Source of the DNA: Mesodorylaimus sp. YZB2_4
Lineage: Eukaryota > Nematoda > Enoplea > Dorylaimida > Dorylaimidae
Direction: 5' to 3'
NCBI GenBank assembly: GCA_030248295.1
Contig: JASANH010001533.1
Location: 174,206 to 238,205 of the forward strand
Length of the DNA stretch: 64,000 nucleotides
Under the pieces are notes generated by a model, which was not told the origin of the DNA, ran no database searches, and worked only from the letters and a program-made list of their open reading frames with translations. The translations under genes and the position numbers were made by a program. This document shows positions 1 to 64,000 of the stretch, one piece after another (position 1 is the first letter of the stretch; every line of letters begins with the position of its first letter).

Positions 1-3000
1 CCACCGTATCAGAACGTTCCTGCAAGCGAAATGTGATTAGTCATTTGTAACTTTTATGTTTCAAAACACTACAAAACGCCTTACTTTTGTCACGCGATCA
101 GTTTCCATCGACATTCGTTGGGAGCCAGTCGCGCCCGAATCACTTTCAGGGGCAAGCATTTTTCAGTCGTAATCACAGATTGAAAACGTAAGAAAATTAA
201 AAACTGACGATGAGAATGAAACTTCGAATGTTCAAAAGCAAGAAACTACACACCAGTCAAAAATACTGCGTATTTCGCACCTGTTTAATCTATAAATTCT
301 TTAACTTCGGATTTTACTATTATCGTTTTTCGTAAATTTTGAACAAATCATTTTACTTGATACAAAAAATCTAAAAAGAGCTGACTTAGGGAAAAAATAA
401 GAATCAACGGGACAAAGCAGTAGTGCCAAATAGCTGTGTCCGGGCACTTGTATGTCAACGGTCACCAGACGGCGCTGTGATCGGTCTGTGTCTGACAGAG
501 ATCACTGGGTGGGCCGCAGTACTCACGTCGGCATCAGCACTGAAGGCTGTGTATCCCATGTATACTGTATGCACTGTGCTGCTACCCACTCAAATGGTGT
601 GCTCCACTAGGCCCCATCTCCTTTATCAAATAGGGAGCAGCGGTATTAGTCACTAATTTCCAGCGGCAGAATGTGATGGTTCTCCCCATGGCCACCCTAA
701 TGGACAAGAGCAGACAAGTTATGCTCATCCAGTGGCCTGCTGTATCCCACTGTTTTGCTTGGGCTATACATTCCAAAGAGGTACGGATATGACCAGGGGC
801 TACACCCTCCTCCCCATATTGATGTAGGCATCATTGGCCATCCAGAGTGGATACCAGGCTGGAAACGTCTTGCAGATTCCAGCATCATTCACATCAGCAA
901 TGCGGTTTGACCTCTACAGTATATTTCCTTCTGTGGTGAATAAGCATAAGTCGCTTAAACTACGTTTCCTAGCAACTGTGCTGTCGCAGAGCTTGCTGTT
1001 CTCTTGCCTGCAGTAAAATGGCAGCAGATCTGTGTCGATAGTAGTGAGTGTGGAGATGGTGCAGACAGTGTCAGGGTCACATAGTCTAGATCTGCTGTGA
1101 ATGGCATTTTTTTCACCGTTGAAACATGTAGAATTCACGATGGAAATTGCCTGTTTCCAGAGTGGATCACATGGAGCTGTACGTTTTTGTTGTGGAGTCA
1201 ATGAGAGATCCACCCCGAATGAGAATCGACTCTAGAATGTGGGTGCGGCTGATCTTGCATCCGAAGTGCCAGAGAAGACAATCTTGCTGCCTATTGTCTC
1301 ACGCTCTTTCGTTCTCCACCATATGCGCACGCGCCAGTGATCTTTCCTGTACATATGTCCTACTTGATTTGTGGCGAGAGAGCACACCATTTTAGTCTTA
1401 TCTGTTATCACTAGCAATCAGTGATAATATTCAACTACTGCCGTATTTTGCTCAACGTGTAATTTATTTGGGCCCAGATGCCGAGCTTCCCGGTTTTCCT
1501 AGCATGCGAGGGATTGACAAGGCTAGTTCCTGGGCCCGAGCATCGCCTGTATCGCCCCGCTCCCTGCCTGGCGAGATTAGTTCGATTAGGCTACTCCTTT
1601 GAAGCTGGCTCTCCCTATCCTGCGTGAGTCCCCTGGTTAGCGAGTGGACGCGCATAATAAACTAAATCGATACCTGGATTGCACGGCTTGATTCGAACCC
1701 TCACACCGCCGCGCAGCTGGTTCAGAATATACGCACTGTTTCAATAGTCTAGAGCTCGCCCTTTTCCTTGCACAAGGTATGTTTTTCTCATCTTTTATCT
1801 GGATGGTGGGATATTTGGCAAAGACAGAGGATCGGAAGCCATGAGCAATAGGACATGGTGTGTGACGGCAAACATGGCACATAGATATGGGACCCCTGGC
1901 TCGGCGTTCACCTAATTCCGTCAAGTGGCGGACGCGGAGCCAGAAGAGAGAACACCATTCGGCAAGGTCCCTCCCTTCTCGCCCAGTATCATTCTGGGAC
2001 GCTGGTGCGGGCACAGGATGCCCTCGTGCGGAGGTGCTCCTGGTGGCCACACAGAGTGGAACCTGCCGTGAGAGCTGGTCATCTCACGGCCCCGCTTATC
2101 ATATCATGACTGCTGGCCGGCTAGAAGCAAAACGGGTTGGAAGTCCCGTGGGAAACTGGGCCGGCAGGGGGCCCAACCTACAAAAATTATTTTGATTTTA
2201 CAATGTGTCTTTTATTTTTTATTTAGTCTGTTACTGTTTGATTAACGAAAACTTTTGGAGGAGCCAGTGCATCTTTTTTGCGCAAGGGGATATGAGTGGC
2301 TAGGATTGCTAGTCTACTCACGACCAGCAACTTGCAAAGAGCACTTCAACTGCGCGTGCTGATTGTACCAACAAAAGCACAGCGTTACTTCCACAAAAGA
2401 TGCCACATACATACTGTACGTACTCCTGTCTGAAATATACTCCTTGTGCAGTTTTTGGTGCTTTTTATCAGTGACGTAAAGAATGCAGAAGAGAAAGACA
2501 GCAGATGAACACCCCACACACTTCAAAACGTATATGACTGTCCAGGGATTGGGCAGCATGCCATTGATTAAGCAAGTATTCCTTCAGTACAAATTCGAAT
2601 CCAGCCGCAGAATAGAGATGAGACTGAGCTTGTCGTTGCTTATGCATGTCTATGTAATGCTTCAGAAGCAAAACAATGGTATTCAGCGTGGTTCTGACCT
2701 TTATTTGGATACCTGGGTCGAAAAAGCCAAACAGAATGTGCTAAACGGAGAGATTCTTCAAAGGCTCATTCAGAAGGTCAGAAAACAAAATTCACTGGTG
2801 TCGTTTTATTTTGCGTCAATCCTCCTGCCTCCCAAAACGACAAAGAGCTTCGACGCATAGTTTCGAGGACAACTTGCGCGTAATTAGCATATGTTCGATT
2901 GAATCCGACCCAGCCCCACATGTGTAACATTGACTAGTTAGATTCAGCAGCCTCATAGAAATAGTTTCGACGCACTAAAACGGCTCCGCACATTTAGGAT

Positions 3001-3049
3001 TAAAGGCAAGAAAGAGCGCAATTACAGGAAAACTGAATTTATCATTTGC
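1..3049. other. Gene-poor region, no supported gene
   Basis: I see no open reading frame here with a recognisable domain or a convincing exon chain. The frame at 2483-2860 (plus, 125 codons) is the longest clean one, but its product matches nothing I know and I do not call it. A tRNA-like repeat lies near 1670-1750 and is listed separately. Confidence 0.5.
1668..1755 (-). repeat. tRNA-derived (SINE-like) relic
   Basis: On the minus strand a B-box-like GGGTTCGAATC sits about 50 bp after an A-box-like stretch beginning AGCTCTAGACTATTG. The ends do not pair into an acceptor stem, so this is not an intact tRNA gene. It resembles the tRNA-like heads seen elsewhere in the window. Confidence 0.35.
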
Positions 3050-4590
3050 ATAAAACCCAGACGTGCTTCTTAAAATTATCCAGTGAGCCCATTGCTTTGT
3101 CACCAGCCACTTGATTCCAGGCTTTAATAGTCGAGTAAAGAAAGCTCTGTTTGAATGATTCAGTTCGAGGAGCTGGCGTGACTAGCTGATGAGGCTGAAT
3201 GAAACGGCTGCTAAAACGCCGGCCTCAGTCATCAAGGTGAACAAATGTTCGATTTCGAAAGAATGCCCAGCCGTAATAAAATTTATAAAATTGCATGGGC
3301 TTCAGGTAGTCTCGCCTTTTCTTGAGCGATAAAAGATTCAGAGCACTCAACCCCGCATCGTATTGAATGGTCCAATCATTCAGAATAGAACGTACCGCAA
3401 ACTTTTGAGATCTCTCGAGGTCATCGATCAATGCCTTCTGCATGGGTGACCAAGAAGAGCAGCCGTAATCAAGTTTGGGTAGAACACACTGCATATATAC
3501 CGTTTTTAACACTCCATTCGCATATTTACCGAATTGCCGTTTGAAGGCCCCAGTCATCTTCTGGGCATGCGAGGCCACACAATGACAGTGTTCATAGAAT
3601 CGCATATTTGGCGAAAGAATCACGCCAAGATAAGTTACTGTTGCACTGAAAGCGATTTATTGACCACAAAACACCACATTTGGTTTAGTAGGTTCCGTTC
3701 GACCAAGCCAGAATAAAATCGATGGAGTCTTCTGAACATTGAAATCGAGTCCTAATTTGTCGACAAAATCGCTAGCAAAGTCCAAAGCGGGCTGAACACG
3801 CGATTCTAATAGAGACGAGGTTCTTGCAGGAACCAGGCGCAAGGTCATCTGCAATGCCTGTAATAGGTAATCGGGAAATGTTCTCCTGAATTCTGATGGC
3901 AGCGGGTCAATCAGCGATATGAACAAAGATGGCCCTAGTACTGTGCCTTGCGGCACTCCAGAGGTTCCGGCTGACGAGGCGTATTCCTCAACAAGCGACC
4001 TGTTGATCAGTGCAGCAAGTCCTGGGCTAATAGAATCGACGATGCCACGCAATATAGGTGAAGTGAGGCCATCAATGCCGGGAGCACAGTTTTTCTTCAG
4101 GCGCAGGATGCTCTTCTTGACAAACGAAACCGAGACTAAGTAATCGTTGTAATCATCCAGATCAGACGGGGGCGGGATATAGTCTCCCAGAGGATGTGAG
4201 CTGAAATTTTCTTCAAATGACCTGCAAAAGACTTCTGCCTTTGATGCTGCTGTGTAGTGAGGACGATCGAAGTTATCGGTAAGAGATGGTAGTGAACGGT
4301 CTTGCGGCTCGAATTTGCGAAACGCAGACCAAAATTCGGCCGGAGACTTCGCGTTGCCAAAGATCTCCATAACACACCGACGCTTAGCAATTCTGATATC
4401 ATTTTTAACTTGCCTTCGTAACTGACAGAACCAGTAATAGGCTTTCTGATCTCCACGTCGCCTCCACTGCTTTTACGCATAGTTCTTTTCTCGAACTAAG
4501 CGTAATATTTCACGTGAAAGCCACAAATGCTGAGAGTTTTTCGTCACAGTTCGTCTGGGAATATTCTGACAGACAGTTCTTGTTAGGCGG
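3050..4590 (-). pseudogene. Broken non-LTR retrotransposon reverse transcriptase
   Basis: Read on the minus strand, this is the remnant of the reverse transcriptase region of a Jockey/CR1-like LINE. In order it shows the linker after the endonuclease (about 4590-4380, with an in-frame stop near 4480), the early RT motif around CAPGIDGL, the signature SGVPQGTVLGP, the thumb end around PKLDYGCSSWSP with LERSQKFAVRSIL (3225-3623), and a typical C-terminal block with KAWNQVAGD (3050-3180). A stretch between the first RT motif and SGVPQG is missing, and the YADD-like catalytic box is scrambled by a frameshift near 3840. It cannot encode an active enzyme. No flanking target-site duplication or poly(A) tail was identified. 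Confidence 0.85.
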
Positions 4591-4599
4591 TCGACTAAT

Positions 4600-7500
4600 T
4601 TGTTGCAGGCGTCGTCGACAGTTTTTGCTTCTATGACGTGCCGGAGACATGCCTCTACAGACAGTTGACAGTTAAGCGGTCCAGTCTACGTGGCGCAAAC
4701 ACCAGACCTGTCGAGATTCTAGAACTGGGGGGGGGGGGTGGGCATACTGATGCAGATGAATTGATATCATACAATGATCTGAAGTTGAAATTGGTGGCAC
4801 TACAGCTGTCGATACATGCCTGTTCGTATCACCAAAAACTGCCAGATCCAACAGAGTCTTATCCTTTCTCGTAGGGACTGCAACAGTTTTAATACCATTG
4901 ATTTATTCTATAAGTGTAGTACCATGATATAATATATGATATATATGATATATGATATAATTACGTATGATTTGCATGCACAGGCACCTCATGTTCGCTT
5001 CGATAACTTTAAGTGCCTTGCATGGCCATGTGCTGCGGAATTGTAGGACTATAAACCTGCATTTGCATAGGGTGATAACTTAGATAAGCCGTCTCGCTCG
5101 TTCACGTTGATTCACGTTCGCATCAATCCGATTAGGCCACTGGTGGGAATGTTTTGGGGGTCATGACTCTGATGTTCCATCATCATCAGTCCGTGTTCAC
5201 GACAGCTGATGGTGAGTAGAGTACGTACCTGAACTGAACGTAGATGTCCCTCTCTTCTCCGCCCATCACCTTGCCTCTTCGAAATGCAGCCAAGGAACCC
5301 AGGCTAGGCATTTTCCCATTACTGCTCATAATATTGTATGACTTGGCCGTTTCTCAGTGTCCGCCCGATTTTGAGAGTGAAAGACCACATGTGGAAATTC
5401 ATGTGCCTCAATTAGCCGCGCCTGTGAATAAAGAAATGGGTGAGATAGGAGATTCCGGGTTTTGATTGCTTCCTAGCTACAAGGTTTTCACTGACTAGTG
5501 CAACTTCTGTAACTGTCAGAAGGTGTATAAAACCCTGAAAGAATTAAAATGATAAACGATGCACACTGACAATAATTGGCCCTGCATTCCAATTTAGATT
5601 GAAGCATAGTCTCGGACTTTCCACCTTCCCAACTTTGACCCCAACGTTTCAATCTGCAAGTTTTGTAGCTTTTTTCTTAAACTTAAACTTAAAAAATAGC
5701 TTGCCTATCCTTCACAATCCGGTTTTGCTTTTGGCTTCCTATGTCGACCAGACGACGATCTCGTTTCGCTGACGTTCCATCCAAGTTGATTAGCGGGGAC
5801 CTTGTCTAGCGAAAGAAGCGATGGAGTGGCCACAGTGAGCCCGCAGCCGCAGCCAGAAGAGCAATTACCCGAGAACAACACTATGGCTGAGGAAGGCGCC
5901 CGAAGTCGAGACGGCTCGTGATTGTCTGCAAGTGCATATAAGGAGGTAATCTTCAAGAGCGAAGGTTTTTGTTCCTTGTTGATGGCTTCGCGAACTGCTT
6001 TTTCGAATGCCTAATACTAGGATGATTATATTTAGCCCGCCTTCTACGATGAGCTGACCTTGGCACAGGGGTATATACTTACCATTGGGGGTTATTGGAC
6101 CTGTAACGGGCTGGACACGGCTCGAATATGGTAACCGCTGAGTGTTTAGGCGCCAGTGATGCTCAGGCCTGATACTCAGGTACAGTGATGCTCAGGCGCC
6201 CTACCTGAAACCCTAGTATACCCTTGGGATTCAAGCTAATGGCTGAGCCTAGAGCTTGGCTGACCTCTTGGTGGAGTAAGATATGCACCCAGCCCTCTCC
6301 TTGGTCCCCAACTGTCTGGGTCGAGGGTGCGGCCTGTCTGCTTCCTGTTGTTGTGCCCATGCCAGTGTCTCGTTGTGCTCGTTCGTGAGTGGCTGCTTAG
6401 TAAAGCACTTGTGGAAATCGGCTTCTTGTTTCGGGTCGGGCCTTACAACCCCACACAGAAAAGATACACAAGAGTAGGCAGAAAAAAGTGCAAAAAAAAC
6501 CAGCCGCTGGAAGTCGCGTGATTTCGTGGCAATTGTGTTCGAAAAATCGAAATTCGCAGAAATAAATGGGGAATCATGATTAGATGACCGTGTGGAAATG
6601 AATTCTGACCATATCCTTTCTTTCCAGGCGTTGAATCGCACTAGTGATATTCGCAAGGACGACTGAGTGTACAAAGAAACCAATTTTTGTCAAAAGCTTT
6701 TCTACGGCGTTTGTGATTTCTGACAGTGTTATCGATCCAAAGCTTATACAGTCGAGTCCGCTTATTGTTAGTATCACCAGCTCCAGGCGGGAAGAAAATA
6801 TGACTATATCCTGACTCTGACTAAAACCGAAGTACACTCTAAAATGGCCAAAACTTTACTTTTATGCGTTTTATCGCCATTTCGTATCATTTTCATATAT
6901 TCCTAGCGTGTTAAAAGGCGTAAAGCTTTTTCAAAAGTTTTTGTAACCAAAGAAATCAAAATTATGGGGATCAGTCAGATCAAAGCTGAAGCATGCGATG
7001 CGCCTTCATGCAAGCGTTTTCTTGCAAGAAATCCTACTTTTTTGACGATTTTGCACTTGGTTCAGACTGCCTTATTCCGCTTGTCCAAGAAATTTATGCG
7101 ACAAGAAGCGGACTGGGACAAATTCAGTGTGATAATTAGCGAGCTCAACATACACACAACGTACAGGGGAAAAGGCTTCGAGAACCTGTGACAATAAGTG
7201 GACTATGACATTCTCCGGTGTGACTGTACAGTAAGTGGACTCGACTGTAAGCAATTGCGTGGACTAGGTGACACGTGTGATCGAAAATTAGGTATTTCTG
7301 GATTTCGTATTAGAATGGGTTTAATGCGCCTGAAAATGATCTGAACGGGTTTTATGTGCGTGAAAGCATTAATTGATTCATTCTGTTTCAAAATGTGCTC
7401 GTTGCTTGACTAGTTGCATTGTCTTTCCTTAACAGATTCTCCGTTGTCACCCTTTGGGTCGCACTTTCATCAGCAGACACCAACTTACAAAATGCAAAAT

Positions 7501-8000
7501 GGATTTTTGCCACAGTTTGGTCACCAGTGAACGTCAGTCCAGAATGTGGATTGAATGCGCTGTCATTACCATGCTCCATGCGGATACTCGGAGACACTGA
7601 TAAGAAGTGCGACGCCACACAAGGCGATGGTCACTGGGCATTTGGTCAGCAAGAAACAAAGATTTCTCGATGCCCTTGAGTCAAGTTGAAGGCGGTGCAG
7701 GTTTACTCGGAGTAAACCGTGGTGGATCTCGCATCTGGGCAGTCGGCGAACCTACGTGAACTAAAGCTGAATTGCTGGCTTCCTTTAACAGATTCCTGTT
7801 CGGTTTTTGCTTGCTCTCTTGTTTGAGCTTGATTACTGATTTTGCGATTACTGATTTTTGAATGAACAAGCTCGTTTGGCTCTTTCGAGCGAATTTCCTT
7901 TCAGTAAGAACAAGCTTATCGATAGAACATGTCCAGTCAAACCCAAGTAAGAAAGAAAGACAGCAAACACAGGATCATCGCATCATCACTTCGAGGAGCT
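4600..8000. other. Intergenic region with AT microsatellite; no supported gene
   Basis: A short AT-rich microsatellite made of GATATAT-type units lies at about 4924-4962, and a run of G at 4729-4738. Several frames of 60-144 codons exist (for example 6249-6683 minus and 7419-7679 plus), but none has a recognisable domain or flanking splice sites that extend it, so I call none of them. Confidence 0.45.
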
Positions 8001-8002
8001 CG

Positions 8003-8700
8003 CTACAGGTCGCTTCGGATGATGGCGCTCGCTGCGGCCCCTCCTTTCGGCTCTGTAGCTGGAGCAGCTTTTTCAGATTGAGAAGCCGGAGCGGGAGCTG
8101 GCTTTGCAGACTTCAGAGCCAGAAGTGGAGCCGGGGTGTCCATTTTCGGATCGAGGTCACGTTCGCGCTTTGGATCGAGGCCAGCTTTCTTGTCCTTTTC
8201 CTTGCCGTCGTCGATCACCCTGCGCTCTTCGCTGGTGCCACTCTCGTATTCCCCATTCCCGCTCAAGGATTCAAAACTTTTGATAAACTGATACCACTCG
8301 CTAACAAAATTTTCCAGATGAAAAACTGAAAAAATTAACCACTACCTGCACTTGCAGCGTGTCGTCGATTTTCGAAGAGACTACGGTCACGACACCACCA
8401 ATAGATGATGAAAATGATCATGATGACGACTACCACTGACACGAGAATTCCAGCAAGGTTCACATAGCCATATCGCACTGCCCCAAAGATTGAGCTCGCA
8501 GCACCAGCCGCAAATATCGACAGACTGAGGCCCATAACCAACTGTTCAACTCGAGTGCGCTCGTCGAAATGAATGATAGAGCACGGGAAGCACGCAGAGT
8601 TGACTTTACATTTCTTCACATTCACACAAAGATCGAACAGGAAATAGGCCAGATGATCGATACGTAAGCGGACAATGTAAGGCTGTTCTTTGTGAGCTTT
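8003..8700 (-). CDS. Small membrane protein with acidic, alanine/proline-rich tail (hypothetical)
   Basis: I do not recognise this protein. The upstream exon (about 8346-8690, start not fixed) encodes a Cys-containing segment followed by two hydrophobic stretches. The second is a strong transmembrane helix that ends in YWWCRDRSLFENRR, so the rest is probably cytoplasmic. The downstream exon (8003-8325) encodes a hydrophilic tail rich in D, E, K, then A and P, ending at TAA 8003. Joining the two in frame needs a 20-nt intron at 8326-8345 (GTAGTGG..TTTTTTCAG); reading straight through hits a stop. Either this is an extreme micro-intron or the tail belongs to another transcript. The architecture (one helix, then a charged low-complexity tail) recalls the proteins at 20.7 and 53.7 kb. 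Confidence in the coding call is moderate and in the exon join low. Confidence 0.45.
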
Positions 8701-9925
8701 TCCTGGGGCGAAGATTGACTGCTAACCCTCGTTCTTTGCTCTTCTGCATTTAGTTGCGCTAGTGGACCCAGAGCCTGCTTCGGAGACCATGTCGAGCGAG
8801 GACAGCGAGGAGGAGGCCAGGGCGGTAGAGGATCCACAGCCAGAGGGCAACGACTCAAGGGTTGATCAAGAGGACGCTAATCGAGCCTTGTGATCGCAAG
8901 ATAGAGGATGCCTCTTAAGGATTGATTGCATATTAAACTCGAACGTGAGTTTTGTCCGGTTCTAGTTAATGCATGAGTGACCCAGCTTTAGTATTTATTT
9001 ATTTCTATTCTATTCGGTAATCATGTGCTTGGCTAGAAATTTGTGATTGGCCTCTCTCAATCCAACTGTTTCAGGAATGCAGTCATCTCCGCAACTAGAA
9101 AATTCACAATTCGATAGGCAGAGGTTTCGAATGCAGAGGTTTTTATGAATTCCGAGTGCGCAGTACTAGGTATGTTCTCCCTCTCACGATCATATCGATC
9201 CTAGTCTGTCCTTCGGCGCATCTGCTTGCTCCTTTTTAAGGTTCATGCGCCGGAAGATGTACCTTCCCGTAGTCTAGTCTAAATGCCAGTGGTCTACTGT
9301 ATATTCACAAGACACCTGACCCCTCACCTTCTCACCTCGAATATTGTGTCCTTTAACGCTCTTTCCAAAAACCTTCAATCCTCACTCAACCCATCGATCA
9401 GAGTCAAAAGTTCAAACTCGTCAATCATTCTCCGCACGATGGCACAAAAAAGTCTATTCTGCTGTAGTCCTGGCTTGACCGTTACCCCGCCCTGGAGGCA
9501 GTACAAAAATGCCCCGCTATTTGCACAATGCCACAACCATAATGGCATGGCGAATCGTTCATTCCATTTCCGCATTTTCGCACGAGCCTGGTTTGATCTA
9601 TAGTCACGTCCCGGCCTCGCACGGATGCGCATTAGTCATTTACAGAAGGATATGTCGTGCAGTCGAAAATGGCCGACCATATGTCAATGCCGAAGAGTGA
9701 TGAATATGTTGTGGTCACGGACTGTCACGTGCGTAAATTGGTCAGGTTTAGCCTCTATCAGCCCAACGCCCACTCACTCGCGCCAATTTCCTCACCGCAT
9801 TCTTCCCTACTCTAACTCGGCAAACCCATACATGCATATTAACAAGGGTAGCGTCCAGCCCAGGGCCTTATATGCAATGTGACAAACAGTAAAAATAACA
9901 AAAAAGCGCTCGCCATTTTAATAAC
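8700..9925. other. Intergenic, no supported gene
   Basis: Only short frames without recognisable domains are present. I see no clear repeat or RNA gene. Confidence 0.4.
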
Positions 9926-12900
9926 TTATGCATCTTGGTCTTTGGCCATCTCTATAGCCAACATTTTCTCATCAGTTGTAGGCAAGCGAGCTGTTTGCTG
10001 GACCAGATAGCGTTCCTTGTTCAGAGCTTCCAACCACAATTTGGCTTCCTGCTTACTGCTAGCTTTAAAGAGAAGTCGTTTTCCTTCCGACGGCGCCGTC
10101 AACTGCCAAATTCCTACAACAAAGTGACATGCACCCACTGCACGAACCACGCCACGTGGTCACAAGGGACACTCAAAAAATGACCATGGGGCTTACCTCC
10201 ATTCAGCAAGCACGCCTTGTTTGTACCATCCAGTTCGAAGCGACATTTGAAAGCTAGTTGTTTTTTCAACCGATCCTAAAATGAATAATGATCATATTTG
10301 GCCGCCTCTGTTGGGAAATCTAGACCTACCTTTCTGCACAAAACGAGTAATCGATCGAAAAGGAATACGAATACCCGTTTCCGCCATCGTGGTACGTTAT
10401 CGCCGACAGCGTACAACGTGCATACGAGCTCCCCACTGTAGACCAGTCGACTGCTCGTGTGCAATAGATCCGCTCCCTAAACATAAGCCAACCATCAAGG
10501 AATGACCTTAATCCAAAGTGCTGCTCTTTTTAGGCGTAAGATGCGGCTTTGTGTTCAAAAGTGAGGTTATGGAAGAAATGTTTTGACGACACGAAACTTT
10601 ACATCTGGTACGACCAGTCGATTATTTGTACTCAAAACTCGACTCTATTCGTTACCTGGCCTGGCAAGGCGAGGCGAGGTATTTGGAAAAGCGAGTTGGC
10701 ACTGCAAACATTCACTCAGTAATTGAAGTCGACATTGGTAGGCGGACAGGACAAGACACACACGCTCCGGTGACCTTGTCCAAATACATAATGGTATATT
10801 GTTGGTGTGTTTTCAATTCAATGACGGCGTGCAAGCGTAGAATTCGAAGACGGCGAATCCGTAAGAGCGTATGTCAACATTGAAACTGGACACGGACTCA
10901 TTGGTCAATGCTATGCAGTTGCATGCACCCCCCCCCCCCCAACACTGTCCCAGTGCTCCTCATGACTTGTTGTCAGGAAAAGTTGCAAAGAAACGCAGTC
11001 TCACTTTCTCCCCACCCCTTGTCCATTGAAATTTGGACCCAGGTCGAACAATAGCAAACAGGTAACTTTTAGTTTTCTTTGCTTTCCCTCGCAACTCTTT
11101 CAAAGTATTACAAGGGGCTTGGGAATTTAGTAAGCGTCAGGCCTAGCACTTGAGCAAACATTAAAAGCTTAGTCTAATAATACAAGCACCGTGCCTCGGT
11201 ATATCTGAGTACAGCACAGTACGTACCTTCCAATCAGACACGCTCTTTTGCCACCTGGCTAATTCTTGGAGTTGCTCGAATAATCGACGTCTATTATTAA
11301 CCACAGTCAATAGCTGCTGCGTTGCTTGTAAAGCAGCCGACACGGCTTTGTAGTCGTGATGCGCTTTGGGTGTACGTTGGAGTAAAGTGGCCAAAAGGAG
11401 TGGATATCGACACAGCTGCTGCACTGGTCGTAACAGGAATGCGTCCAAACGCAACGTCGGCAAACGACATATACGACGACATTCCTGCAAAACACCCACC
11501 ACTGAATAAATATAACCCAATATATGTAAAAGCTTATGAAATTTTCATTTTCCCTAAACCTTCCCTCTTCTCTGCCCCACCCCTCAAGTCCCAATCGGTT
11601 CCGCCTTTATAAAGTATACACGATTCAAAACATATCCAATGCTTCATTCGTGAAAAAAGCTCTCTTCCCATGCTCGATATATGCTGTTGCATAATTCAGG
11701 CAATCTTTACCATCTGCATCACATTTTTTCCTGTATCCTAATTTTATCTGCGCCATCCATTTTTACTTAGATACCTCTACCCTGTACGAAGACAACAAAG
11801 CCCTAGGCCCCACTCTTTATTTTCTAAAACCTCACTAATTTTAAATTCGCGCGCTTTATTATCTTCTCATCACAAACGGTATCAGACAATAAAAAACCTC
11901 GTTTAGGTGTGCGTGCCCTTACACCAAACTAGTTAGACTCCATTGTAATTATAATTATATCCATAGCATGTCCATAAACATGCTCAGAACTAATCATACC
12001 TCGAAAAAGGTCCTGTACGCATCTAGTTCGTATAATTGCGACAAACGACGACAACTGCGTTGATGATTATTACAATAATGTGAATATGCTTCGAAAGTGG
12101 GCCTCTAAAAATAAACATTCATTCTTTGATTGACAATAATTGAAGCGACGACATAAGATGGTGAAAAAGTAGAAAGTAGGTCGGGATCCAAAAAATCTAA
12201 AATCTACTGTATTGCATATTTTTGACAAAACTCTAAAAATATATTCATTAGAAAATTTGAAAAGATCTTTTGGCCAGGATTCAAAACCTTTTTCCTTTTG
12301 AGGCGTCACAATCGTATGAAACTGGACACGCATGATTTCGTCTCTTCTTGTCAAGACAATAAGAACTGGTTGACTACTAAGATTATCTCATTGACAGAAG
12401 ACGGATGTGAAAATGCGTTAAATGAGCCTGGGAAACTCAAGGATTGGAGAAAAGACAAGAACTTACCGTACAGACGTGTTGAAGAAAACATTGTCCCAAG
12501 CAAAGTGGCGCTTTTGCAGAAGCAGTCTCCAAATCAAAAAGCAATTTTTCGTGGAGGTTTCTAAGCTGAAAATAGAAAATACGATTGTTAAATCCTTTCC
12601 CGAGCGAGACTAAAATGGCAACTACTCACAATTCAAGAAAGTAAACAAACTTAAGAACATACTTGATGCAAATTTCCGAAAATAGCTCGGACTAAGTGAG
12701 CATCGAAGAGTTCCGAGTGGCGGCAGGCGGGTTTGAGGAATCCCTATTGAATAGGAGAAAAGTAAATATTTTCCTCAAAATGGTGTCTTATTGGACAGAT
12801 TCCTAGAAGCACCTACTTCGTGTAAAGCTGATAAAAGAGCTACGTAATCGCGTTCGCAACGAATTAACTCATCGATAGCGAACAGTCTATGCTCGCTGTC

Positions 12901-13886
12901 CTCATGCTCATTACTGCCTGCCACAACACTCGAAGATGGCCGATTGCTATTGATGTTGATGGCAGTGGCCTAAAAAGGAAGTCGAAGAGAATGCACTTCG
13001 GACCAGTACGCCCTCCAAAGCTGCCAGAGCGGTCGTGCTGTACTGTATCCCCTGGGCTTGCTTCGGGTAGGGCAGTTGTAATGGTACACTGAAGCCCACG
13101 CCTAACTACACAGTACTGATGACGAGGGACCAGGCAAGGGTTTTGAGTAAACACAACGTAATAATAGGGCACTCCGAGGGGTGGGGGTTGAGTCGAACCA
13201 CAGTGCACCTGACATCTAAGCTTATAGAGTAGCATACTTGGACCACAGTGGCATTCCTCCGAACGACTCCAGTCTTGCGCCCTCTCTCCATAGCCCACAC
13301 GGGACAAACAACTAAACGCAAGACCGAGCCCGGACAAACTAAAGTGACCGCGAATGAGCCCGTCGTTCCGCTCCAACAACTCCATCCAACATGCCAACAT
13401 TTCAATGGACATAATGAACTATAAATTAAAAATAATGAGACAATGACATCACTCACCGATCGTGCGCAAGTCGGTGGCAATAAGGCAATTGGAGCGGGCG
13501 AAATTGGGGAATTACTTCTTGTACTCGGAACTGGATTACTCAATGCTTCGACCAAAGATTGTCTCCTTCTCGAAAAATGACCGCCGTTCGCCTAAAAGTG
13601 TTTAGAAAAATGTAGATATATGGGTGAGTTGAGTGGAGAATGCGTGTACCCAATTGGAGAGTAACTGTCTCGTTATCATAACACGAGCAGGGCATGGACC
13701 AAGGGCAACACGAACAGAGTATCTTACTGGCATGGATACGGATGACGAGGTGGACGAGTAGGATGACGTGGTCGGTGGTTCGTGTTGCCGTTGGTAATGA
13801 TCATCCACGGCACTGATGTCGATCACTACAGCGGCTCGGCAACGTGCGCTACGTCCAGCCATTTGATCGACGATTCTTCGATCCAT
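9926..13886 (-). CDS. DH-PH Rho guanine nucleotide exchange factor, collybistin/ASEF-like
   Basis: The product is a RhoGEF that would exchange GDP for GTP on Rho-family GTPases. Ten exons close in phase: 13728-13886, 13457-13591, 12817-12969, 12663-12743, 12467-12565, 12000-12104, 11227-11484, 10330-10476, 10197-10275 and 9926-10113, giving about 467 residues. The DH domain starts at DELIRCERDYVALL, contains SELFDAHLVRAIFGNLHQ and YSHYCNNHQRSCRRL, and carries the diagnostic LRLDAFLLRPVQQLCRYPLL with RWQKSVSDWK at its end. The PH domain follows (SSRLVYSGEL, RVFVFLFDRLLVLCRK, then KASSKQEAKLWLEAL). The order and wording are closest to ARHGEF9/ARHGEF4/SPATA13. The SH3 domain usual in that family was not found upstream. 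The start chosen, ATG at 13886, keeps phase 0 with the next exon, but further 5' exons are possible. The N-terminal 98 residues are Ser/Thr/Pro-rich and unrecognised. Confidence 0.88.
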
Positions 13887-14930
13887 GTTCGTGCCGTGCG
13901 AACCGTGCACTCGATTCCTAGCCGTGTTCCAGTAGCCGTCACCACTCGTACAAGAACTGTTCCTTTCGTCCTCACTCAGCGCGTACCGTTGGTTGTCTTG
14001 TTTACCCAGCGTGCCGCCGTCCGCGCAAATACAATACATCTGTCGACGCAGGGCTTTTCTATATGCATAGACCCATTACACAATCGCCCATCAAACCGCC
14101 TTTTTTGCTCGTCTATGGTTTCGATGAAGCTAGCCACCAGCCGAGCCGCCGCGCAGAGCAGTCTAAAATCGTCGTACCTCCGCGCGACAATTACCAGCCG
14201 ACTGACTGGCCAAGTACATTTATGTATGTACACACCCTGTCTCCTCCCCCCTCCCCACCGGCCGATGGTGGATCGATAGGAAAGACCCATCGCCGCGATG
14301 GCGATGACCGATATGGAGTGAATAGGGTGCACAGCCACGAACACACTTCCACTCCAAATACTCACAAAAACTAGTGGAGACGAGAAAATTGCCAAAACGA
14401 CCTTCAAAACGATGGCCGAAAGTCGGTGGTTGACTGACCACGAACAATGGCCCTAATCCACCACTTCGTCGATTCGAAACGCTACAAATACTGCACAACG
14501 CCTTCAACACAATCCCACCCCATCTGAAGTGCACGAGTATACTCTGCTTGTACAACCAAAAACTAGATCGCGCTCGAACTCGCAAACTTGCTTCCTTTGT
14601 GCCTGTCAAGATGGCACACGTCCCGCACCACAATCCGCTCGTTTCACTCCTCCTTTGGCAATCAAGACGAAACGGCGCTGACAAATTGTACAGGGACGCT
14701 AACCATATTTCGATTAGTCCTCTACAGTCCCCGTCCCCTGGTCACTTTCGTGGACTCATGCTACAGCCGACCATTCTGATCGATATCTCCACAACCGGAT
14801 AAAATTTCGCCAAGTCCTATCGTGGGGTCATCAAATGCCATGTCTAGTATATACTAGGCTCACAACCCTGGGGTACCAGTACTGTACAGAACTTCATCTT
14901 TCAGCAAGTGCCGTACAATCTCACCTTGAG
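13887..14930. other. Intergenic, upstream of the RhoGEF
   Basis: Minus-strand frames continue through 14.0-14.7 kb and could hold 5' exons of the RhoGEF, but I could not connect any of them by phase or similarity. No repeat stands out. Confidence 0.35.
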
Positions 14931-15025
14931 AGCTGAATGGCTAATTGCCAGCAGTGGTAAGGCGTCAGCTGTTAACTGGGACTGGGAGATCCAGGGGTCG
15001 AGATATCGGCTCGACTCCTGACTTC
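14930..15025 (+). repeat. tRNA-Asn-like relic (SINE head)
   Basis: The segment GCGTCAGCTGTTAACTGGG resembles the anticodon arm of tRNA-Asn with anticodon GTT. It is preceded by CAGCAGTGGTAAGGCG (A-box/D-arm-like) and followed by GGGGTCGAGAT (B-box-like). The acceptor stem does not close and there is an insertion around the T arm, so I read it as a tRNA-derived repeat and not a working tRNA gene. Confidence 0.45.
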
Positions 15026-15119
15026 TTTCTTTCTTTTCAATTTTTTGTGTGCCGAAGAACGTTTTACCTACGACTTATAAACAAGGCTGTGCGGGGAACG
15101 GCCCACACAGCAGCATACC

Positions 15120-15450
15120 TCTGCGTGTCTCCACTAACTGTGAGAGCACCTCCACGCGAGGGCATCCTGAACAGGACACCGACTTCCTCGGACGATGGAT
15201 GGTGGGTTGTGCACTCTGTCCATGCTCGACAGTCGAGACCATCTACTCGTTTGGCTTCCGTCTCTCCACTCGGAGTACCTCGGCGGCACCGGGTGAATCA
15301 TCCACGGCCTGGCGCGCAAGGTCAGCGGAGGGTTTATGGTTCGCAAAGCGACCTCCATCACCGTGGATCGAACCCGGGACGAGTCCAGCCACTCGCTCCC
15401 CAGCAATACGAAGAGACGAATGCCGAACGCCGAACCGCTGCAGCCCCTGA
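15120..15450 (-). repeat. tRNA-headed SINE-like element, copy A
   Basis: On the minus strand a tRNA-like head runs from CTGCAGCGGTTCGGCG (A-box region) to CCCGGGTTCGATCCACGG (B-box). A body of about 250 bp then includes GGTGATGGAGGTCG, CATAAACCC and GTACTCCGAGTGGAGAG. The same order of blocks, diverged, is found on the plus strand at about 56796-57130, so this is a dispersed repeat family with an RNA polymerase III-type head. Confidence 0.7.
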
Positions 15451-15906
15451 TTTCTTATCCACAAAGTGAAACACCTGACTGTGACTCGTGCACACTTGCT
15501 GCCACTGTCTCCTAACAGTTCGAAAGCTTGAATAGGGAACCTTCGGCTTGAACACCTTTACGCGCTCAAATTTTCCCATAGTGGCTTTAGAGTGACCAGA
15601 ACCATCAGTTGGGCTTCGGGATGACCCGAGAAGGGATCTCCCAAACATCTCACTCTGGTCAAACTTTCTTTTTTACTATACAGTTCAAGCCATAAGGCAA
15701 CTAATCTTGCATAAAGAACGCACCTTAATTCGAAACAAAACGTTAATTTTAACCGCCCCAACTGAATCCTCCTGAAACATCGATCTTGCCACTACCTCTC
15801 CCCAAAACAACTTTCATCTTTTCTCCGTTCCGTTCCCTTTCATTCGTCATCCCTATAAGAAAGCCGCCATTCAGCATCTACCCAAGAACAAAACATCTTA
15901 TAAAAG
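15451..15906. other. Intergenic, 3' of the CCHC gene
   Basis: No gene or repeat recognised. It includes the 3' flank of the minus-strand gene that ends at 15907. Confidence 0.4.
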
Positions 15907-18900
15907 TTACTCATCAGACTCTTCTTCATCTTCTTTTTCCTCCTCGCTGGCGCCATCTCGATCAACTTCATTGACTAACCATTCCGGGACCGACTCACCA
16001 GCCTCCTTCATCACCTGCAAAGAAGCTTCTTACGTCAATTCTACCCCGACCCCTGAACAACCACCCAATTATACCACCACATTCCTCACCTCGATAAGCT
16101 CTCGCGCTAAAGGAAAATCCATCAACCGATCGTAGAACGAAGTAACCGTCAACTCCTTTCCATCCCGCTTCGCCAACTCCACACGCTTTTTATACTCCTC
16201 GATATTGTCCGGCAAGGTCAGATTCACCAGCCACGACGCCTTGTCTCCAATTTCAGACACATTCGGAATTTCCGATTCCAACACCAACAAAATCGGCTCT
16301 ATTCCGTAATTGAACCGCGCAAAAGCTCGTGCACGATCCTTCTGATCCGTTTCGCTGGAAAAAGCGCACATTTTGATCCAAGAGTTCCAACATTTACCCC
16401 ACACACTTACTTGTGGATCATCCCCACCGACACGTGGGCCAATTTGAAGCGAATACGAATCGTTTCCATGGTAAATCGATTCTGAACAAATACTACCATC
16501 TTCTTTCGGCAAGTACATTCTTTGAAAAGTTCGCATTTGCAAACAACTATAAAAGGAGAACAATCTCGTTACATCTTCTAGCGCGGGCAAACAGAACTTA
16601 CTCTCCCTGTAATTTTCGTCACCACGTAGCACCAAACGTTCCAGTTCATCCTTCTTTGCCAGTTGATCGACTACTATTACGTCGTGCTTCACAGCACGTT
16701 TGGTCTCTTCGATTTGGTCTGCCCCGACAATGAGTTCACCAGAAACGAGATCATCATTTAAGCCTACAAAATATTCATGTTACGAATCGATTGTGCCATA
16801 AACAGATGTTATTCCTTACCAAATCCAGAAGCAGCACCTTCTTGAGCTTCCAATTCACTCGTCGATTTCGATTCATGTCGATGATAATCATCCCCACCGC
16901 CAATATTCTTCCTTCCACGTTCCGATTTCCATTTCTTTTCGTCGACGTGTTTCCTCGGTTTGTCTCGTTCTCGACCAACTCGGCGGCCCTCCTCCAACGA
17001 AGGCGAACCTCGTCGACCAAAATTTCCATGACAATCCTCACCAATAGCCGATTCCCGATGTTCGCGACCCACCTTACGCTCATCCATGACTCGATCTTCG
17101 CAACGTTCACGATTGCGAGTAGCATCGACAGCCGAACTAGTATTCACTTCAAGATCAGGAACAGACGATGAGTCTTGTTCGCAGATGGTCGTCTTCTGAC
17201 CGGTAACAAACAAGCCCTCCGAACCTTGAAGAGCCGGAAATTGACTCATATCGTTCATCGATGGTGGCACATTCGTGAGTGGATCTCCAGGTAAGACAGC
17301 CCAAGCAACATCCCAAAACACGGGACCTGTGGCAGCCTCGGCTTGCAATTCTCCATTTCCACTTTTCAAATCAGGCGCTCGATTATTCTGAAATTACGCC
17401 CCCTCCACTCCCCTGTATTCCTAGTCTCGCAAAGAAAGCACAACTCCTCACCTGTCCAGACTTTGGTATCGAATCGGGCGTATTATCGGGGCAATTACGA
17501 GCAATATGACCATCCTTATGACATTTATAGCACTAAAACAAGAAGTGAACGGCAAGTTTTCGCAATGCCTTTGCTCGCACAAACTGTACATACTATAATC
17601 GGACCATCTCGCGGCCTGCCTTGGGTTTCGATAGGCGGACGATTCCTAAATTCGGTCGATATTGGACCACCACCAAACGATGGACGAGTCTAAAATACAG
17701 GTGAAATTCCAAAATGATCATTACCAATGCCTAGCTTTGCAAATAAAGCACAACTCCTTACCCGTCCAAATTTTGGCATCTCATCAAGCGCATTCTCAGG
17801 GCAATCACGAGCGATATGTTCATCCTTATGACAATTACGGCACTAAAACAAGAGTGTAAAATACGGCCTTCGCTTGAATCACGCGGTGCATACCGTAATC
17901 CTGCGTTCCCTGATGTCCGCCGCAGCACCAGCTTGCCTTTTCGAGTTGTCATTATTAAAACCAGGCGCACGAGTATCCTAAAACGTTTATGTTCATGTTT
18001 TACCACGTCAGCAAGTTATCATGCGCACTCGATGCTGAAGGGACGCATTAAACAAAACATGATTTGCCAGCTCAAAGGCAGACGCGAGCCACTGGGTCAC
18101 GAGCCCGGTAAATCAACCTAAAGACCATTATCCTCGCTAATAGCTCCCTACCTGCCCAAATTTCTCCACGTTTCCAAGCTCCATGTCAGGACAATTACGA
18201 GCAAAATGACCATCCTTATGACAATTATGGCACTAAAACAAAAAGCGAAACGGAAGTTTTCAAAAGGCCCTTGCTCGAGCAAACTGTACATACTGTGATC
18301 GGGCCACCTCGCGGCCTGCCCTGCGTTTCGGTAGGCGGATGATTCATAACTTCGGTCGATATTGGACCGCCACCAAACGATGGACGAGTCTAAAGAAACT
18401 AATTAAGCTCCATAATTTCCATCACCAAAAAGGGCAAGCTCACTCCAAATTCAGGCTCATTTCTGGCTCGCGATAGACCAGGGCAATCCCGCCGAATGTG
18501 ATCTATTTGCCCGCATTCGTGACACTAAAAAGGAAAATATTATCAAACATTATGAAATATTTACCTGCCATTACCCTTACACCATCTCGGCCCGTAACAT
18601 TTTGAGGCGACGGGCGATTTCCGTTATTGGCTGTACCGCATTCGAGCCCCTAATTGCAAAAATACTGTTACCCAGAAGCACAATCAAGAGGGCACATCCT
18701 TACAGTATCAATTTGTTCCGACATCGTATTGCCATCCGGCCAACCTTGTGGCACGCCCTGACATTCAACCAGGCAAGATCCAAAAGCCTAGGAAAAATTC
18801 ACCCAGAAAATGAGTCGAAAACACACAATTTATAACACTTACTGAGCGCTGAAAATCTTTATACTTTTCACCGCGGTTCTCCGTATTTCGCGGGCACGAA

Positions 18901-20238
18901 CGACTGATATGTCCTTCCATTTGGCATATGTGACACTAAAAAACCATACTGTTCGAACAGCACCGACTCATTTTTACCAATACGAGCTCTTACAATACGC
19001 ATATTGTTTTTAGTGTGGACAGCTTTCGTCAAACCGGTTTCTGTAGTGCCCCACGCTGTCGTATTACCTCGAGCAACTTGGACATCTACTCCCCACTGAA
19101 AAAATTTGTAACTAGCATTAGGCTATAGAGCTATCTGAAAAAATTGGGGACACACCTGTTGCTGTTGGGGTTGATACGGACCACCATGCGCTTGATAACG
19201 GCTCGAAAAACCGAACGGTTGTTGACCAGCGTTGTAATCGGTTTGACCGAATTGATTCTCCTGAACAGGTTTATTTGGACAGCCACGACTAAAATGACCC
19301 GTTTGCCCGCAATTGTGGCACTAAAAAAGGCATTAGCAATTGAGAATAACGAGAGAATTCCAACTACATCGCCCTACCGAGAAAGATTGCTTTCGAGATT
19401 CCTTAGCAGCCGCGTCTTGAGTATAAATGTTGCCAAAGTTATTAGTCGCGCCTTCTTGCCATGAGTCACGCTTATTTCCGGCCGGTTGTTCATTTCCTCG
19501 CACATCCCTCGAATGTTCGACTCCGCGCGCGTCATTAAAGTGTTCCGCTTGACCAAAACGCCTTCCATGGTCGCCTTCCTGATAATTGCCGGGCTTTCGT
19601 CGATCTGTAATTAAAAAAGACACCTTGTTAAAGCTAATGCACAGACAAACTGTCTTACAGCATAGGGAAGTAAGCAAGAACGTTCACAAGATCTAATGCA
19701 TTCGTCGAGGCTGAGTAAAACATTTTGTGCATAACATGCACCTTGACCCTCGAGTGCGCATTCCCCGTTTAGTGGTGTGGTGAAACGAGTACTTCTAACA
19801 CTGAAATTAAACCGAATGCTAGAAACGAAGCCCTATGCCAGCTGCTCACTCGTATTATCCCTTGGGTAGCCGCCACGTCGACCAGGTCGACCATCGCTCC
19901 TCGAGCGACCTGGGTCCCCGTCGCCCTCCATTCCTCCAGGAGGCGCTTGTCGAATGTTGCACAACGGAGCACTGAAAAGGTTGATCAAATCGTGGAGCAC
20001 ATGTAATACAGAAATACATAGGGCAGGGTTTCCAAGGACCCTACGTGTTCGCCCATCCATGCAAGTATGCACTTACACAATCAAGCACCACTACACATGC
20101 ACAATAGGTAGCAAATCCTCCTTCTGATTTGCAGATCGTAACCACCATCAGAGATGGTGCGGTACCTACAGCAAAAAGTTTGTCGTAAAAACAATTCTCT
20201 TACCCGCGGCCAATGCCGCCCATTCCGCTTTGATTCAT
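15907..20238 (-). CDS. CCHC zinc-knuckle protein with decayed Vasa/GLH-type RecA2 lobe
   Basis: Twenty exons close in phase from ATG 20238 to TAA 15907, about 911 residues. Exons: 20204-20238, 19850-19971, 19378-19604, 19156-19320, 18994-19095, 18843-18935, 18704-18787, 18581-18649, 18444-18524, 18294-18389, 18152-18232, 17894-17977, 17762-17842, 17594-17689, 17452-17532, 16820-17387, 16602-16763, 16411-16546, 16090-16354, 15907-16014. The N-terminus is Gly/Arg-rich. Six CX2CX4HX4C knuckles follow, for example CHNCGQTGHFSRGC and CYKCHKDGHIARNC. A charged 189-codon exon links to a region from about residue 689 that follows Vasa/DDX4 lobe 2: VVFVQNRFTMETIRIRF (motif IV), a Q-x-x-R-x-x-A-x-x-x-F block, IPNV, LTLPDNIEEY, VTSFYD and the end GESVPEWL. 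The first lobe with Walker A and DEAD boxes is absent. Motif V has lost AARGLD, and motif VI HRIGRTGR reads KRVELAKRDG. Helicase activity is not expected; RNA binding through the knuckles is likely by family. A germline role is inference only. Confidence 0.85.
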
Positions 20239-20655
20239 TGTTTTCGAAATTCCACAATACGAACTTCTACGATAAATTGGCTTTTTTGAATTAAATTTTA
20301 CTCGAAATAGCCTACACTACGCTTCCTTGGTAGAACCCCATCAAACGGACTGCCACAAAGCGAACCAAGAGAAAAAATAGCGCAAACCAGTGCTCATCTT
20401 CTTTTCCCGCGGGTTGTCTGCAACAGATTGTAAAGTACATTTCGTCTTAAAAAAGGGCGCAAAATTCAAATTTAAACTTTGATGTGTGCGCCACTTGAAC
20501 GTGCCAAGGCACGTCGTACGATACTACAGGTATTAAAAACTTTGCAATGCAGTATTAGTAATGCCACTTTACACTTTTTTGTGAACATACAATCACAGCG
20601 ATTGTCAGTGCGCGTTTCAATCGCTGTCCGAGTAGGCGGCTCGGGTGAGAATCGA
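20239..20655. promoter_or_regulatory. Shared upstream region of two divergent genes
   Basis: About 417 bp separate the start of the CCHC/helicase-like gene (minus) and the start chosen for the membrane protein at 20656 (plus). The plus frame is open back to an ATG at 20479, so part of this could be 5' coding. I see no defined promoter motif. Confidence 0.4.
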
Positions 20656-21493
20656 ATGGCACCGATTCAGGCCGATCAGGCTTCCCTACCGTCTTTAGTG
20701 ATCATGATGGCATGGGCTGTTATGGTTGTGGTCAGCGCAGTAGCCGCACTCGTCTTGTGTTCTTGTTGTCGGCAAAGTCAGTCGGAGAAGGCAGATCAGA
20801 AGATGGGGCCAGCCGTGACGTCATTGGAAGACGATCTCATTATTCGAGGTACGAATCCTCAACCGAATAAAGTCGCTATTGTTGCTTGTGCCACAGCCGA
20901 AGCGACGGGAAACAGAAGCTGTAGCGGCTTATCGCCACCGCCCATGCTGGAGACGGGCAATTCGAATACGGGCAGCTATGAACAAGCGGACGATGAGAAC
21001 ATCAGTGGTCGAGCGCCTAACCTTGAACTGACCAGTCAGAGTGGCAGTGTAAGTCGGGCTTATACCCTCTTCTGTGTCCCTAGGACGGGTGGTCGACTTC
21101 GCTCATTGGACAAGTCCCAAATTTAGGGCAGCCATAGCACCATGATTTGGATAGGCCCTACTGCACGACGTCGAAATTGATTGAGATTTCTGGTTAGCTT
21201 TCACTGTTTCGCCGTCCCAAACCCCCGGCAGAGCCCTGCGGCACAAAAGGCAGGGCAGTGGTCCGGGTTACGAATGCATTGGTTGGTGATTTTAGATTCG
21301 GATAATTCACGCTTGGGCCGTGTCACCCTCACATACGAATCAGCATCCGACCCCGAGTCTGCGCCTCACATCCAGTGTATTCGATTCACCCAGTCGAAAA
21401 TCATCGTCGTCATTGAAATCTGGACACGGGCATCATTTGACAGTTTCGAGCAGTCAACTGTCATCGCGTAAGAAACGATCGCGGAACATCTGA
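20656..21493 (+). CDS. Small single-pass membrane protein, Ser-rich tail (hypothetical)
   Basis: Two exons, 20656-21048 and 21296-21493, join in phase 0 across a GTAAGT..TTTTAG intron of 247 bp, giving 196 residues. After a short polar N-terminus beginning MAPIQADQ comes one strong hydrophobic helix of about 25 residues, ending in a cysteine-rich LCSCCRQSQSEKAD, which suggests palmitoylation and a cytoplasmic tail. The tail is hydrophilic. The second exon encodes a Ser/His/Lys-rich stretch ending SSRKKRSRNI. No signal peptide precedes the helix, so a type III or signal-anchor topology is likely. It shares the MAPI start, the helix placement and the Cys cluster with the protein at 53661-54068. 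An in-frame ATG at 20479 would add 59 residues, but the MAPI start fits the relative better. Function unknown. Confidence 0.65.
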
Positions 21494-22102
21494 CGAATGG
21501 AGACTGATCAGACTTGTCCAACAGTAATCAAAAGATGTCATTCGTAAAAATGTGCTTTGATGTTAGACCGAACTTTCGTGCACATTCAATGCATTCTACT
21601 GTTTACTATTTAACCTTGCTGTGCCCGTGTGCTCACAGCGCAGTCCTGTCGGTGAGTAATGCACGGCACGATTGTGGTTTCTTCGGTGTCCTGATGATGA
21701 ATCGAAGGAAACTTGATTTAATTTCGTTTCGTCTATCTGCCAATGCTGGTAGCCTAGCCAACATCGCCAGCGCGTGTTTTCTGCCCGCAGTGCACCAGTT
21801 GCCACGTTTCGGACTTTGCTCTGGCGTGATAACGTGGAATCCTGGCCGAGGCTAAATGTCATGGCATCGAGCGGAGCTCCAGCGGCTCAGCGTACTTCGC
21901 CATCGTGGGTCTGAGGTTATAATTGCGTCTTCTCAGTAAGCACAGCCAGATTACTTTTTGGTTTATCATTGTCACGTGTCATCCTTCTAGGCTCGAGTGA
22001 TATCCTTATCAGCTATTGATCATAGTATCGATTTCTTATCTGGCCTTTAATATCACTCTTCCTTATCACTGTTCATATCTACTTTTCAGGGCTATCATCA
22101 GC
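21494..22102. other. Intergenic, upstream of the UGT gene
   Basis: No supported gene. Short frames only. Confidence 0.4.
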
Positions 22103-24883
22103 ATGTCATTGGCACGTCTCCCTGTCCTATACTTGCTGCTGATCTCTCTGATCGGGATCGATTGTGCCCACATCGGCCTGTTCGCTAGCACTGGATGCTA
22201 CAGTCACGATGTCATGATGCGTCACTTCGCCGATCGTCTTGTCTCTGCGGAAGGTGGCTCTCATCAAGTGACCTTGATCCAAATCAGAGTCTACGAATTC
22301 AATCGAGCTCTGCCATCCCAACCTTCGATTTCGCCCTGGCAACACCTCTCGTACGATGCGTGCTCCAACAATTCGATGGACACTCTTCGACGATTACAGC
22401 GAGAAATGTGGACAAAGTTGGTCCCTTATGACCCGAATTCGTTTAGTACCGAAGGTGTCAAAATTCTGACCAGCTTGCACAAGCATCATATCAATGCTTG
22501 TGATAAGGCCTTGAGGGACGGGGTGTTCATGGAGAAGGTGAAGAAGTTACGATTGGATCTGCTTGTCACGGACTACGTCTTGAATGAATGCGCGCTACGT
22601 TTCACCAATGTGCTCGATGTCAATTTGGCCTATTTCTCGAATTACCCCATCCTGAGCAGTTATGCCGTGGACTTAGGTATGTGCTGGGGTGGGAGGGAAA
22701 TGCTAGTGTCAGACAAATCTGTTCTCGGGACAACAATACACTGATGCTGTAGATGTCCTAGCTAGAGAAGCGACCATCAGTCCTGCGTGGAGCCGTAGCT
22801 GGAGCTGGTTGGATCATCCAGTGATGAACATGGCATATACAGACGCGTTATAATGAAGAGGGAGTCTTGATATAAATGGGGTCTTCGTGCTTGGACCACT
22901 GAAAATTTGTTGGGCTAGGGACTGATCCGCCAATTCAGGCAATTGCCAACCCTTTAGGCATCTCCTCCACTCCGTCCTACGTTCCGTCCGTCATTGGCTA
23001 CGAATCGACCAGTATGGCATTCCATCAACGACTGTTCAATTCCCTCTCCTACTTCCTTTTATGGTCGACCCGTCAATGGTTCGATTACGATGCCAGCCAG
23101 ACTTTCAGACGTGCCCTGGGCATTCGCGCGTTCAAGAAATCCCGACCGAAATCGTATCGATCAGTGGTGTCCTTCGCGACTCCGTTCGAGACGATGGTGG
23201 ACATTCCTCGGCCAGTGGCACGCAATTTGCACTACTTTGGGTGCGATCATTGTTTGGATACGGAGAGTGATGGGGTGGCAGCACTGGATGCTTTGAAGGT
23301 ACGTTGGATTGGGAGTATTTTGTAGACGAACTGATGGTCTCGTGAAACCCTTGCATCGGTACCGGGATAACTACTAGGTAGCTGCTAGGTCTCGAGGAAC
23401 TATCCCGCATAGTCCACGACTCCTGTTCTAGGTTTATTAGCCAACCACACGCGATGACTGTGTTGACTCATGAGTCGATGATCATCTGTAAGTCGGCCGT
23501 GGGTCTTTTGAGGGTCCAAGTTCCATGTTGCTAGGTGCAGTCCAGGCCAGGAACTCAAGACCTCTTCAACTCGATCTCTCGCGGTCTCGTTCTGACCCTA
23601 ACTTAGAGAGGCAGACCAGTTCCCTGAACCAGTGCACCGATACTGAAGGTGCATCCACTCCTGTTTCACTGGTGACAGGCACAATTAATAAATAGATGTA
23701 AAAGAGCGTACGCACAGGTTCAATAAAATAAAGTGGTTCAGTGGATGACATTCATGAAATGAACACTTTCACAGTCATCTGGGACACGCCCTAAATTCTG
23801 GGCATCCATGCAGTAGTACTATGATGTAGGATAGGATATCTACGATACATGTGTGGAGGTGATCCAGAACTCGGTGTTTTCTGCAGCACGCATTTCACGT
23901 CATCAATATGCATGTGTATGCAACAATGTTTGTGTTTCTTTTTTCAGATTCTCAACATATCAACCAGCACTAGTAAAATAATTCTAGTCACATTTGGCAC
24001 AGTGACCAGAGGCGATCAAGTACCCGCTGTACAACTGCAACGTCTGATTCGTGCATTTGCTAGATTCGCCTCAGTCACATTCGTATGGCAACTGGACGTG
24101 ACCCTGGACTACTTCTTGCACCGTGTTCTGGCTCCGATCGATTTCCCGATGCCACGCAACGTTCATCTGTTCCCTTGGATCCCCTTGAAACAACTGTTCA
24201 AGGACAGCCGGGTCATCCTGTCCATCAACCATGGCGGTATCAGCACGTGTTCCGAGTCTGTACACCACGGGATCCCTATATTGGGCGTGGCCCTTCAGGG
24301 TGATCAGAGCTACAACTTGGCACGGCTGGTCGATAAGGGCGTGGCAGAAATGTTCCCCGTGTCACGTCTAACTGAAGAAGCCATGTACGAAAAACTGTCG
24401 ATTATGTGCAACAATATAGATAGGTAAGTTAGTCTGCTTCTATCTGTTATCGAGGTGAACTTCGATCGGTCAACTCACACAGACCAATCAGAGAGGGCCT
24501 CGCTTTCTGATTGGTCAATCACAAATGACGCTTTGCACTCTTCCAGATACAAGGCATCAGCTCGCAAGCTCCGATCGATGGTACGTGATCACAAATTGTT
24601 GCACAGTGGTCCTCCTCCCTCCTTATTCTGGGTGGGTTGGACGGCTCGGCACTTTGGGCAAGGACGAAATGGATCGAGTGCAGCAATCATGGTCAAACGA
24701 TTCCTGACTTTGCGCGATCCACCCAATTGGTTCTTGTATTATAATATGGATATAATACTGACATTTTTCGCTTCATTTGTCTTGCTTATTTGGATCGCTA
24801 TTGCTTTACGTCGTGCTCTAGCACCATTGCTTTCGAAGCGTGTTCATATCCGAATTTCACGCTCAAAATCCAAACTATGTTAG
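22103..24883 (+). CDS. UDP-glycosyltransferase (UGT family, ER membrane)
   Basis: Four exons, 22103-22676, 22919-23298, 23948-24423 and 24547-24883, close exactly in phase and give 588 residues. An N-terminal signal peptide (hydrophobic, ending near IDCAH) is followed by the acceptor-binding half, which holds an SHD-type candidate catalytic histidine early on (GCYSHDVMMRHF). The donor-binding half has the UGT signature beginning at about residue 413: HGGISTCSESVHHGIP, then DQSYNLARLVDKG. A single C-terminal membrane helix and a short Arg/Lys-rich cytoplasmic tail complete the family's type I ER layout. Such enzymes transfer glucose or glucuronate from UDP-sugars to small lipophilic molecules in the ER lumen; the sugar and acceptor cannot be read from sequence. 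Length is slightly above the usual 520-530. The donor motif has Leu where most UGTs have Ala after DQxxN. The start is the ATG at the signal peptide; the frame is open further upstream to 22016. Confidence 0.93.
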
Positions 24884-25015
24884 GGTATTTTTGAGATTTC
24901 ATTTTTTGCCGTTTTCTGTGTTTATAGCATTTTTCAGAATACAATTCAAAATACAGGGTTCAATTTGATAAAAAAATTTGATAGTGAATAACAAACATTC
25001 AAGCCACAACTAATG

Positions 25016-25023
25016 TGACGTGG
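25016..25023 (+). promoter_or_regulatory. UPR element 1 (TGACGTGG)
   Basis: A perfect match to the XBP1/ATF6 unfolded-protein-response element TGACGTG(G/A), 173 bp before the SIL1 start codon. The role is inferred from the motif and the ER function of the downstream gene. Confidence 0.6.
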
Positions 25024-25063
25024 CTGCCGGAAATTCAAGCACTTGCTAAATGCCACGTATAGC

Positions 25064-25071
25064 TGACGTGG
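25064..25071 (+). promoter_or_regulatory. UPR element 2 (TGACGTGG)
   Basis: Second perfect UPRE, 125 bp before the SIL1 start and in the same orientation as the first. A reverse-oriented CCACGT core lies 11 bp upstream at 25053-25058. Confidence 0.6.
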
Positions 25072-25195
25072 TGCGATGTCTGCTATACAGCGCGCAAGTT
25101 GTACTTGATGGATCAATGCCGACGAAGACAATTTGGATTGGATTCAGTTTCCTCTTTTTAGTTAAAGAAAATCCCAAATTTCGTCACATATCACG

Positions 25196-27324
25196 ATGTT
25201 TATTCTTTCAAATTCTCTTTGGGCTCCTTGTCTTTGCTTGGTATTCCTTAGCCTGGGACGGAGCAGCGCCTTGGAACAGACAGCGCTCGTTTTGTCGGAC
25301 AAAACCACGGATGACGAAGGAGCTGTGACAGTGGAAAATCATGAACATCTGGATTCGGAATTGACCAAAAGCGTGTTTGTTGCCTCGAGCGAATGGCAGA
25401 CGGTGAAACCAGGTATGGAGGATCTGAGGTTGGGTTGTCTTGCGAGAGTAGATACCTACTGATTTCCACAATACAATTCCGGACGCTCGCCATTTGTGAA
25501 GTAGGTTCCACCAATTCCACCTTATCAGCTTTACATATTGAATATACCCAAGAGTCGGTTCGACATGTTTCTTTTCAGGACAAGCGATTCCGAGAGGCCT
25601 CCACGTCCGTTTGAACATGGCCACTGGAGGGAAGGAAGCGAAATTGGTAGACGATGCCAAGGACGAAAGCATAAAATACTGGGAAACTGAAGATGGCAAA
25701 CGAGGTAAGCGAATTGTACAAGCGATGTATTGCGGAACTGCTGAGAACTGACGGCCTCTAAAACGGTTAGGCTGACCTAGAAACATCAAACTGATGGGTT
25801 CCTGCCTCGATGAGAGAGTTATTGAGGGCCTAAATGAAAGCGCTCTTACACATACTGTGCAGACACTGTATCCCCTCCCCCCCCCCCCCCGATCAAACAC
25901 ACCTTATAAAATGTGGTGAATGCGTCCACTTTGGGGTTGAAAATTCCATCTGCCCGAAAAAGAGGGGTCCGCCTTATGCATGGTGTGTACAGTATGAGAA
26001 ACTAGGAATTCGACGAAGTTCCGGACTGATTTGATTTTAGGAATGGTGAATGCCGATGGAAGTAAGACGTTTACGAGAGACCAGTTGAAGGAGGCGTTGA
26101 AGAAGTTCGAATCGGAAGCGGATTCAGTTCAGGTTTGCACGCGGATTCTGGACTTGCTGGTCCTACTGTCACGGTTTCTTCTAATTTAGGATAACGAACC
26201 AACGGACGAATCGGTCGCTCAGAAATTTCGATCTTACGAAGAATTAAAAAAAGATCTGGAAGAACTTCGAGTGCAAGTGAAAAGCGATCTAGAAATTATG
26301 ACTGAATTGTTGACCGAGTTCAAGAAACCGAACACACCCGACGAGAGAAAGCTAGTCGTATTAGAGGACCTAGAATATCTAGTACATCAGGTGAGACTTT
26401 TTTGATTGTATTTTTAGATTGGATCCCTGAATTTCGATATTTCAGATCGATAACGCTCAAAACTTTGTGGACATGGGCGGGTTTGGAATCGTATCTCAAC
26501 TTTTGAACAGCACGGATGCTCAATTCCGAGAATGGGCTGCCTTCATTGTCGGTTCGGCAACGCAAAGGTCTGTGGGAATAGTTTTTTCCTTGTGTTTATC
26601 TAGTTTAGGTTTTTCTTTTCAGTAATCCTAAAGTTCAAATAGCAGCGTTGGAGAATGGAATCGTGCATCATCTCATACGGATCTTCCACAACGAACAATC
26701 ATCCGCCGTCCGACGCAAATATCTCTTTGCATTTTCAGCCATGCTCCGTAATTTTCCATATGCTCAAAAGAAGTTCATGGATCTCGGAGGGTATGACCTA
26801 TTGTGCTTGGACTATTCTCCAAAGCAATCCTTGTGTTTTATTTCAGATTCGAAGTTTTAGGCGATGTTTTAGAAAAAAGTTCGACAGAAGAAAAACACAA
26901 ATTCAAAATTATCACGCTATTGACCGATTTAATGCATGAACGAGTGGAAATCGAGCATCGTTTGTCCACCTACTCCAGTCCGTCTCCGATACAGCATCAG
27001 AAAGAACTACTTACCAAATTAGGTCAGTACAGGGAAGTGCCCTTGGGCCCAGTCATTGTCGATGGCGGGTGGTGTCGGCTGGTGGGTGACTTACTATCCA
27101 CACCCGAAGTGGACAATCAGGAGAAAGTGCTGCGAGCCATGGACGTTATGTACAGTGATTGCAAATCCGAATTCGGTGCGTACGTGTCGAGGATAGGGGA
27201 ATTGGGTGATGTGTACAGGGCCAAGGTGGATAGTGATAAGGATAACGAGCATTTGGTGGATTTGTTGAAGATAGTGGCTGATATGCTAGCTAAGCTTGAG
27301 AGCAAAGGTAAGGATGAGTTGTGA
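25196..27324 (+). CDS. SIL1: SIL1, ER nucleotide exchange factor for BiP
   Basis: Seven exons (25196-25412, 25579-25704, 26041-26132, 26190-26390, 26446-26567, 26623-26790, 26847-27324) close in phase and give 467 residues, like vertebrate SIL1 (about 461). SIL1 releases ADP from the Hsp70 BiP in the ER lumen. The protein opens with a signal peptide, then has the family block [14 protein letters not shown], the helical start [14 protein letters not shown], and armadillo-like repeats around [16 protein letters not shown] and [18 protein letters not shown]. The C-terminus is SKGKDEL, a canonical KDEL retrieval signal. The gene sits head-to-tail after the UGT, with two UPR elements in the 310-bp gap. 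HSPBP1, the cytosolic cousin, is excluded by the signal peptide and KDEL. Confidence 0.96.
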
Positions 27325-28189
27325 GGGATAGGGTCGGAGGTCATGTAATCGATGCAATAATTATTACTATGTAATAAATTATATTCTCGGTGTGCTAATG
27401 GGAGTGTGGGTGGAAAGAGTAGTGTGTCGCTCGCCTACACCCTGGTCTAGGCGAGCAGACTTTTAACTAATGCGGCCAGTTAAGATCGATATTTCTCTGG
27501 CAAATGTGTGTTTTCGACATTTTTTCTTCTATTTTTGACGTAGTCTTCCATTTCGAACGAGCAAACACTGACTGGTTACTTTGGAGTACGAGTGACGTCA
27601 TTAGGTTTTATCAATATTTTTATAAGAATAGGTCCCTTTTTTCTGGTCCTCGCCCTACCTAGTCGCACAACGAAGCTTACATAAAATTGATTTTGTCTTG
27701 GGCTTAGGCTCGGGTCCTTAGTCGCGCAATGTTCTCTGCGAGGCGAGCCAATGAGGATGGCGAGTGGCTAGTGTCGGGTTCGACTTAGTCAGTGACGTAG
27801 CAGAAACTAGTTTAGTTTCTTTGATTTGCTCTTTTTTCCATTTCTTTCGCCGAGTTGAAGTATTTTGATACTTTGCAAGGCCCCAGAATGGCTGACAATT
27901 GATTGGGTGTCTTGTCGTGGAGGCAGTGTGAGGTCTCATCGACTCGGCTATTGTGGGCGTTGTGTACGGGCGTAGACGGGCAGACGTCATAGAAGAGAGA
28001 GGTACTAGTCACCCGCCTAGTTCGCTATTCTGTGACTATGGAAACAGCTGTCAGTCAAAGAGGTTGCCTATGAGCTCCACTATTTCAAACTTTTCTTTAA
28101 GGCCTAAGCTATAAAGCTAGCTTTTAAAATTCGTCTCCGTCATAGTTTATTTAAAAACGTCAAAGAATCCACATTCTCAATCGGCGAGA
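27325..28189. promoter_or_regulatory. Intergenic region upstream of the PKA inhibitor, with CRE sites
   Basis: No gene seen. A palindromic CRE TGACGTCA lies at 27593-27600. Weaker CRE-like sites are TGACGTA at 27793-27799 and GACGTCA at 27983-27989. Confidence 0.5.
27593..27600. promoter_or_regulatory. cAMP response element (TGACGTCA)
   Basis: A perfect 8-bp palindromic CRE, the CREB/ATF consensus, 590 bp upstream of the PKA inhibitor start codon. Two partial CREs follow closer to the gene. Function is inferred from the motif. Confidence 0.5.
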
Positions 28190-29581
28190 ATGGGCGAAGT
28201 GGAAGTGGTTGAATCAACGGCTCCAATGCAGTTCGCTGGCAATGTTCAAAGTGAACAAGATTATACTCAATTCATGTCCTCTAATCGGACTGGACGTCGA
28301 AACGCCCTGCCTCATTTGGTGGCCGACGATCAGATGGCTGCGTGCAGTGCTCATGCTTTGAATATGGACTTTAGTGGTCACCACGAGGACTTAGCGGTCA
28401 CTCGGCTGGCACACAAGCTGCAGCAAATGGACACCAGTGCTTACTCAGATCAACCATCCACGTCCGGTCATTGTGCCGGGTTTGCAGGTGGGTTGATGGG
28501 ACGATAGAGATCGTGGCTATGCTAGGACTCGCTTGGCTTGATACTGGAGCCAGTTTCACTCGTACAGCTGAGAATTCCTGACAGCCATGGTGGAAACCTG
28601 GTCAGATGTCCTCTAGGGTGGTCTGGCATGATATTCTCTATTTTTGTGGCCGTACCACGGAAAGTGGGTGAAGGTAAAGTCAGGCCAAGAAGGGAGGCTA
28701 GTCCACAGTATGTCCTACCGTTATAGGCCTGTCCTTCCCTACGGCCTCTGTCACCACGCTGGCCATGTTCCAGTGTGCCTTGTTTGTTTCCTCTCCTCCC
28801 CGCGCAGTCCCTCTGGCACGTCCTGGCACTCGTGTCTTCAGTAGCTGGTTGTCCCATCCTGTCCATCACACCCCATTTGGGAACTCATTATGTTCGTTGT
28901 GTGTGTCCTTTGGGAATGCCCATTGTTTGGCTTTTCCAGTTCCATCCTATCTTCTGTCTATTCCCAGCTTACGTCCGCAGGTAGTCCGTTCCAGGCTCGA
29001 AAGTCTGGTCTTGTTTGTCATCCAAGTCCCCTCACTCCCTCACCAAACGTAGTTGCACAAGATGGCATCCCAGTCTAGACTCCATGTCTCATTCCCTTCA
29101 ACATGCAGGTGGGTGGTACGAAAACATCGCCCTCACAAAACTCGTCCTTGATACAGTCATCATCGCACAGTTTTCTCGTCCCTAACTCGATGGAAATGGG
29201 ATGAGCGATGACGCCTCAGCAGATTCGTCCGGATGATTGGATAAAGGACGCACTCTTATCACGGATGGACAGAAGTTAGGGCGATTAGGCATCAGCTTCA
29301 TCCACGCAGCTTTATTTACTTGCTAGCATGCCCACGACGAATCCCAGCGGGTGCCAAGCCTGGATGCCCCGATTGTTGCGCTGCCATCCGTCCGCACCCC
29401 TGTGCAGATTGACTCGATAAGCCGCAAGGCTTCCTAACACAAACTTTGAATCCATCAGGCCTGTCCTCCTTACTTTCACTTTCAAGTGGTAATTTCCACC
29501 TAACGTTACTCTTTTATTTCAGGCTCCGGCAATCCGAGCTACTCGTACCAAGGATCAGATCAGAACGCGATCCCGCGATAG
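28190..29581 (+). CDS. cAMP-dependent protein kinase inhibitor (PKI)
   Basis: Two exons, 28190-28487 and 29523-29581, join in phase 1 and encode 118 residues. PKI proteins block the PKA catalytic subunit as pseudosubstrates and export it from the nucleus. The inhibitory peptide is plain: YTQFMSSNRTGRRNALPHLV at residues 25-44, with the hydrophobic anchor Phe28, arginines at 33, 36 and 37 and Ala39 in place of the phospho-acceptor. A leucine-rich export signal follows at about 68-81 (LAVTRLAHKLQQMD), matching the position of the NES in vertebrate PKI. The N-terminal extension and the Ser/Tyr-rich end (SYSYQGSDQNAIPR) lengthen it relative to the vertebrate 75-78 residues. The 1,035-bp intron has no gene that I can see. 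The gene converges on IWS1, with 234 bp between the stop codons. Confidence 0.93.
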
Positions 29582-29815
29582 ACGCCTCGAGAGAAGCATT
29601 CTTGACCCTGTCATCTCAGCTCGTCGTGTATATCATATACTGTACTGTATGTACCATGACTCTTTTCTCTACCAAATATAACACTGAACTCAGTTACAGT
29701 CCCACAAGCAATTACTCCGACAGCAAAGAGAAGTAACAGTGCACACTTTACAAGTCCCACATTACATTCCATATCGAAAATGGTCCCACCCACTGAATTC
29801 ACCTCACCACGCATC

Positions 29816-32733
29816 TCAGGGCATTTTACGTCCTTCGATGCTGACACCGACCGCACGCAACGCTTTCTTCTGCTTCGTCCTTTCTTTTATCTCTCGAATT
29901 TTACGATCCATGGCAGACATGCCTCGTTTGTTACTCGCCTGAAACAATCACCCTGTCACTACCATACTAACCCCTGCACAGAGCAGCACTCACATTGCGC
30001 ACTTCCGCCTCGACATTCCATTTCGGCCGAACAACATAATCTTTCGTCGACGGCTGTGGCACACGAGCGCGTCCGATCCAACCCTTGTCGCCAGGACGAA
30101 GAGGCCTAAAGCACAAATATCGTTTAGCGATCCAGCCTATCTGACACGCCCCTCGCTTACTTGTCTTCCTCTTCCTCTTCCGCTCCCGCCTTCGGTTTGT
30201 TTTCCGCATCCACGCTACTAAAACATCAACATCACTGCCAACATCAAACGAGGCATAATTGCAATGGCCATACCTCATCCGACGTTTCTTAGCCAAGGGC
30301 ATATGCTCGTAATCACGCTGTACCCGTTCCTCTTTCGAAAGTGATCGATAATCGCTTTGCAAGCTGAAGATTGGTCTGGCCCATTCATCTAAAACACAAG
30401 CACCCCCGTCACCAAACTGTCATTTTAGTCTTTTCTTGATTTCAGCGCGCTCGAGCCTTTTCATGCGGAACACCAGCAATATGCCAACTTACTTATCAGC
30501 TTCCCAGCACGTTCCTTGTTTTCTTTGATTTCTTTCGGGTGTTTATACAAAATCATTACCGCCTTCCCGATACTCGAAGATTTCAGAATCTGATGATCCA
30601 AAGTCGGGAACTAAAAATTCACTTCTTAAACCCATCGCCCTCGCTAAAACCGGCTCCTCCTCACCTGCTGTAGAACTTTTAACAATTCTGACCGTATTTC
30701 CAAAGCCGGTAGGCTACCATCGGGCAAAGGGCATAGCCAATCCTAAAAGCAATCGTCATTTTCCTACACCACTGCGATTAATACGCCACGTACCGCAATC
30801 ACAGTCACCACTCCTAATTCGATAAACGCCGATTGCAAATCAGATCTAAAAAGACAAACTCATCAGCTACTGCACAAGTCATTTTGAACATCGCCATTAC
30901 ATTTACTGCTTCTTTACGGGATAGTGACTTCACTTCTTTGACCCCGAGCTTTTTTTGCTCCCCAGTTTACGTCAGCAGTTATAAACTTCGTCAAAAATAT
31001 CAACTCATTCGTTACGTTATACTAAAGAACACATTAGAATTTTCCATCAAAATTTGAGTTTCAAATGGTAAATAAAAATTTAAGTTATCAAAACAAAATT
31101 TTTTCATCCGCTTTGGCCTCGACCTATTTTGCAAACAGCCCCACCCAGACCCCCTGCAACATGCCCGGCCGCGATGTTGACTACAACCAAATCCTTTAAC
31201 TTCCAACACTTACTTTTTCAGTTGTTTGATGACAGTAGGCAGTAACTTTCGTTTCGACAGCGCAGGTTTTTGCATCCTGTTCAGTTCATTATCAGTCTAA
31301 AATAAGGTCCCATCTGATACCGGGCGTAACACAACACACCCCCAAACAACTAACCTTCGCCGCGTGCTTCATCTGCGTTATAAGTTCACTGATGATGTCA
31401 TCAGAGTCATTCACGATATCGTAGTCTTTGCGTTTCCTATACCTCCGCCGATTCTCTGCTCTCCTCCGTTCCATCATCAAATCAAAATCTGATATGAAAT
31501 CTCTAAAAAAAAACAGCACAAAATAACCTTACTTCTAGCAATCACAATATCAAACTTACGGCGCCACAACCAATTTTGATTGAGCATCGTCGCTGTCTTT
31601 TGTTTCGGAATCAGAAGCAGTATGCTGCGTTTCTAGAAAACAAAGATAAACACGCTGGTTCAGATTATCTAGCACCACTTACTCCTCGCATGTCCTTCTT
31701 TGGGCTCGTCCTAAAACAACATAGAAACTGTACCAGGCTATTTGGTACACAACACCTTGACATACCGCATCTGAACCAGCCGCTTCTTCATCGCTATCGC
31801 CGAAAATGTTCGCAATTAGCTCACCGACTTCTGATTTCTTCTCGGCATCATCGTCACTTGCCGCTTGTTCGGCCCCCTCCTCATCATCATCGACGTACAC
31901 CTTGCCTGGTTTGCTATGCTGATAACTCGAAGCCCCTGCTTCCTCGTCACCCTCTTCTCTTTCCTCCTCGTCATCGCTAGCGATTCGATTTGTGCGCCTC
32001 GTAACACCACCTAAAAAATTACCATTTAATTTTTTTCTCATGTTTCCAACAACCTATTTACCTTCTTCTTCGTCCTCCTCTTGTTCCTGCTCTTCTTCGT
32101 CCTGTTCAGGATCTGGTGATGCAATTTCGTCCATAGCTTCAATATCCGAACCAACTTCGTCCCCTTCCACCACTTCTTCCACCGCCACCTCTTGAGTACC
32201 GCCAACATAGCCACCAGCAAAATGAACATCGTGTCCAATTTCCAGACCACCCAAGTAACTCTGATTCTCGGACGGAAGCGCGTAATCGCCATCGTTCGTG
32301 CCCGATGTATTTGCTGCAAGCGTGCCTTCACCAACGATCGCATATTCAGCCACGACGGGGAACTGTTGCGTCGAGGCCGCGGCCATACTGTTCACATCTC
32401 CGTACAACATCGGATCATCAAATGATGCATCATTGACTGTGCCCATTGCGAATGCTTGCGTTGCTGCTGGTTCGCCATGGAACGCTTGCGTCCCTTGAAT
32501 GCCTCCATCTTCCTCTTCTTCGTAATCGCCTGCTTCGAAAGCGACTGTTTCCGGCACTGCGAATGCTTGAGTAGCATTCATACCATCGCCGGATTCTGTA
32601 ATTACACCAGTCTGTACATACGCGTGCAGGATGCACCACCAATCCAACAGACAATCAGTCCACATCACTTACCTTGCCCATCATGATACTCCGTCTCATC
32701 GAACCGCTGCGTGGCATTCGGCAAATCGCTCAT
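29816..32733 (-). CDS. IWS1: IWS1/Spn1 transcription elongation factor with TQxF repeats
   Basis: Fourteen exons close in phase (32673-32733, 32062-32595, 31766-32010, 31683-31710, 31560-31632, 31355-31502, 31214-31296, 30794-30845, 30665-30742, 30493-30610, 30274-30388, 30161-30217, 29994-30105, 29816-29938), giving 608 residues. IWS1 binds SPT6 and RNA polymerase II during elongation. From residue 314 the conserved core runs through [31 protein letters not shown], the TFIIS N-terminal-like bundle ([19 protein letters not shown]), [26 protein letters not shown] and [18 protein letters not shown]. The N-terminal 313 residues are acidic and disordered, as in the family, but here carry five TQxF motifs at residues 8, 29, 56, 66 and 96. 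One exon is only 28 nt. Confidence 0.95.
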
Positions 32734-32992
32734 CCCGAATCGTGTTTGAATAAAGCGGAAACGGACCAAATTTTACTAATTTTTGTCTAAAAAGTTCACA
32801 GAAACTTAAGTTCAGTCCAGACCCCATAGTCAGCCACAACGAAATGTAACGAAGGGTGCAACCCCGCGGGTCAAAACCACTCTTTCATTGCGTCAACAGT
32901 TTTATCATAAAGTATTCAACAATTTCACGCTTTCAACCTCCTCAACAAACGCTGACATTCTCTTGCCAAACTCTTCAAAAACGATCAGATGA

Positions 32993-34436
32993 CTAATCGA
33001 ACAAACCACCGAAACCTCCGTCATCTTCGTCCGACTCTTCCTTCTTTTCCTCTTTCTTCGCCTCCTCCTTCTTCGTTTCCTTCGCTGGTGATGCGGCTTT
33101 CGGTGCTGCGGCGGCAACAGCAGCTGCGAATTTCGATGGGTCTTTCAAATATTCTTTCAACTAAAAGATAAAAAATCAGCAGGTGCCATCTACACAAAAA
33201 ATGGTTTTATTACTTTTTCCGCCTCCTTGAATGTCACGTCGGATTCAGCAGCCAAAGCCAACAAGTTCTTCAATCCGTTGACGAAGGTGTGAGCGATGCT
33301 GGCCAAAGTCGGGTAGTTGATAGCCAACGAAACGCTAGCCACGTTCAACACACCCTGAAAATCCAAATCTACTAACACGACTAAGAGTCAGACCCATGCC
33401 AAGGCCCAACCTGAAGGAACTTAGCGCGCAAATCGGCAGTCGTCATGTCCAACACGCTTGGCTCAAATACAGTGCCGGAGTCGTACACTAAAAAAAAGAC
33501 CACAAATGAAACAGCATCATCGGGATGTCATAAAAAGTAGTTTACCTTGTTGAATGATCAAACCGTAGGAAAATGGGAAAATACCTAACATGTTCAACAA
33601 AGCGGCCTCGCTGGCACCGACCTTTTCGCCTTTCTTGATCAGGTTAACGTCGTTCTAAAAAAACCAATGTAATCCTGCTCGTTTACCACACAAATGTTTA
33701 ACGTCATTACCAAAATTTCGATCGTTCCTTTTGCGATCTTGGTCGGAATCGACAAAGCTTGGAAAAACGACGTCTTTTCGGGGCCCAAGCCTGAAATAAA
33801 ACTACGTTTGATCGTAGCGAATAAAAACACTTGACCACAAACTTACCAGTGTTCTGAGCTGGAAGCACGACGTCGACCGGGGCGATAGAGCCCGCTTTAG
33901 CTGGAGCAGCAACCTAAAAAATAAGTCACTCATGAATCGGTTGAGGGGGTAAAAAACATTACAAAACGTTCTACCGACGTTTTCTCACCTTCTTCGACGT
34001 GATGGCTTCTCGCACATCGCCCAAATCGTCCTTGGTGAAGACGAAACCCACGTTACCAACAATATGAGGCAAAAGTCTAAACACGCGGAAACAAATCTTT
34101 CGCTTGGTATAAAACTTCAATTTACTCCTTACTTTTCCAAATGTGGATTTTTCTGCAGATGACCGCGAATGGCCTTTCGAATCATTGTGTTCTTTCCCAT
34201 CAAAACTTCTCCTTTTCCTCGCAGAGCGATTCGAATTTCTTGCATCTGCTTGCTTCCGACGTTATCGACCCCGACGATGAAACATTTCGGGTAATCTTCC
34301 AAGAATTTCTAAACAAATTCCAGGATTTGATCATACATACAGTAAGTGCGCTCTAAAGACAAGAAATCACTGCCACACTTACGATCAATTTCAAGAAATA
34401 GTTTGATTTCCAGGTAGCTTTGTCCTCCCTCGGCAT
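32993..34436 (-). CDS. RPLP0: Large ribosomal subunit stalk protein P0 (uL10)
   Basis: Nine exons (34383-34436, 34133-34308, 33989-34076, 33847-33913, 33711-33790, 33546-33654, 33411-33487, 33214-33354, 32993-33160) close in phase and give 319 residues, the normal length for the family. P0 anchors the P1/P2 stalk on 28S rRNA and recruits translational GTPases. Hallmarks are the start [18 protein letters not shown], then [47 protein letters not shown], the Ala/Lys-rich hinge and the acidic end [15 protein letters not shown], which is the conserved P-protein tail. The nine introns and exons are short, as expected for a highly expressed gene. It lies between TAF4 (564 bp upstream) and IWS1 (259 bp downstream), all on the minus strand. 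Confidence 0.98.
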
Positions 34437-35000
34437 CTTTGTGCTATCAAAGGATTGCCCGAAATTAATTTAAAAATTGGGTTTAAGGACAAGAAAATTT
34501 CACAACTTTGTGATCGGAAAAACTATTTTAGCGAAGAAGCCGCAAAATTCTAGATTTTTTGTTTTTGACAAGACAGAATTTCGGACACACTCCTTGCGCA
34601 CACTATTCTTTACGCATCGTAATTTGAAATGGTCCCAGCCGTAGGTACATGACAAGACAGCGGGAAACTAAAAATCCAAACCACTGACACCTAGCTCAAC
34701 ATCTCAGCACCCCATTCCCAAAGAGATCTTGATTTACTCCATATTTCTCAGTCCAAAACCAAAAAACCATCCGCGTGAAAGAACAGGTCGCAAGAACATA
34801 ATAGGAATCACAAAAGGGAAGCATGATCGTCTCATGGGCACATGCACAGAAGAAAACTATTAGAACACTAGACTACGTCCCATCAAATTGCATTGATTTG
34901 TTCAGTTACTCAGGCTTATAGCCTTGAGACCTTGGTCTCCAAAAACCGCCATTACAAACCCCACGACAGCCGCAATCGGTCCCCCAAACATCACCCGACT
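34437..35000. promoter_or_regulatory. RPLP0 upstream region / TAF4 3' flank
   Basis: About 564 bp that must contain the RPLP0 promoter and the TAF4 polyadenylation region. A plus-strand frame at 34893-35210 overlaps the last TAF4 exon antisense and is a shadow. No defined motif was recognised. Confidence 0.45.
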
Positions 35001-37989
35001 CTACTTGTACAGCAGCCGTTGAATAGTCTCCGACTGCCCCGTTTCACGATGTCGGCTAAGGACAAGAAGAAACTGAAGATCCCTGAGGTTCACCCGTTTG
35101 TATCGAGGTCGATTAACCTGCAATTCAAACCAAATCGAGGTATGCCCTGCCCACACAACACAATGTCGCTTACCAAAGTTTTGAAGTTCCCATCCGCTGA
35201 CGGCATCTGATTCGTACTAAACGAGTCAGTCGACGACGCCGCCATCGCCGTCGCAGGTCGTTTCTTCGATGAGGCCAAGGCTAATTGAGCAGCCGTGTTT
35301 GCCTCACGATTACGCATCTCCTCTTGCTCGGCTTTTTGCAGCTAACGTTAAAAGAGATCCACCAAAATATGCGCATCTCATTTCACTACTGCACCTCATT
35401 ACTGGACTCTATATGCAGACAGGGTTTCTGACAGGATAGGGCAGGATGTAACAGATTTTGGTTTTTACAGTAGAATTTTCACATTTTGGCTGTAAAATCA
35501 TCGAGTATAAAGGATAATTTGTTGGTTCTACAAGGTCCACGTCGACCAATCCATGACCATGCAAGCCACCCCTACCAGATGCAGCCTTCAACCCAGGCAC
35601 CTTCAACGTACCTCTTTGGCCCGTTCCTTCATTCGCTGTTGCTCCGTGTCGCCCAATTTGGACGATTTGCTCTTAGCCATTTTCAATACCATCTCCTTCT
35701 CCCGTTCTTCCCGTCTCAGAAAATCTTTTTTCGCCATTTCGTCCAAAAACCTTAACTGACCCCGAATATCATCGACTTGATCGTAAACTGGATTATTCTG
35801 AACCAAAAGAACATAATATACAAAACTGCTGTCAATCCTCCACGTCTTACCCTCAATGGCTCCATTCGATGCTCCGCAATTACTGATAACTTCGCCAGGA
35901 GATCTTTCAATCGTTCCTGCGTCGCGAGCGACACCATATTTAATACATCCGGATCCGCCCCTTCTAATCCATGCTTTTGAGCGATCGCTTGAATTTTCGA
36001 TGCCAACGGACCCAAATATAAGAATTCGCTTTCTTTTCCACAACTTTGCGTCTCAGTACTCAAAATGTCTGCTGTTGCCGCCAGAATATTCTGAGATTCC
36101 TCGATCAGATTCACTCCACCCATTGCCGCTACATCATTGATATCATCTTCAGATTCCCTAAAAACGCGCGACTAATCGTCAAGAAATACAAAAATCCATG
36201 TTATTCATACTTGTCCAAAGCTGAAGTCGACTGTGCAGTTCCCTGTTGCGTTTTTGACCAATTAGGCGTTTTAGCTGATTGCCTTACGAGCCGAGATCGC
36301 GATATCAAAGCTTCATTCGAAATGACCAGCCCAGCTGGATCCTTTAGAGAGTTTGAAAATGGTGCCATCAATTTGCCATGAGCCGGGTTTGTGCCCGACA
36401 CAAGTTGTTGCGCCAATGCGGAATGCTGGTAAAGCGAAGTGGACGACGATGGTTGGTGGTATTGATGCGATACAGGGCGCATCGAATTGGCCATATAAGG
36501 CCTCGTCACGTGAGCACTTGAAACACCCATCGAAACGGCGCTGGTTGATATCACTGGTTGCACAGATGATAAACTATTAGGTATGCGAGCCTGATTCAAT
36601 GACGGCGAGGGTGCAATTCCTCGATTCGGAGTGGTCTCGACGGAAGAGCCAGCGATATAATCCAAAGTAAATTCGCCCGAACAATACGCCATTTGGACAT
36701 TTGGTAAAACGTTCTAAAAAAATAGCAAATCAGGTGAAAATTCAATGGGGGATTTTCGTCCAATTGAAAAAGTAGCCCTCCATGAATCTGATACACTGGA
36801 CAGATAATGCCAGCGGTGTGGTGCGGGTTCGATTCCCTCTTGCGGCTGATGGTTTTCTTTGTCTTTCTGTCGATTCCCCACTTGATTCGACTATGCAATA
36901 TTTAAAGTAAAGTAAACTTACTGTGAGGAACGGCAAGAGATGCGGTTGAGGTTTCGAATTCAACAAGGCTTGAATTTTTTCAGTGAAAGCTTTTGGGCTG
37001 ACTTCACCAGTCTGCAATCAGACATCGTCCAATTGTCTGATATATACGGCAGGTTAACCATAGCTTACCAAAAGGCCTTTGATCAAAGTGGTCACCTCGT
37101 CTACTAGCGGTCCATTATCGCCGCCTTTTCCTTTGGCTAATTTGGTTAACGTCCTCAAGAATTTGATACATTTATCTTCGTCGGAACTTAGTTGCCGTTG
37201 AAGACGTACAGCTGAATTATTCGTTTGAATATTTTGGCTGACAGCTTGAGAATTTGATGAGAATTGCACAGGTGCATGATGCATCGGTTTGCTGATACCA
37301 GTACTCGATGACGCCGCGGATACCAACTTTTGATGCGGTTGGGATGAGAGACCAGGCGAAGAGGTAAAGGCTGGAGGAGGTGTTGTATGGCGTTGAATCG
37401 AAGCTGAAGACGGTATCGGATCAGGTGGAACATTGATCGATGATTTCGACCCAGAAGGAATGTTATTAAGTACTTGTGGAATCTAAAATAGGTTTCATTA
37501 GCATTAAAAAAATAGTCCAGAACTGTGATATACACCTGAACAGGAACCGTCGCGTTATTTTGAGCAAGAATAATTCCCTGAACATTCGGCGAAGTAATTC
37601 CATGAGGCTGGTTTCCATGAGTTACCAAAAGCAGCTGTCCGTTAGACGTTCGAATGACACTTCGAATCGGCGTTGGAATGCTTTGTTGCAGTATCTGCAA
37701 TGAAAATTTGGATAGAAGGACTGCTAGAGAAAGACAAATAAAAGTACAGTAGGCATAAAAGTACGCTGTGCAAAAATCTGCAAGCATACACTGTGTACAT
37801 AGCTAACACAATCTCATCCACACTGATCAGTAATGACCTAAATCATTTTAAAAATAACCTTACTACAGGCCTGCATGTCCCGTCTTTTCCATTCGTTTGA
37901 GTGGCATTTGGTAAAGAAACAATGTCTTCTTGTTTCGGTGTCCTTAAACCAGTGCCGTTAACTGAATTCTTCACACCCGCCGCCTGCAT
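35001..37989 (-). CDS. TAF4: TAF4, TFIID subunit
   Basis: Nine coding exons (37864-37989, 37536-37694, 37069-37482, 36922-37011, 36211-36713, 35851-36157, 35612-35797, 35174-35341, 35001-35117) close in phase and give 689 residues. TAF4 pairs with TAF12 through a histone fold in TFIID and contacts activators through its TAFH domain. TAFH spans about residues 203-290 (CIKFLRTLTKLAKG, KAFTEKIQALLNSKPQPHLL, PFLTNVLPN). The C-terminal TAF4 domain starts near residue 431, with ILAATADIL, DPDVLNMVSLATQERLKDLL, AEHRMEPL, the basic coiled stretch DFLRREEREKEMVLKMAKSK and the RVNLRDLQFLL block near the end. The linker is Ser/Pro/Gln-rich. ATG 37989 lies 3 nt inside a 3' splice site, implying a non-coding first exon further upstream. 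The 208-bp intron at 36714-36921 carries a tRNA-like repeat. Confidence 0.95.
36775..36900 (+). repeat. tRNA-like SINE relic inside a TAF4 intron
   Basis: Contains a good B-box, GCGGGTTCGATTCCCTC, and an A-box-like stretch about 40 bp before it, followed by a T-rich tail. The acceptor stem does not close. It lies antisense to TAF4, wholly within the intron at 36714-36921. Confidence 0.5.
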
Positions 37990-39370
37990 TTTCTGAAAAG
38001 ATACAAAACCGAGAAAATACAAAGCCTACAGAGGAAAACCAAAAACTTTTAACTTATTCGCGTACGGCTTCATGGAAAAACGAAAAAATGCGCTAAATAT
38101 CACCTAAAATGCCCCTGTCAGAGCCCACAGTTCAAGTCAAGGTCACACAATCAGGTTTTGGAATTGTTGGTTTTCGGAAGCCATACAGTTAACATGCACG
38201 GCTAACAGAACAACGTGTCGATTACGCCGCGGCAATCGCACCACGTCAGTTTTAGTTAGCCGTGCCTGATCCACAAGTCTTTTGCTGCTTATATCAACTT
38301 GCTGTGGTCCTTGTGCGAGCGGTCAGGAGGTCATTAGTCAAAATAGCCATTGGTCGCATGCATTGACCAAGCTCGGATCGGCATCTTTGATCTTCCAAGG
38401 ATTTCATGGAAGGTGATTCGACCAAAAAGATTCTTGAAAGTTGCAGATTTGAAGTTTTGTGCTTACTGTAGCTCGGAGAGAATTAGCTACTGTAGGGAAG
38501 TTATTTCAAATTTCGAATGTATCGACTGCCATTTTCGAATTGCCGATGGCATGCTTTGTTTGTATCTACGCTAATTACTGTGTTTTTTTGTCAGGTAAGT
38601 GAAGTCCATTTCCGAAATTAGGATACAGTAGTTCTGTGTGTGTGATGTTTTTTGACTAGGCTTAGATAAATTGGTGTAGTAGATATCTACCCTACTTATG
38701 TAGGCCTATTTAGCATGCCTGAATTTGCAGCACGCTCATGAACAGTAGGTAGCCTATATAGGCCCTTCTTACTTATCTGTATCGAGTGTAGCCTTTATGT
38801 ATCAATAAGCAGGTCTAGTTTCTTCCCTTTTTCGAAATGATCATTTTGAGGCCATTATACCGGCAGCGCGATCCAACGGTTGGTACGCTCTGCCCGACGT
38901 TGACGCAATGATGCTACCAATGATAGTCAGCACCAAATGATGTCTGCCTTCTCTGGCGAGGCATGGAATCATGGGCTCTGTTGCTTCCGTGAAGTATACT
39001 GTATAACTTGGATTTTTTGCTGACCTGTGTGTGTACTTCGATGTCAGCTTCCGAGTGATGCTTGGAAAATGTGTAGTTGCTTGGCTGGCCCTCAAGATTC
39101 GGTCATGCTTCCCTGGGTCATGTGCAGTAAATTTAGGGGTCTATTAAAATTCCACCGCTATCCGCTATGACAATGTTTTCTTTTACTGAAACCCCATTAA
39201 TGCTCTAGTGACTTTGTTGTACAAACTTTGCGGCTCGATATCGCAGGCTAAGTAAGACCATCTACCATAAACGCAGCGATATGCGCTTAAATGACAGCCG
39301 TTTGACCTTTATCTCTCTTGACTTTGCGCAGCTGCATACTTGGACCTGTCCATGTTCTTTCTTGGCGCAG
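37990..39370. other. Region between divergent TAF4 and syndecan
   Basis: Expected to hold the TAF4 non-coding first exon and the first (signal-peptide) exon of syndecan. I could not fix either. The frame 38350-38574 matches nothing known. Confidence 0.4.
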
Positions 39371-40506
39371 GTGCTAGCCGCAGTTGACGAACAAAAGCCA
39401 GATGCATCGGGTCAACGATGGTTTGAAAAAGGATGGAGTCGGACAACGCCGTCCGACTACGCCGATTCTTCCGACGTGGGAGGTGGCCGATCGGTAAACA
39501 ATATTTTCTTTTACCTGCATCTACGCTAATATCAATAAACAAGTGGTGCGCTCACGTGTGCCTATGCATTTGCTTTTAGCGAACCAAGATGAACGGACGT
39601 GGCAGCGGTGCTGGGCCGATTAGCGACTTGGACGAAGGCGCATCCGGTCTCGGCGAGGACGACGAAGACACAGACACGGAAATGGGTTCAGGTACCTATC
39701 GAATTGTTTATTTGTCTATCAAACGTGTTGTAATACTCATCAATATTTTCAAAATGGTGAATATTGAAGACCGTTATGATGGCGTTCGACCAGGGGTGAG
39801 TCTCTCCCCGTTCAAGGACAGAGACTGGGATTAGCGTTCGCTCGGGATCACTTTTTTCGGAATCGGGATCGGGCCTAGCTCGATTCCGACTGGGATCATA
39901 ATCGGAATTTTAAGATACGTAGCGTTTTTCATAGCAGTACCTGCGAGCTGCGACCTACCCCAAGTAGCAGGCAAATAAAAAGTCAAAGATTCCCTTTCCT
40001 TTGATAATTTTTAGTGCAGTATTTATCATTGAATTCAAAATCAGGCAAGCAAAAACAGCGGAGAATCCGTTACAGCGGAGTCTCAATATTTCCGCTTCTG
40101 AAACATTCTAATCGCCACAACCATGTGAGTCAGTGCCGATCAGAATGCTGTCAGCTTCCGCAGCAGCTGATGATGGCCCACCATCATGACTGAACAGGCA
40201 ATGGAAAATGTTGGCTGATACCATATCCAACTGCGCGCAGATTGTATTTCAAAAAAAGCAGGACTTCTGCAGTTTCTGGGGGTAGTTTTATTCGATCATG
40301 ACATTCTCGCCCATACACATCCCGTTTCCTGTTCCAATAAAAGCATTTTATCTCCACAACCAACATCGCTGACTGGGGTATCCAAGGTAGTGTAGACCCC
40401 CAAAAAAATTTTGGAAAATTTTTGTCAAGGGGCCCTTCTCATTTTTTAGACCCCCTGTCCCGCCCGGCAAGGGTGTGCAGGTAACTTTACTGGTTTTTTA
40501 GCCCCT

Positions 40507-40537
<31 letters not shown>

Positions 40538-42124
40538 ATTTGGCAGAAGGAAATTTTTTTACATGGCGAAGGGTCTTCTGTCCCGCCCGGCGAGGTTGTG
40601 CAGGTACCTTTGCTATTTTTGACCCCCTCCTCCAAAAGAAAAATTTCATTTTTTTATTTTAAAAAAGACATAATGTTTTGCCTTGGAAGGCCGAAACTAA
40701 CTTTAAATTTTCGCGGGAAAATTGAAATTTAAAAAATCCAATTTTTACGAGCACCCAAAATGTGCTGCCAAGTCGCCGACCCTCGACCCCCCCCCCCCCC
40801 CCCCTGGAAGAAGATCAGACCCCTCTCCCCGCAGACGAAGTCAGCGATGTTGTCCACAACATTCCCCCGAATCCCGACCACTTTTTCGCGGGATCGGGAT
40901 CCCGAACGAACGCTAACTGGGATAGCCCTCCGGGTTGGAGATAAGCCCGACGGGAACGGGGATGAGAAAGAGCTTTCCGAGTGGCAATGTCCGCCTATCT
41001 TTTCATTTCTTGTTAATGTCTCAATATCTCCTTATCATGCAGAAAGGACTAACTATTCTGCTAAAGTAATCATCTCACAACATTGCGCTATATTATGATG
41101 CTATGTATAGTGGGTCTTTGTTTATCCAGGCGTGGGAAAGTTTTTTCGGGACGGGGACGGGGATCCACCGGTCGAACGCTGCGTTTTGAAAAAATAGCCG
41201 AATCCATAATAATTTGCATGGGTGTATGTTTTGGTGTTATGTAGTGTGCATTCACCCGCATGAATTTAGGCATTTTATTTGCCCTTACTAGACCTTATCG
41301 TTTCTTTTCGTTTAGGTGTTCATCCTAGTAATAACCGTTTTGACGTTGGCTCAGGTTAGTCGTTACTTTGTATCTTATTGTCTTGAAAGATGTTGTCGAT
41401 TGGTTATGGTTTCAGGACGTGATATTGGTCTTCCACCGACAGTTGGGTATCATCAGCCTCCCGTTTCTTCCACTGAAGCGTCATTCGATACGACTTCGCA
41501 TACGACTGACACGCCATCGACTTCGACTCCTGATGACTTCGTTGTGTCGACGGTTGAGCCAGAAACTACGTCGATGCATACAGTGCAGGTGACGCCAGAG
41601 CGTACGACAACCACTCCGGCGGAAGTCACGACCAAGAAGGTAAGACATATAAGCTTATGACTTGACCATGACAGGATTTGAAATTTACTTTTTAGGCTAC
41701 TACTGCTCCAAAACTTTTCGTGACGCAGACCACGGCAACTCAAAGAAAAACCTCGACTGAGCGCGTTACTACCGTCCCTCCAACACAACGCGCCACAGTT
41801 GCAGTTCCGCCAAGAAAGGAAAAACCATCGGTTTTGGATGAGCGCAATAAATCGTTACCTGCCAATTTTTGGATGCGGCCAGGAGTCTTGGCGGGTAAGT
41901 ACCTCTGTTGTTTTGGTGACTCATTTCAAATCTAATTGTCTTATTGTACAGGCCTTATCGGTGGTGCTATCGCCGGATTGCTAGCTGCCATTTTACTGGT
42001 AATGTTCGTGGTATATCGAATGCGTAAGAAGGACGAGGGAAGTTATGCATTGGAGGAACCCAAGTCGCCGCCTACTTATGCTTACGCTTATCAGAAAGCT
42101 CCGACGCGGGAATTTTACGCGTGA
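39371..42124 (+). CDS. Syndecan, heparan sulfate proteoglycan core protein (5' end missing)
   Basis: Five exons are clear: 39371-39493, 39580-39691, 41416-41639, 41696-41894 and 41952-42124, all closing in phase, for 276 residues. Syndecan is a membrane proteoglycan that links extracellular ligands to the cytoskeleton. Ser-Gly glycosaminoglycan sites lie in acidic context ([27 protein letters not shown]). A Thr/Pro-rich stalk follows, then one membrane helix and the highly conserved cytoplasmic region: C1 [16 protein letters not shown], a short V region SPPTYAYAY and C2 [10 protein letters not shown] with its PDZ-binding EFYA end. The exon starting at 39371 opens with VLAAVDEQ, probably the end of the signal peptide. 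A direct start at ATG 39281 without an intron is possible but makes a poor signal peptide. The second listed intron (39692-41415) is long and repeat-filled. Confidence 0.94.
39790..40975. repeat. Inverted-repeat element and poly(C) tracts in a syndecan intron
   Basis: The sequence around 39825-39855 (TTAGCGTTCGCTCGGGATC) recurs inverted at about 40895-40925 (GGATCCCGAACGAACGCTAA). Between the arms lie two diverged copies of a block starting GTCCCGCCCGGC (40457 and 40579) and C runs of 28 nt (40507-40534) and about 18 nt (40787-40804). This looks like a non-autonomous fold-back insertion plus simple repeats. No coding content. Confidence 0.5.
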
Positions 42125-43965
42125 TTATGCGTCCGATTCGAGTGCTATTCCTATCCGCTTCCAAATTCCGCTATGCCACGATGAATGCTTCAACTTGTGA
42201 GCAATCCTTTGTTCGGTAAGTTTGTCATTGTTCAGTATTGTTTGTATGTTTCTTACCTTGGTGGGTGGGTCCATAGTTATGGCTTGTTATGTGGTCTTTC
42301 ATTATTGCGCAATTTTTATTCGGAGGCTTACTTTGTTGTCGAGTTTTAAACTTCAATTCAGGAAGATCAGATTTATTTGGTAATTGAGCATTTTTATTGC
42401 TTTTTGTGGCATTTTTAGTAACCTTCCTTGTTTGTAGCTCGTTTGATAGCTCTTCCCTCGTGCTTTTTATCTAATGTGATTCTCATGGTAGGATCCCAGA
42501 TGGTTTTGGTGATGTTTCTCGTGGGAAGGTACATTCAAGTGTCAGGGCAGGAATTTTTGCTGGTGTGCATGCAATATTTTATGTACAGTCAGGTTTATAG
42601 TATAGCTAGTGATGAGATTTGGAATCTGAAACTTTTACACAATTTCAATCATGACGAGTTTACATTTTTTTGACATGATCAGAACGTGGGAGCTGTTATG
42701 TGAGTATTGGCATTTCTTGTTGCCCATCCGTCTTGTATTTATTGGCCAAATGTATTACGTGTTCGACTGGATTGTGAATACAGTGTGGGGGGGGGGTGGG
42801 GATTTGGAGAGAAGACTTACAAGGGAACATCGCCAACCGTCAAGTCCAATTTTGGAAAACCAAAAATTGTGACATGCTCCTAGGTGCAAAAGAAAGCTCT
42901 ATGCAAAATATTAGAGGCGTCTGGCGAACTGGTCAGTTCTGGTCAGCGCGAAGAGTACAGTTAAATTTTCATTTTCTGCTGGATTTTTTGGGTTTTTCCA
43001 AGAAAAAACCCCAAACTCGTGTTTTGGAAGCTTAAACTCGAAGCTACGAACCCAAAAACCTAGTTTGGAAAGAACTCTGCGTGTTTTTTTCTACGCTCAG
43101 CTTCCTTAACACACTAAAATTCGGGACTTCAGACGCTGACCAGTTGGCCAGACGCCTCTAATATTTTGCACGAAGCTTTCTTTTGCACCTTGGAACATAT
43201 TACAATTTTTGGTTTCTCAAAGTTCGACTTAACGGTTGGCGATGTTCCCTTGTTAGTTGTCTAACGATAAGCTAAACATTTTCAGCGCAAAGTGCAGTCA
43301 GAACGGGACGGAGTGTAAAGAGAATGCATTGCTGCTCTGGAGGCCACAACGTAGTTATTGGAGTGCAGACTTGGCACGATTGGCGTGCATGTTTGCTGTC
43401 CTATGCTGATAAGCCGCGAACGACGGCGCTGGTTATCAGTGTATGGCGAATAGGTTGTGATAAGGTGCTGGTGGAGACAGGCCTGATGGGCATGGTTCCA
43501 ATGTGATGCTTGGTCAGGTAATGTCTGGCACAATAAGTGCATGAGGATTGCTGGTGTCTAGACGGTGTGCGTTGTCAGCGGTTGGGGATTGTCCCGACAG
43601 ATGGGTGGCAAGCAAGAGGCCAGTGTGGGAACTCTGCTCTGGCCAGTGGGACGAATGAGATGGAAGCGTGGGGTGGTCAGTGGAGGGAGTGTCTCTGATC
43701 ACCCTTTCTGGCGCCTTTACTCTCCGAAGCCCCTACAGAGCAGTGATGGTCCTGGTAGCATGTGGGTTTGGCATGACGAGCCCCTGCCCAAGGTGGGAAT
43801 GCAAGTGGCCGGGGGGGGGGGGGGGACAGGACGCGGGACGAGTTTCACTTTCTTCCAAATCGATCCAGTTTCAACCAGAGTGGCAAGACGGAAACACCTA
43901 TTAAGATACAATGGCGCATAGTTGAGAGAGAGAGATAAAGATTGATGAAAGAAGGACGACTGAAA
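42125..43965. other. Intergenic between syndecan and CCT copy 1
   Basis: Contains the long inverted-repeat element at 42813-43264 and G runs at 42785-42796 and 43810-43825. No gene supported. Confidence 0.45.
42813..43264. mobile_element. Fold-back/MITE-like element with about 125-bp inverted arms
   Basis: The left arm (about 42813-42936) and the right arm (about 43136-43264) are inverted copies. Both read TTACAAGGGAACATCGCCAA or a near match, then AACCAAAAATTGT, GGTGCAAAAGAAAGCT and ATTAGAGGCGTCTGG. The loop of about 200 bp has no coding capacity. The arms differ by scattered substitutions and small indels, so it is not recent. No target-site duplication was established. Confidence 0.8.
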
Positions 43966-46900
43966 ATGGCAAGTGATAAAACGTCTGTCGACTCGGCGAG
44001 GATGCCAGGGCGCGAGCGGCGAGCAAAAGGGGCCATCGTCGTCAGTTTGTCGGCAGTGTTTAACAAGAAGAGGTGGAAAAACACTCTCGCACATCTTTGA
44101 CTATAGTCTGCGGCCTGTTGGACTGTGTTCATAACGGACATGGATTGTAGTGCGAGTGATCGCTTGGTTGGACAGCCACTGCCACTGGTAAGTGACGCAT
44201 GCAAGTAGGTCGTGTGTTGTCGTTACATGGCATGTGATAGTCGACCTTACGTGGCGAGTATGCCCGCGGGGACCAGTGTGTTTGCGTGGGTTGCACACGT
44301 GCTATGATCAACGTATAAGGAAATCAGTTGACGAGTCGGAGGCACTGTGAAATCCAGAGTTCTCATTGGGGACACTATTTACACAAGGTCTCCATCATCT
44401 GAACATTGAATGGTGTCTCGAATGGAGGATTCCATGTTTCGAGTATGTTTCCTATTTTGTTCTGTCACTCAGCAATGTTCGTACAGTACTTTATGAACCA
44501 GTGTAACTCGTGCTGGCAGAGGGGGGGGGGGGGGTTGAGTTTACACTGGTAGCCATCGATGTGATTAATTTCTGACTCGCGCACGAGTTACGTCAGGTAA
44601 ACCTATAAACCTCACCATCACCCCTTTATAAGGTAATATAGCCAGGAATGCTAAGTTAGGCCTAGTAATATGCTTGTGCTGCAGTGCCTAAGAGTGGGTG
44701 ATTGACAGTTACAGTGTTGACGATCGGCGGGCCGACCAAAAGGGGGTAGTAGGACATGCTAAAAGGGTAAGAGGAGAAACAGGCCTTACTTTGTGTGTGC
44801 GTGTGTGGATGGGATTTTTGGGTCAGATAACACGAATTTAGGGATCTACAGTTGTGGCAAGCCGTGCGTGGATTTACTGACTGTTATGAGAGCTTGTACC
44901 AGAAGTAGTTCACGCACAGACCTGACCTGAGAACCAGCTTCGCATGAGTCCGTTTACATTTCGAATTCAGGCGTAGACGAGACGAGCCGAGGGGAAGGAC
45001 TCGTGGTGTCAAGGGGGTCTGGCGAAGACAAGGCGATGCTATTAGCCGGAGCTACGGAGAGGTTAGATGAGGCATGCTTTTGGCATCAAAGGCAGGCAGG
45101 CATCTGGATGCCTGCAAGTCATAATGAAAACAAAAAGTCAGCAGTGGATGACTTTTTGTAAAAATGTGTGAACAGGGCAGCAAAGCTAGGCCGTAAGTGA
45201 CCTGATAGGCTACTAGCTCGGTTATGTGCTCAGGATTGTCATTGTAGGATAGTAGGGCCGTACAAACAAGCCCACCAAGTTAGTGGCTGATATCCACACT
45301 ACACTGGGCCCCGCATCATATTTCATTGCCTCCCACCATCTTGTCAAGACCTCCTCCACGCTGCTTACGTAGTATTCGTATGCCCGTAGGCTCTTCCTAC
45401 GTCTGCTCCCTACAGCGACGAACCGGAAGCGATCGCTGAGCGAGGACGGGTTCAGTACTCGCCTCGGATTACTTACGACATGGCCATGAACGGAACTGGT
45501 AAGCAACAAGGAATAATTTCGAGCAGTAAAACACGCGAGAGATAACCATAACTCTTCCAGCCCCACGTCCGATTCGAGTGTACGCAGACGGCATCTACGA
45601 TTTGTTCCATTACGGCCATGCTCGCCAGTTGCAACAGGCCAAACGTTGTTTCCCAGGTCAGGTTTACTTGATCGTGGGTGGTAAGTCAAAGGGCCGATTG
45701 CATTGAGGTAGATGTTTTTCCACTTTTTTTGTTCCAGTGTGCGGGGATGAATTGACGCACAAATACAAGGGCAAGACAGTCACCTCCGAGGATGAACGTT
45801 ACGAAAGTGTCAGACACTGCCGCTATGTGGACGAGGTGTACAGAAATGCGCCCTGGTTCGTCACCATGGACTTTTTGCGAGAAATGAAGGTAAGTGGTCG
45901 CGCGACGATGGACCCAGATTTAGGTGGACATGGATGACTCGCGATTGCGGTCACGTTACACTCAAGATGCCAGGTGGCTGACCAGTAGTGGATGATTTCC
46001 ATGGGATCCAGTCCTGGCGCAATCCGCACAGGCTTGAGTTGTTTCTTTTAGGTAAAGTATGTATTACAATAAGAGCTGTAGTGCAAAGTCTTGCCAGTCT
46101 CTCCCTCCCCCTTCCCATCACAATTCTGTCTTGACCTTTTTACTTGCTCCAGATCGACTTTATCGCCCATGATGCAATCCCCTACGCGGCGCCTGGATCG
46201 ACGGATCTCTATCAACAGTTCCGAGACGCAGGCATGTTCGTTGAGACACAGCGAACGGAAGGAGTCAGTACCAGCGATGTGGTGGCACGCATCGTCAAGG
46301 ACTACGACGACTACGTGAGAAGAAACCTGGCCCGGGGCTACACGGCCAAAGAGATGAATGTGGGATTCTTCATGGTGAGAGCCCGGCAGGGGTGAGACGC
46401 TTGGAAGGGCCTCACAGATGACCATCCTGGCACTTGACTCTGAGCACCCTAATAATACTGGGTGACACTTAAAATGCCAAAATGGCCAACCTCCATCCGC
46501 AAAGTTGGACTAGATATAGTCGATATCTGATCCGAAGGTGGCTGCCCGGCTGTCGGGTTGGTAGAGCCGACCACTTTTTCGCGCTTGAATGAAGCAAATT
46601 TGCCCGTCGCCGACTATCGCTAAAATCTCATAAGCAGGGGTGTGTGGGGACTATGACGTCCCTGGAACTGGCTTCCATAATGGCGGATGGGCTTACACTG
46701 TCTGTGGAGGTGACACAGTCGTCTCATCTGCCACATCACTTGACTCAGCACCCTAATGAAGCTGGGTGACTAAAAATGCCAGCAAGTGGCCCACCTCTGT
46801 TTGCAAAGTTAGACTAGGAATCGTCGACATCTGATCAGACGGAGGTTGTCCCTGTCGGGTTGGTAGACTGTCTGGTGAGGTAGCGGTACAGTATATCCCT

Positions 46901-47824
46901 TATGAAGTTGGGGGTACCGCTGGGGGTACCATTGATCCCCTCCAGCGTCGGCCATTGGAAGTCTGATCGTGAGGCGGCCACATCTAGCCAAAAGTTGAGT
47001 CAGGAAAGCTATCTACAGTATCTCTATTGCAGGAGAAGAAGTACCGTTTGGAGAACAAGATCGGGACGATGGTTGATCGAAGCAAGGAGCTGATCAGCAG
47101 ATGGGAATCACGTTCCAAGGAATACATCCTCAACTTCCTCGATATGTTCCATCGAGATGGCCAGATCGTAAGTCCTCTTCTCTTCCCTTCTCTTGTACCT
47201 GCCGTATTGTCTCGTATGCAAGTAATGCCCCGAGCCTTAAGAGCGGTCCATTATGTCGGGCCCTATAAGTGAGGGATAATATAGTTTCAATGTCTACTTT
47301 TGGAACTGGCTCCAGCCAATTTAGATTTTTTGCATGAGCTACAATACTAATTATTCAAAACATTAATCAGTCAGTTTATGAATCAGTCTCTGAGTCTCTC
47401 GTGATTTTTTGAAATAAAAGGTAGAAGCCCTTACCTTGGTTGATTTGCATTGCGGGAGTCACGTTTTGTGAACGCGCGACTGGAAACAGGGACCTTTTGT
47501 GCAAGTGATGGGGCTTCATACACTTGGTCCTGGGCCGGGGGAGGGGGTGCTAATGGTGTATACCTGATTATGGGGCAAACAAGTGCACAAATGTTTGGAT
47601 TTTTCACACTGTCCCGCAGAAAGCTGTAAAAACTTCCTTTTCATTACCAGGCATTTCATCGTCTCCGCACATTCCTGAATGGCACGCCAACTGAAAATGC
47701 CATCACTCAAAATGGTCATAGGGCGAACTCAGAAGAACAAGACGAGTCGGACTTTTATGACGAAACTCCGCCAAGCTCTGGAAGCGATGACAACGAAAGC
47801 AATGTAGAGAGCATTGGCAAATAA
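43966..47824 (+). CDS. PCYT1: CTP:phosphocholine cytidylyltransferase (CCT), copy 1
   Basis: CCT makes CDP-choline from CTP and phosphocholine, the rate-setting step of phosphatidylcholine synthesis. Sure exons are 45390-45498, 45561-45680, 45738-45889, 46153-46374, 47033-47167 and 47651-47824. A likely first exon is 43966-44055 (ATG in good context, NLS-like PGRERRAKG, phase 0), giving 333 residues. Catalytic marks are [12 protein letters not shown] (HxGH nucleotide-binding motif), [12 protein letters not shown] and RTEGVSTSD, followed by [14 protein letters not shown]. The amphipathic lipid-binding M region follows ([31 protein letters not shown]). The tail is acidic and Ser-rich, the usual phosphorylated region. 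The first exon is supported by a homologous block upstream of copy 2 but is less certain than the rest. Confidence 0.93.
46432..46868. repeat. Direct repeat pair in CCT copy 1 intron
   Basis: About 130 bp at 46432-46563 recurs in the same orientation at 46737-46868, with about 80 percent similarity by eye. Both start CACTTGACTC, contain GCACCCTAAT and GGGTGAC and end CTGTCGGGTTGGTAGA. It lies within the intron 46375-47032. Confidence 0.75.
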
Positions 47825-50800
47825 GAATTCCCGTAGAAAACGGTGCTAACATTTCAGAAAATATGCAAAAATCGGATAAAGATTTAAATAAATCTGTGCA
47901 TGTAAAAATATTACAATTTAGGGTTCTGCTGTATCGTGCCATGAGGTGTGTAAGTCAAGACGGCTTTTGCTTATGGAGTGCAATTTGACATCCCTGCTTT
48001 GTAAAAGGATTGCCCTCACCAAGGGTCGAACTCTAAAGTTACAAAGTGCGTCACTGGATTCTAGCATACCGAGGTGGATTGGGGAAAAAACGAAAATAAC
48101 GCCGCATAATTTGCCGCAATGGAGTATTGTCCGCGTCTGTCAGTCTTCATAGTCTTTTATAGCTCTGATTGTGAGCGTATACACCAGCTGATTGGGTGCA
48201 TATCCGTTCTGTACGTGGAGTCGCCCACATCCGACGAAATTTCACCTCGACCTTGCAGCAACAAGAAGAATTCAGTTCTTGGTCTCTCTTGCCTTCTCCA
48301 ATTGATAAGACTGGGGTGAAAGTGCTGTATTTTTGGCACAGGTTGTTGATAGCTATCCAGTCGTGCCACATGCCATATTGCTGCTGCATCATTGGCTAGC
48401 GCCTCTTTCTTGATCGTCTTAGACATGTCCCAAATTTATGCCTCACACTCGCATCAACCCAACGTGCTGTAGAATAGGGTTTGGGATGTCCTAAAATGTG
48501 AAGCAATTTTTAACGCAGCAAAACCTTTACTCGTGCGAAGTGGCCGAACCTCACGAGACGACTTTGGGTAAAGATAAAAAATAGCATTGCCACCTGGAAC
48601 GTGGATGCTTTATACAGCCACTTCACATGGTCGTAAGAATGGCAATGAGGGCTTGCTATGCAAAGATCCACTGTACAGCAGACATACAGAGAAGGTAAAG
48701 GTTTTTGGATCCCAAGGAAACGAAATCATTGAAGAAAAGATTGGGTGAGAGCCAAAGAACAGACTGTGCGCAGTATGACTGTCTCACTACTGTACAGTAA
48801 ATGGTGTAAAGCCACGATTCAACGGCTAGCCTATCGATTTTACTAAGCGAAGACAAAGTGGTTATTGTGACTTCCACCCTACGTACGGGTGGGGTAGCCT
48901 ACACGGGTCTCTGCAGGTACGAATCACTCACTGCGCGGTCCCAATACTCAGACAATAGCAACGTACGTAGTTTACTATGCCGGGTAGCGGACACCTCCAC
49001 GACAGATCGGTCGTACAAGAATACACGAGCGGATACTATACGTAGGAAGTAGGGAAGCCGAACCTAGTAGCCTGACACGGCCGTACTAGACGAAATCACC
49101 AACGTGAACTGAGGACTTACAATTAGAGACCACACCGTGTCAGGTGGGCTGACGGCCTAGAACCAGTAGGGATAGATACCGGTTTGATCTGGCTAGATCT
49201 GACCCTGTGCCAAGCGGGCAGAACACGCGGAATTACTAACACGTGCTGGAAACACACGTGCCATGCGGATGAGGGTGGAGGCACAACTTGCACGGAGAGG
49301 TGCGGGTTACATTATGAAGGTTCATTCCAAAATCGGAAGTACCAATACGCGGTGCAAAGAGCGGAGTGTTCTAGCGCATTCTAGGTTTCGAATGATTTGC
49401 AGCACATTTCCTGTGAGGGCAGTCATTAGCGCATTTTGAATGTGATATCGACAGTCCGATACTCGGTCGTCGAAACAGGCTTGAGAATGGTTCGTACCAA
49501 AAGCAACGCTCGCCAGCCTCCGCCACCTCATCTTCACTTGGGCTTTGCTGCCGAGGAGCTCAAGCAGCTACGAAATGGACAAACGCCATCGGAGATCGCA
49601 CCTCGTCGATTGATTGACTCGATCAGGCGATAGCTTGCGAAACGGTTGCGACTGATTGTGAGTGGGAGGATTGCACTCTCGTGAATCGTTTAACCTGGAA
49701 GGAATTCGCTCGAGCATCCGAGTTCCATCCCGAACGGTCCCTGACACCCATCGCGCAGTTGCCATATTGGTGATGATCGGTGGCAGATAGATGGGTAAAA
49801 GCGAGCATGGATCACCGATTGTGCAAGGCATGGGAAATCTGGAGGTCTACGAGCTTCAATTGATGGCGTGAGAGTTGATGAAAGCAAGCAAAGTTCGAAA
49901 ACTTTTCATATGGTTTCCCTCGGCCGTGTTTGTGACTCCGAGGACGACCAGTACGATCTGACTTGATCGAGCAGGTCAATGCCAAGTAAGTCCTACTTCA
50001 TTGCACGATAAGGGCATAATTTAGGGCGACCCTTTGTTCAGATACGGAATTGAAGTGCGCACAGCCAACGTCTAAGTTCGAGGCGGAAAGCAGGTAGTCG
50101 CCATGATCAACAAGCTGATACTGATGGGCGCACGGAAGAAATGACCACGTCGGGGAAATGACCAAGTCCGCCCAGACTCGTTGGGTTGTGGCGTAATCGT
50201 AGCGAAAATGGTCTATTCCACCCGCGGTGGAACGTCCGCTTCAATCGGGAGAAAAAGGCACGGCTCCCTTCTTCGAAACTGCTCAGCTGGTAAGTGAATC
50301 CGCGGGCGTCTCATCGTCAGTTCCAGCACCAACATTCTCGTCTTTTCAGGAATGTTGCGTCTCGATGATGTACTGCGAAAAGGTTCTTCCAAGAGCTGAA
50401 GGCGAAGTGGCTGCGACGTGTCGATTCCACTTCGCGGCAGCTCTTGGAGCCGCAGCAGCGGCATGGTCTACTTGATCTTGCCGACCAGACGATTCGGTCT
50501 GCGCGAGGTCGTCCGCCTCGCCAACGCCCGAAGCTTGACCGCCCTCATCAGCGCCTGCACGCCCCGAAGCCTCCGACTGTGCCTGCCCAAGATACGGCTG
50601 TCTGACCGACTTGCGGCCAGAACTAGAACAGTTGGGAATGCGAACGTGGTTCTCTCCGAGCCTGAGTCGAGTCATGGACGACAAAAGGAGCCCGCTGTTA
50701 ATCAACGAGATGGCCCACCAAGTGGTCGTGCGCTCCAACGAGGACGGAGACATCTCGGAAACGGGCGAGGCGGCCGAAAACGAGAATCCCGAGTCGGCTT

Positions 50801-51440
50801 CGATCAAGGTCCGATGATACTAGCCGTTTTTTTTCTTTCGCCTCGACGCCACTGACGCCTTCTGACTGATCGACAGTTCGTTTTTGCAACCCGTGACAGG
50901 CGTGGGAGAGAGTGAGGCCGACCGAAGTCGGCGGGACAAAGTCTCGCCTGTCTCGCGGGTAGGTAAGTCTCGCGACTACACCCAACCTAGAAACATCAAC
51001 CGAAGTGGCTGGCGTCCCAGCCAGGGGAGAATATCGATTACTCTCTCCCACTCGCCATGGCCTGCGCAGTAGGGCTTACAGTTTCGTCCCATCTTTCCCC
51101 CGCAAGTAATCTGTTCTCCGGTCTGATATGCTTCGCCATGGCCTGTCGTTTGCACTGCGATCTCGCTCTGATGCTTTTGATTTGTTTCTTCGTACTCACG
51201 TCGCGAAACGCGGAAATGGATTGATAGAGAGCGCTATTTTAGCCCACCCGCACTCTGGGATCTCGAGACTGGTGACCAACTTGCGAGTTCCTTGAGTGAA
51301 GCATCCAGAATCAGCTTACGTAGCTCACCAGTGCGCCAGCCGAACGAATCGAAAATGGAGCATATGCTACTGATACGCCGAGTAGAATCGAGTAATTGCG
51401 CTAGAATCAAAGCGCAGCTGTTGGAAATGGCATTCGGACA
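47825..51440. other. Spacer between CCT copy 1 and the MULE; no confident gene
   Basis: A plus-strand stretch from 49485 to about 50817 has coding-like composition in broken frames, for example 49485-49633 (48 codons, starting MVRTKSNARQPPPPH) and 50611-50817. The frames stop and shift repeatedly and I recognise no domain, so this may be a decayed gene or transposon. Confidence 0.4.
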
Positions 51441-53045
51441 CTTCGTCCCCGCCATTTCGTCCCCGCCATTTCGTCCCCGCCATTTCGTCCCTGCCGTTTC
51501 GTCCCTGGCCATTTCGTCCCTGGCCATTTCGTCCCTGGCCATTTCGTCCCCGGCCTTTTTCGTCCCTGACCCATTTCGTCCCCGGCCAACATACGAGTAT
51601 AAATAACCTCAGTGCTCTGATGCAATGTCTTTGTTATTGTTTCGAACTCATTGTCAGTGGTACGGTGGGTTTTTCCTTATCAAATTTCTTCGAATATGTG
51701 CGTTGGCCTTTCTCAGTCATCACGAAAATGGCGGACAGTGTCGTTTCAGTTCGCAACAAACGGAAACTGATCCATAAAAACCACGAGCATCTCTTTTCGA
51801 AGATGACAGCGAATGGGGAGAATGCAATTTGGGTTTGCGATACCGACAAACGAAAGAAAGATCAAGAGCACATGCATCAAGCGAAGTGTAAAGGACGAGT
51901 ATGGACCGCTAGATACGAGGGTGAAGTCATCAAGGTCGTGAATCCTCTCAATCACGCCGCACAAGCTGGGAAAGAAGTCCAAGAAATCAAAGAGCGTGCG
52001 ACTGCGACTTACGAACAGCCGCAGCAGATACTGGCAAATATCGTCGCCGAACTTCCTGCGGACGTTGCTGTCTTGATACCAAAAAACCTGCGCTCAAGAA
52101 AACGATACGTCGTGCCCGAAACGATGACGCAGATCACCCCGCTTTGCTTCGAAAGCTAGAAGATCTGGTTATTCCTCAGGTACGCCGATGTGATACTTTG
52201 AGTCACATGAATTAGGACACTGAAAGTAATTTGTAAACAGCGCTACAAGGAAATTCAAGTGGACGGAGTCGTAGAACCATTTTTAATGTATGACTCCGGG
52301 AATCAGTTTCTCCCTGGAAGACTTTGAAAGAATTTCGCTCGTTTGATTCGAATGATTCTAGCCGTCGCGTTTGTGCCACCGCCTTCAGTGATCGACGCTG
52401 TGAAGAGTTGGTGGAAAACGAAAATTTGCCTGGTTAGGCGCTGCCAGTTGCCAACTACTTCGAGGATACATATATTGGCCGAAGACAACGTCGACGTCGG
52501 CAAGCACCGCTGTTCCCGATTCAGCTTTGGACCATGTGCCAGCGTACTTTGGACGATCAACATCGCACCAACATCGACGTTGAAGGCTGGCATTGAGGCT
52601 TTCAAGAGATCTGTGGTTCTTCGCTCCCTCATGTTTTTCGCTTTATCGATAATTTGAAAAAGCAACAAGGAATGCACCAGTACGAGGTCGCTCAGCTAGT
52701 GGCTGGAAACCCCGGCAACTCGAGAAAGAGCAAGAAATACGCGGCCATCTCTATCGGCGGTATCAAGACCATCGTTGAAGATTTTCAAAATCGTGATCTT
52801 ATTCCTTATTAGTGGTATTGCATATAACTATGAGTTGGCTTAGGTCTGGTTGGCGTTTTGGGTCGTGCTTTATCGTTATTGCATTCTTGGTTGACATCAC
52901 TTTTTTCTGTGATAAGTACATACGAGTATACAGTACAGTGAGGACATAGTGAGTCGATTAGACAACTGGGGACGAAATGGGTCAGGGACAAAATGGCAGG
53001 GACGAAAAGGCGGGGACGAAATGGCGGGGGCGAAATGACCTCCAA
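51440..53045 (+). mobile_element. Defective Mutator-like (MULE) DNA transposon
   Basis: Terminal inverted repeats are built from tandem copies of a unit of about 15-17 bp, CATTTCGTCCCCGC. The left end (51446-51594) has about nine to ten copies. The right end (52966-53037) has about five in inverse orientation. Inside, 51731-52159 encodes a FLYWCH-like N-terminus (CKGRVWTARYEG, then NHAAQAGKEVQEIKERA), and the C-terminal part of a MULE transposase is recognisable at about 52460-52812 (YFEDTYIG, FPIQLWTMCQRTLDDQHRTN, EGWH). The catalytic middle is deleted, frames shift and a stop follows EGWH, so it is not autonomous. It lies between the two CCT copies. Confidence 0.82.
51731..52159 (+). pseudogene. 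MULE transposase remnant, N-terminal FLYWCH-like part
   Basis: This frame starts MADSVVSVRNKRKLIHKN and keeps Cys/His positions typical of a FLYWCH zinc finger (WVCDTDKR, HMHQAKCKGRVW, NH). The helical block IKERATATYEQPQQILANIV precedes the transposase proper in MULEs of this type. The frame ends at TAG 52159, and only scattered later pieces of the transposase remain. Confidence 0.7.
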
Positions 53046-53660
53046 CCGTTGGAAATAATGCAGTTCATTGGAACACCCAAGTAAGAGCAACGTCAGGACA
53101 GGCTAAAACAAAGAATCGGGCAATCTGGACTTTTAAAACTTATCGTTAGAGGGTAGTCATTTATTACCGCTCTGTAGTCATGATATCCTACGGCTCCTGC
53201 TTCAGGACAGGGCCAAGTATTCTAGACACCATTTCTCAGAAGAAAAAGCTGTTACAGTATTTTGCGCAACCAAGTTAGAAATGTAAGTTAGCTATCTCGT
53301 CAGGCACTAACCATTCCGAGCTGTAAATTGTTTGATCGTCCATAACTAGATTATAGAAACCAAAGTTCCGCCTCTTGAAGATTCAGGCTGAATTTTGTTG
53401 CGGTTTTTTGGACCAACTAGGCATGTGGCCCTCTAACCACGCAAACGACGATCTGGTTTCGCAAGTGGAGTTGTATTTGAAATGTATGCAGAATCTGAAG
53501 CTCGGAACTCGTATATTTTTCAAGTCAGACATGCAAAGACGACACAAACCGAAAATTTCAGCAGAGGAAAGCTTAGGAAACACGAAATCGAATGACAGCC
53601 ATCTCTCGATCACGCGTTCACAGGTGCCTCTCCACTTTCTTCAGACAGCTCGAAGACCGA
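53046..53660. other. Intergenic, no feature seen
   Basis: Nothing recognised. Confidence 0.4.
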
Positions 53661-54068
53661 CTAGGTGCCACCTTTTTTCTGACTCGGCGATTGCTTTCCG
53701 CTCGCTTTTGCGCTGCCGACACCTTCGCCGCCGATTTCGATGTACTGATTGCCTTCTGCAGCTTTCTTTTTCGACGAACCAGGCGCTTGCCTATTGCTCG
53801 GCTCGAAGTCGTCGTTGACACCCCGCAAACTGCGATAGTCTCGGTCATTGGCCTTGACACCGACTTTCGGAGGTGCTATGCGTTCCGTCGGAGCACCAGC
53901 CTTGGCCTCTTTGACTTCTTCTTTGGCCTGCTCTTCTTCTTTCTTCCCGCCGCAAGCGCACCCGATCATCGCCAAAGCCATCATGCCGAATATGATAACA
54001 GACGCCAACGCTGACAAGATGATCGTCGTCGACTGCGTCCCCATCTCGCCGTCCGGTATTGGAGCCAT
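53661..54068 (-). CDS. Small single-pass membrane protein, charged tail (hypothetical)
   Basis: A single exon of 135 codons from ATG 54068 to TAG 53661. The N-terminus MAPIPDGEMGTQSTT leads into one hydrophobic helix ending MIGCACGGKKEEEQ, where paired cysteines could be palmitoylated. The remaining 90 residues are highly charged and low in complexity (E/K-rich, then Gly/Ser/Lys-rich, ending SPSQKKGGT). No signal peptide precedes the helix, so the tail is probably cytoplasmic. The layout and the MAPI start match the protein at 20656-21493. I do not recognise a named family. It lies between the MULE and CCT copy 2 on the opposite strand. Confidence 0.65.
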   Translation of the reverse strand: MAPIPDGEMGTQSTTIILSALASVIIFGMMALAMIGCACGGKKEEEQAKEEVKEAKAGAPTERIAPPKVGVKANDRDYRSLRGVNDDFEPSNRQAPGSSKKKAAEGNQYIEIGGEGVGSAKASGKQSPSQKKGGT

Positions 54069-55293
54069 GACAGGGGTCCAATTTTAGCAAAACTTACCGC
54101 TCGGCTCAGCTATCACGAGACTGATGCTGGTTGCAAAGGACAAATAAGATCTATCTGATAGTGTAAAGATATGGGCGCAGGGTCTGAACAATGCTTCTAT
54201 TTCAGAGCAGGTGTTGTGCTGAAGTGGTCGTCTCCCCTGAGTGTGCTCTTGTCTCTTCTGCTCCTCCCGACTGGGGTGCTGAGGTCCCAGGCAGGCGGGT
54301 TAAAGGGAATGATGAATATTTCTGCGTAAATTTATATTTAGAGAACGGTACTAGGAGTGAACAACGGAGCGATGCAAGATCAGATCCCTGTCTATAGATC
54401 TATTTTCAACCAGGCGGCGATGCTTGTATTACGATAAGTGAGTGAGATAAAGGTGGAAGAAAGGAGACTGAGAAAGTAAAAAGTGATGAAGCGATTGTCT
54501 ACTCGATATGGACGCCATGGTGCCAGCGGCGAGCAAAAGCATCCGGTTTGTCGCCAGTCTGCCAACAGTGTTGGCTTGGAGCGGTGGCTAGCAGAAAAGG
54601 TTGACTTTACCTACCGAGCTATAGATTCGACATTGGTCGTAATCGGACATAGAACACATTTCTGGCCAGATGGTGGGACAATCGCAATCACTGGTAAGTT
54701 CTTCAACATGGAAACGGGGGGTGGGTGGGCAAGATGAGGATGTGTGTGTGCCCTTAAAAATGCAGTCGATTACACTATATCTCGAGGGCTGATATGAGTG
54801 GCATACACTTGTGCTGTAACCAGCAGATGCTGCACATATGTCTGTTGTGAAAATATTTTGAAAATCCCAGCGCATGGAGTTTTGTCTGTGCCCATGTAAC
54901 TAGAAGGACTGACCCGCGCAGCCTTTGCAGCACGCGAATAGACCAGAGCAGACAAACAAGTCCTGGGGGGCGGGTCCTGGCTAAGGTCTCACACTGACTC
55001 ACTCAGTCAGTCGATTCCCTGAAGAGGATCTATGGCTTGACGAACCTGCGCAAGTGTGAACTGCCGTTATTGAAACTGACGCTATTCAGCCTCCTTGCCA
55101 AAATTGAGGTTTGGTGTTTCTAAGGACACAATGCCATGAATCGTGTTCATGCTAATACGCACGGATAAAATCATAATTATGTTCTTGATTATTTAACTGG
55201 GAATGAGCTCAACAATCTATCAACTGCCTATCAGTAACATTCCTTCATAGCACAAATCACAAGAACTGTTTTATGAACTTTCTGTTGGTTTAG
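54069..55293 (+). other. Upstream region of CCT copy 2, with remnant of exon 1
   Basis: The block 54430-54580 aligns with 43925-44060, the first exon of CCT copy 1 and its 5' flank (shared AGCGGCGAGCAAAAG and the AAGTGAT context). At the site of the copy-1 ATG, copy 2 reads GAAAGTAAAAAGTGAT, with no start codon. The rest of the region has no gene. Confidence 0.55.
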
Positions 55294-58200
55294 GCTTTCT
55301 CTTCTCCTGCTCCATACAGTGATGAACCGGAAGTGATATTGGAGCGGGAGCGAGTTCAATATACGCCTCGAATCACCTATGAAATGGCTTTGACTGGAAC
55401 TGGCAAGCAGGCTTTTTATCTCCTTCATAAAAACTAATGAGGCTTACTGGACCTTTCTCTGCAGCCCCGCGTCCCATTCGAGTATTCGCAGATGGCATAT
55501 ACGATATGTTCCATTATGGTCATGCTCGGCAGCTGCAGCAGGCCAAATGCTGCTTCCCTGGGCAAGTTTATCTGATCGTGGGCGGTAAGTGCATGCCGAC
55601 GTGTACCTATGCCATAGTGTGCCACACAAACACACATACACTGTACTTACCATGATACCATAACACGTGCCTGCTCGTGCATTGTGCATGTATCCTAGGG
55701 ATGCAAGTATACTCATCCAAAATGCATATGTATATAGGCGCTATATGTAATGTAGGCACATACAGTGCCAACTGCAGAGCATTGTACGTATGAAAAGAAT
55801 GTGCAGTTTTCGCGATCAAACTTGAATTACGGCTGCGGTGGGTGTTTTAGGCTTAGCGTTAGTGCAACCAGAAGGGGTGAAAGGTGAAAACAGTCGACCT
55901 CCTTTCACGCGAGCAGTAGCAGTAGGCTCAGCATCTGTTCTATTTGGGAATGTGCACGCGACACTATGCGGCACGTGAAGGGCGTGTGTATTCTCAAAGA
56001 AAACAGGTTATACACGTGTGAGTAACCTGTGGTTTCTGAAAAGGATGGAAGAGTTCAGAGTTGAGTTTTAGGGTATCGCAATACTATGTTCTCTCTTTTA
56101 AAAGTGATGGGAAAAGGTGGCTCGAATTCTACAGTCCGCTCACGACAACAATTCATTCGTACAGTAAATCATGGCATCAAAGCATCTTATCAAATGACTT
56201 TCTAATCCTACTGTAGTAAACGGTGATGAAATGACGCATCGATACAAGGGGAAGACTATTCAGCGCGAGGATGAACGTTACGAAAGTATCAGACACTGCC
56301 GCTATGTGGACGAGGTGTACAGAGATTCGCCCTGGTTCGTCAACATAGACTTTTTGCGAGAAATGAAAGTAAGTAGGTCAGGAAATGAGGAATTAGAACT
56401 GGGATGAAATTGATTCCGAATAATACAATGCTGACCAGACTGGTTGGAGATATTCAGGAATGTGCTGAGCACGTGATCTTTAGGCCTCAAGTTCCTTTGG
56501 TGGTGTTACTCGTAAATACGTGCTGAGGGAGCCTCTTGAAGTACAGTAGCTACGGTGAGTTTTTGAGGCTTATCGTTAGTGCAACTAGAAGGGGTGAGAA
56601 ATCAGTACTGTCGGCCTCCTTCCGCATAGCAACTCGATAGGAATGGCACAAGGTTATAACTCGACTGCTCTGCACTAATTGTAAGAAGCAAAAAGTAAAA
56701 CAGGGAGAGGAGGGCGACTTGATGCTAAAGCAAACCATTCGGCAAGATTGCAGAATATACGGTTGTACTGTATGTTCTTCACAAGTAGGCCACGCAGTGT
56801 TGCAGTGGTTTAGCGTTCTGATCCCCTTATTGCTTGATAGAGCAGCTAGGCCATCAGGGGATCAATCCTCGATGACGGAGGTCGGTTGTGACACCATAAG
56901 CCCGTACTGACTGTGGATAACTCACCTGCTACCTCGCGGTGCTCCGAAGGAGAAGCGCCACGAATAAATAACTCGGCATCCCACGATCAGCCTCGAACAT
57001 CAGCAGTAGGGTTTAGACACCGCCTAATTGCTATTGCCCAAGTGGACCATCCGATGAACCCAGTCTCCAATCGTAAAGTCAAAACATAGAGAGGGAGTCT
57101 GCCGCGTGGTGTCTCCACATGGCCATACTCTAAGCTTTGATTGATGATCGCCTATAGGCGAACCGGGCTTCGCTTAAGTGGGCAATGCCTAAATAAGGTT
57201 CTTATTGTCAGTGTCGGGCATTCCTGGTGGTCGGGAGATCGATCATTCTCTCCCCCCTAAGCTGAGAGATGCCAACCCCTCTGGTTGTTGTTTCAGTGGC
57301 GGGTGTAGTCGAGAGGCTTGCCTTCCTTCCGTCGGAGTTTTCTTTCCCAGAAATTTCAGTCGCTCACATATCCCGCCGCCTGAGTACGCTGGTTACATTG
57401 GCAAATACCTTTGTCTCTCTTTCCAGATCGATTTCATAGCTCATGATTCCACGCCATACGCGGTTGTTGGATCGACGGATCTTTATCAACAGTTCCGAGA
57501 CGCAGGCATGTTCGTTGAGACGCAGCGAACGGAAGGTGTCAGTACCAGCGATGTGGTGGCACGCATCGTCAAGGACTACGACGACTACGTGAGAAGAAAC
57601 CTGGTCCGCGGCTACACGGCCAAAGAGATGAATGTGGGATTCTTCATGGTAAAAAGGAGAGATAAGGGCTGGCAGGCAAGCGAAGCATGTGGATGGATCT
57701 GCTACGTAAGCTATCCATACCCTGCTGATACTTGACAGAGTGAACGCTGTATGATAGGAGATAATCAGCTCGTGCTTCACTCGCACAGCTCCGATAGCAT
57801 TCCTCCTTTGACACCTTTTTCGACAGTTCCGACTCATCGTCAGAAACACTTGATTGAAGAGAACATTCTCCCTCTTATTATGTGGCTCTGCGACTCCAGC
57901 GAAGGTTAAAACCTCTGAAGGCCGACCTTTATGTCTGAAGTAGAGTGAACCAGGGACATCGTGCATACTGTGTGTACATTCTTTGTATATCCGCCCCAAA
58001 GGAGCCCTTGTCCAGAATTTCCTTCGTTAAGTACCGTTTACTTCCATCTATCGTCCTTCGATAGATGGGCCCTCAGGTCTGATCGTAATCAGGCTCCCTG
58101 CGGCGAGGGCCCCCACTAGTCACTAGTTTGAGTGGGTCGAGTCGAGTAAAGCTCATAGGACTGACAATGACTGCAGGAAAAGAAGTACCGTTTGGATAAC

Positions 58201-58530
58201 AAGATCGGGACGATGGTTGATCGAAGCAAGGAACTGATCAGCAGATGGGAAGCACGTTCCAAGGAATACATCCTCAACTTCCTCCATATGCTCCATCGAG
58301 GTGGCCAGATTGTAAGTCCACTCTTTCCTTCTCTTCTGGCCTGAAGGAAGCTACGGATACCTTCCTCTCCTTGCCAGGTATTTCATCGTCTCCGCGCATT
58401 CATGAATGGTACGCCAACGGGAAATGCCATCACTCAGAATGGTCAAGGGGCAAGCTCAGAAGAACAAGACGAGCCGGACTCCCATGACGGAACTCCGCCA
58501 AGCTCGACAACGAGAACGAATTTAATGTAG
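55294..58530 (+). CDS. PCYT1: CTP:phosphocholine cytidylyltransferase, copy 2 (start not found)
   Basis: Tandem paralogue of copy 1. Exons 55294-55402, 55465-55584, 56217-56368, 57427-57648, 58177-58311 and 58378-58530 close in phase for 296 residues. The catalytic motifs are intact ([33 protein letters not shown]), as is the M region ([19 protein letters not shown]). Differences: the donor of the first listed exon is GC (G|GCAAGC) where copy 1 has GT. The end is shifted by a small deletion near 58508, so the acidic Ser-rich tail of copy 1 is replaced by TTRTNLM and a stop. The block matching copy-1 exon 1 has no ATG. It could be a functional paralogue using another first exon, or a gene starting to decay; the intact catalytic frames favour the former. 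Confidence 0.85.
55855..56640. repeat. Repeat pair across an exon of CCT copy 2
   Basis: The block at about 55855-55905 (GTTAGTGCAACCAGAAGGGG) recurs at about 56570-56625 (GTTAGTGCAACTAGAAGGGG) in the same orientation, each followed by a CCTCCTTxC stretch. One copy lies in each intron beside exon 56217-56368. Confidence 0.6.
55934..56011 (+). repeat. Short palindromic dispersed repeat, copy 1
   Basis: A unit of about 78 bp, with ends TATTTGGGAATGTGCACGCG and GCGTGTGTATTCTCAAAGAA that are imperfect inverted copies of each other. The same unit occurs inverted at 62794-62871. Confidence 0.7.
56796..57130 (+). repeat. tRNA-headed SINE-like element, copy B
   Basis: The head has an A-box-like GCAGTGGTTTAGCGTTCTGA and a B-box-like GGGATCAATCCTCGATGACG. 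The body matches copy A at 15120-15450 in order: GACGGAGGTCG, CATAAGCCCG, GTGGATAACTCACC, GGTGCTCCGAAGGAGAAG. It is inserted in the intron 56369-57426 of CCT copy 2. Confidence 0.7.
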
Positions 58531-61500
58531 AAAGCATTAGCAAATAAGGACGCGGTCCTGATCATTTCTCTGATGCAGAGACTGATCAGTAATGCAGACA
58601 CCCCTCGTATAAAATGTAAAGAGCGCTAAATCATGGGTATTTGAGGTTAAATTGACTACTAAATTCTAGTTGTCATTATGGCGCGGTTACGAATCCAACC
58701 CGCTATGGGTATTTGAGCAACACTTTGTCCTGGTAAACCATTTCATGTGTGATGTGTCCCCTCTTTCTTCGAGCACTCATAAGCGTTTGGCGATAAGGTT
58801 AAGCATTGAGATGATGTAGTATTATACTGAACCTAAAAAATATGTCTGTCTGGCAGGGCAGGATGCTGGGCTGTCTAATATTGCTTGAGTTCCACAATTT
58901 CGGCTGCGTACATACTTTATTTCGCAGTCAATACATAAGCGTGTTCTTGAATTTTTTGCGTCTGGTGCTCCAAATTTTGAGGGTTGCATATTTCAAATAT
59001 GTACCGTAATGTTCATGTAATAGTCTAATTATATAATAGGCGAAAAAGGTTGTCATTGTCAAAGATAAGCGAAAGTGCGAAGCAGACTTCAACCCGCAGG
59101 AAGGAAACGAGCCACCTATCTTTAATTCGTAGTCGAAAGGAGCTTTTGTGACAACCAGCTGGGGAGGAATTCTACCACATTGTTACATGCGCAGATGTAC
59201 TATATATACTGTATATATGTACAGGCAGGACAGGTGTATGTACACATACTATATATGTACAGATGTATGGTACGTGGTGTGGCAGTATAGCTACTCCGAA
59301 TTCAGCGACCTCCTTGATTTGGCCCATGCCCTGTAAAGTACGGCGTGGTCTGAGGCAAAATAATGCCAAAGAAGTACAGTGGAGTAGAGTGAAACAATGC
59401 TAGAAAAAACATTTATTTATTAGTTTTTTTCTGGGCTTATGCAGTGAAAGTGAAATCATTGGTTCTCTTTGCAGACCGCCAAGACTGATGAAAGGACTCA
59501 AGCCACCCTGCCTGGTGAGAAGTGGCCAGCTCCCTAAACCAGGATTTTGGGTGCAGATGAGAATATGCATAATAAGAATATGATGAAAAAGAGCAAGATC
59601 AAGCATTCCATTTTGCTCATTGAGAAATGGCTTACTCAGATTGAAATCAAGAAATTATATAAAACACTAGATTGGCGATCTGTAATGTGGGTTCGATTCC
59701 CACTCGAGACTCACGTTTTTAATTCTGTTTTTACAGCGTTGAAAGAAACTACTGCCCCTGATTGAGATGCTGCTTACAGTGCATGTCGACAAATCGGAAA
59801 CGGGGATGACGATAGTTCTTTCTCAAGGTAAGCACTATGTTGGTTTTGACTTGAGTATTTACTGTGCTGCGCCACGCCATCGACAACGGAACTGTTCGCC
59901 AGCGTAGACATCTTAGGACCGGGTGCATTCGATCACTAGGCTGGCTAGTTGTATCATTGCACAGAGCAGTTGCAGGCCCTCAGAGGCACAGTACACGCCC
60001 AAGGGTTTGTTGACGAATTGGGGTCTTAGTGATCGATACTCTGTTTTATCAAGCTACAGACTCGGGTTTTGACAAGAGAAAAGCACATATTCTTTTTCTG
60101 ACGTGTTGTGCCGCTTGCTTTGGGGGGTCAGGCGCTAGGGGACCACTGAGGTTGAGAAAACAGTAAAATTTTTTTCCCCGCCTCGCAAAACCACGTAAAG
60201 CTTCAGTGGGGAGGCAGGGCTCGGTCAGAGCCGCGGCCCGCTCGACGCACGGCTCGCTGTGATCGGTCTCGTTTGCCGATCTTATTCGGAGGCCGGGCGC
60301 GGAGCCTGCTCCTCGGTTGCAGGGTGACGATTTCGAATACGGGGAATTCGGCGGGAAAGGAAGTTTTCAGGCCGCCCCTCCAAACAACAGCTCCAGTCAA
60401 GTAGCACCCCAATTCTCCTGAAATGATCTATCGGTGTACTTTGAGGGTGAGGGAGGTGAGAGACTGGGTCATCACGCTCCAGGTGGAAGTAGCACCACGC
60501 TCAGTACCCGCCGCCAGGTTCGGACACCGAGGTGACACCACGCCGTTCGAAGCCCCCTGCTCGACGCGAAGGTGAGTGATGCCTCGACCATTCCGTTTCG
60601 CAGCTGACACCCGGCCTTCCGTCTCCAAGAATGTTCTTCCGCCTAGAAGTAGCGAGCGCGACGTAACGCTTTTTCCTTTTGTAGCCCTAAACTAGAGGGG
60701 CATTTCCTGGACAGCTGGGTGAACCCCGATGCACTATCTTAACAGTGTGGGGGCTGGCATGGCAATCGACTCTGCACTCTGCACTCTGGCGCGGAGCCGG
60801 AAGCCCTTACCGTCAGAGTGCTCTCAACACCAACCAGAAGCTCTAGGATTTTACCATGGTGCGAAAGCCACTGGTCACTCCCTCCAGTGGACCCCAGATA
60901 AACTGCAGTAAAATTTCCTGAATCCTATTTACTTGAAGTAAAGCCATGCATCCTATTCCTCTTGCCTACCTGGTCAGTGTTTCCAGTGTGCTCGTGTAAA
61001 TCATTCCTCCCACGTCGATGTGCACGGGTGCTATCCGTTGGCTAGCTGGAGCTGGTCGAGGAATTCCACTCGAACAGACTCATTTGGCTGCTTGGCCGAA
61101 CCATTCGTCGAAAGAGGTCCTCTGCTGCTGGGGAAACGATTAAAAAAGATCGAGTGCTGACTGTGAAATTCAGCGGCCGAAGTGCCCGAGTACATGTTGC
61201 CGTAGAATCAGTGAGCTCAGAGATCGGGGTCGACCATGCAGCCTCGCCTTTGGATAGAAGCGAGACAGAGGTCGAATTGGAGCGTTTGGATGGGGAGTAG
61301 AATGAGAAGGACTGGCGGATCGCTTTTTGGAAATGATGGCCTCGATTTTACTCATTTCTACTTGATTAGTGCAGTGTATTAGAGAGCCAATGCACGCGAC
61401 GAGCCGAGCGGCAAGGCTCGTTGTCTGAGGACAAGAAAATATGGAAAGGACGAAAGAGTCGAAGGGCCTTCTGGTAAGCTCGTTGCCCCTGCGGCTACGA

Positions 61501-62770
61501 CGGAGGCGAAGAGGTGATAGAAATATACTTTACTATAATGGCAACGAAGAGTCTCCTCAGGCGCGATTCGCCGACGTCTTTTCAAACGAATGTCGGCCGA
61601 GGTATGAAAGTGGATGAGTGGCTGCAGGGCACGCCTCAGGCCATGACTGGTATTACTAAAGCCAGTCGTAGCCTGCCTTCTTCGTCGTCTCGTCGGATAT
61701 GGAAAGGCGTGGGTTAGAGCCAAAATGAAGAAAAGCGAGGCGGCAAAAAGAAAATGGGCCAAAGAAGAGCGGAGACGAGAAGCGTGCCTTCGAGCCAATT
61801 TCGGCTCGTAAATATGGCTGACAGGCGGCGGATGGCAAAATGCCCTCTGGATAGGCCGGTATATTTAATTTTGGCCTTGCCGCTCGCAAACCGAATCACT
61901 TGTATTTGAACCGAGCATACAAGCTGCCCCCTGGTCACCCCCTCTGCAACCAGCCTTGCTTTGTGCAAAATAAAAAAGAATAGAGGCCCCACACACCAGC
62001 ATCAGGCACCCCTAGTACGAAGAGCCTGGGACACGATTAGCGAATGGCTCGAAGGGCCTTGTAACAGCAAGAGCACGGTTCATCTTTTCCTAATTTTTGT
62101 TTCTAATTCTGTGATGTTTAGTGGCTCATGAAAGCAATGGGCAAAATGCAGGAGGCTCCATAAATCGGGTGAGAATTGGCTGATTGAGCTGGAACATCTG
62201 CTTCCATCATGGCTGGCCTTCGGGTCATTGGCTTGGTTTATGCAACGAAGTAAAACCATGTTATTACGATTTTATGAAATTTTAGTTCTGACAATAAGTA
62301 ATGACAAAACCAAAGTATCCTTTACGAGCACCGCAATGCGCGACGATGTCTCAGCGGTCCTAGACCTTACCCACAGACAAATCCGCACCGCAGACAAACC
62401 AAGTGCCTGCCCTGGATTCTTCCAGTATGACCAAAGGGAGCGACGACAGCAGAGGCCCCTTAAATTGAAGTCCCTGGCTGGCACCTGGCGTAACAGGTCT
62501 ACCATGTGGGTTGAGAAACACGAAGGGTGGCTTCCCTGGAGGGAGAGCGCTAATCCCACCCAGCGTTCTGTTCTTATACTGCCCTGGCTCCTCTCTACTG
62601 AGTTGACTGCCCTAGCCACAACTCCCCAGAATTCCAGGCGCCCTGACAAAAGTCACAACACATTGTACGCTGATGAAATGAAACTGATTATAAGACTTGA
62701 TTTGTTGCTGCTGCTGCTGTTGCTGATCTGCTCACTTGGGATATGTTTTGCGCTATCTTCAGTGAGCCGT
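58531..62770. other. Repeat-rich intergenic region, no supported gene
   Basis: Holds a tRNA-like relic near 59640-59725 and a TATATAC-rich microsatellite at about 59202-59265. Short frames such as 61538-61717 (59 codons, MATKSLLRRDSPTSFQ) are open but unrecognised, and I do not call them. Confidence 0.4.
59640..59725 (+). repeat. tRNA-like SINE relic
   Basis: A strong B-box (GTGGGTTCGATTCCCACTC, forming a good T arm) is preceded by a weak A-box-like region about 40 bp upstream. The acceptor stem is not closed. Confidence 0.45.
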
Positions 62771-62793
62771 CAGGAGCAAGGCCCCAACGAGGT

Positions 62794-62871
62794 TAACCTG
62801 TTTTCTTTGAGAATATACACGCCCTCCTCGTTACCGCATCGGCCGTGTGTACATTCCCAAAGAAAACAGAT
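62794..62871 (-). repeat. Short palindromic dispersed repeat, copy 2
   Basis: Arms TGTTTTCTTTGAGAATATAC (62799-62818) and GTACATTCCCAAAGAAAACA (62850-62869) pair as an imperfect hairpin. The whole unit is an inverted copy of 55934-56011. A CTG/TTG microsatellite lies just upstream at about 62703-62728. Confidence 0.75.
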
Positions 62872-63275
62872 AGTAAAACCAGCCAAGTTCAGTATAGGAC
62901 TGAAAGAAAAGACAGCAATGCATGTGCAGAAGCACCAGTAAACAGAGGAATGAGTGAGCAAAATAGGACAGCATTGCGGTAACAGAAAAAACATGGCTGC
63001 CCCGGCGAGGCAACGCATATGTAGCCGCTAGTTATTTTCAAATGAATCCTTTTCCCTCCAGGTAAGTGTACCTGAGCATCAGGTGCTGCAGTCAAAGATT
63101 TTTTGCCGCCATGTGTTTCAGCGCAGAGCATGTTGTCTGCTATTACGCGAATGGCTTTGTTTAGATAATTTGAGAAATTTAAATTTCTGGTTCATCAGTC
63201 AGAATTACTTTGCTAGTTGGCTTCGTGAGGTTTTGTATTTTTTGACTTACACATTGGCCTTTTTCACCCGCGATA
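62872..63275. other. Upstream region of the RFC gene
   Basis: Nothing recognised apart from the expected promoter position. Confidence 0.4.
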
Positions 63276-64000
63276 ATGGCGCGAAATCATATTCCTGATA
63301 ATCTGCCTTGGTAAGCACTTGCTTTTTTTGAAAAATTTAAGTGTGTAGCCATGACTGTTATTTCAGGGTTGAGAAATATAGACCCGCTGTATTGGGTGAT
63401 TTAATTTCGCATAAGGATATCATTTCGACCAGTAAGTTTTGAAGAAACTTTGCTTTTTCGCAGGGACGAGTTGCCTTTTTTAGTTAGCAAGTTCGTCAAT
63501 GAAGGCCGCTTACCTCATTTATTATTCTATGGACCTCCGGGCACGGGCAAGACCAGCACCATTTTGGCTTGTGCTCGGCAATTATATACTGCACCGGAAT
63601 TTGCATCCATGGTTTTGGAGGTGAGTAGTCCACGAGAAGAGATCGCGAAAGTACTTTACATAGTGGCTCGCTGGTGTACTTCCTGTCCGCCCATCACCTA
63701 ACTCGGTGGTCCCTAGAGTATACAGTACTCTAATCCATAGAAGTCTTATCGGGTCCTTCTTCATGAGTGGAGGTATTTCCGCATAAAATGTTCCAGTCAG
63801 ACCCTATTCCAAGTCAAACGAGCTCAGAAAGAACTTGAGACCGGTTTCTGTTTGACGTTTCTTCCTTAGTTAAATGCCTCCGACGATCGTGGCATCCATC
63901 GATGTCCGGCAGCAAATCTCCAACTTCGCCAGTACAAAAAACTATCTTCAGTCCAGTATGTGAGAGAGTGCGTTAAAAAAAGTGTCAAATTGATCATACT
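63276..64000 (+). CDS. RFC5: Replication factor C small subunit, RFC5-like (cut by the window end; frame breaks)
   Basis: RFC loads the PCNA clamp at primer ends using ATP. Exons: 63276-63310 (starts MARNHIPDNLPW), 63367-63431 (WVEKYRPAVLGDLISHKDII), 63464-63620 (GRLPHLLFYGPPGTGKTS, the Walker A motif, then ILACARQLY) and 63870-63955 (LNASDDRGI, the RFC signature). The wording is closest to RFC5 (RFC36). Two points do not close: the exon 2 to 3 junction is one nucleotide out of phase, and exon 4 has a 4-bp tandem duplication (CATC twice, 63893-63900) that shifts the frame just after DDRGI; without it the frame continues as a normal RFC sequence. It is either a young pseudogene, a sequencing or assembly error, or real splicing that I have not understood. 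The rest of the gene lies beyond the window. Confidence 0.85.

Follow-up and report, generated by a model that had tools for sequence, protein, structure and literature searches.

A natural Vasa/GLH-type lobe 2 without a DEAD lobe, joined to six CCHC zinc knuckles, in the nematode Mesodorylaimus sp. YZB2_4

Introduction

A DEAD-box helicase is generally regarded as requiring both of its lobes. Nematode GLH proteins are GLH/Vasa (DDX4) helicases with CCHC knuckles, CNBP-type proteins are multi-knuckle and RNA-binding, and the SOLO product of Drosophila lacks the helicase domain; Utp25 is not known to be a Vasa relative or a knuckle protein. The vasa locus is described as giving rise to SOLO by alternative splicing (PMC4400588), and Utp25 is described as a DEAD-box-like pseudohelicase of the SSU processome whose motifs are dispensable (PMC9539457). 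For fly Vasa, HELICc alone is reported to suffice for localisation to germ plasm and nuage (PMC4588571). No natural lobe-2-only Vasa was found in literature searches covering open-licence papers.

The gene analysed here (the window gene) lies within a 64 kb stretch of DNA, the whole of which is referred to as the window. Like the two-lobe GLH/Vasa genes it has CCHC knuckles before the helicase part, a lobe 2 and two lobe-2 introns, and with the Vasa/DDX4-GLH family it shares lobe 2 homology, the QxxR motif and the lobe-2 intron positions. It differs in lacking lobe 1, the LOTUS-binding aromatics (the pair at 504/508) and the terminal tryptophan of the acidic motif, in having dead motifs V and VI, and in an added CxC/CxC element. 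With CNBP the window protein shares several CX2CX4HX4C knuckles in series, the repeats by which CCHC zinc-knuckle proteins are recognised, but CNBP has no helicase lobe. SOLO, a Vasa-locus product, resembles the window gene in having no working helicase; it retains the N-terminal exons and no helicase, whereas the window gene is a separate gene retaining lobe 2. The isolated fly HELICc (amino acids 460-621) is likewise a lone Vasa lobe 2, but as described it is an artificial, experimental fragment with intact catalytic motifs that interacts with Oskar (PMC4588571), whereas the window lobe occurs naturally, is degenerate and has knuckles joined to it. Utp25 resembles the window protein in being DEAD-box-like and kept for another role; by its published model it has both lobes (PMC9539457), a build from which the window gene, without lobe 1, departs.

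Results

The first-pass annotation had described 20 in-frame exons and 911 codons without a stop, and coordinates, strand and counts were all reproduced (Table 1). Splice sites were chosen manually from the GT and AG dinucleotides present, and the GT-AG borders at 19/19 introns are therefore given by construction; the open frame across all 19 introns is not, and the 911-codon spliced frame contains no internal stop codon. The six CCHC knuckles followed by a charged linker, as annotated earlier, were recovered both by pattern search (CX2CX4HX4C at residues 129, 218, 300, 359, 414 and 473) and by Pfam zf-CCHC (82.7 bits, six stretches). Every one of the six opens an exon of its own. The two copies of the internal two-exon duplication (exons 10-11 and 14-15) are 71% identical in amino acids, and their intron is identical at 50/61 positions. 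A first exon shared with the GLH genes was sought with one pattern in nine loci and gave no match. In the genome, an SL1 spliced-leader pattern had 0 matches with up to 3 mismatches, and the Rfam SL1 model found none among the 50 of 31302 candidates scored, with no match in any control either.

Table 1. Features of the window gene, in window positions (C18, contig carrying the second half-helicase gene).
Feature	Positions	Strand	Remarks
Whole coding gene	15907..20238	minus	20 exons, 911 aa; length a multiple of 3, one stop, at the end
Exon 1, MNQSGMGGIGRG, 35 nt	20204..20238	minus	C18 gene first exon similar, 41 nt (MDPQNWPRGGLGRG), also ending in phase 2
Exons 2-3, RG/G-rich N-terminal region	19378..19971	minus	
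Exon 4, knuckle 1 (CHNCGQTGHFSRGC)	19156..19320	minus	First Cys opens exon
Exon 6, knuckle 2 (CHICQMEGHISRSC)	18843..18935	minus	
Exon 9, knuckle 3 (CHECGQIDHIRRDC)	18444..18524	minus	
Exons 10-11 with knuckle 4	18152..18389	minus	Copy 1 of internal two-exon duplication
Exon 13, knuckle 5 (CRNCHKDEHIARDC)	17762..17842	minus	
Exons 14-15 with knuckle 6	17452..17689	minus	Copy 2 of internal two-exon duplication
Exon 16, charged linker	16820..17387	minus	No lobe 1 relic detected
Exon 17, lobe 2 start	16602..16763	minus	162 nt, phase 1 to 1; C18 equal in length and phases
Exon 18, Cys insertion and motif IV strand (VVFVQNRF)	16411..16546	minus	End intron phase 2, common to 8/9 GLH-type genes
CKCELFKECTC, CxC-x5-CxC element	16509..16541	minus	Within exon 18
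Exon 19, 265 nt	16090..16354	minus	QKDR, LTLPDNIEEY, TSFYD present; motifs V and VI gone
Exon 19 end intron		minus	Phase 0, common to 9/9 GLH-type genes
Exon 20, ESVPEWL, acidic tail, stop	15907..16014	minus	

Lobe 2 of the window gene is homologous to the Vasa/GLH family, with which it has two introns in common. Helicase_C scored 29.0 bits on the window protein against a cut-off of 23.5, as a degenerate DEAD-box lobe 2, and phmmer searches of the PDB returned DDX53 (E=9.9e-11), DDX3X (2.1e-10) and fly Vasa (5nt7; 4.6e-7). A profile-profile comparison with five lobe 2s of two-lobe genes from the same genome, a check of the HHpred type that had been proposed, gave 99.7% at E=1.5e-26. All three comparisons support the Vasa-like lobe 2 claimed earlier.

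Motifs V and VI are dead. The position of motif V (VATxVAARGLD) reads LVLESEIPNVS and that of motif VI (HRIGRTGR) reads KRVELAKR, in agreement with the loss annotated before, and the strings GKT, GKS, DEAD, SAT, PTREL, TPGR and HRIGR do not occur in the 911 residues of the window protein, which bears out the reported absence of Walker A, DEAD and SAT. QxxR survives as QKDR in the window gene; the second half-helicase gene, on contig C18 (see below), has SRDR at this place. Loss confined to the catalytic motifs is unsupported: the window lobe 2 keeps 4/20 catalytic against 18/75 other invariant columns (p=1.0), and that of C18 keeps 3/20 against 23/75 (p=0.26). Because divergence is found everywhere, not just in the catalytic motifs, and the window gene is absent from the 105 matches (E<=0.001) of a genome-wide Helicase_C search, the fold of lobe 2 is not assured. 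AlphaFold of exon 19 alone (88 aa, single sequence) gave a pLDDT of 52 and helix throughout, an uninformative model.

At the positions matching F504 and F508 of fly Vasa (numbering derived from 5nt7 and PMC5458760) the window gene has T/R and C18 has C/G; F504 is present in 4/9 two-lobe GLH-type relatives. The Vasa-specific acidic C-terminal motif, described as having W in the final or penultimate position (PMC4400588), is half present, the tail of the window protein being the acidic EDEEESDE without W; the two-lobe gene on C88 would end in TDEEW with its last aligned exon extended to the stop codon. When read exon by exon the lobe 2 match is weak, and the proline matching fly Vasa 617 also occurs in DDX3-type genes and is therefore not specific.

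Lobe 1 is missing from the window gene and from the window. A lobe-1 HMM was trained on 14 helicases of the same genome and run over six frames in segments of at least 15 aa; it gave no match in the 64 kb window (best E=0.98), in line with the DEAD lobe loss already claimed, and none in 10 kb around the C18 gene. Both control loci, themselves members of its training set, gave a lobe 1 match with the same HMM. By eye, the linker offered motif Ia-like strings as a possible relic of lobe 1, STSEL in the gene of the window and VVPTSGL in that of C18; the HMM lent this reading no support, and it was discarded.

The C18 gene has the same build, with 11 exons, 620 aa, two knuckles and lobe 2 only; rows for C18 in the genome searches were counted only near 275 kb. 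The two lobe 2s are 45% identical, and the last four exons measure 162/136/265/108 nt in the window gene and 162/139/265/102 nt in C18, with equal phases. This match at a separate locus makes chance very unlikely. At the site of the CxC-x5-CxC pair the C18 gene has CxC-x6-CxC, and the shared insertion is absent from 14/14 two-lobe helicases examined. Its four cysteines are invariant in the pair of genes, as are TSFYD, WLVN, IEEY and ESVPxWL. The divergence of lobe 2 from one half-gene to the other is constrained: over 215 codons the pairwise omega is 0.048, a rough value because dS is saturated and one that describes the window gene against C18 and not each lineage separately, and omega=1 is rejected (2dlnL 68.1). 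A gene with these values is hardly a pseudogene, and together with the second gene of the same build they uphold the maintained protein proposed in the first-pass annotation.

The search of the genome for an intact two-lobe Vasa-type gene, suggested at that stage, found at least six genes that combine knuckles with both helicase lobes (C88, C1, C165, C39, C304 and C8). Both half-helicases have introns at alignment columns 342 (phase 2) and 434 (phase 0), shared with 8/9 and 9/9 Vasa/GLH-type genes, respectively, and in each case with 0/5 other helicases. The one shared intron unseen among the six is that of column 342 in C304, whose gene model exists in two versions and whose lack of it is uncertain. 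The common introns, the profile match and the two-lobe relatives support the origin from a CCHC Vasa/GLH-type gene that had been claimed.

For the tree, 21 loci were spliced-aligned, and 14 two-lobe genes and C18 entered the alignment; L029 and L038-L042 were excluded as broken or distant, and L010 and L025 were read in frames only. The window gene and C18 form one clade (100/100) on a stem of 2.34 changes per site, and because of this long stem the place of the pair among the helicases is unsure; weak placements (48/65) were not used. Elsewhere in the genome, a decayed exon-19 fragment was seen at C186:2323-2478, and C58 carries a GLH-like copy with a lobe 2 that ends prematurely. The copies on C279 and C58 (92 kb) are near-identical and may represent one gene. 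The host animal has a small genome, in which a cox1-like copy is readable with the invertebrate mitochondrial code.

Discussion

Beyond the first-pass annotation, there are two such genes, a new cysteine element common to both and a many-membered two-lobe family. A DNA-level duplication of a two-lobe gene, with loss of the lobe-1 exons before the half-genes parted, is strongly indicated. In the best explanation overall, to which we assign a probability of about 0.55, the window gene descends from a CCHC Vasa/GLH-type helicase of which it retains lobe 2 only, and its product is now a helicase-free adaptor.

Judged from its sequence, the window protein would most likely act as an RNA-bound adaptor. 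RNA would be bound by the knuckles and the RG-rich stretches, and lobe 2, as a pseudo-RecA lobe without ATP binding or RNA clamping, would provide a docking surface for proteins instead. Zinc on the CxC/CxC pair, predicted from the spacing, perhaps stabilises this lobe, and the acidic tail and the VPxWL end may retain some contacts of the parent lobe. Such an adaptor could hold mRNA in Vasa-type granules or, alternatively, compete for the same RNA and limit the active helicases. For a Vasa lobe 2 acting alone, the fly HELICc may be taken as a precedent.

The protein might also work through its knuckles only, as an RNA-binding protein of CNBP-like action with lobe 2 as a passive remnant. The six knuckles, their growth via exon duplication and the strong overall divergence of lobe 2 on its long stem would suit this, but lobe 2 is clearly kept by both copies, with low omega and invariant motifs and cysteines, and it is the knuckle number that varies (6 vs 2); we regard such a role as unlikely. 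A Vasa decoy, in which lobe 2 on its own ties up the LOTUS-domain proteins responsible for recruiting and stimulating Vasa and so dampens the true Vasa, could draw on the binding of the fly Oskar LOTUS domain to Vasa lobe 2 alone (PMC5458760), on the localisation of the lone fly lobe 2 to germ plasm (PMC4588571) and on LOTUS-type (OST-HTH) matches at three places in the present genome, on C14, C43 and C142. Fly Vasa, however, binds LOTUS proteins via F504 and F508, either of which when mutated singly (F504E or F508E) prevents binding (PMC5458760). Because this aromatic pair is gone from both half-helicases, unlike F504 in some two-lobe relatives, the decoy is weakened and appears distinctly doubtful. 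The same loss, with the C-terminal motif half present, weakens the dominant partner of the true Vasa suggested at first.

That real lobe-1 exons are absent from the model, through misassembly, distant position or trans-splicing, we consider very improbable. Although scoring across the genome covered all but 108 of the 142 first-look DEAD candidates, neither the window nor the stretch around the C18 gene contains an N letter, the lobe-1 HMM came up empty at both, and the absence recurs at two separate related loci with motifs V and VI dead in both, a pattern that fits loss and not oversight. A decaying pseudogene of a GLH-type helicase, of which the exon-19 fragment on C186 and the broken copy on C58 might be reminiscent, is already largely refuted by the 911 and 620 open codons and the rejection of omega=1, and is scarcely credible.

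Taken further, and as a tentative proposal from the sequences, the helicase-free adaptor may represent a lasting half-helicase family that combines an ATPase-free Vasa lobe 2, a new four-cysteine zinc site and a growing knuckle array, a non-enzymatic counterpart of an expanded GLH family in germ granules. Besides ATP-driven remodelling, Vasa has roles in docking, RNA clamping and granule scaffolding that experiments can hardly tell apart. As a half-Vasa has no DEAD lobe, its action is expected to be independent of ATP hydrolysis by that lobe, and a natural, duplicated and selected half-Vasa would, if true, separate those roles. It would also provide a test case for a helicase turning into something else by lobe loss, a new cysteine element and knuckle duplication.

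Gene structure and second copy

The gene model of the first-pass annotation (20 exons, 911 codons, open frame) was borne out by three-frame translation of the minus strand, on which splice sites were picked by eye: the coding sequence comprises 2736 nt including the stop, with no internal stop over 911 aa. The six CCHC knuckles claimed for it were recovered by the pattern CX2CX4HX4C (residues 129, 218, 300, 359, 414 and 473) and as six stretches of Pfam zf-CCHC (82.7 bits). All six, and both knuckles of the C18 gene described below, begin exactly at an exon start (AG/TGY, the slash marking the exon start); in six two-lobe relatives, 0 to 2 knuckles per gene are preceded by AG. Exons 10-11 and 14-15 represent an internal duplication (71% amino acid identity over 59 codons; omega 0.39, 2dlnL 5.1 against omega 1), with 50 of 61 positions identical in the intron they enclose. 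Adjoining the gene, frames resembling UDP-glucuronosyltransferase were noted by eye only.

A tblastn search of the genome (145 Mb, 1067 contigs) with lobe 2 of the window gene hit contig C18 at ~275.6-276.3 kb (E=6.6e-18 with 46% identity for the best piece), followed by a 156-base piece on C186 (60%) and then by helicases led by those on C88 and C1. The paralogue searches used lobe 2 as query, and paralogues that have just the knuckle half in common may have been missed. The C18 gene has 11 exons and encodes 620 aa that comprise a pair of knuckles, a charged region and lobe 2. The lengths of its last four exons are 162, 139, 265 and 102 nt, those of the window gene 162, 136, 265 and 108 nt, and the phases agree throughout. 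By eye, the C186 piece resembles a decayed partial copy of the window gene's exon 19; no other exons of that gene were recognised nearby. Searching back through the genome with C18 lobe 2 brought up no clear third gene of this kind; C242 has a weak match (E=0.03, 38%, four stops), which may be a third copy, itself decayed, or a chance hit.

Features located in the Mesodorylaimus genome (G000)
Feature	Location	Strand	Description
Window gene	window 20238-15907	minus	knuckles and lobe 2
C18 gene (L021)	C18:275465-278018	minus	second lobe-2-only gene
Exon-19 fragment	C186, L022 local 2323-2478		by eye, frame-shifted
C88 gene (L023)	C88:148500-156500		six knuckles, two lobes
L029	C58:544000-551500		CCHC helicase
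L033	C279:72500-80000		Vasa-like helicase
L034	C58:89500-97500		Vasa-like helicase
Weak lobe 2 match	C242:21798-22028
L043	C73, ~253316-254668		cox1-like frame
Adjoining frames	window ~22100-23300	plus	resemble UDP-glucuronosyltransferase

A divergent lobe 2

Helicase_C matched the last 222 residues of the window gene with 29.0 bits (E=1.4e-6; cut-off 23.5), and the protein matched the PDB sequences of DDX53 (9.9e-11), DDX3X (2.1e-10) and fly Vasa (5nt7; 4.6e-7). A profile made from the window and C18 genes (the half-helicases) matched Bombyx Vasa (BmVLG, 4.6e-16), as well as DDX53 and DDX3X, with fly Vasa at 1.8e-12. In a profile-profile comparison, five lobe 2s taken from this genome's two-lobe genes were matched at 99.7% (E=1.5e-26, 183 columns). 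The claimed homology is thus upheld, although a genome-wide Helicase_C scan, run exon by exon, counts against it, the window gene not being among its 105 matches.

Motifs V and VI are lost, as claimed, their places being taken by LVLESEIPNVS and KRVELAKR in the window gene and by ILMASEAPDCA and ARIELIRQ in the C18 gene; QxxR is present in the former (QKDR) and absent from the latter (SRDR). Among columns invariant in five two-lobe genes, the window gene retains 4/20 catalytic and 18/75 other positions and the C18 gene 3/20 and 23/75, retention not differing significantly between the two classes in either. The losses in lobe 2 extend beyond catalysis. Directly before the motif IV strand both half-helicases carry a CxC-x5/6-CxC element (CKCELFKECTC; CECKMKFRACKC), found in none of 14 two-lobe helicases, which by its spacing is a putative zinc site. 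The window gene ends in an acidic tail (the final 22 residues carry a net acidic excess of 11) in which the terminal tryptophan of Vasa is not present.

Absence of lobe 1

The lack of Walker A, DEAD and SAT motifs, and of lobe 1 altogether, had been claimed as well. None of the strings GKT, GKS, DEAD, SAT, PTREL and TPGR occurs in the 911 aa, and none of the 39 matches of a genome-wide DEAD search lies on C170 or C18. Because that search scored only 34 of 142 candidates, a lobe-1 HMM was trained on 14 helicases of the same genome and run without filters over six frames (open segments of at least 15 aa) in the whole 64 kb window and in 10 kb around the C18 gene. No lobe 1 was found (best E=0.98 and 5.5, respectively) and neither stretch contains N bases; two control loci, both of them part of the training data, yielded six matches at 1.4e-17 or better.

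Two-lobe relatives and origin

The first-pass annotation had proposed a search for an intact two-lobe Vasa. Spliced alignment revealed both lobes at nine GLH-like loci, on C88, C1, C304, C165, C39, C8, C279, C58 (92 kb) and C46, of which the near-identical C279 and C58 (92 kb) may be one gene; the genome does have Vasa-type genes with both lobes, and many of them. Knuckles lie on the gene strand at all six loci checked (C88, C1, C304, C165, C39 and C8; 1 to 7 by strict pattern), and from order and strand we infer that they share a transcript with the helicase lobes. The last aligned exon of the C88 gene, read on to the stop, ends in TDEEW; an acidic ending with W has been called Vasa-specific (PMC4400588), and this gene is a good candidate for the Vasa orthologue.

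Further loci were noted. L029 is close to the C39 gene; its spliced alignment stops partway through lobe 2, and it is perhaps a disrupted copy. L033 and L034, near-identical, read DEAH instead of DEAD, carry HSIGRTGR as motif VI, and are recent duplicates or haplotype contigs. L043, 523 codons open under the invertebrate mitochondrial code, is followed by a 395-codon frame resembling nad4 (by eye) and preceded by an inverted cox1 fragment; it is probably mitochondrial DNA that sits within a nuclear contig. This cox1 copy, with its mitochondrial code, and the abundance of Vasa-type genes point to an animal source.

Both half-helicases share a phase 2 intron at alignment column 342 with 8/9 GLH-like genes (the exception, C304, has an uncertain gene model) and a phase 0 intron at column 434 with 9/9; neither occurs in five other helicases (DDX3-, DDX5-, DDX6- and DDX46-like by our reading). 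When 16 lobe 2s were placed in a maximum-likelihood tree, the half-helicases paired with 100/100 support and a stem length of 2.34 changes per site; support for any one parent among the GLH-like genes was weak (48/65). Given the shared introns and this pairing, a single loss of lobe 1 that preceded the split of the two genes is most likely.

Selection and possible function

Over 215 lobe-2 codons the half-helicases share 45% amino acid identity; within the codon, identity is 0.57 at the first position, 0.68 at the second and 0.39 at the third. Our own script (GY94 type, F3x4 frequencies) gave an omega of 0.048 (dN 0.55, dS ~11; 2dlnL 68.1 against omega 1), a value that is rough because dS is saturated and that, being pairwise, cannot demonstrate constraint for either lineage separately. 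A pseudogene would be hard to square with it, in favour of the maintained protein claimed earlier; every functional step beyond a maintained protein without lobe 1 we infer.

The anatomy rules out ATP-driven unwinding in the manner of DEAD-box proteins. Fly Vasa lobe 2 alone is reported to suffice for reaching germ plasm and nuage (PMC4588571), and the LOTUS proteins MIP-1 and MIP-2 to bind and anchor C. elegans GLH-1 (PMC8331183); a lone lobe 2 can therefore be a docking module. However, F504 and F508, through which fly Vasa is described to bind LOTUS (PMC5458760), correspond to T/R in the window gene and C/G in the C18 gene (numbering after 5nt7); F504 is retained in 4/9 GLH-like relatives. 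Deletion of fly Vasa residue 617, by this numbering a proline, reportedly lowers eIF5B binding (PMC4400588); the proline is retained in both half-helicases (VPEWL, VPDWL), and in DDX3-like genes as well. Because the fly-type aromatic contacts are lost, an RNA-bound adaptor is favoured over a LOTUS decoy: the window protein would be such an adaptor, its pseudo-lobe binding partners other than LOTUS.
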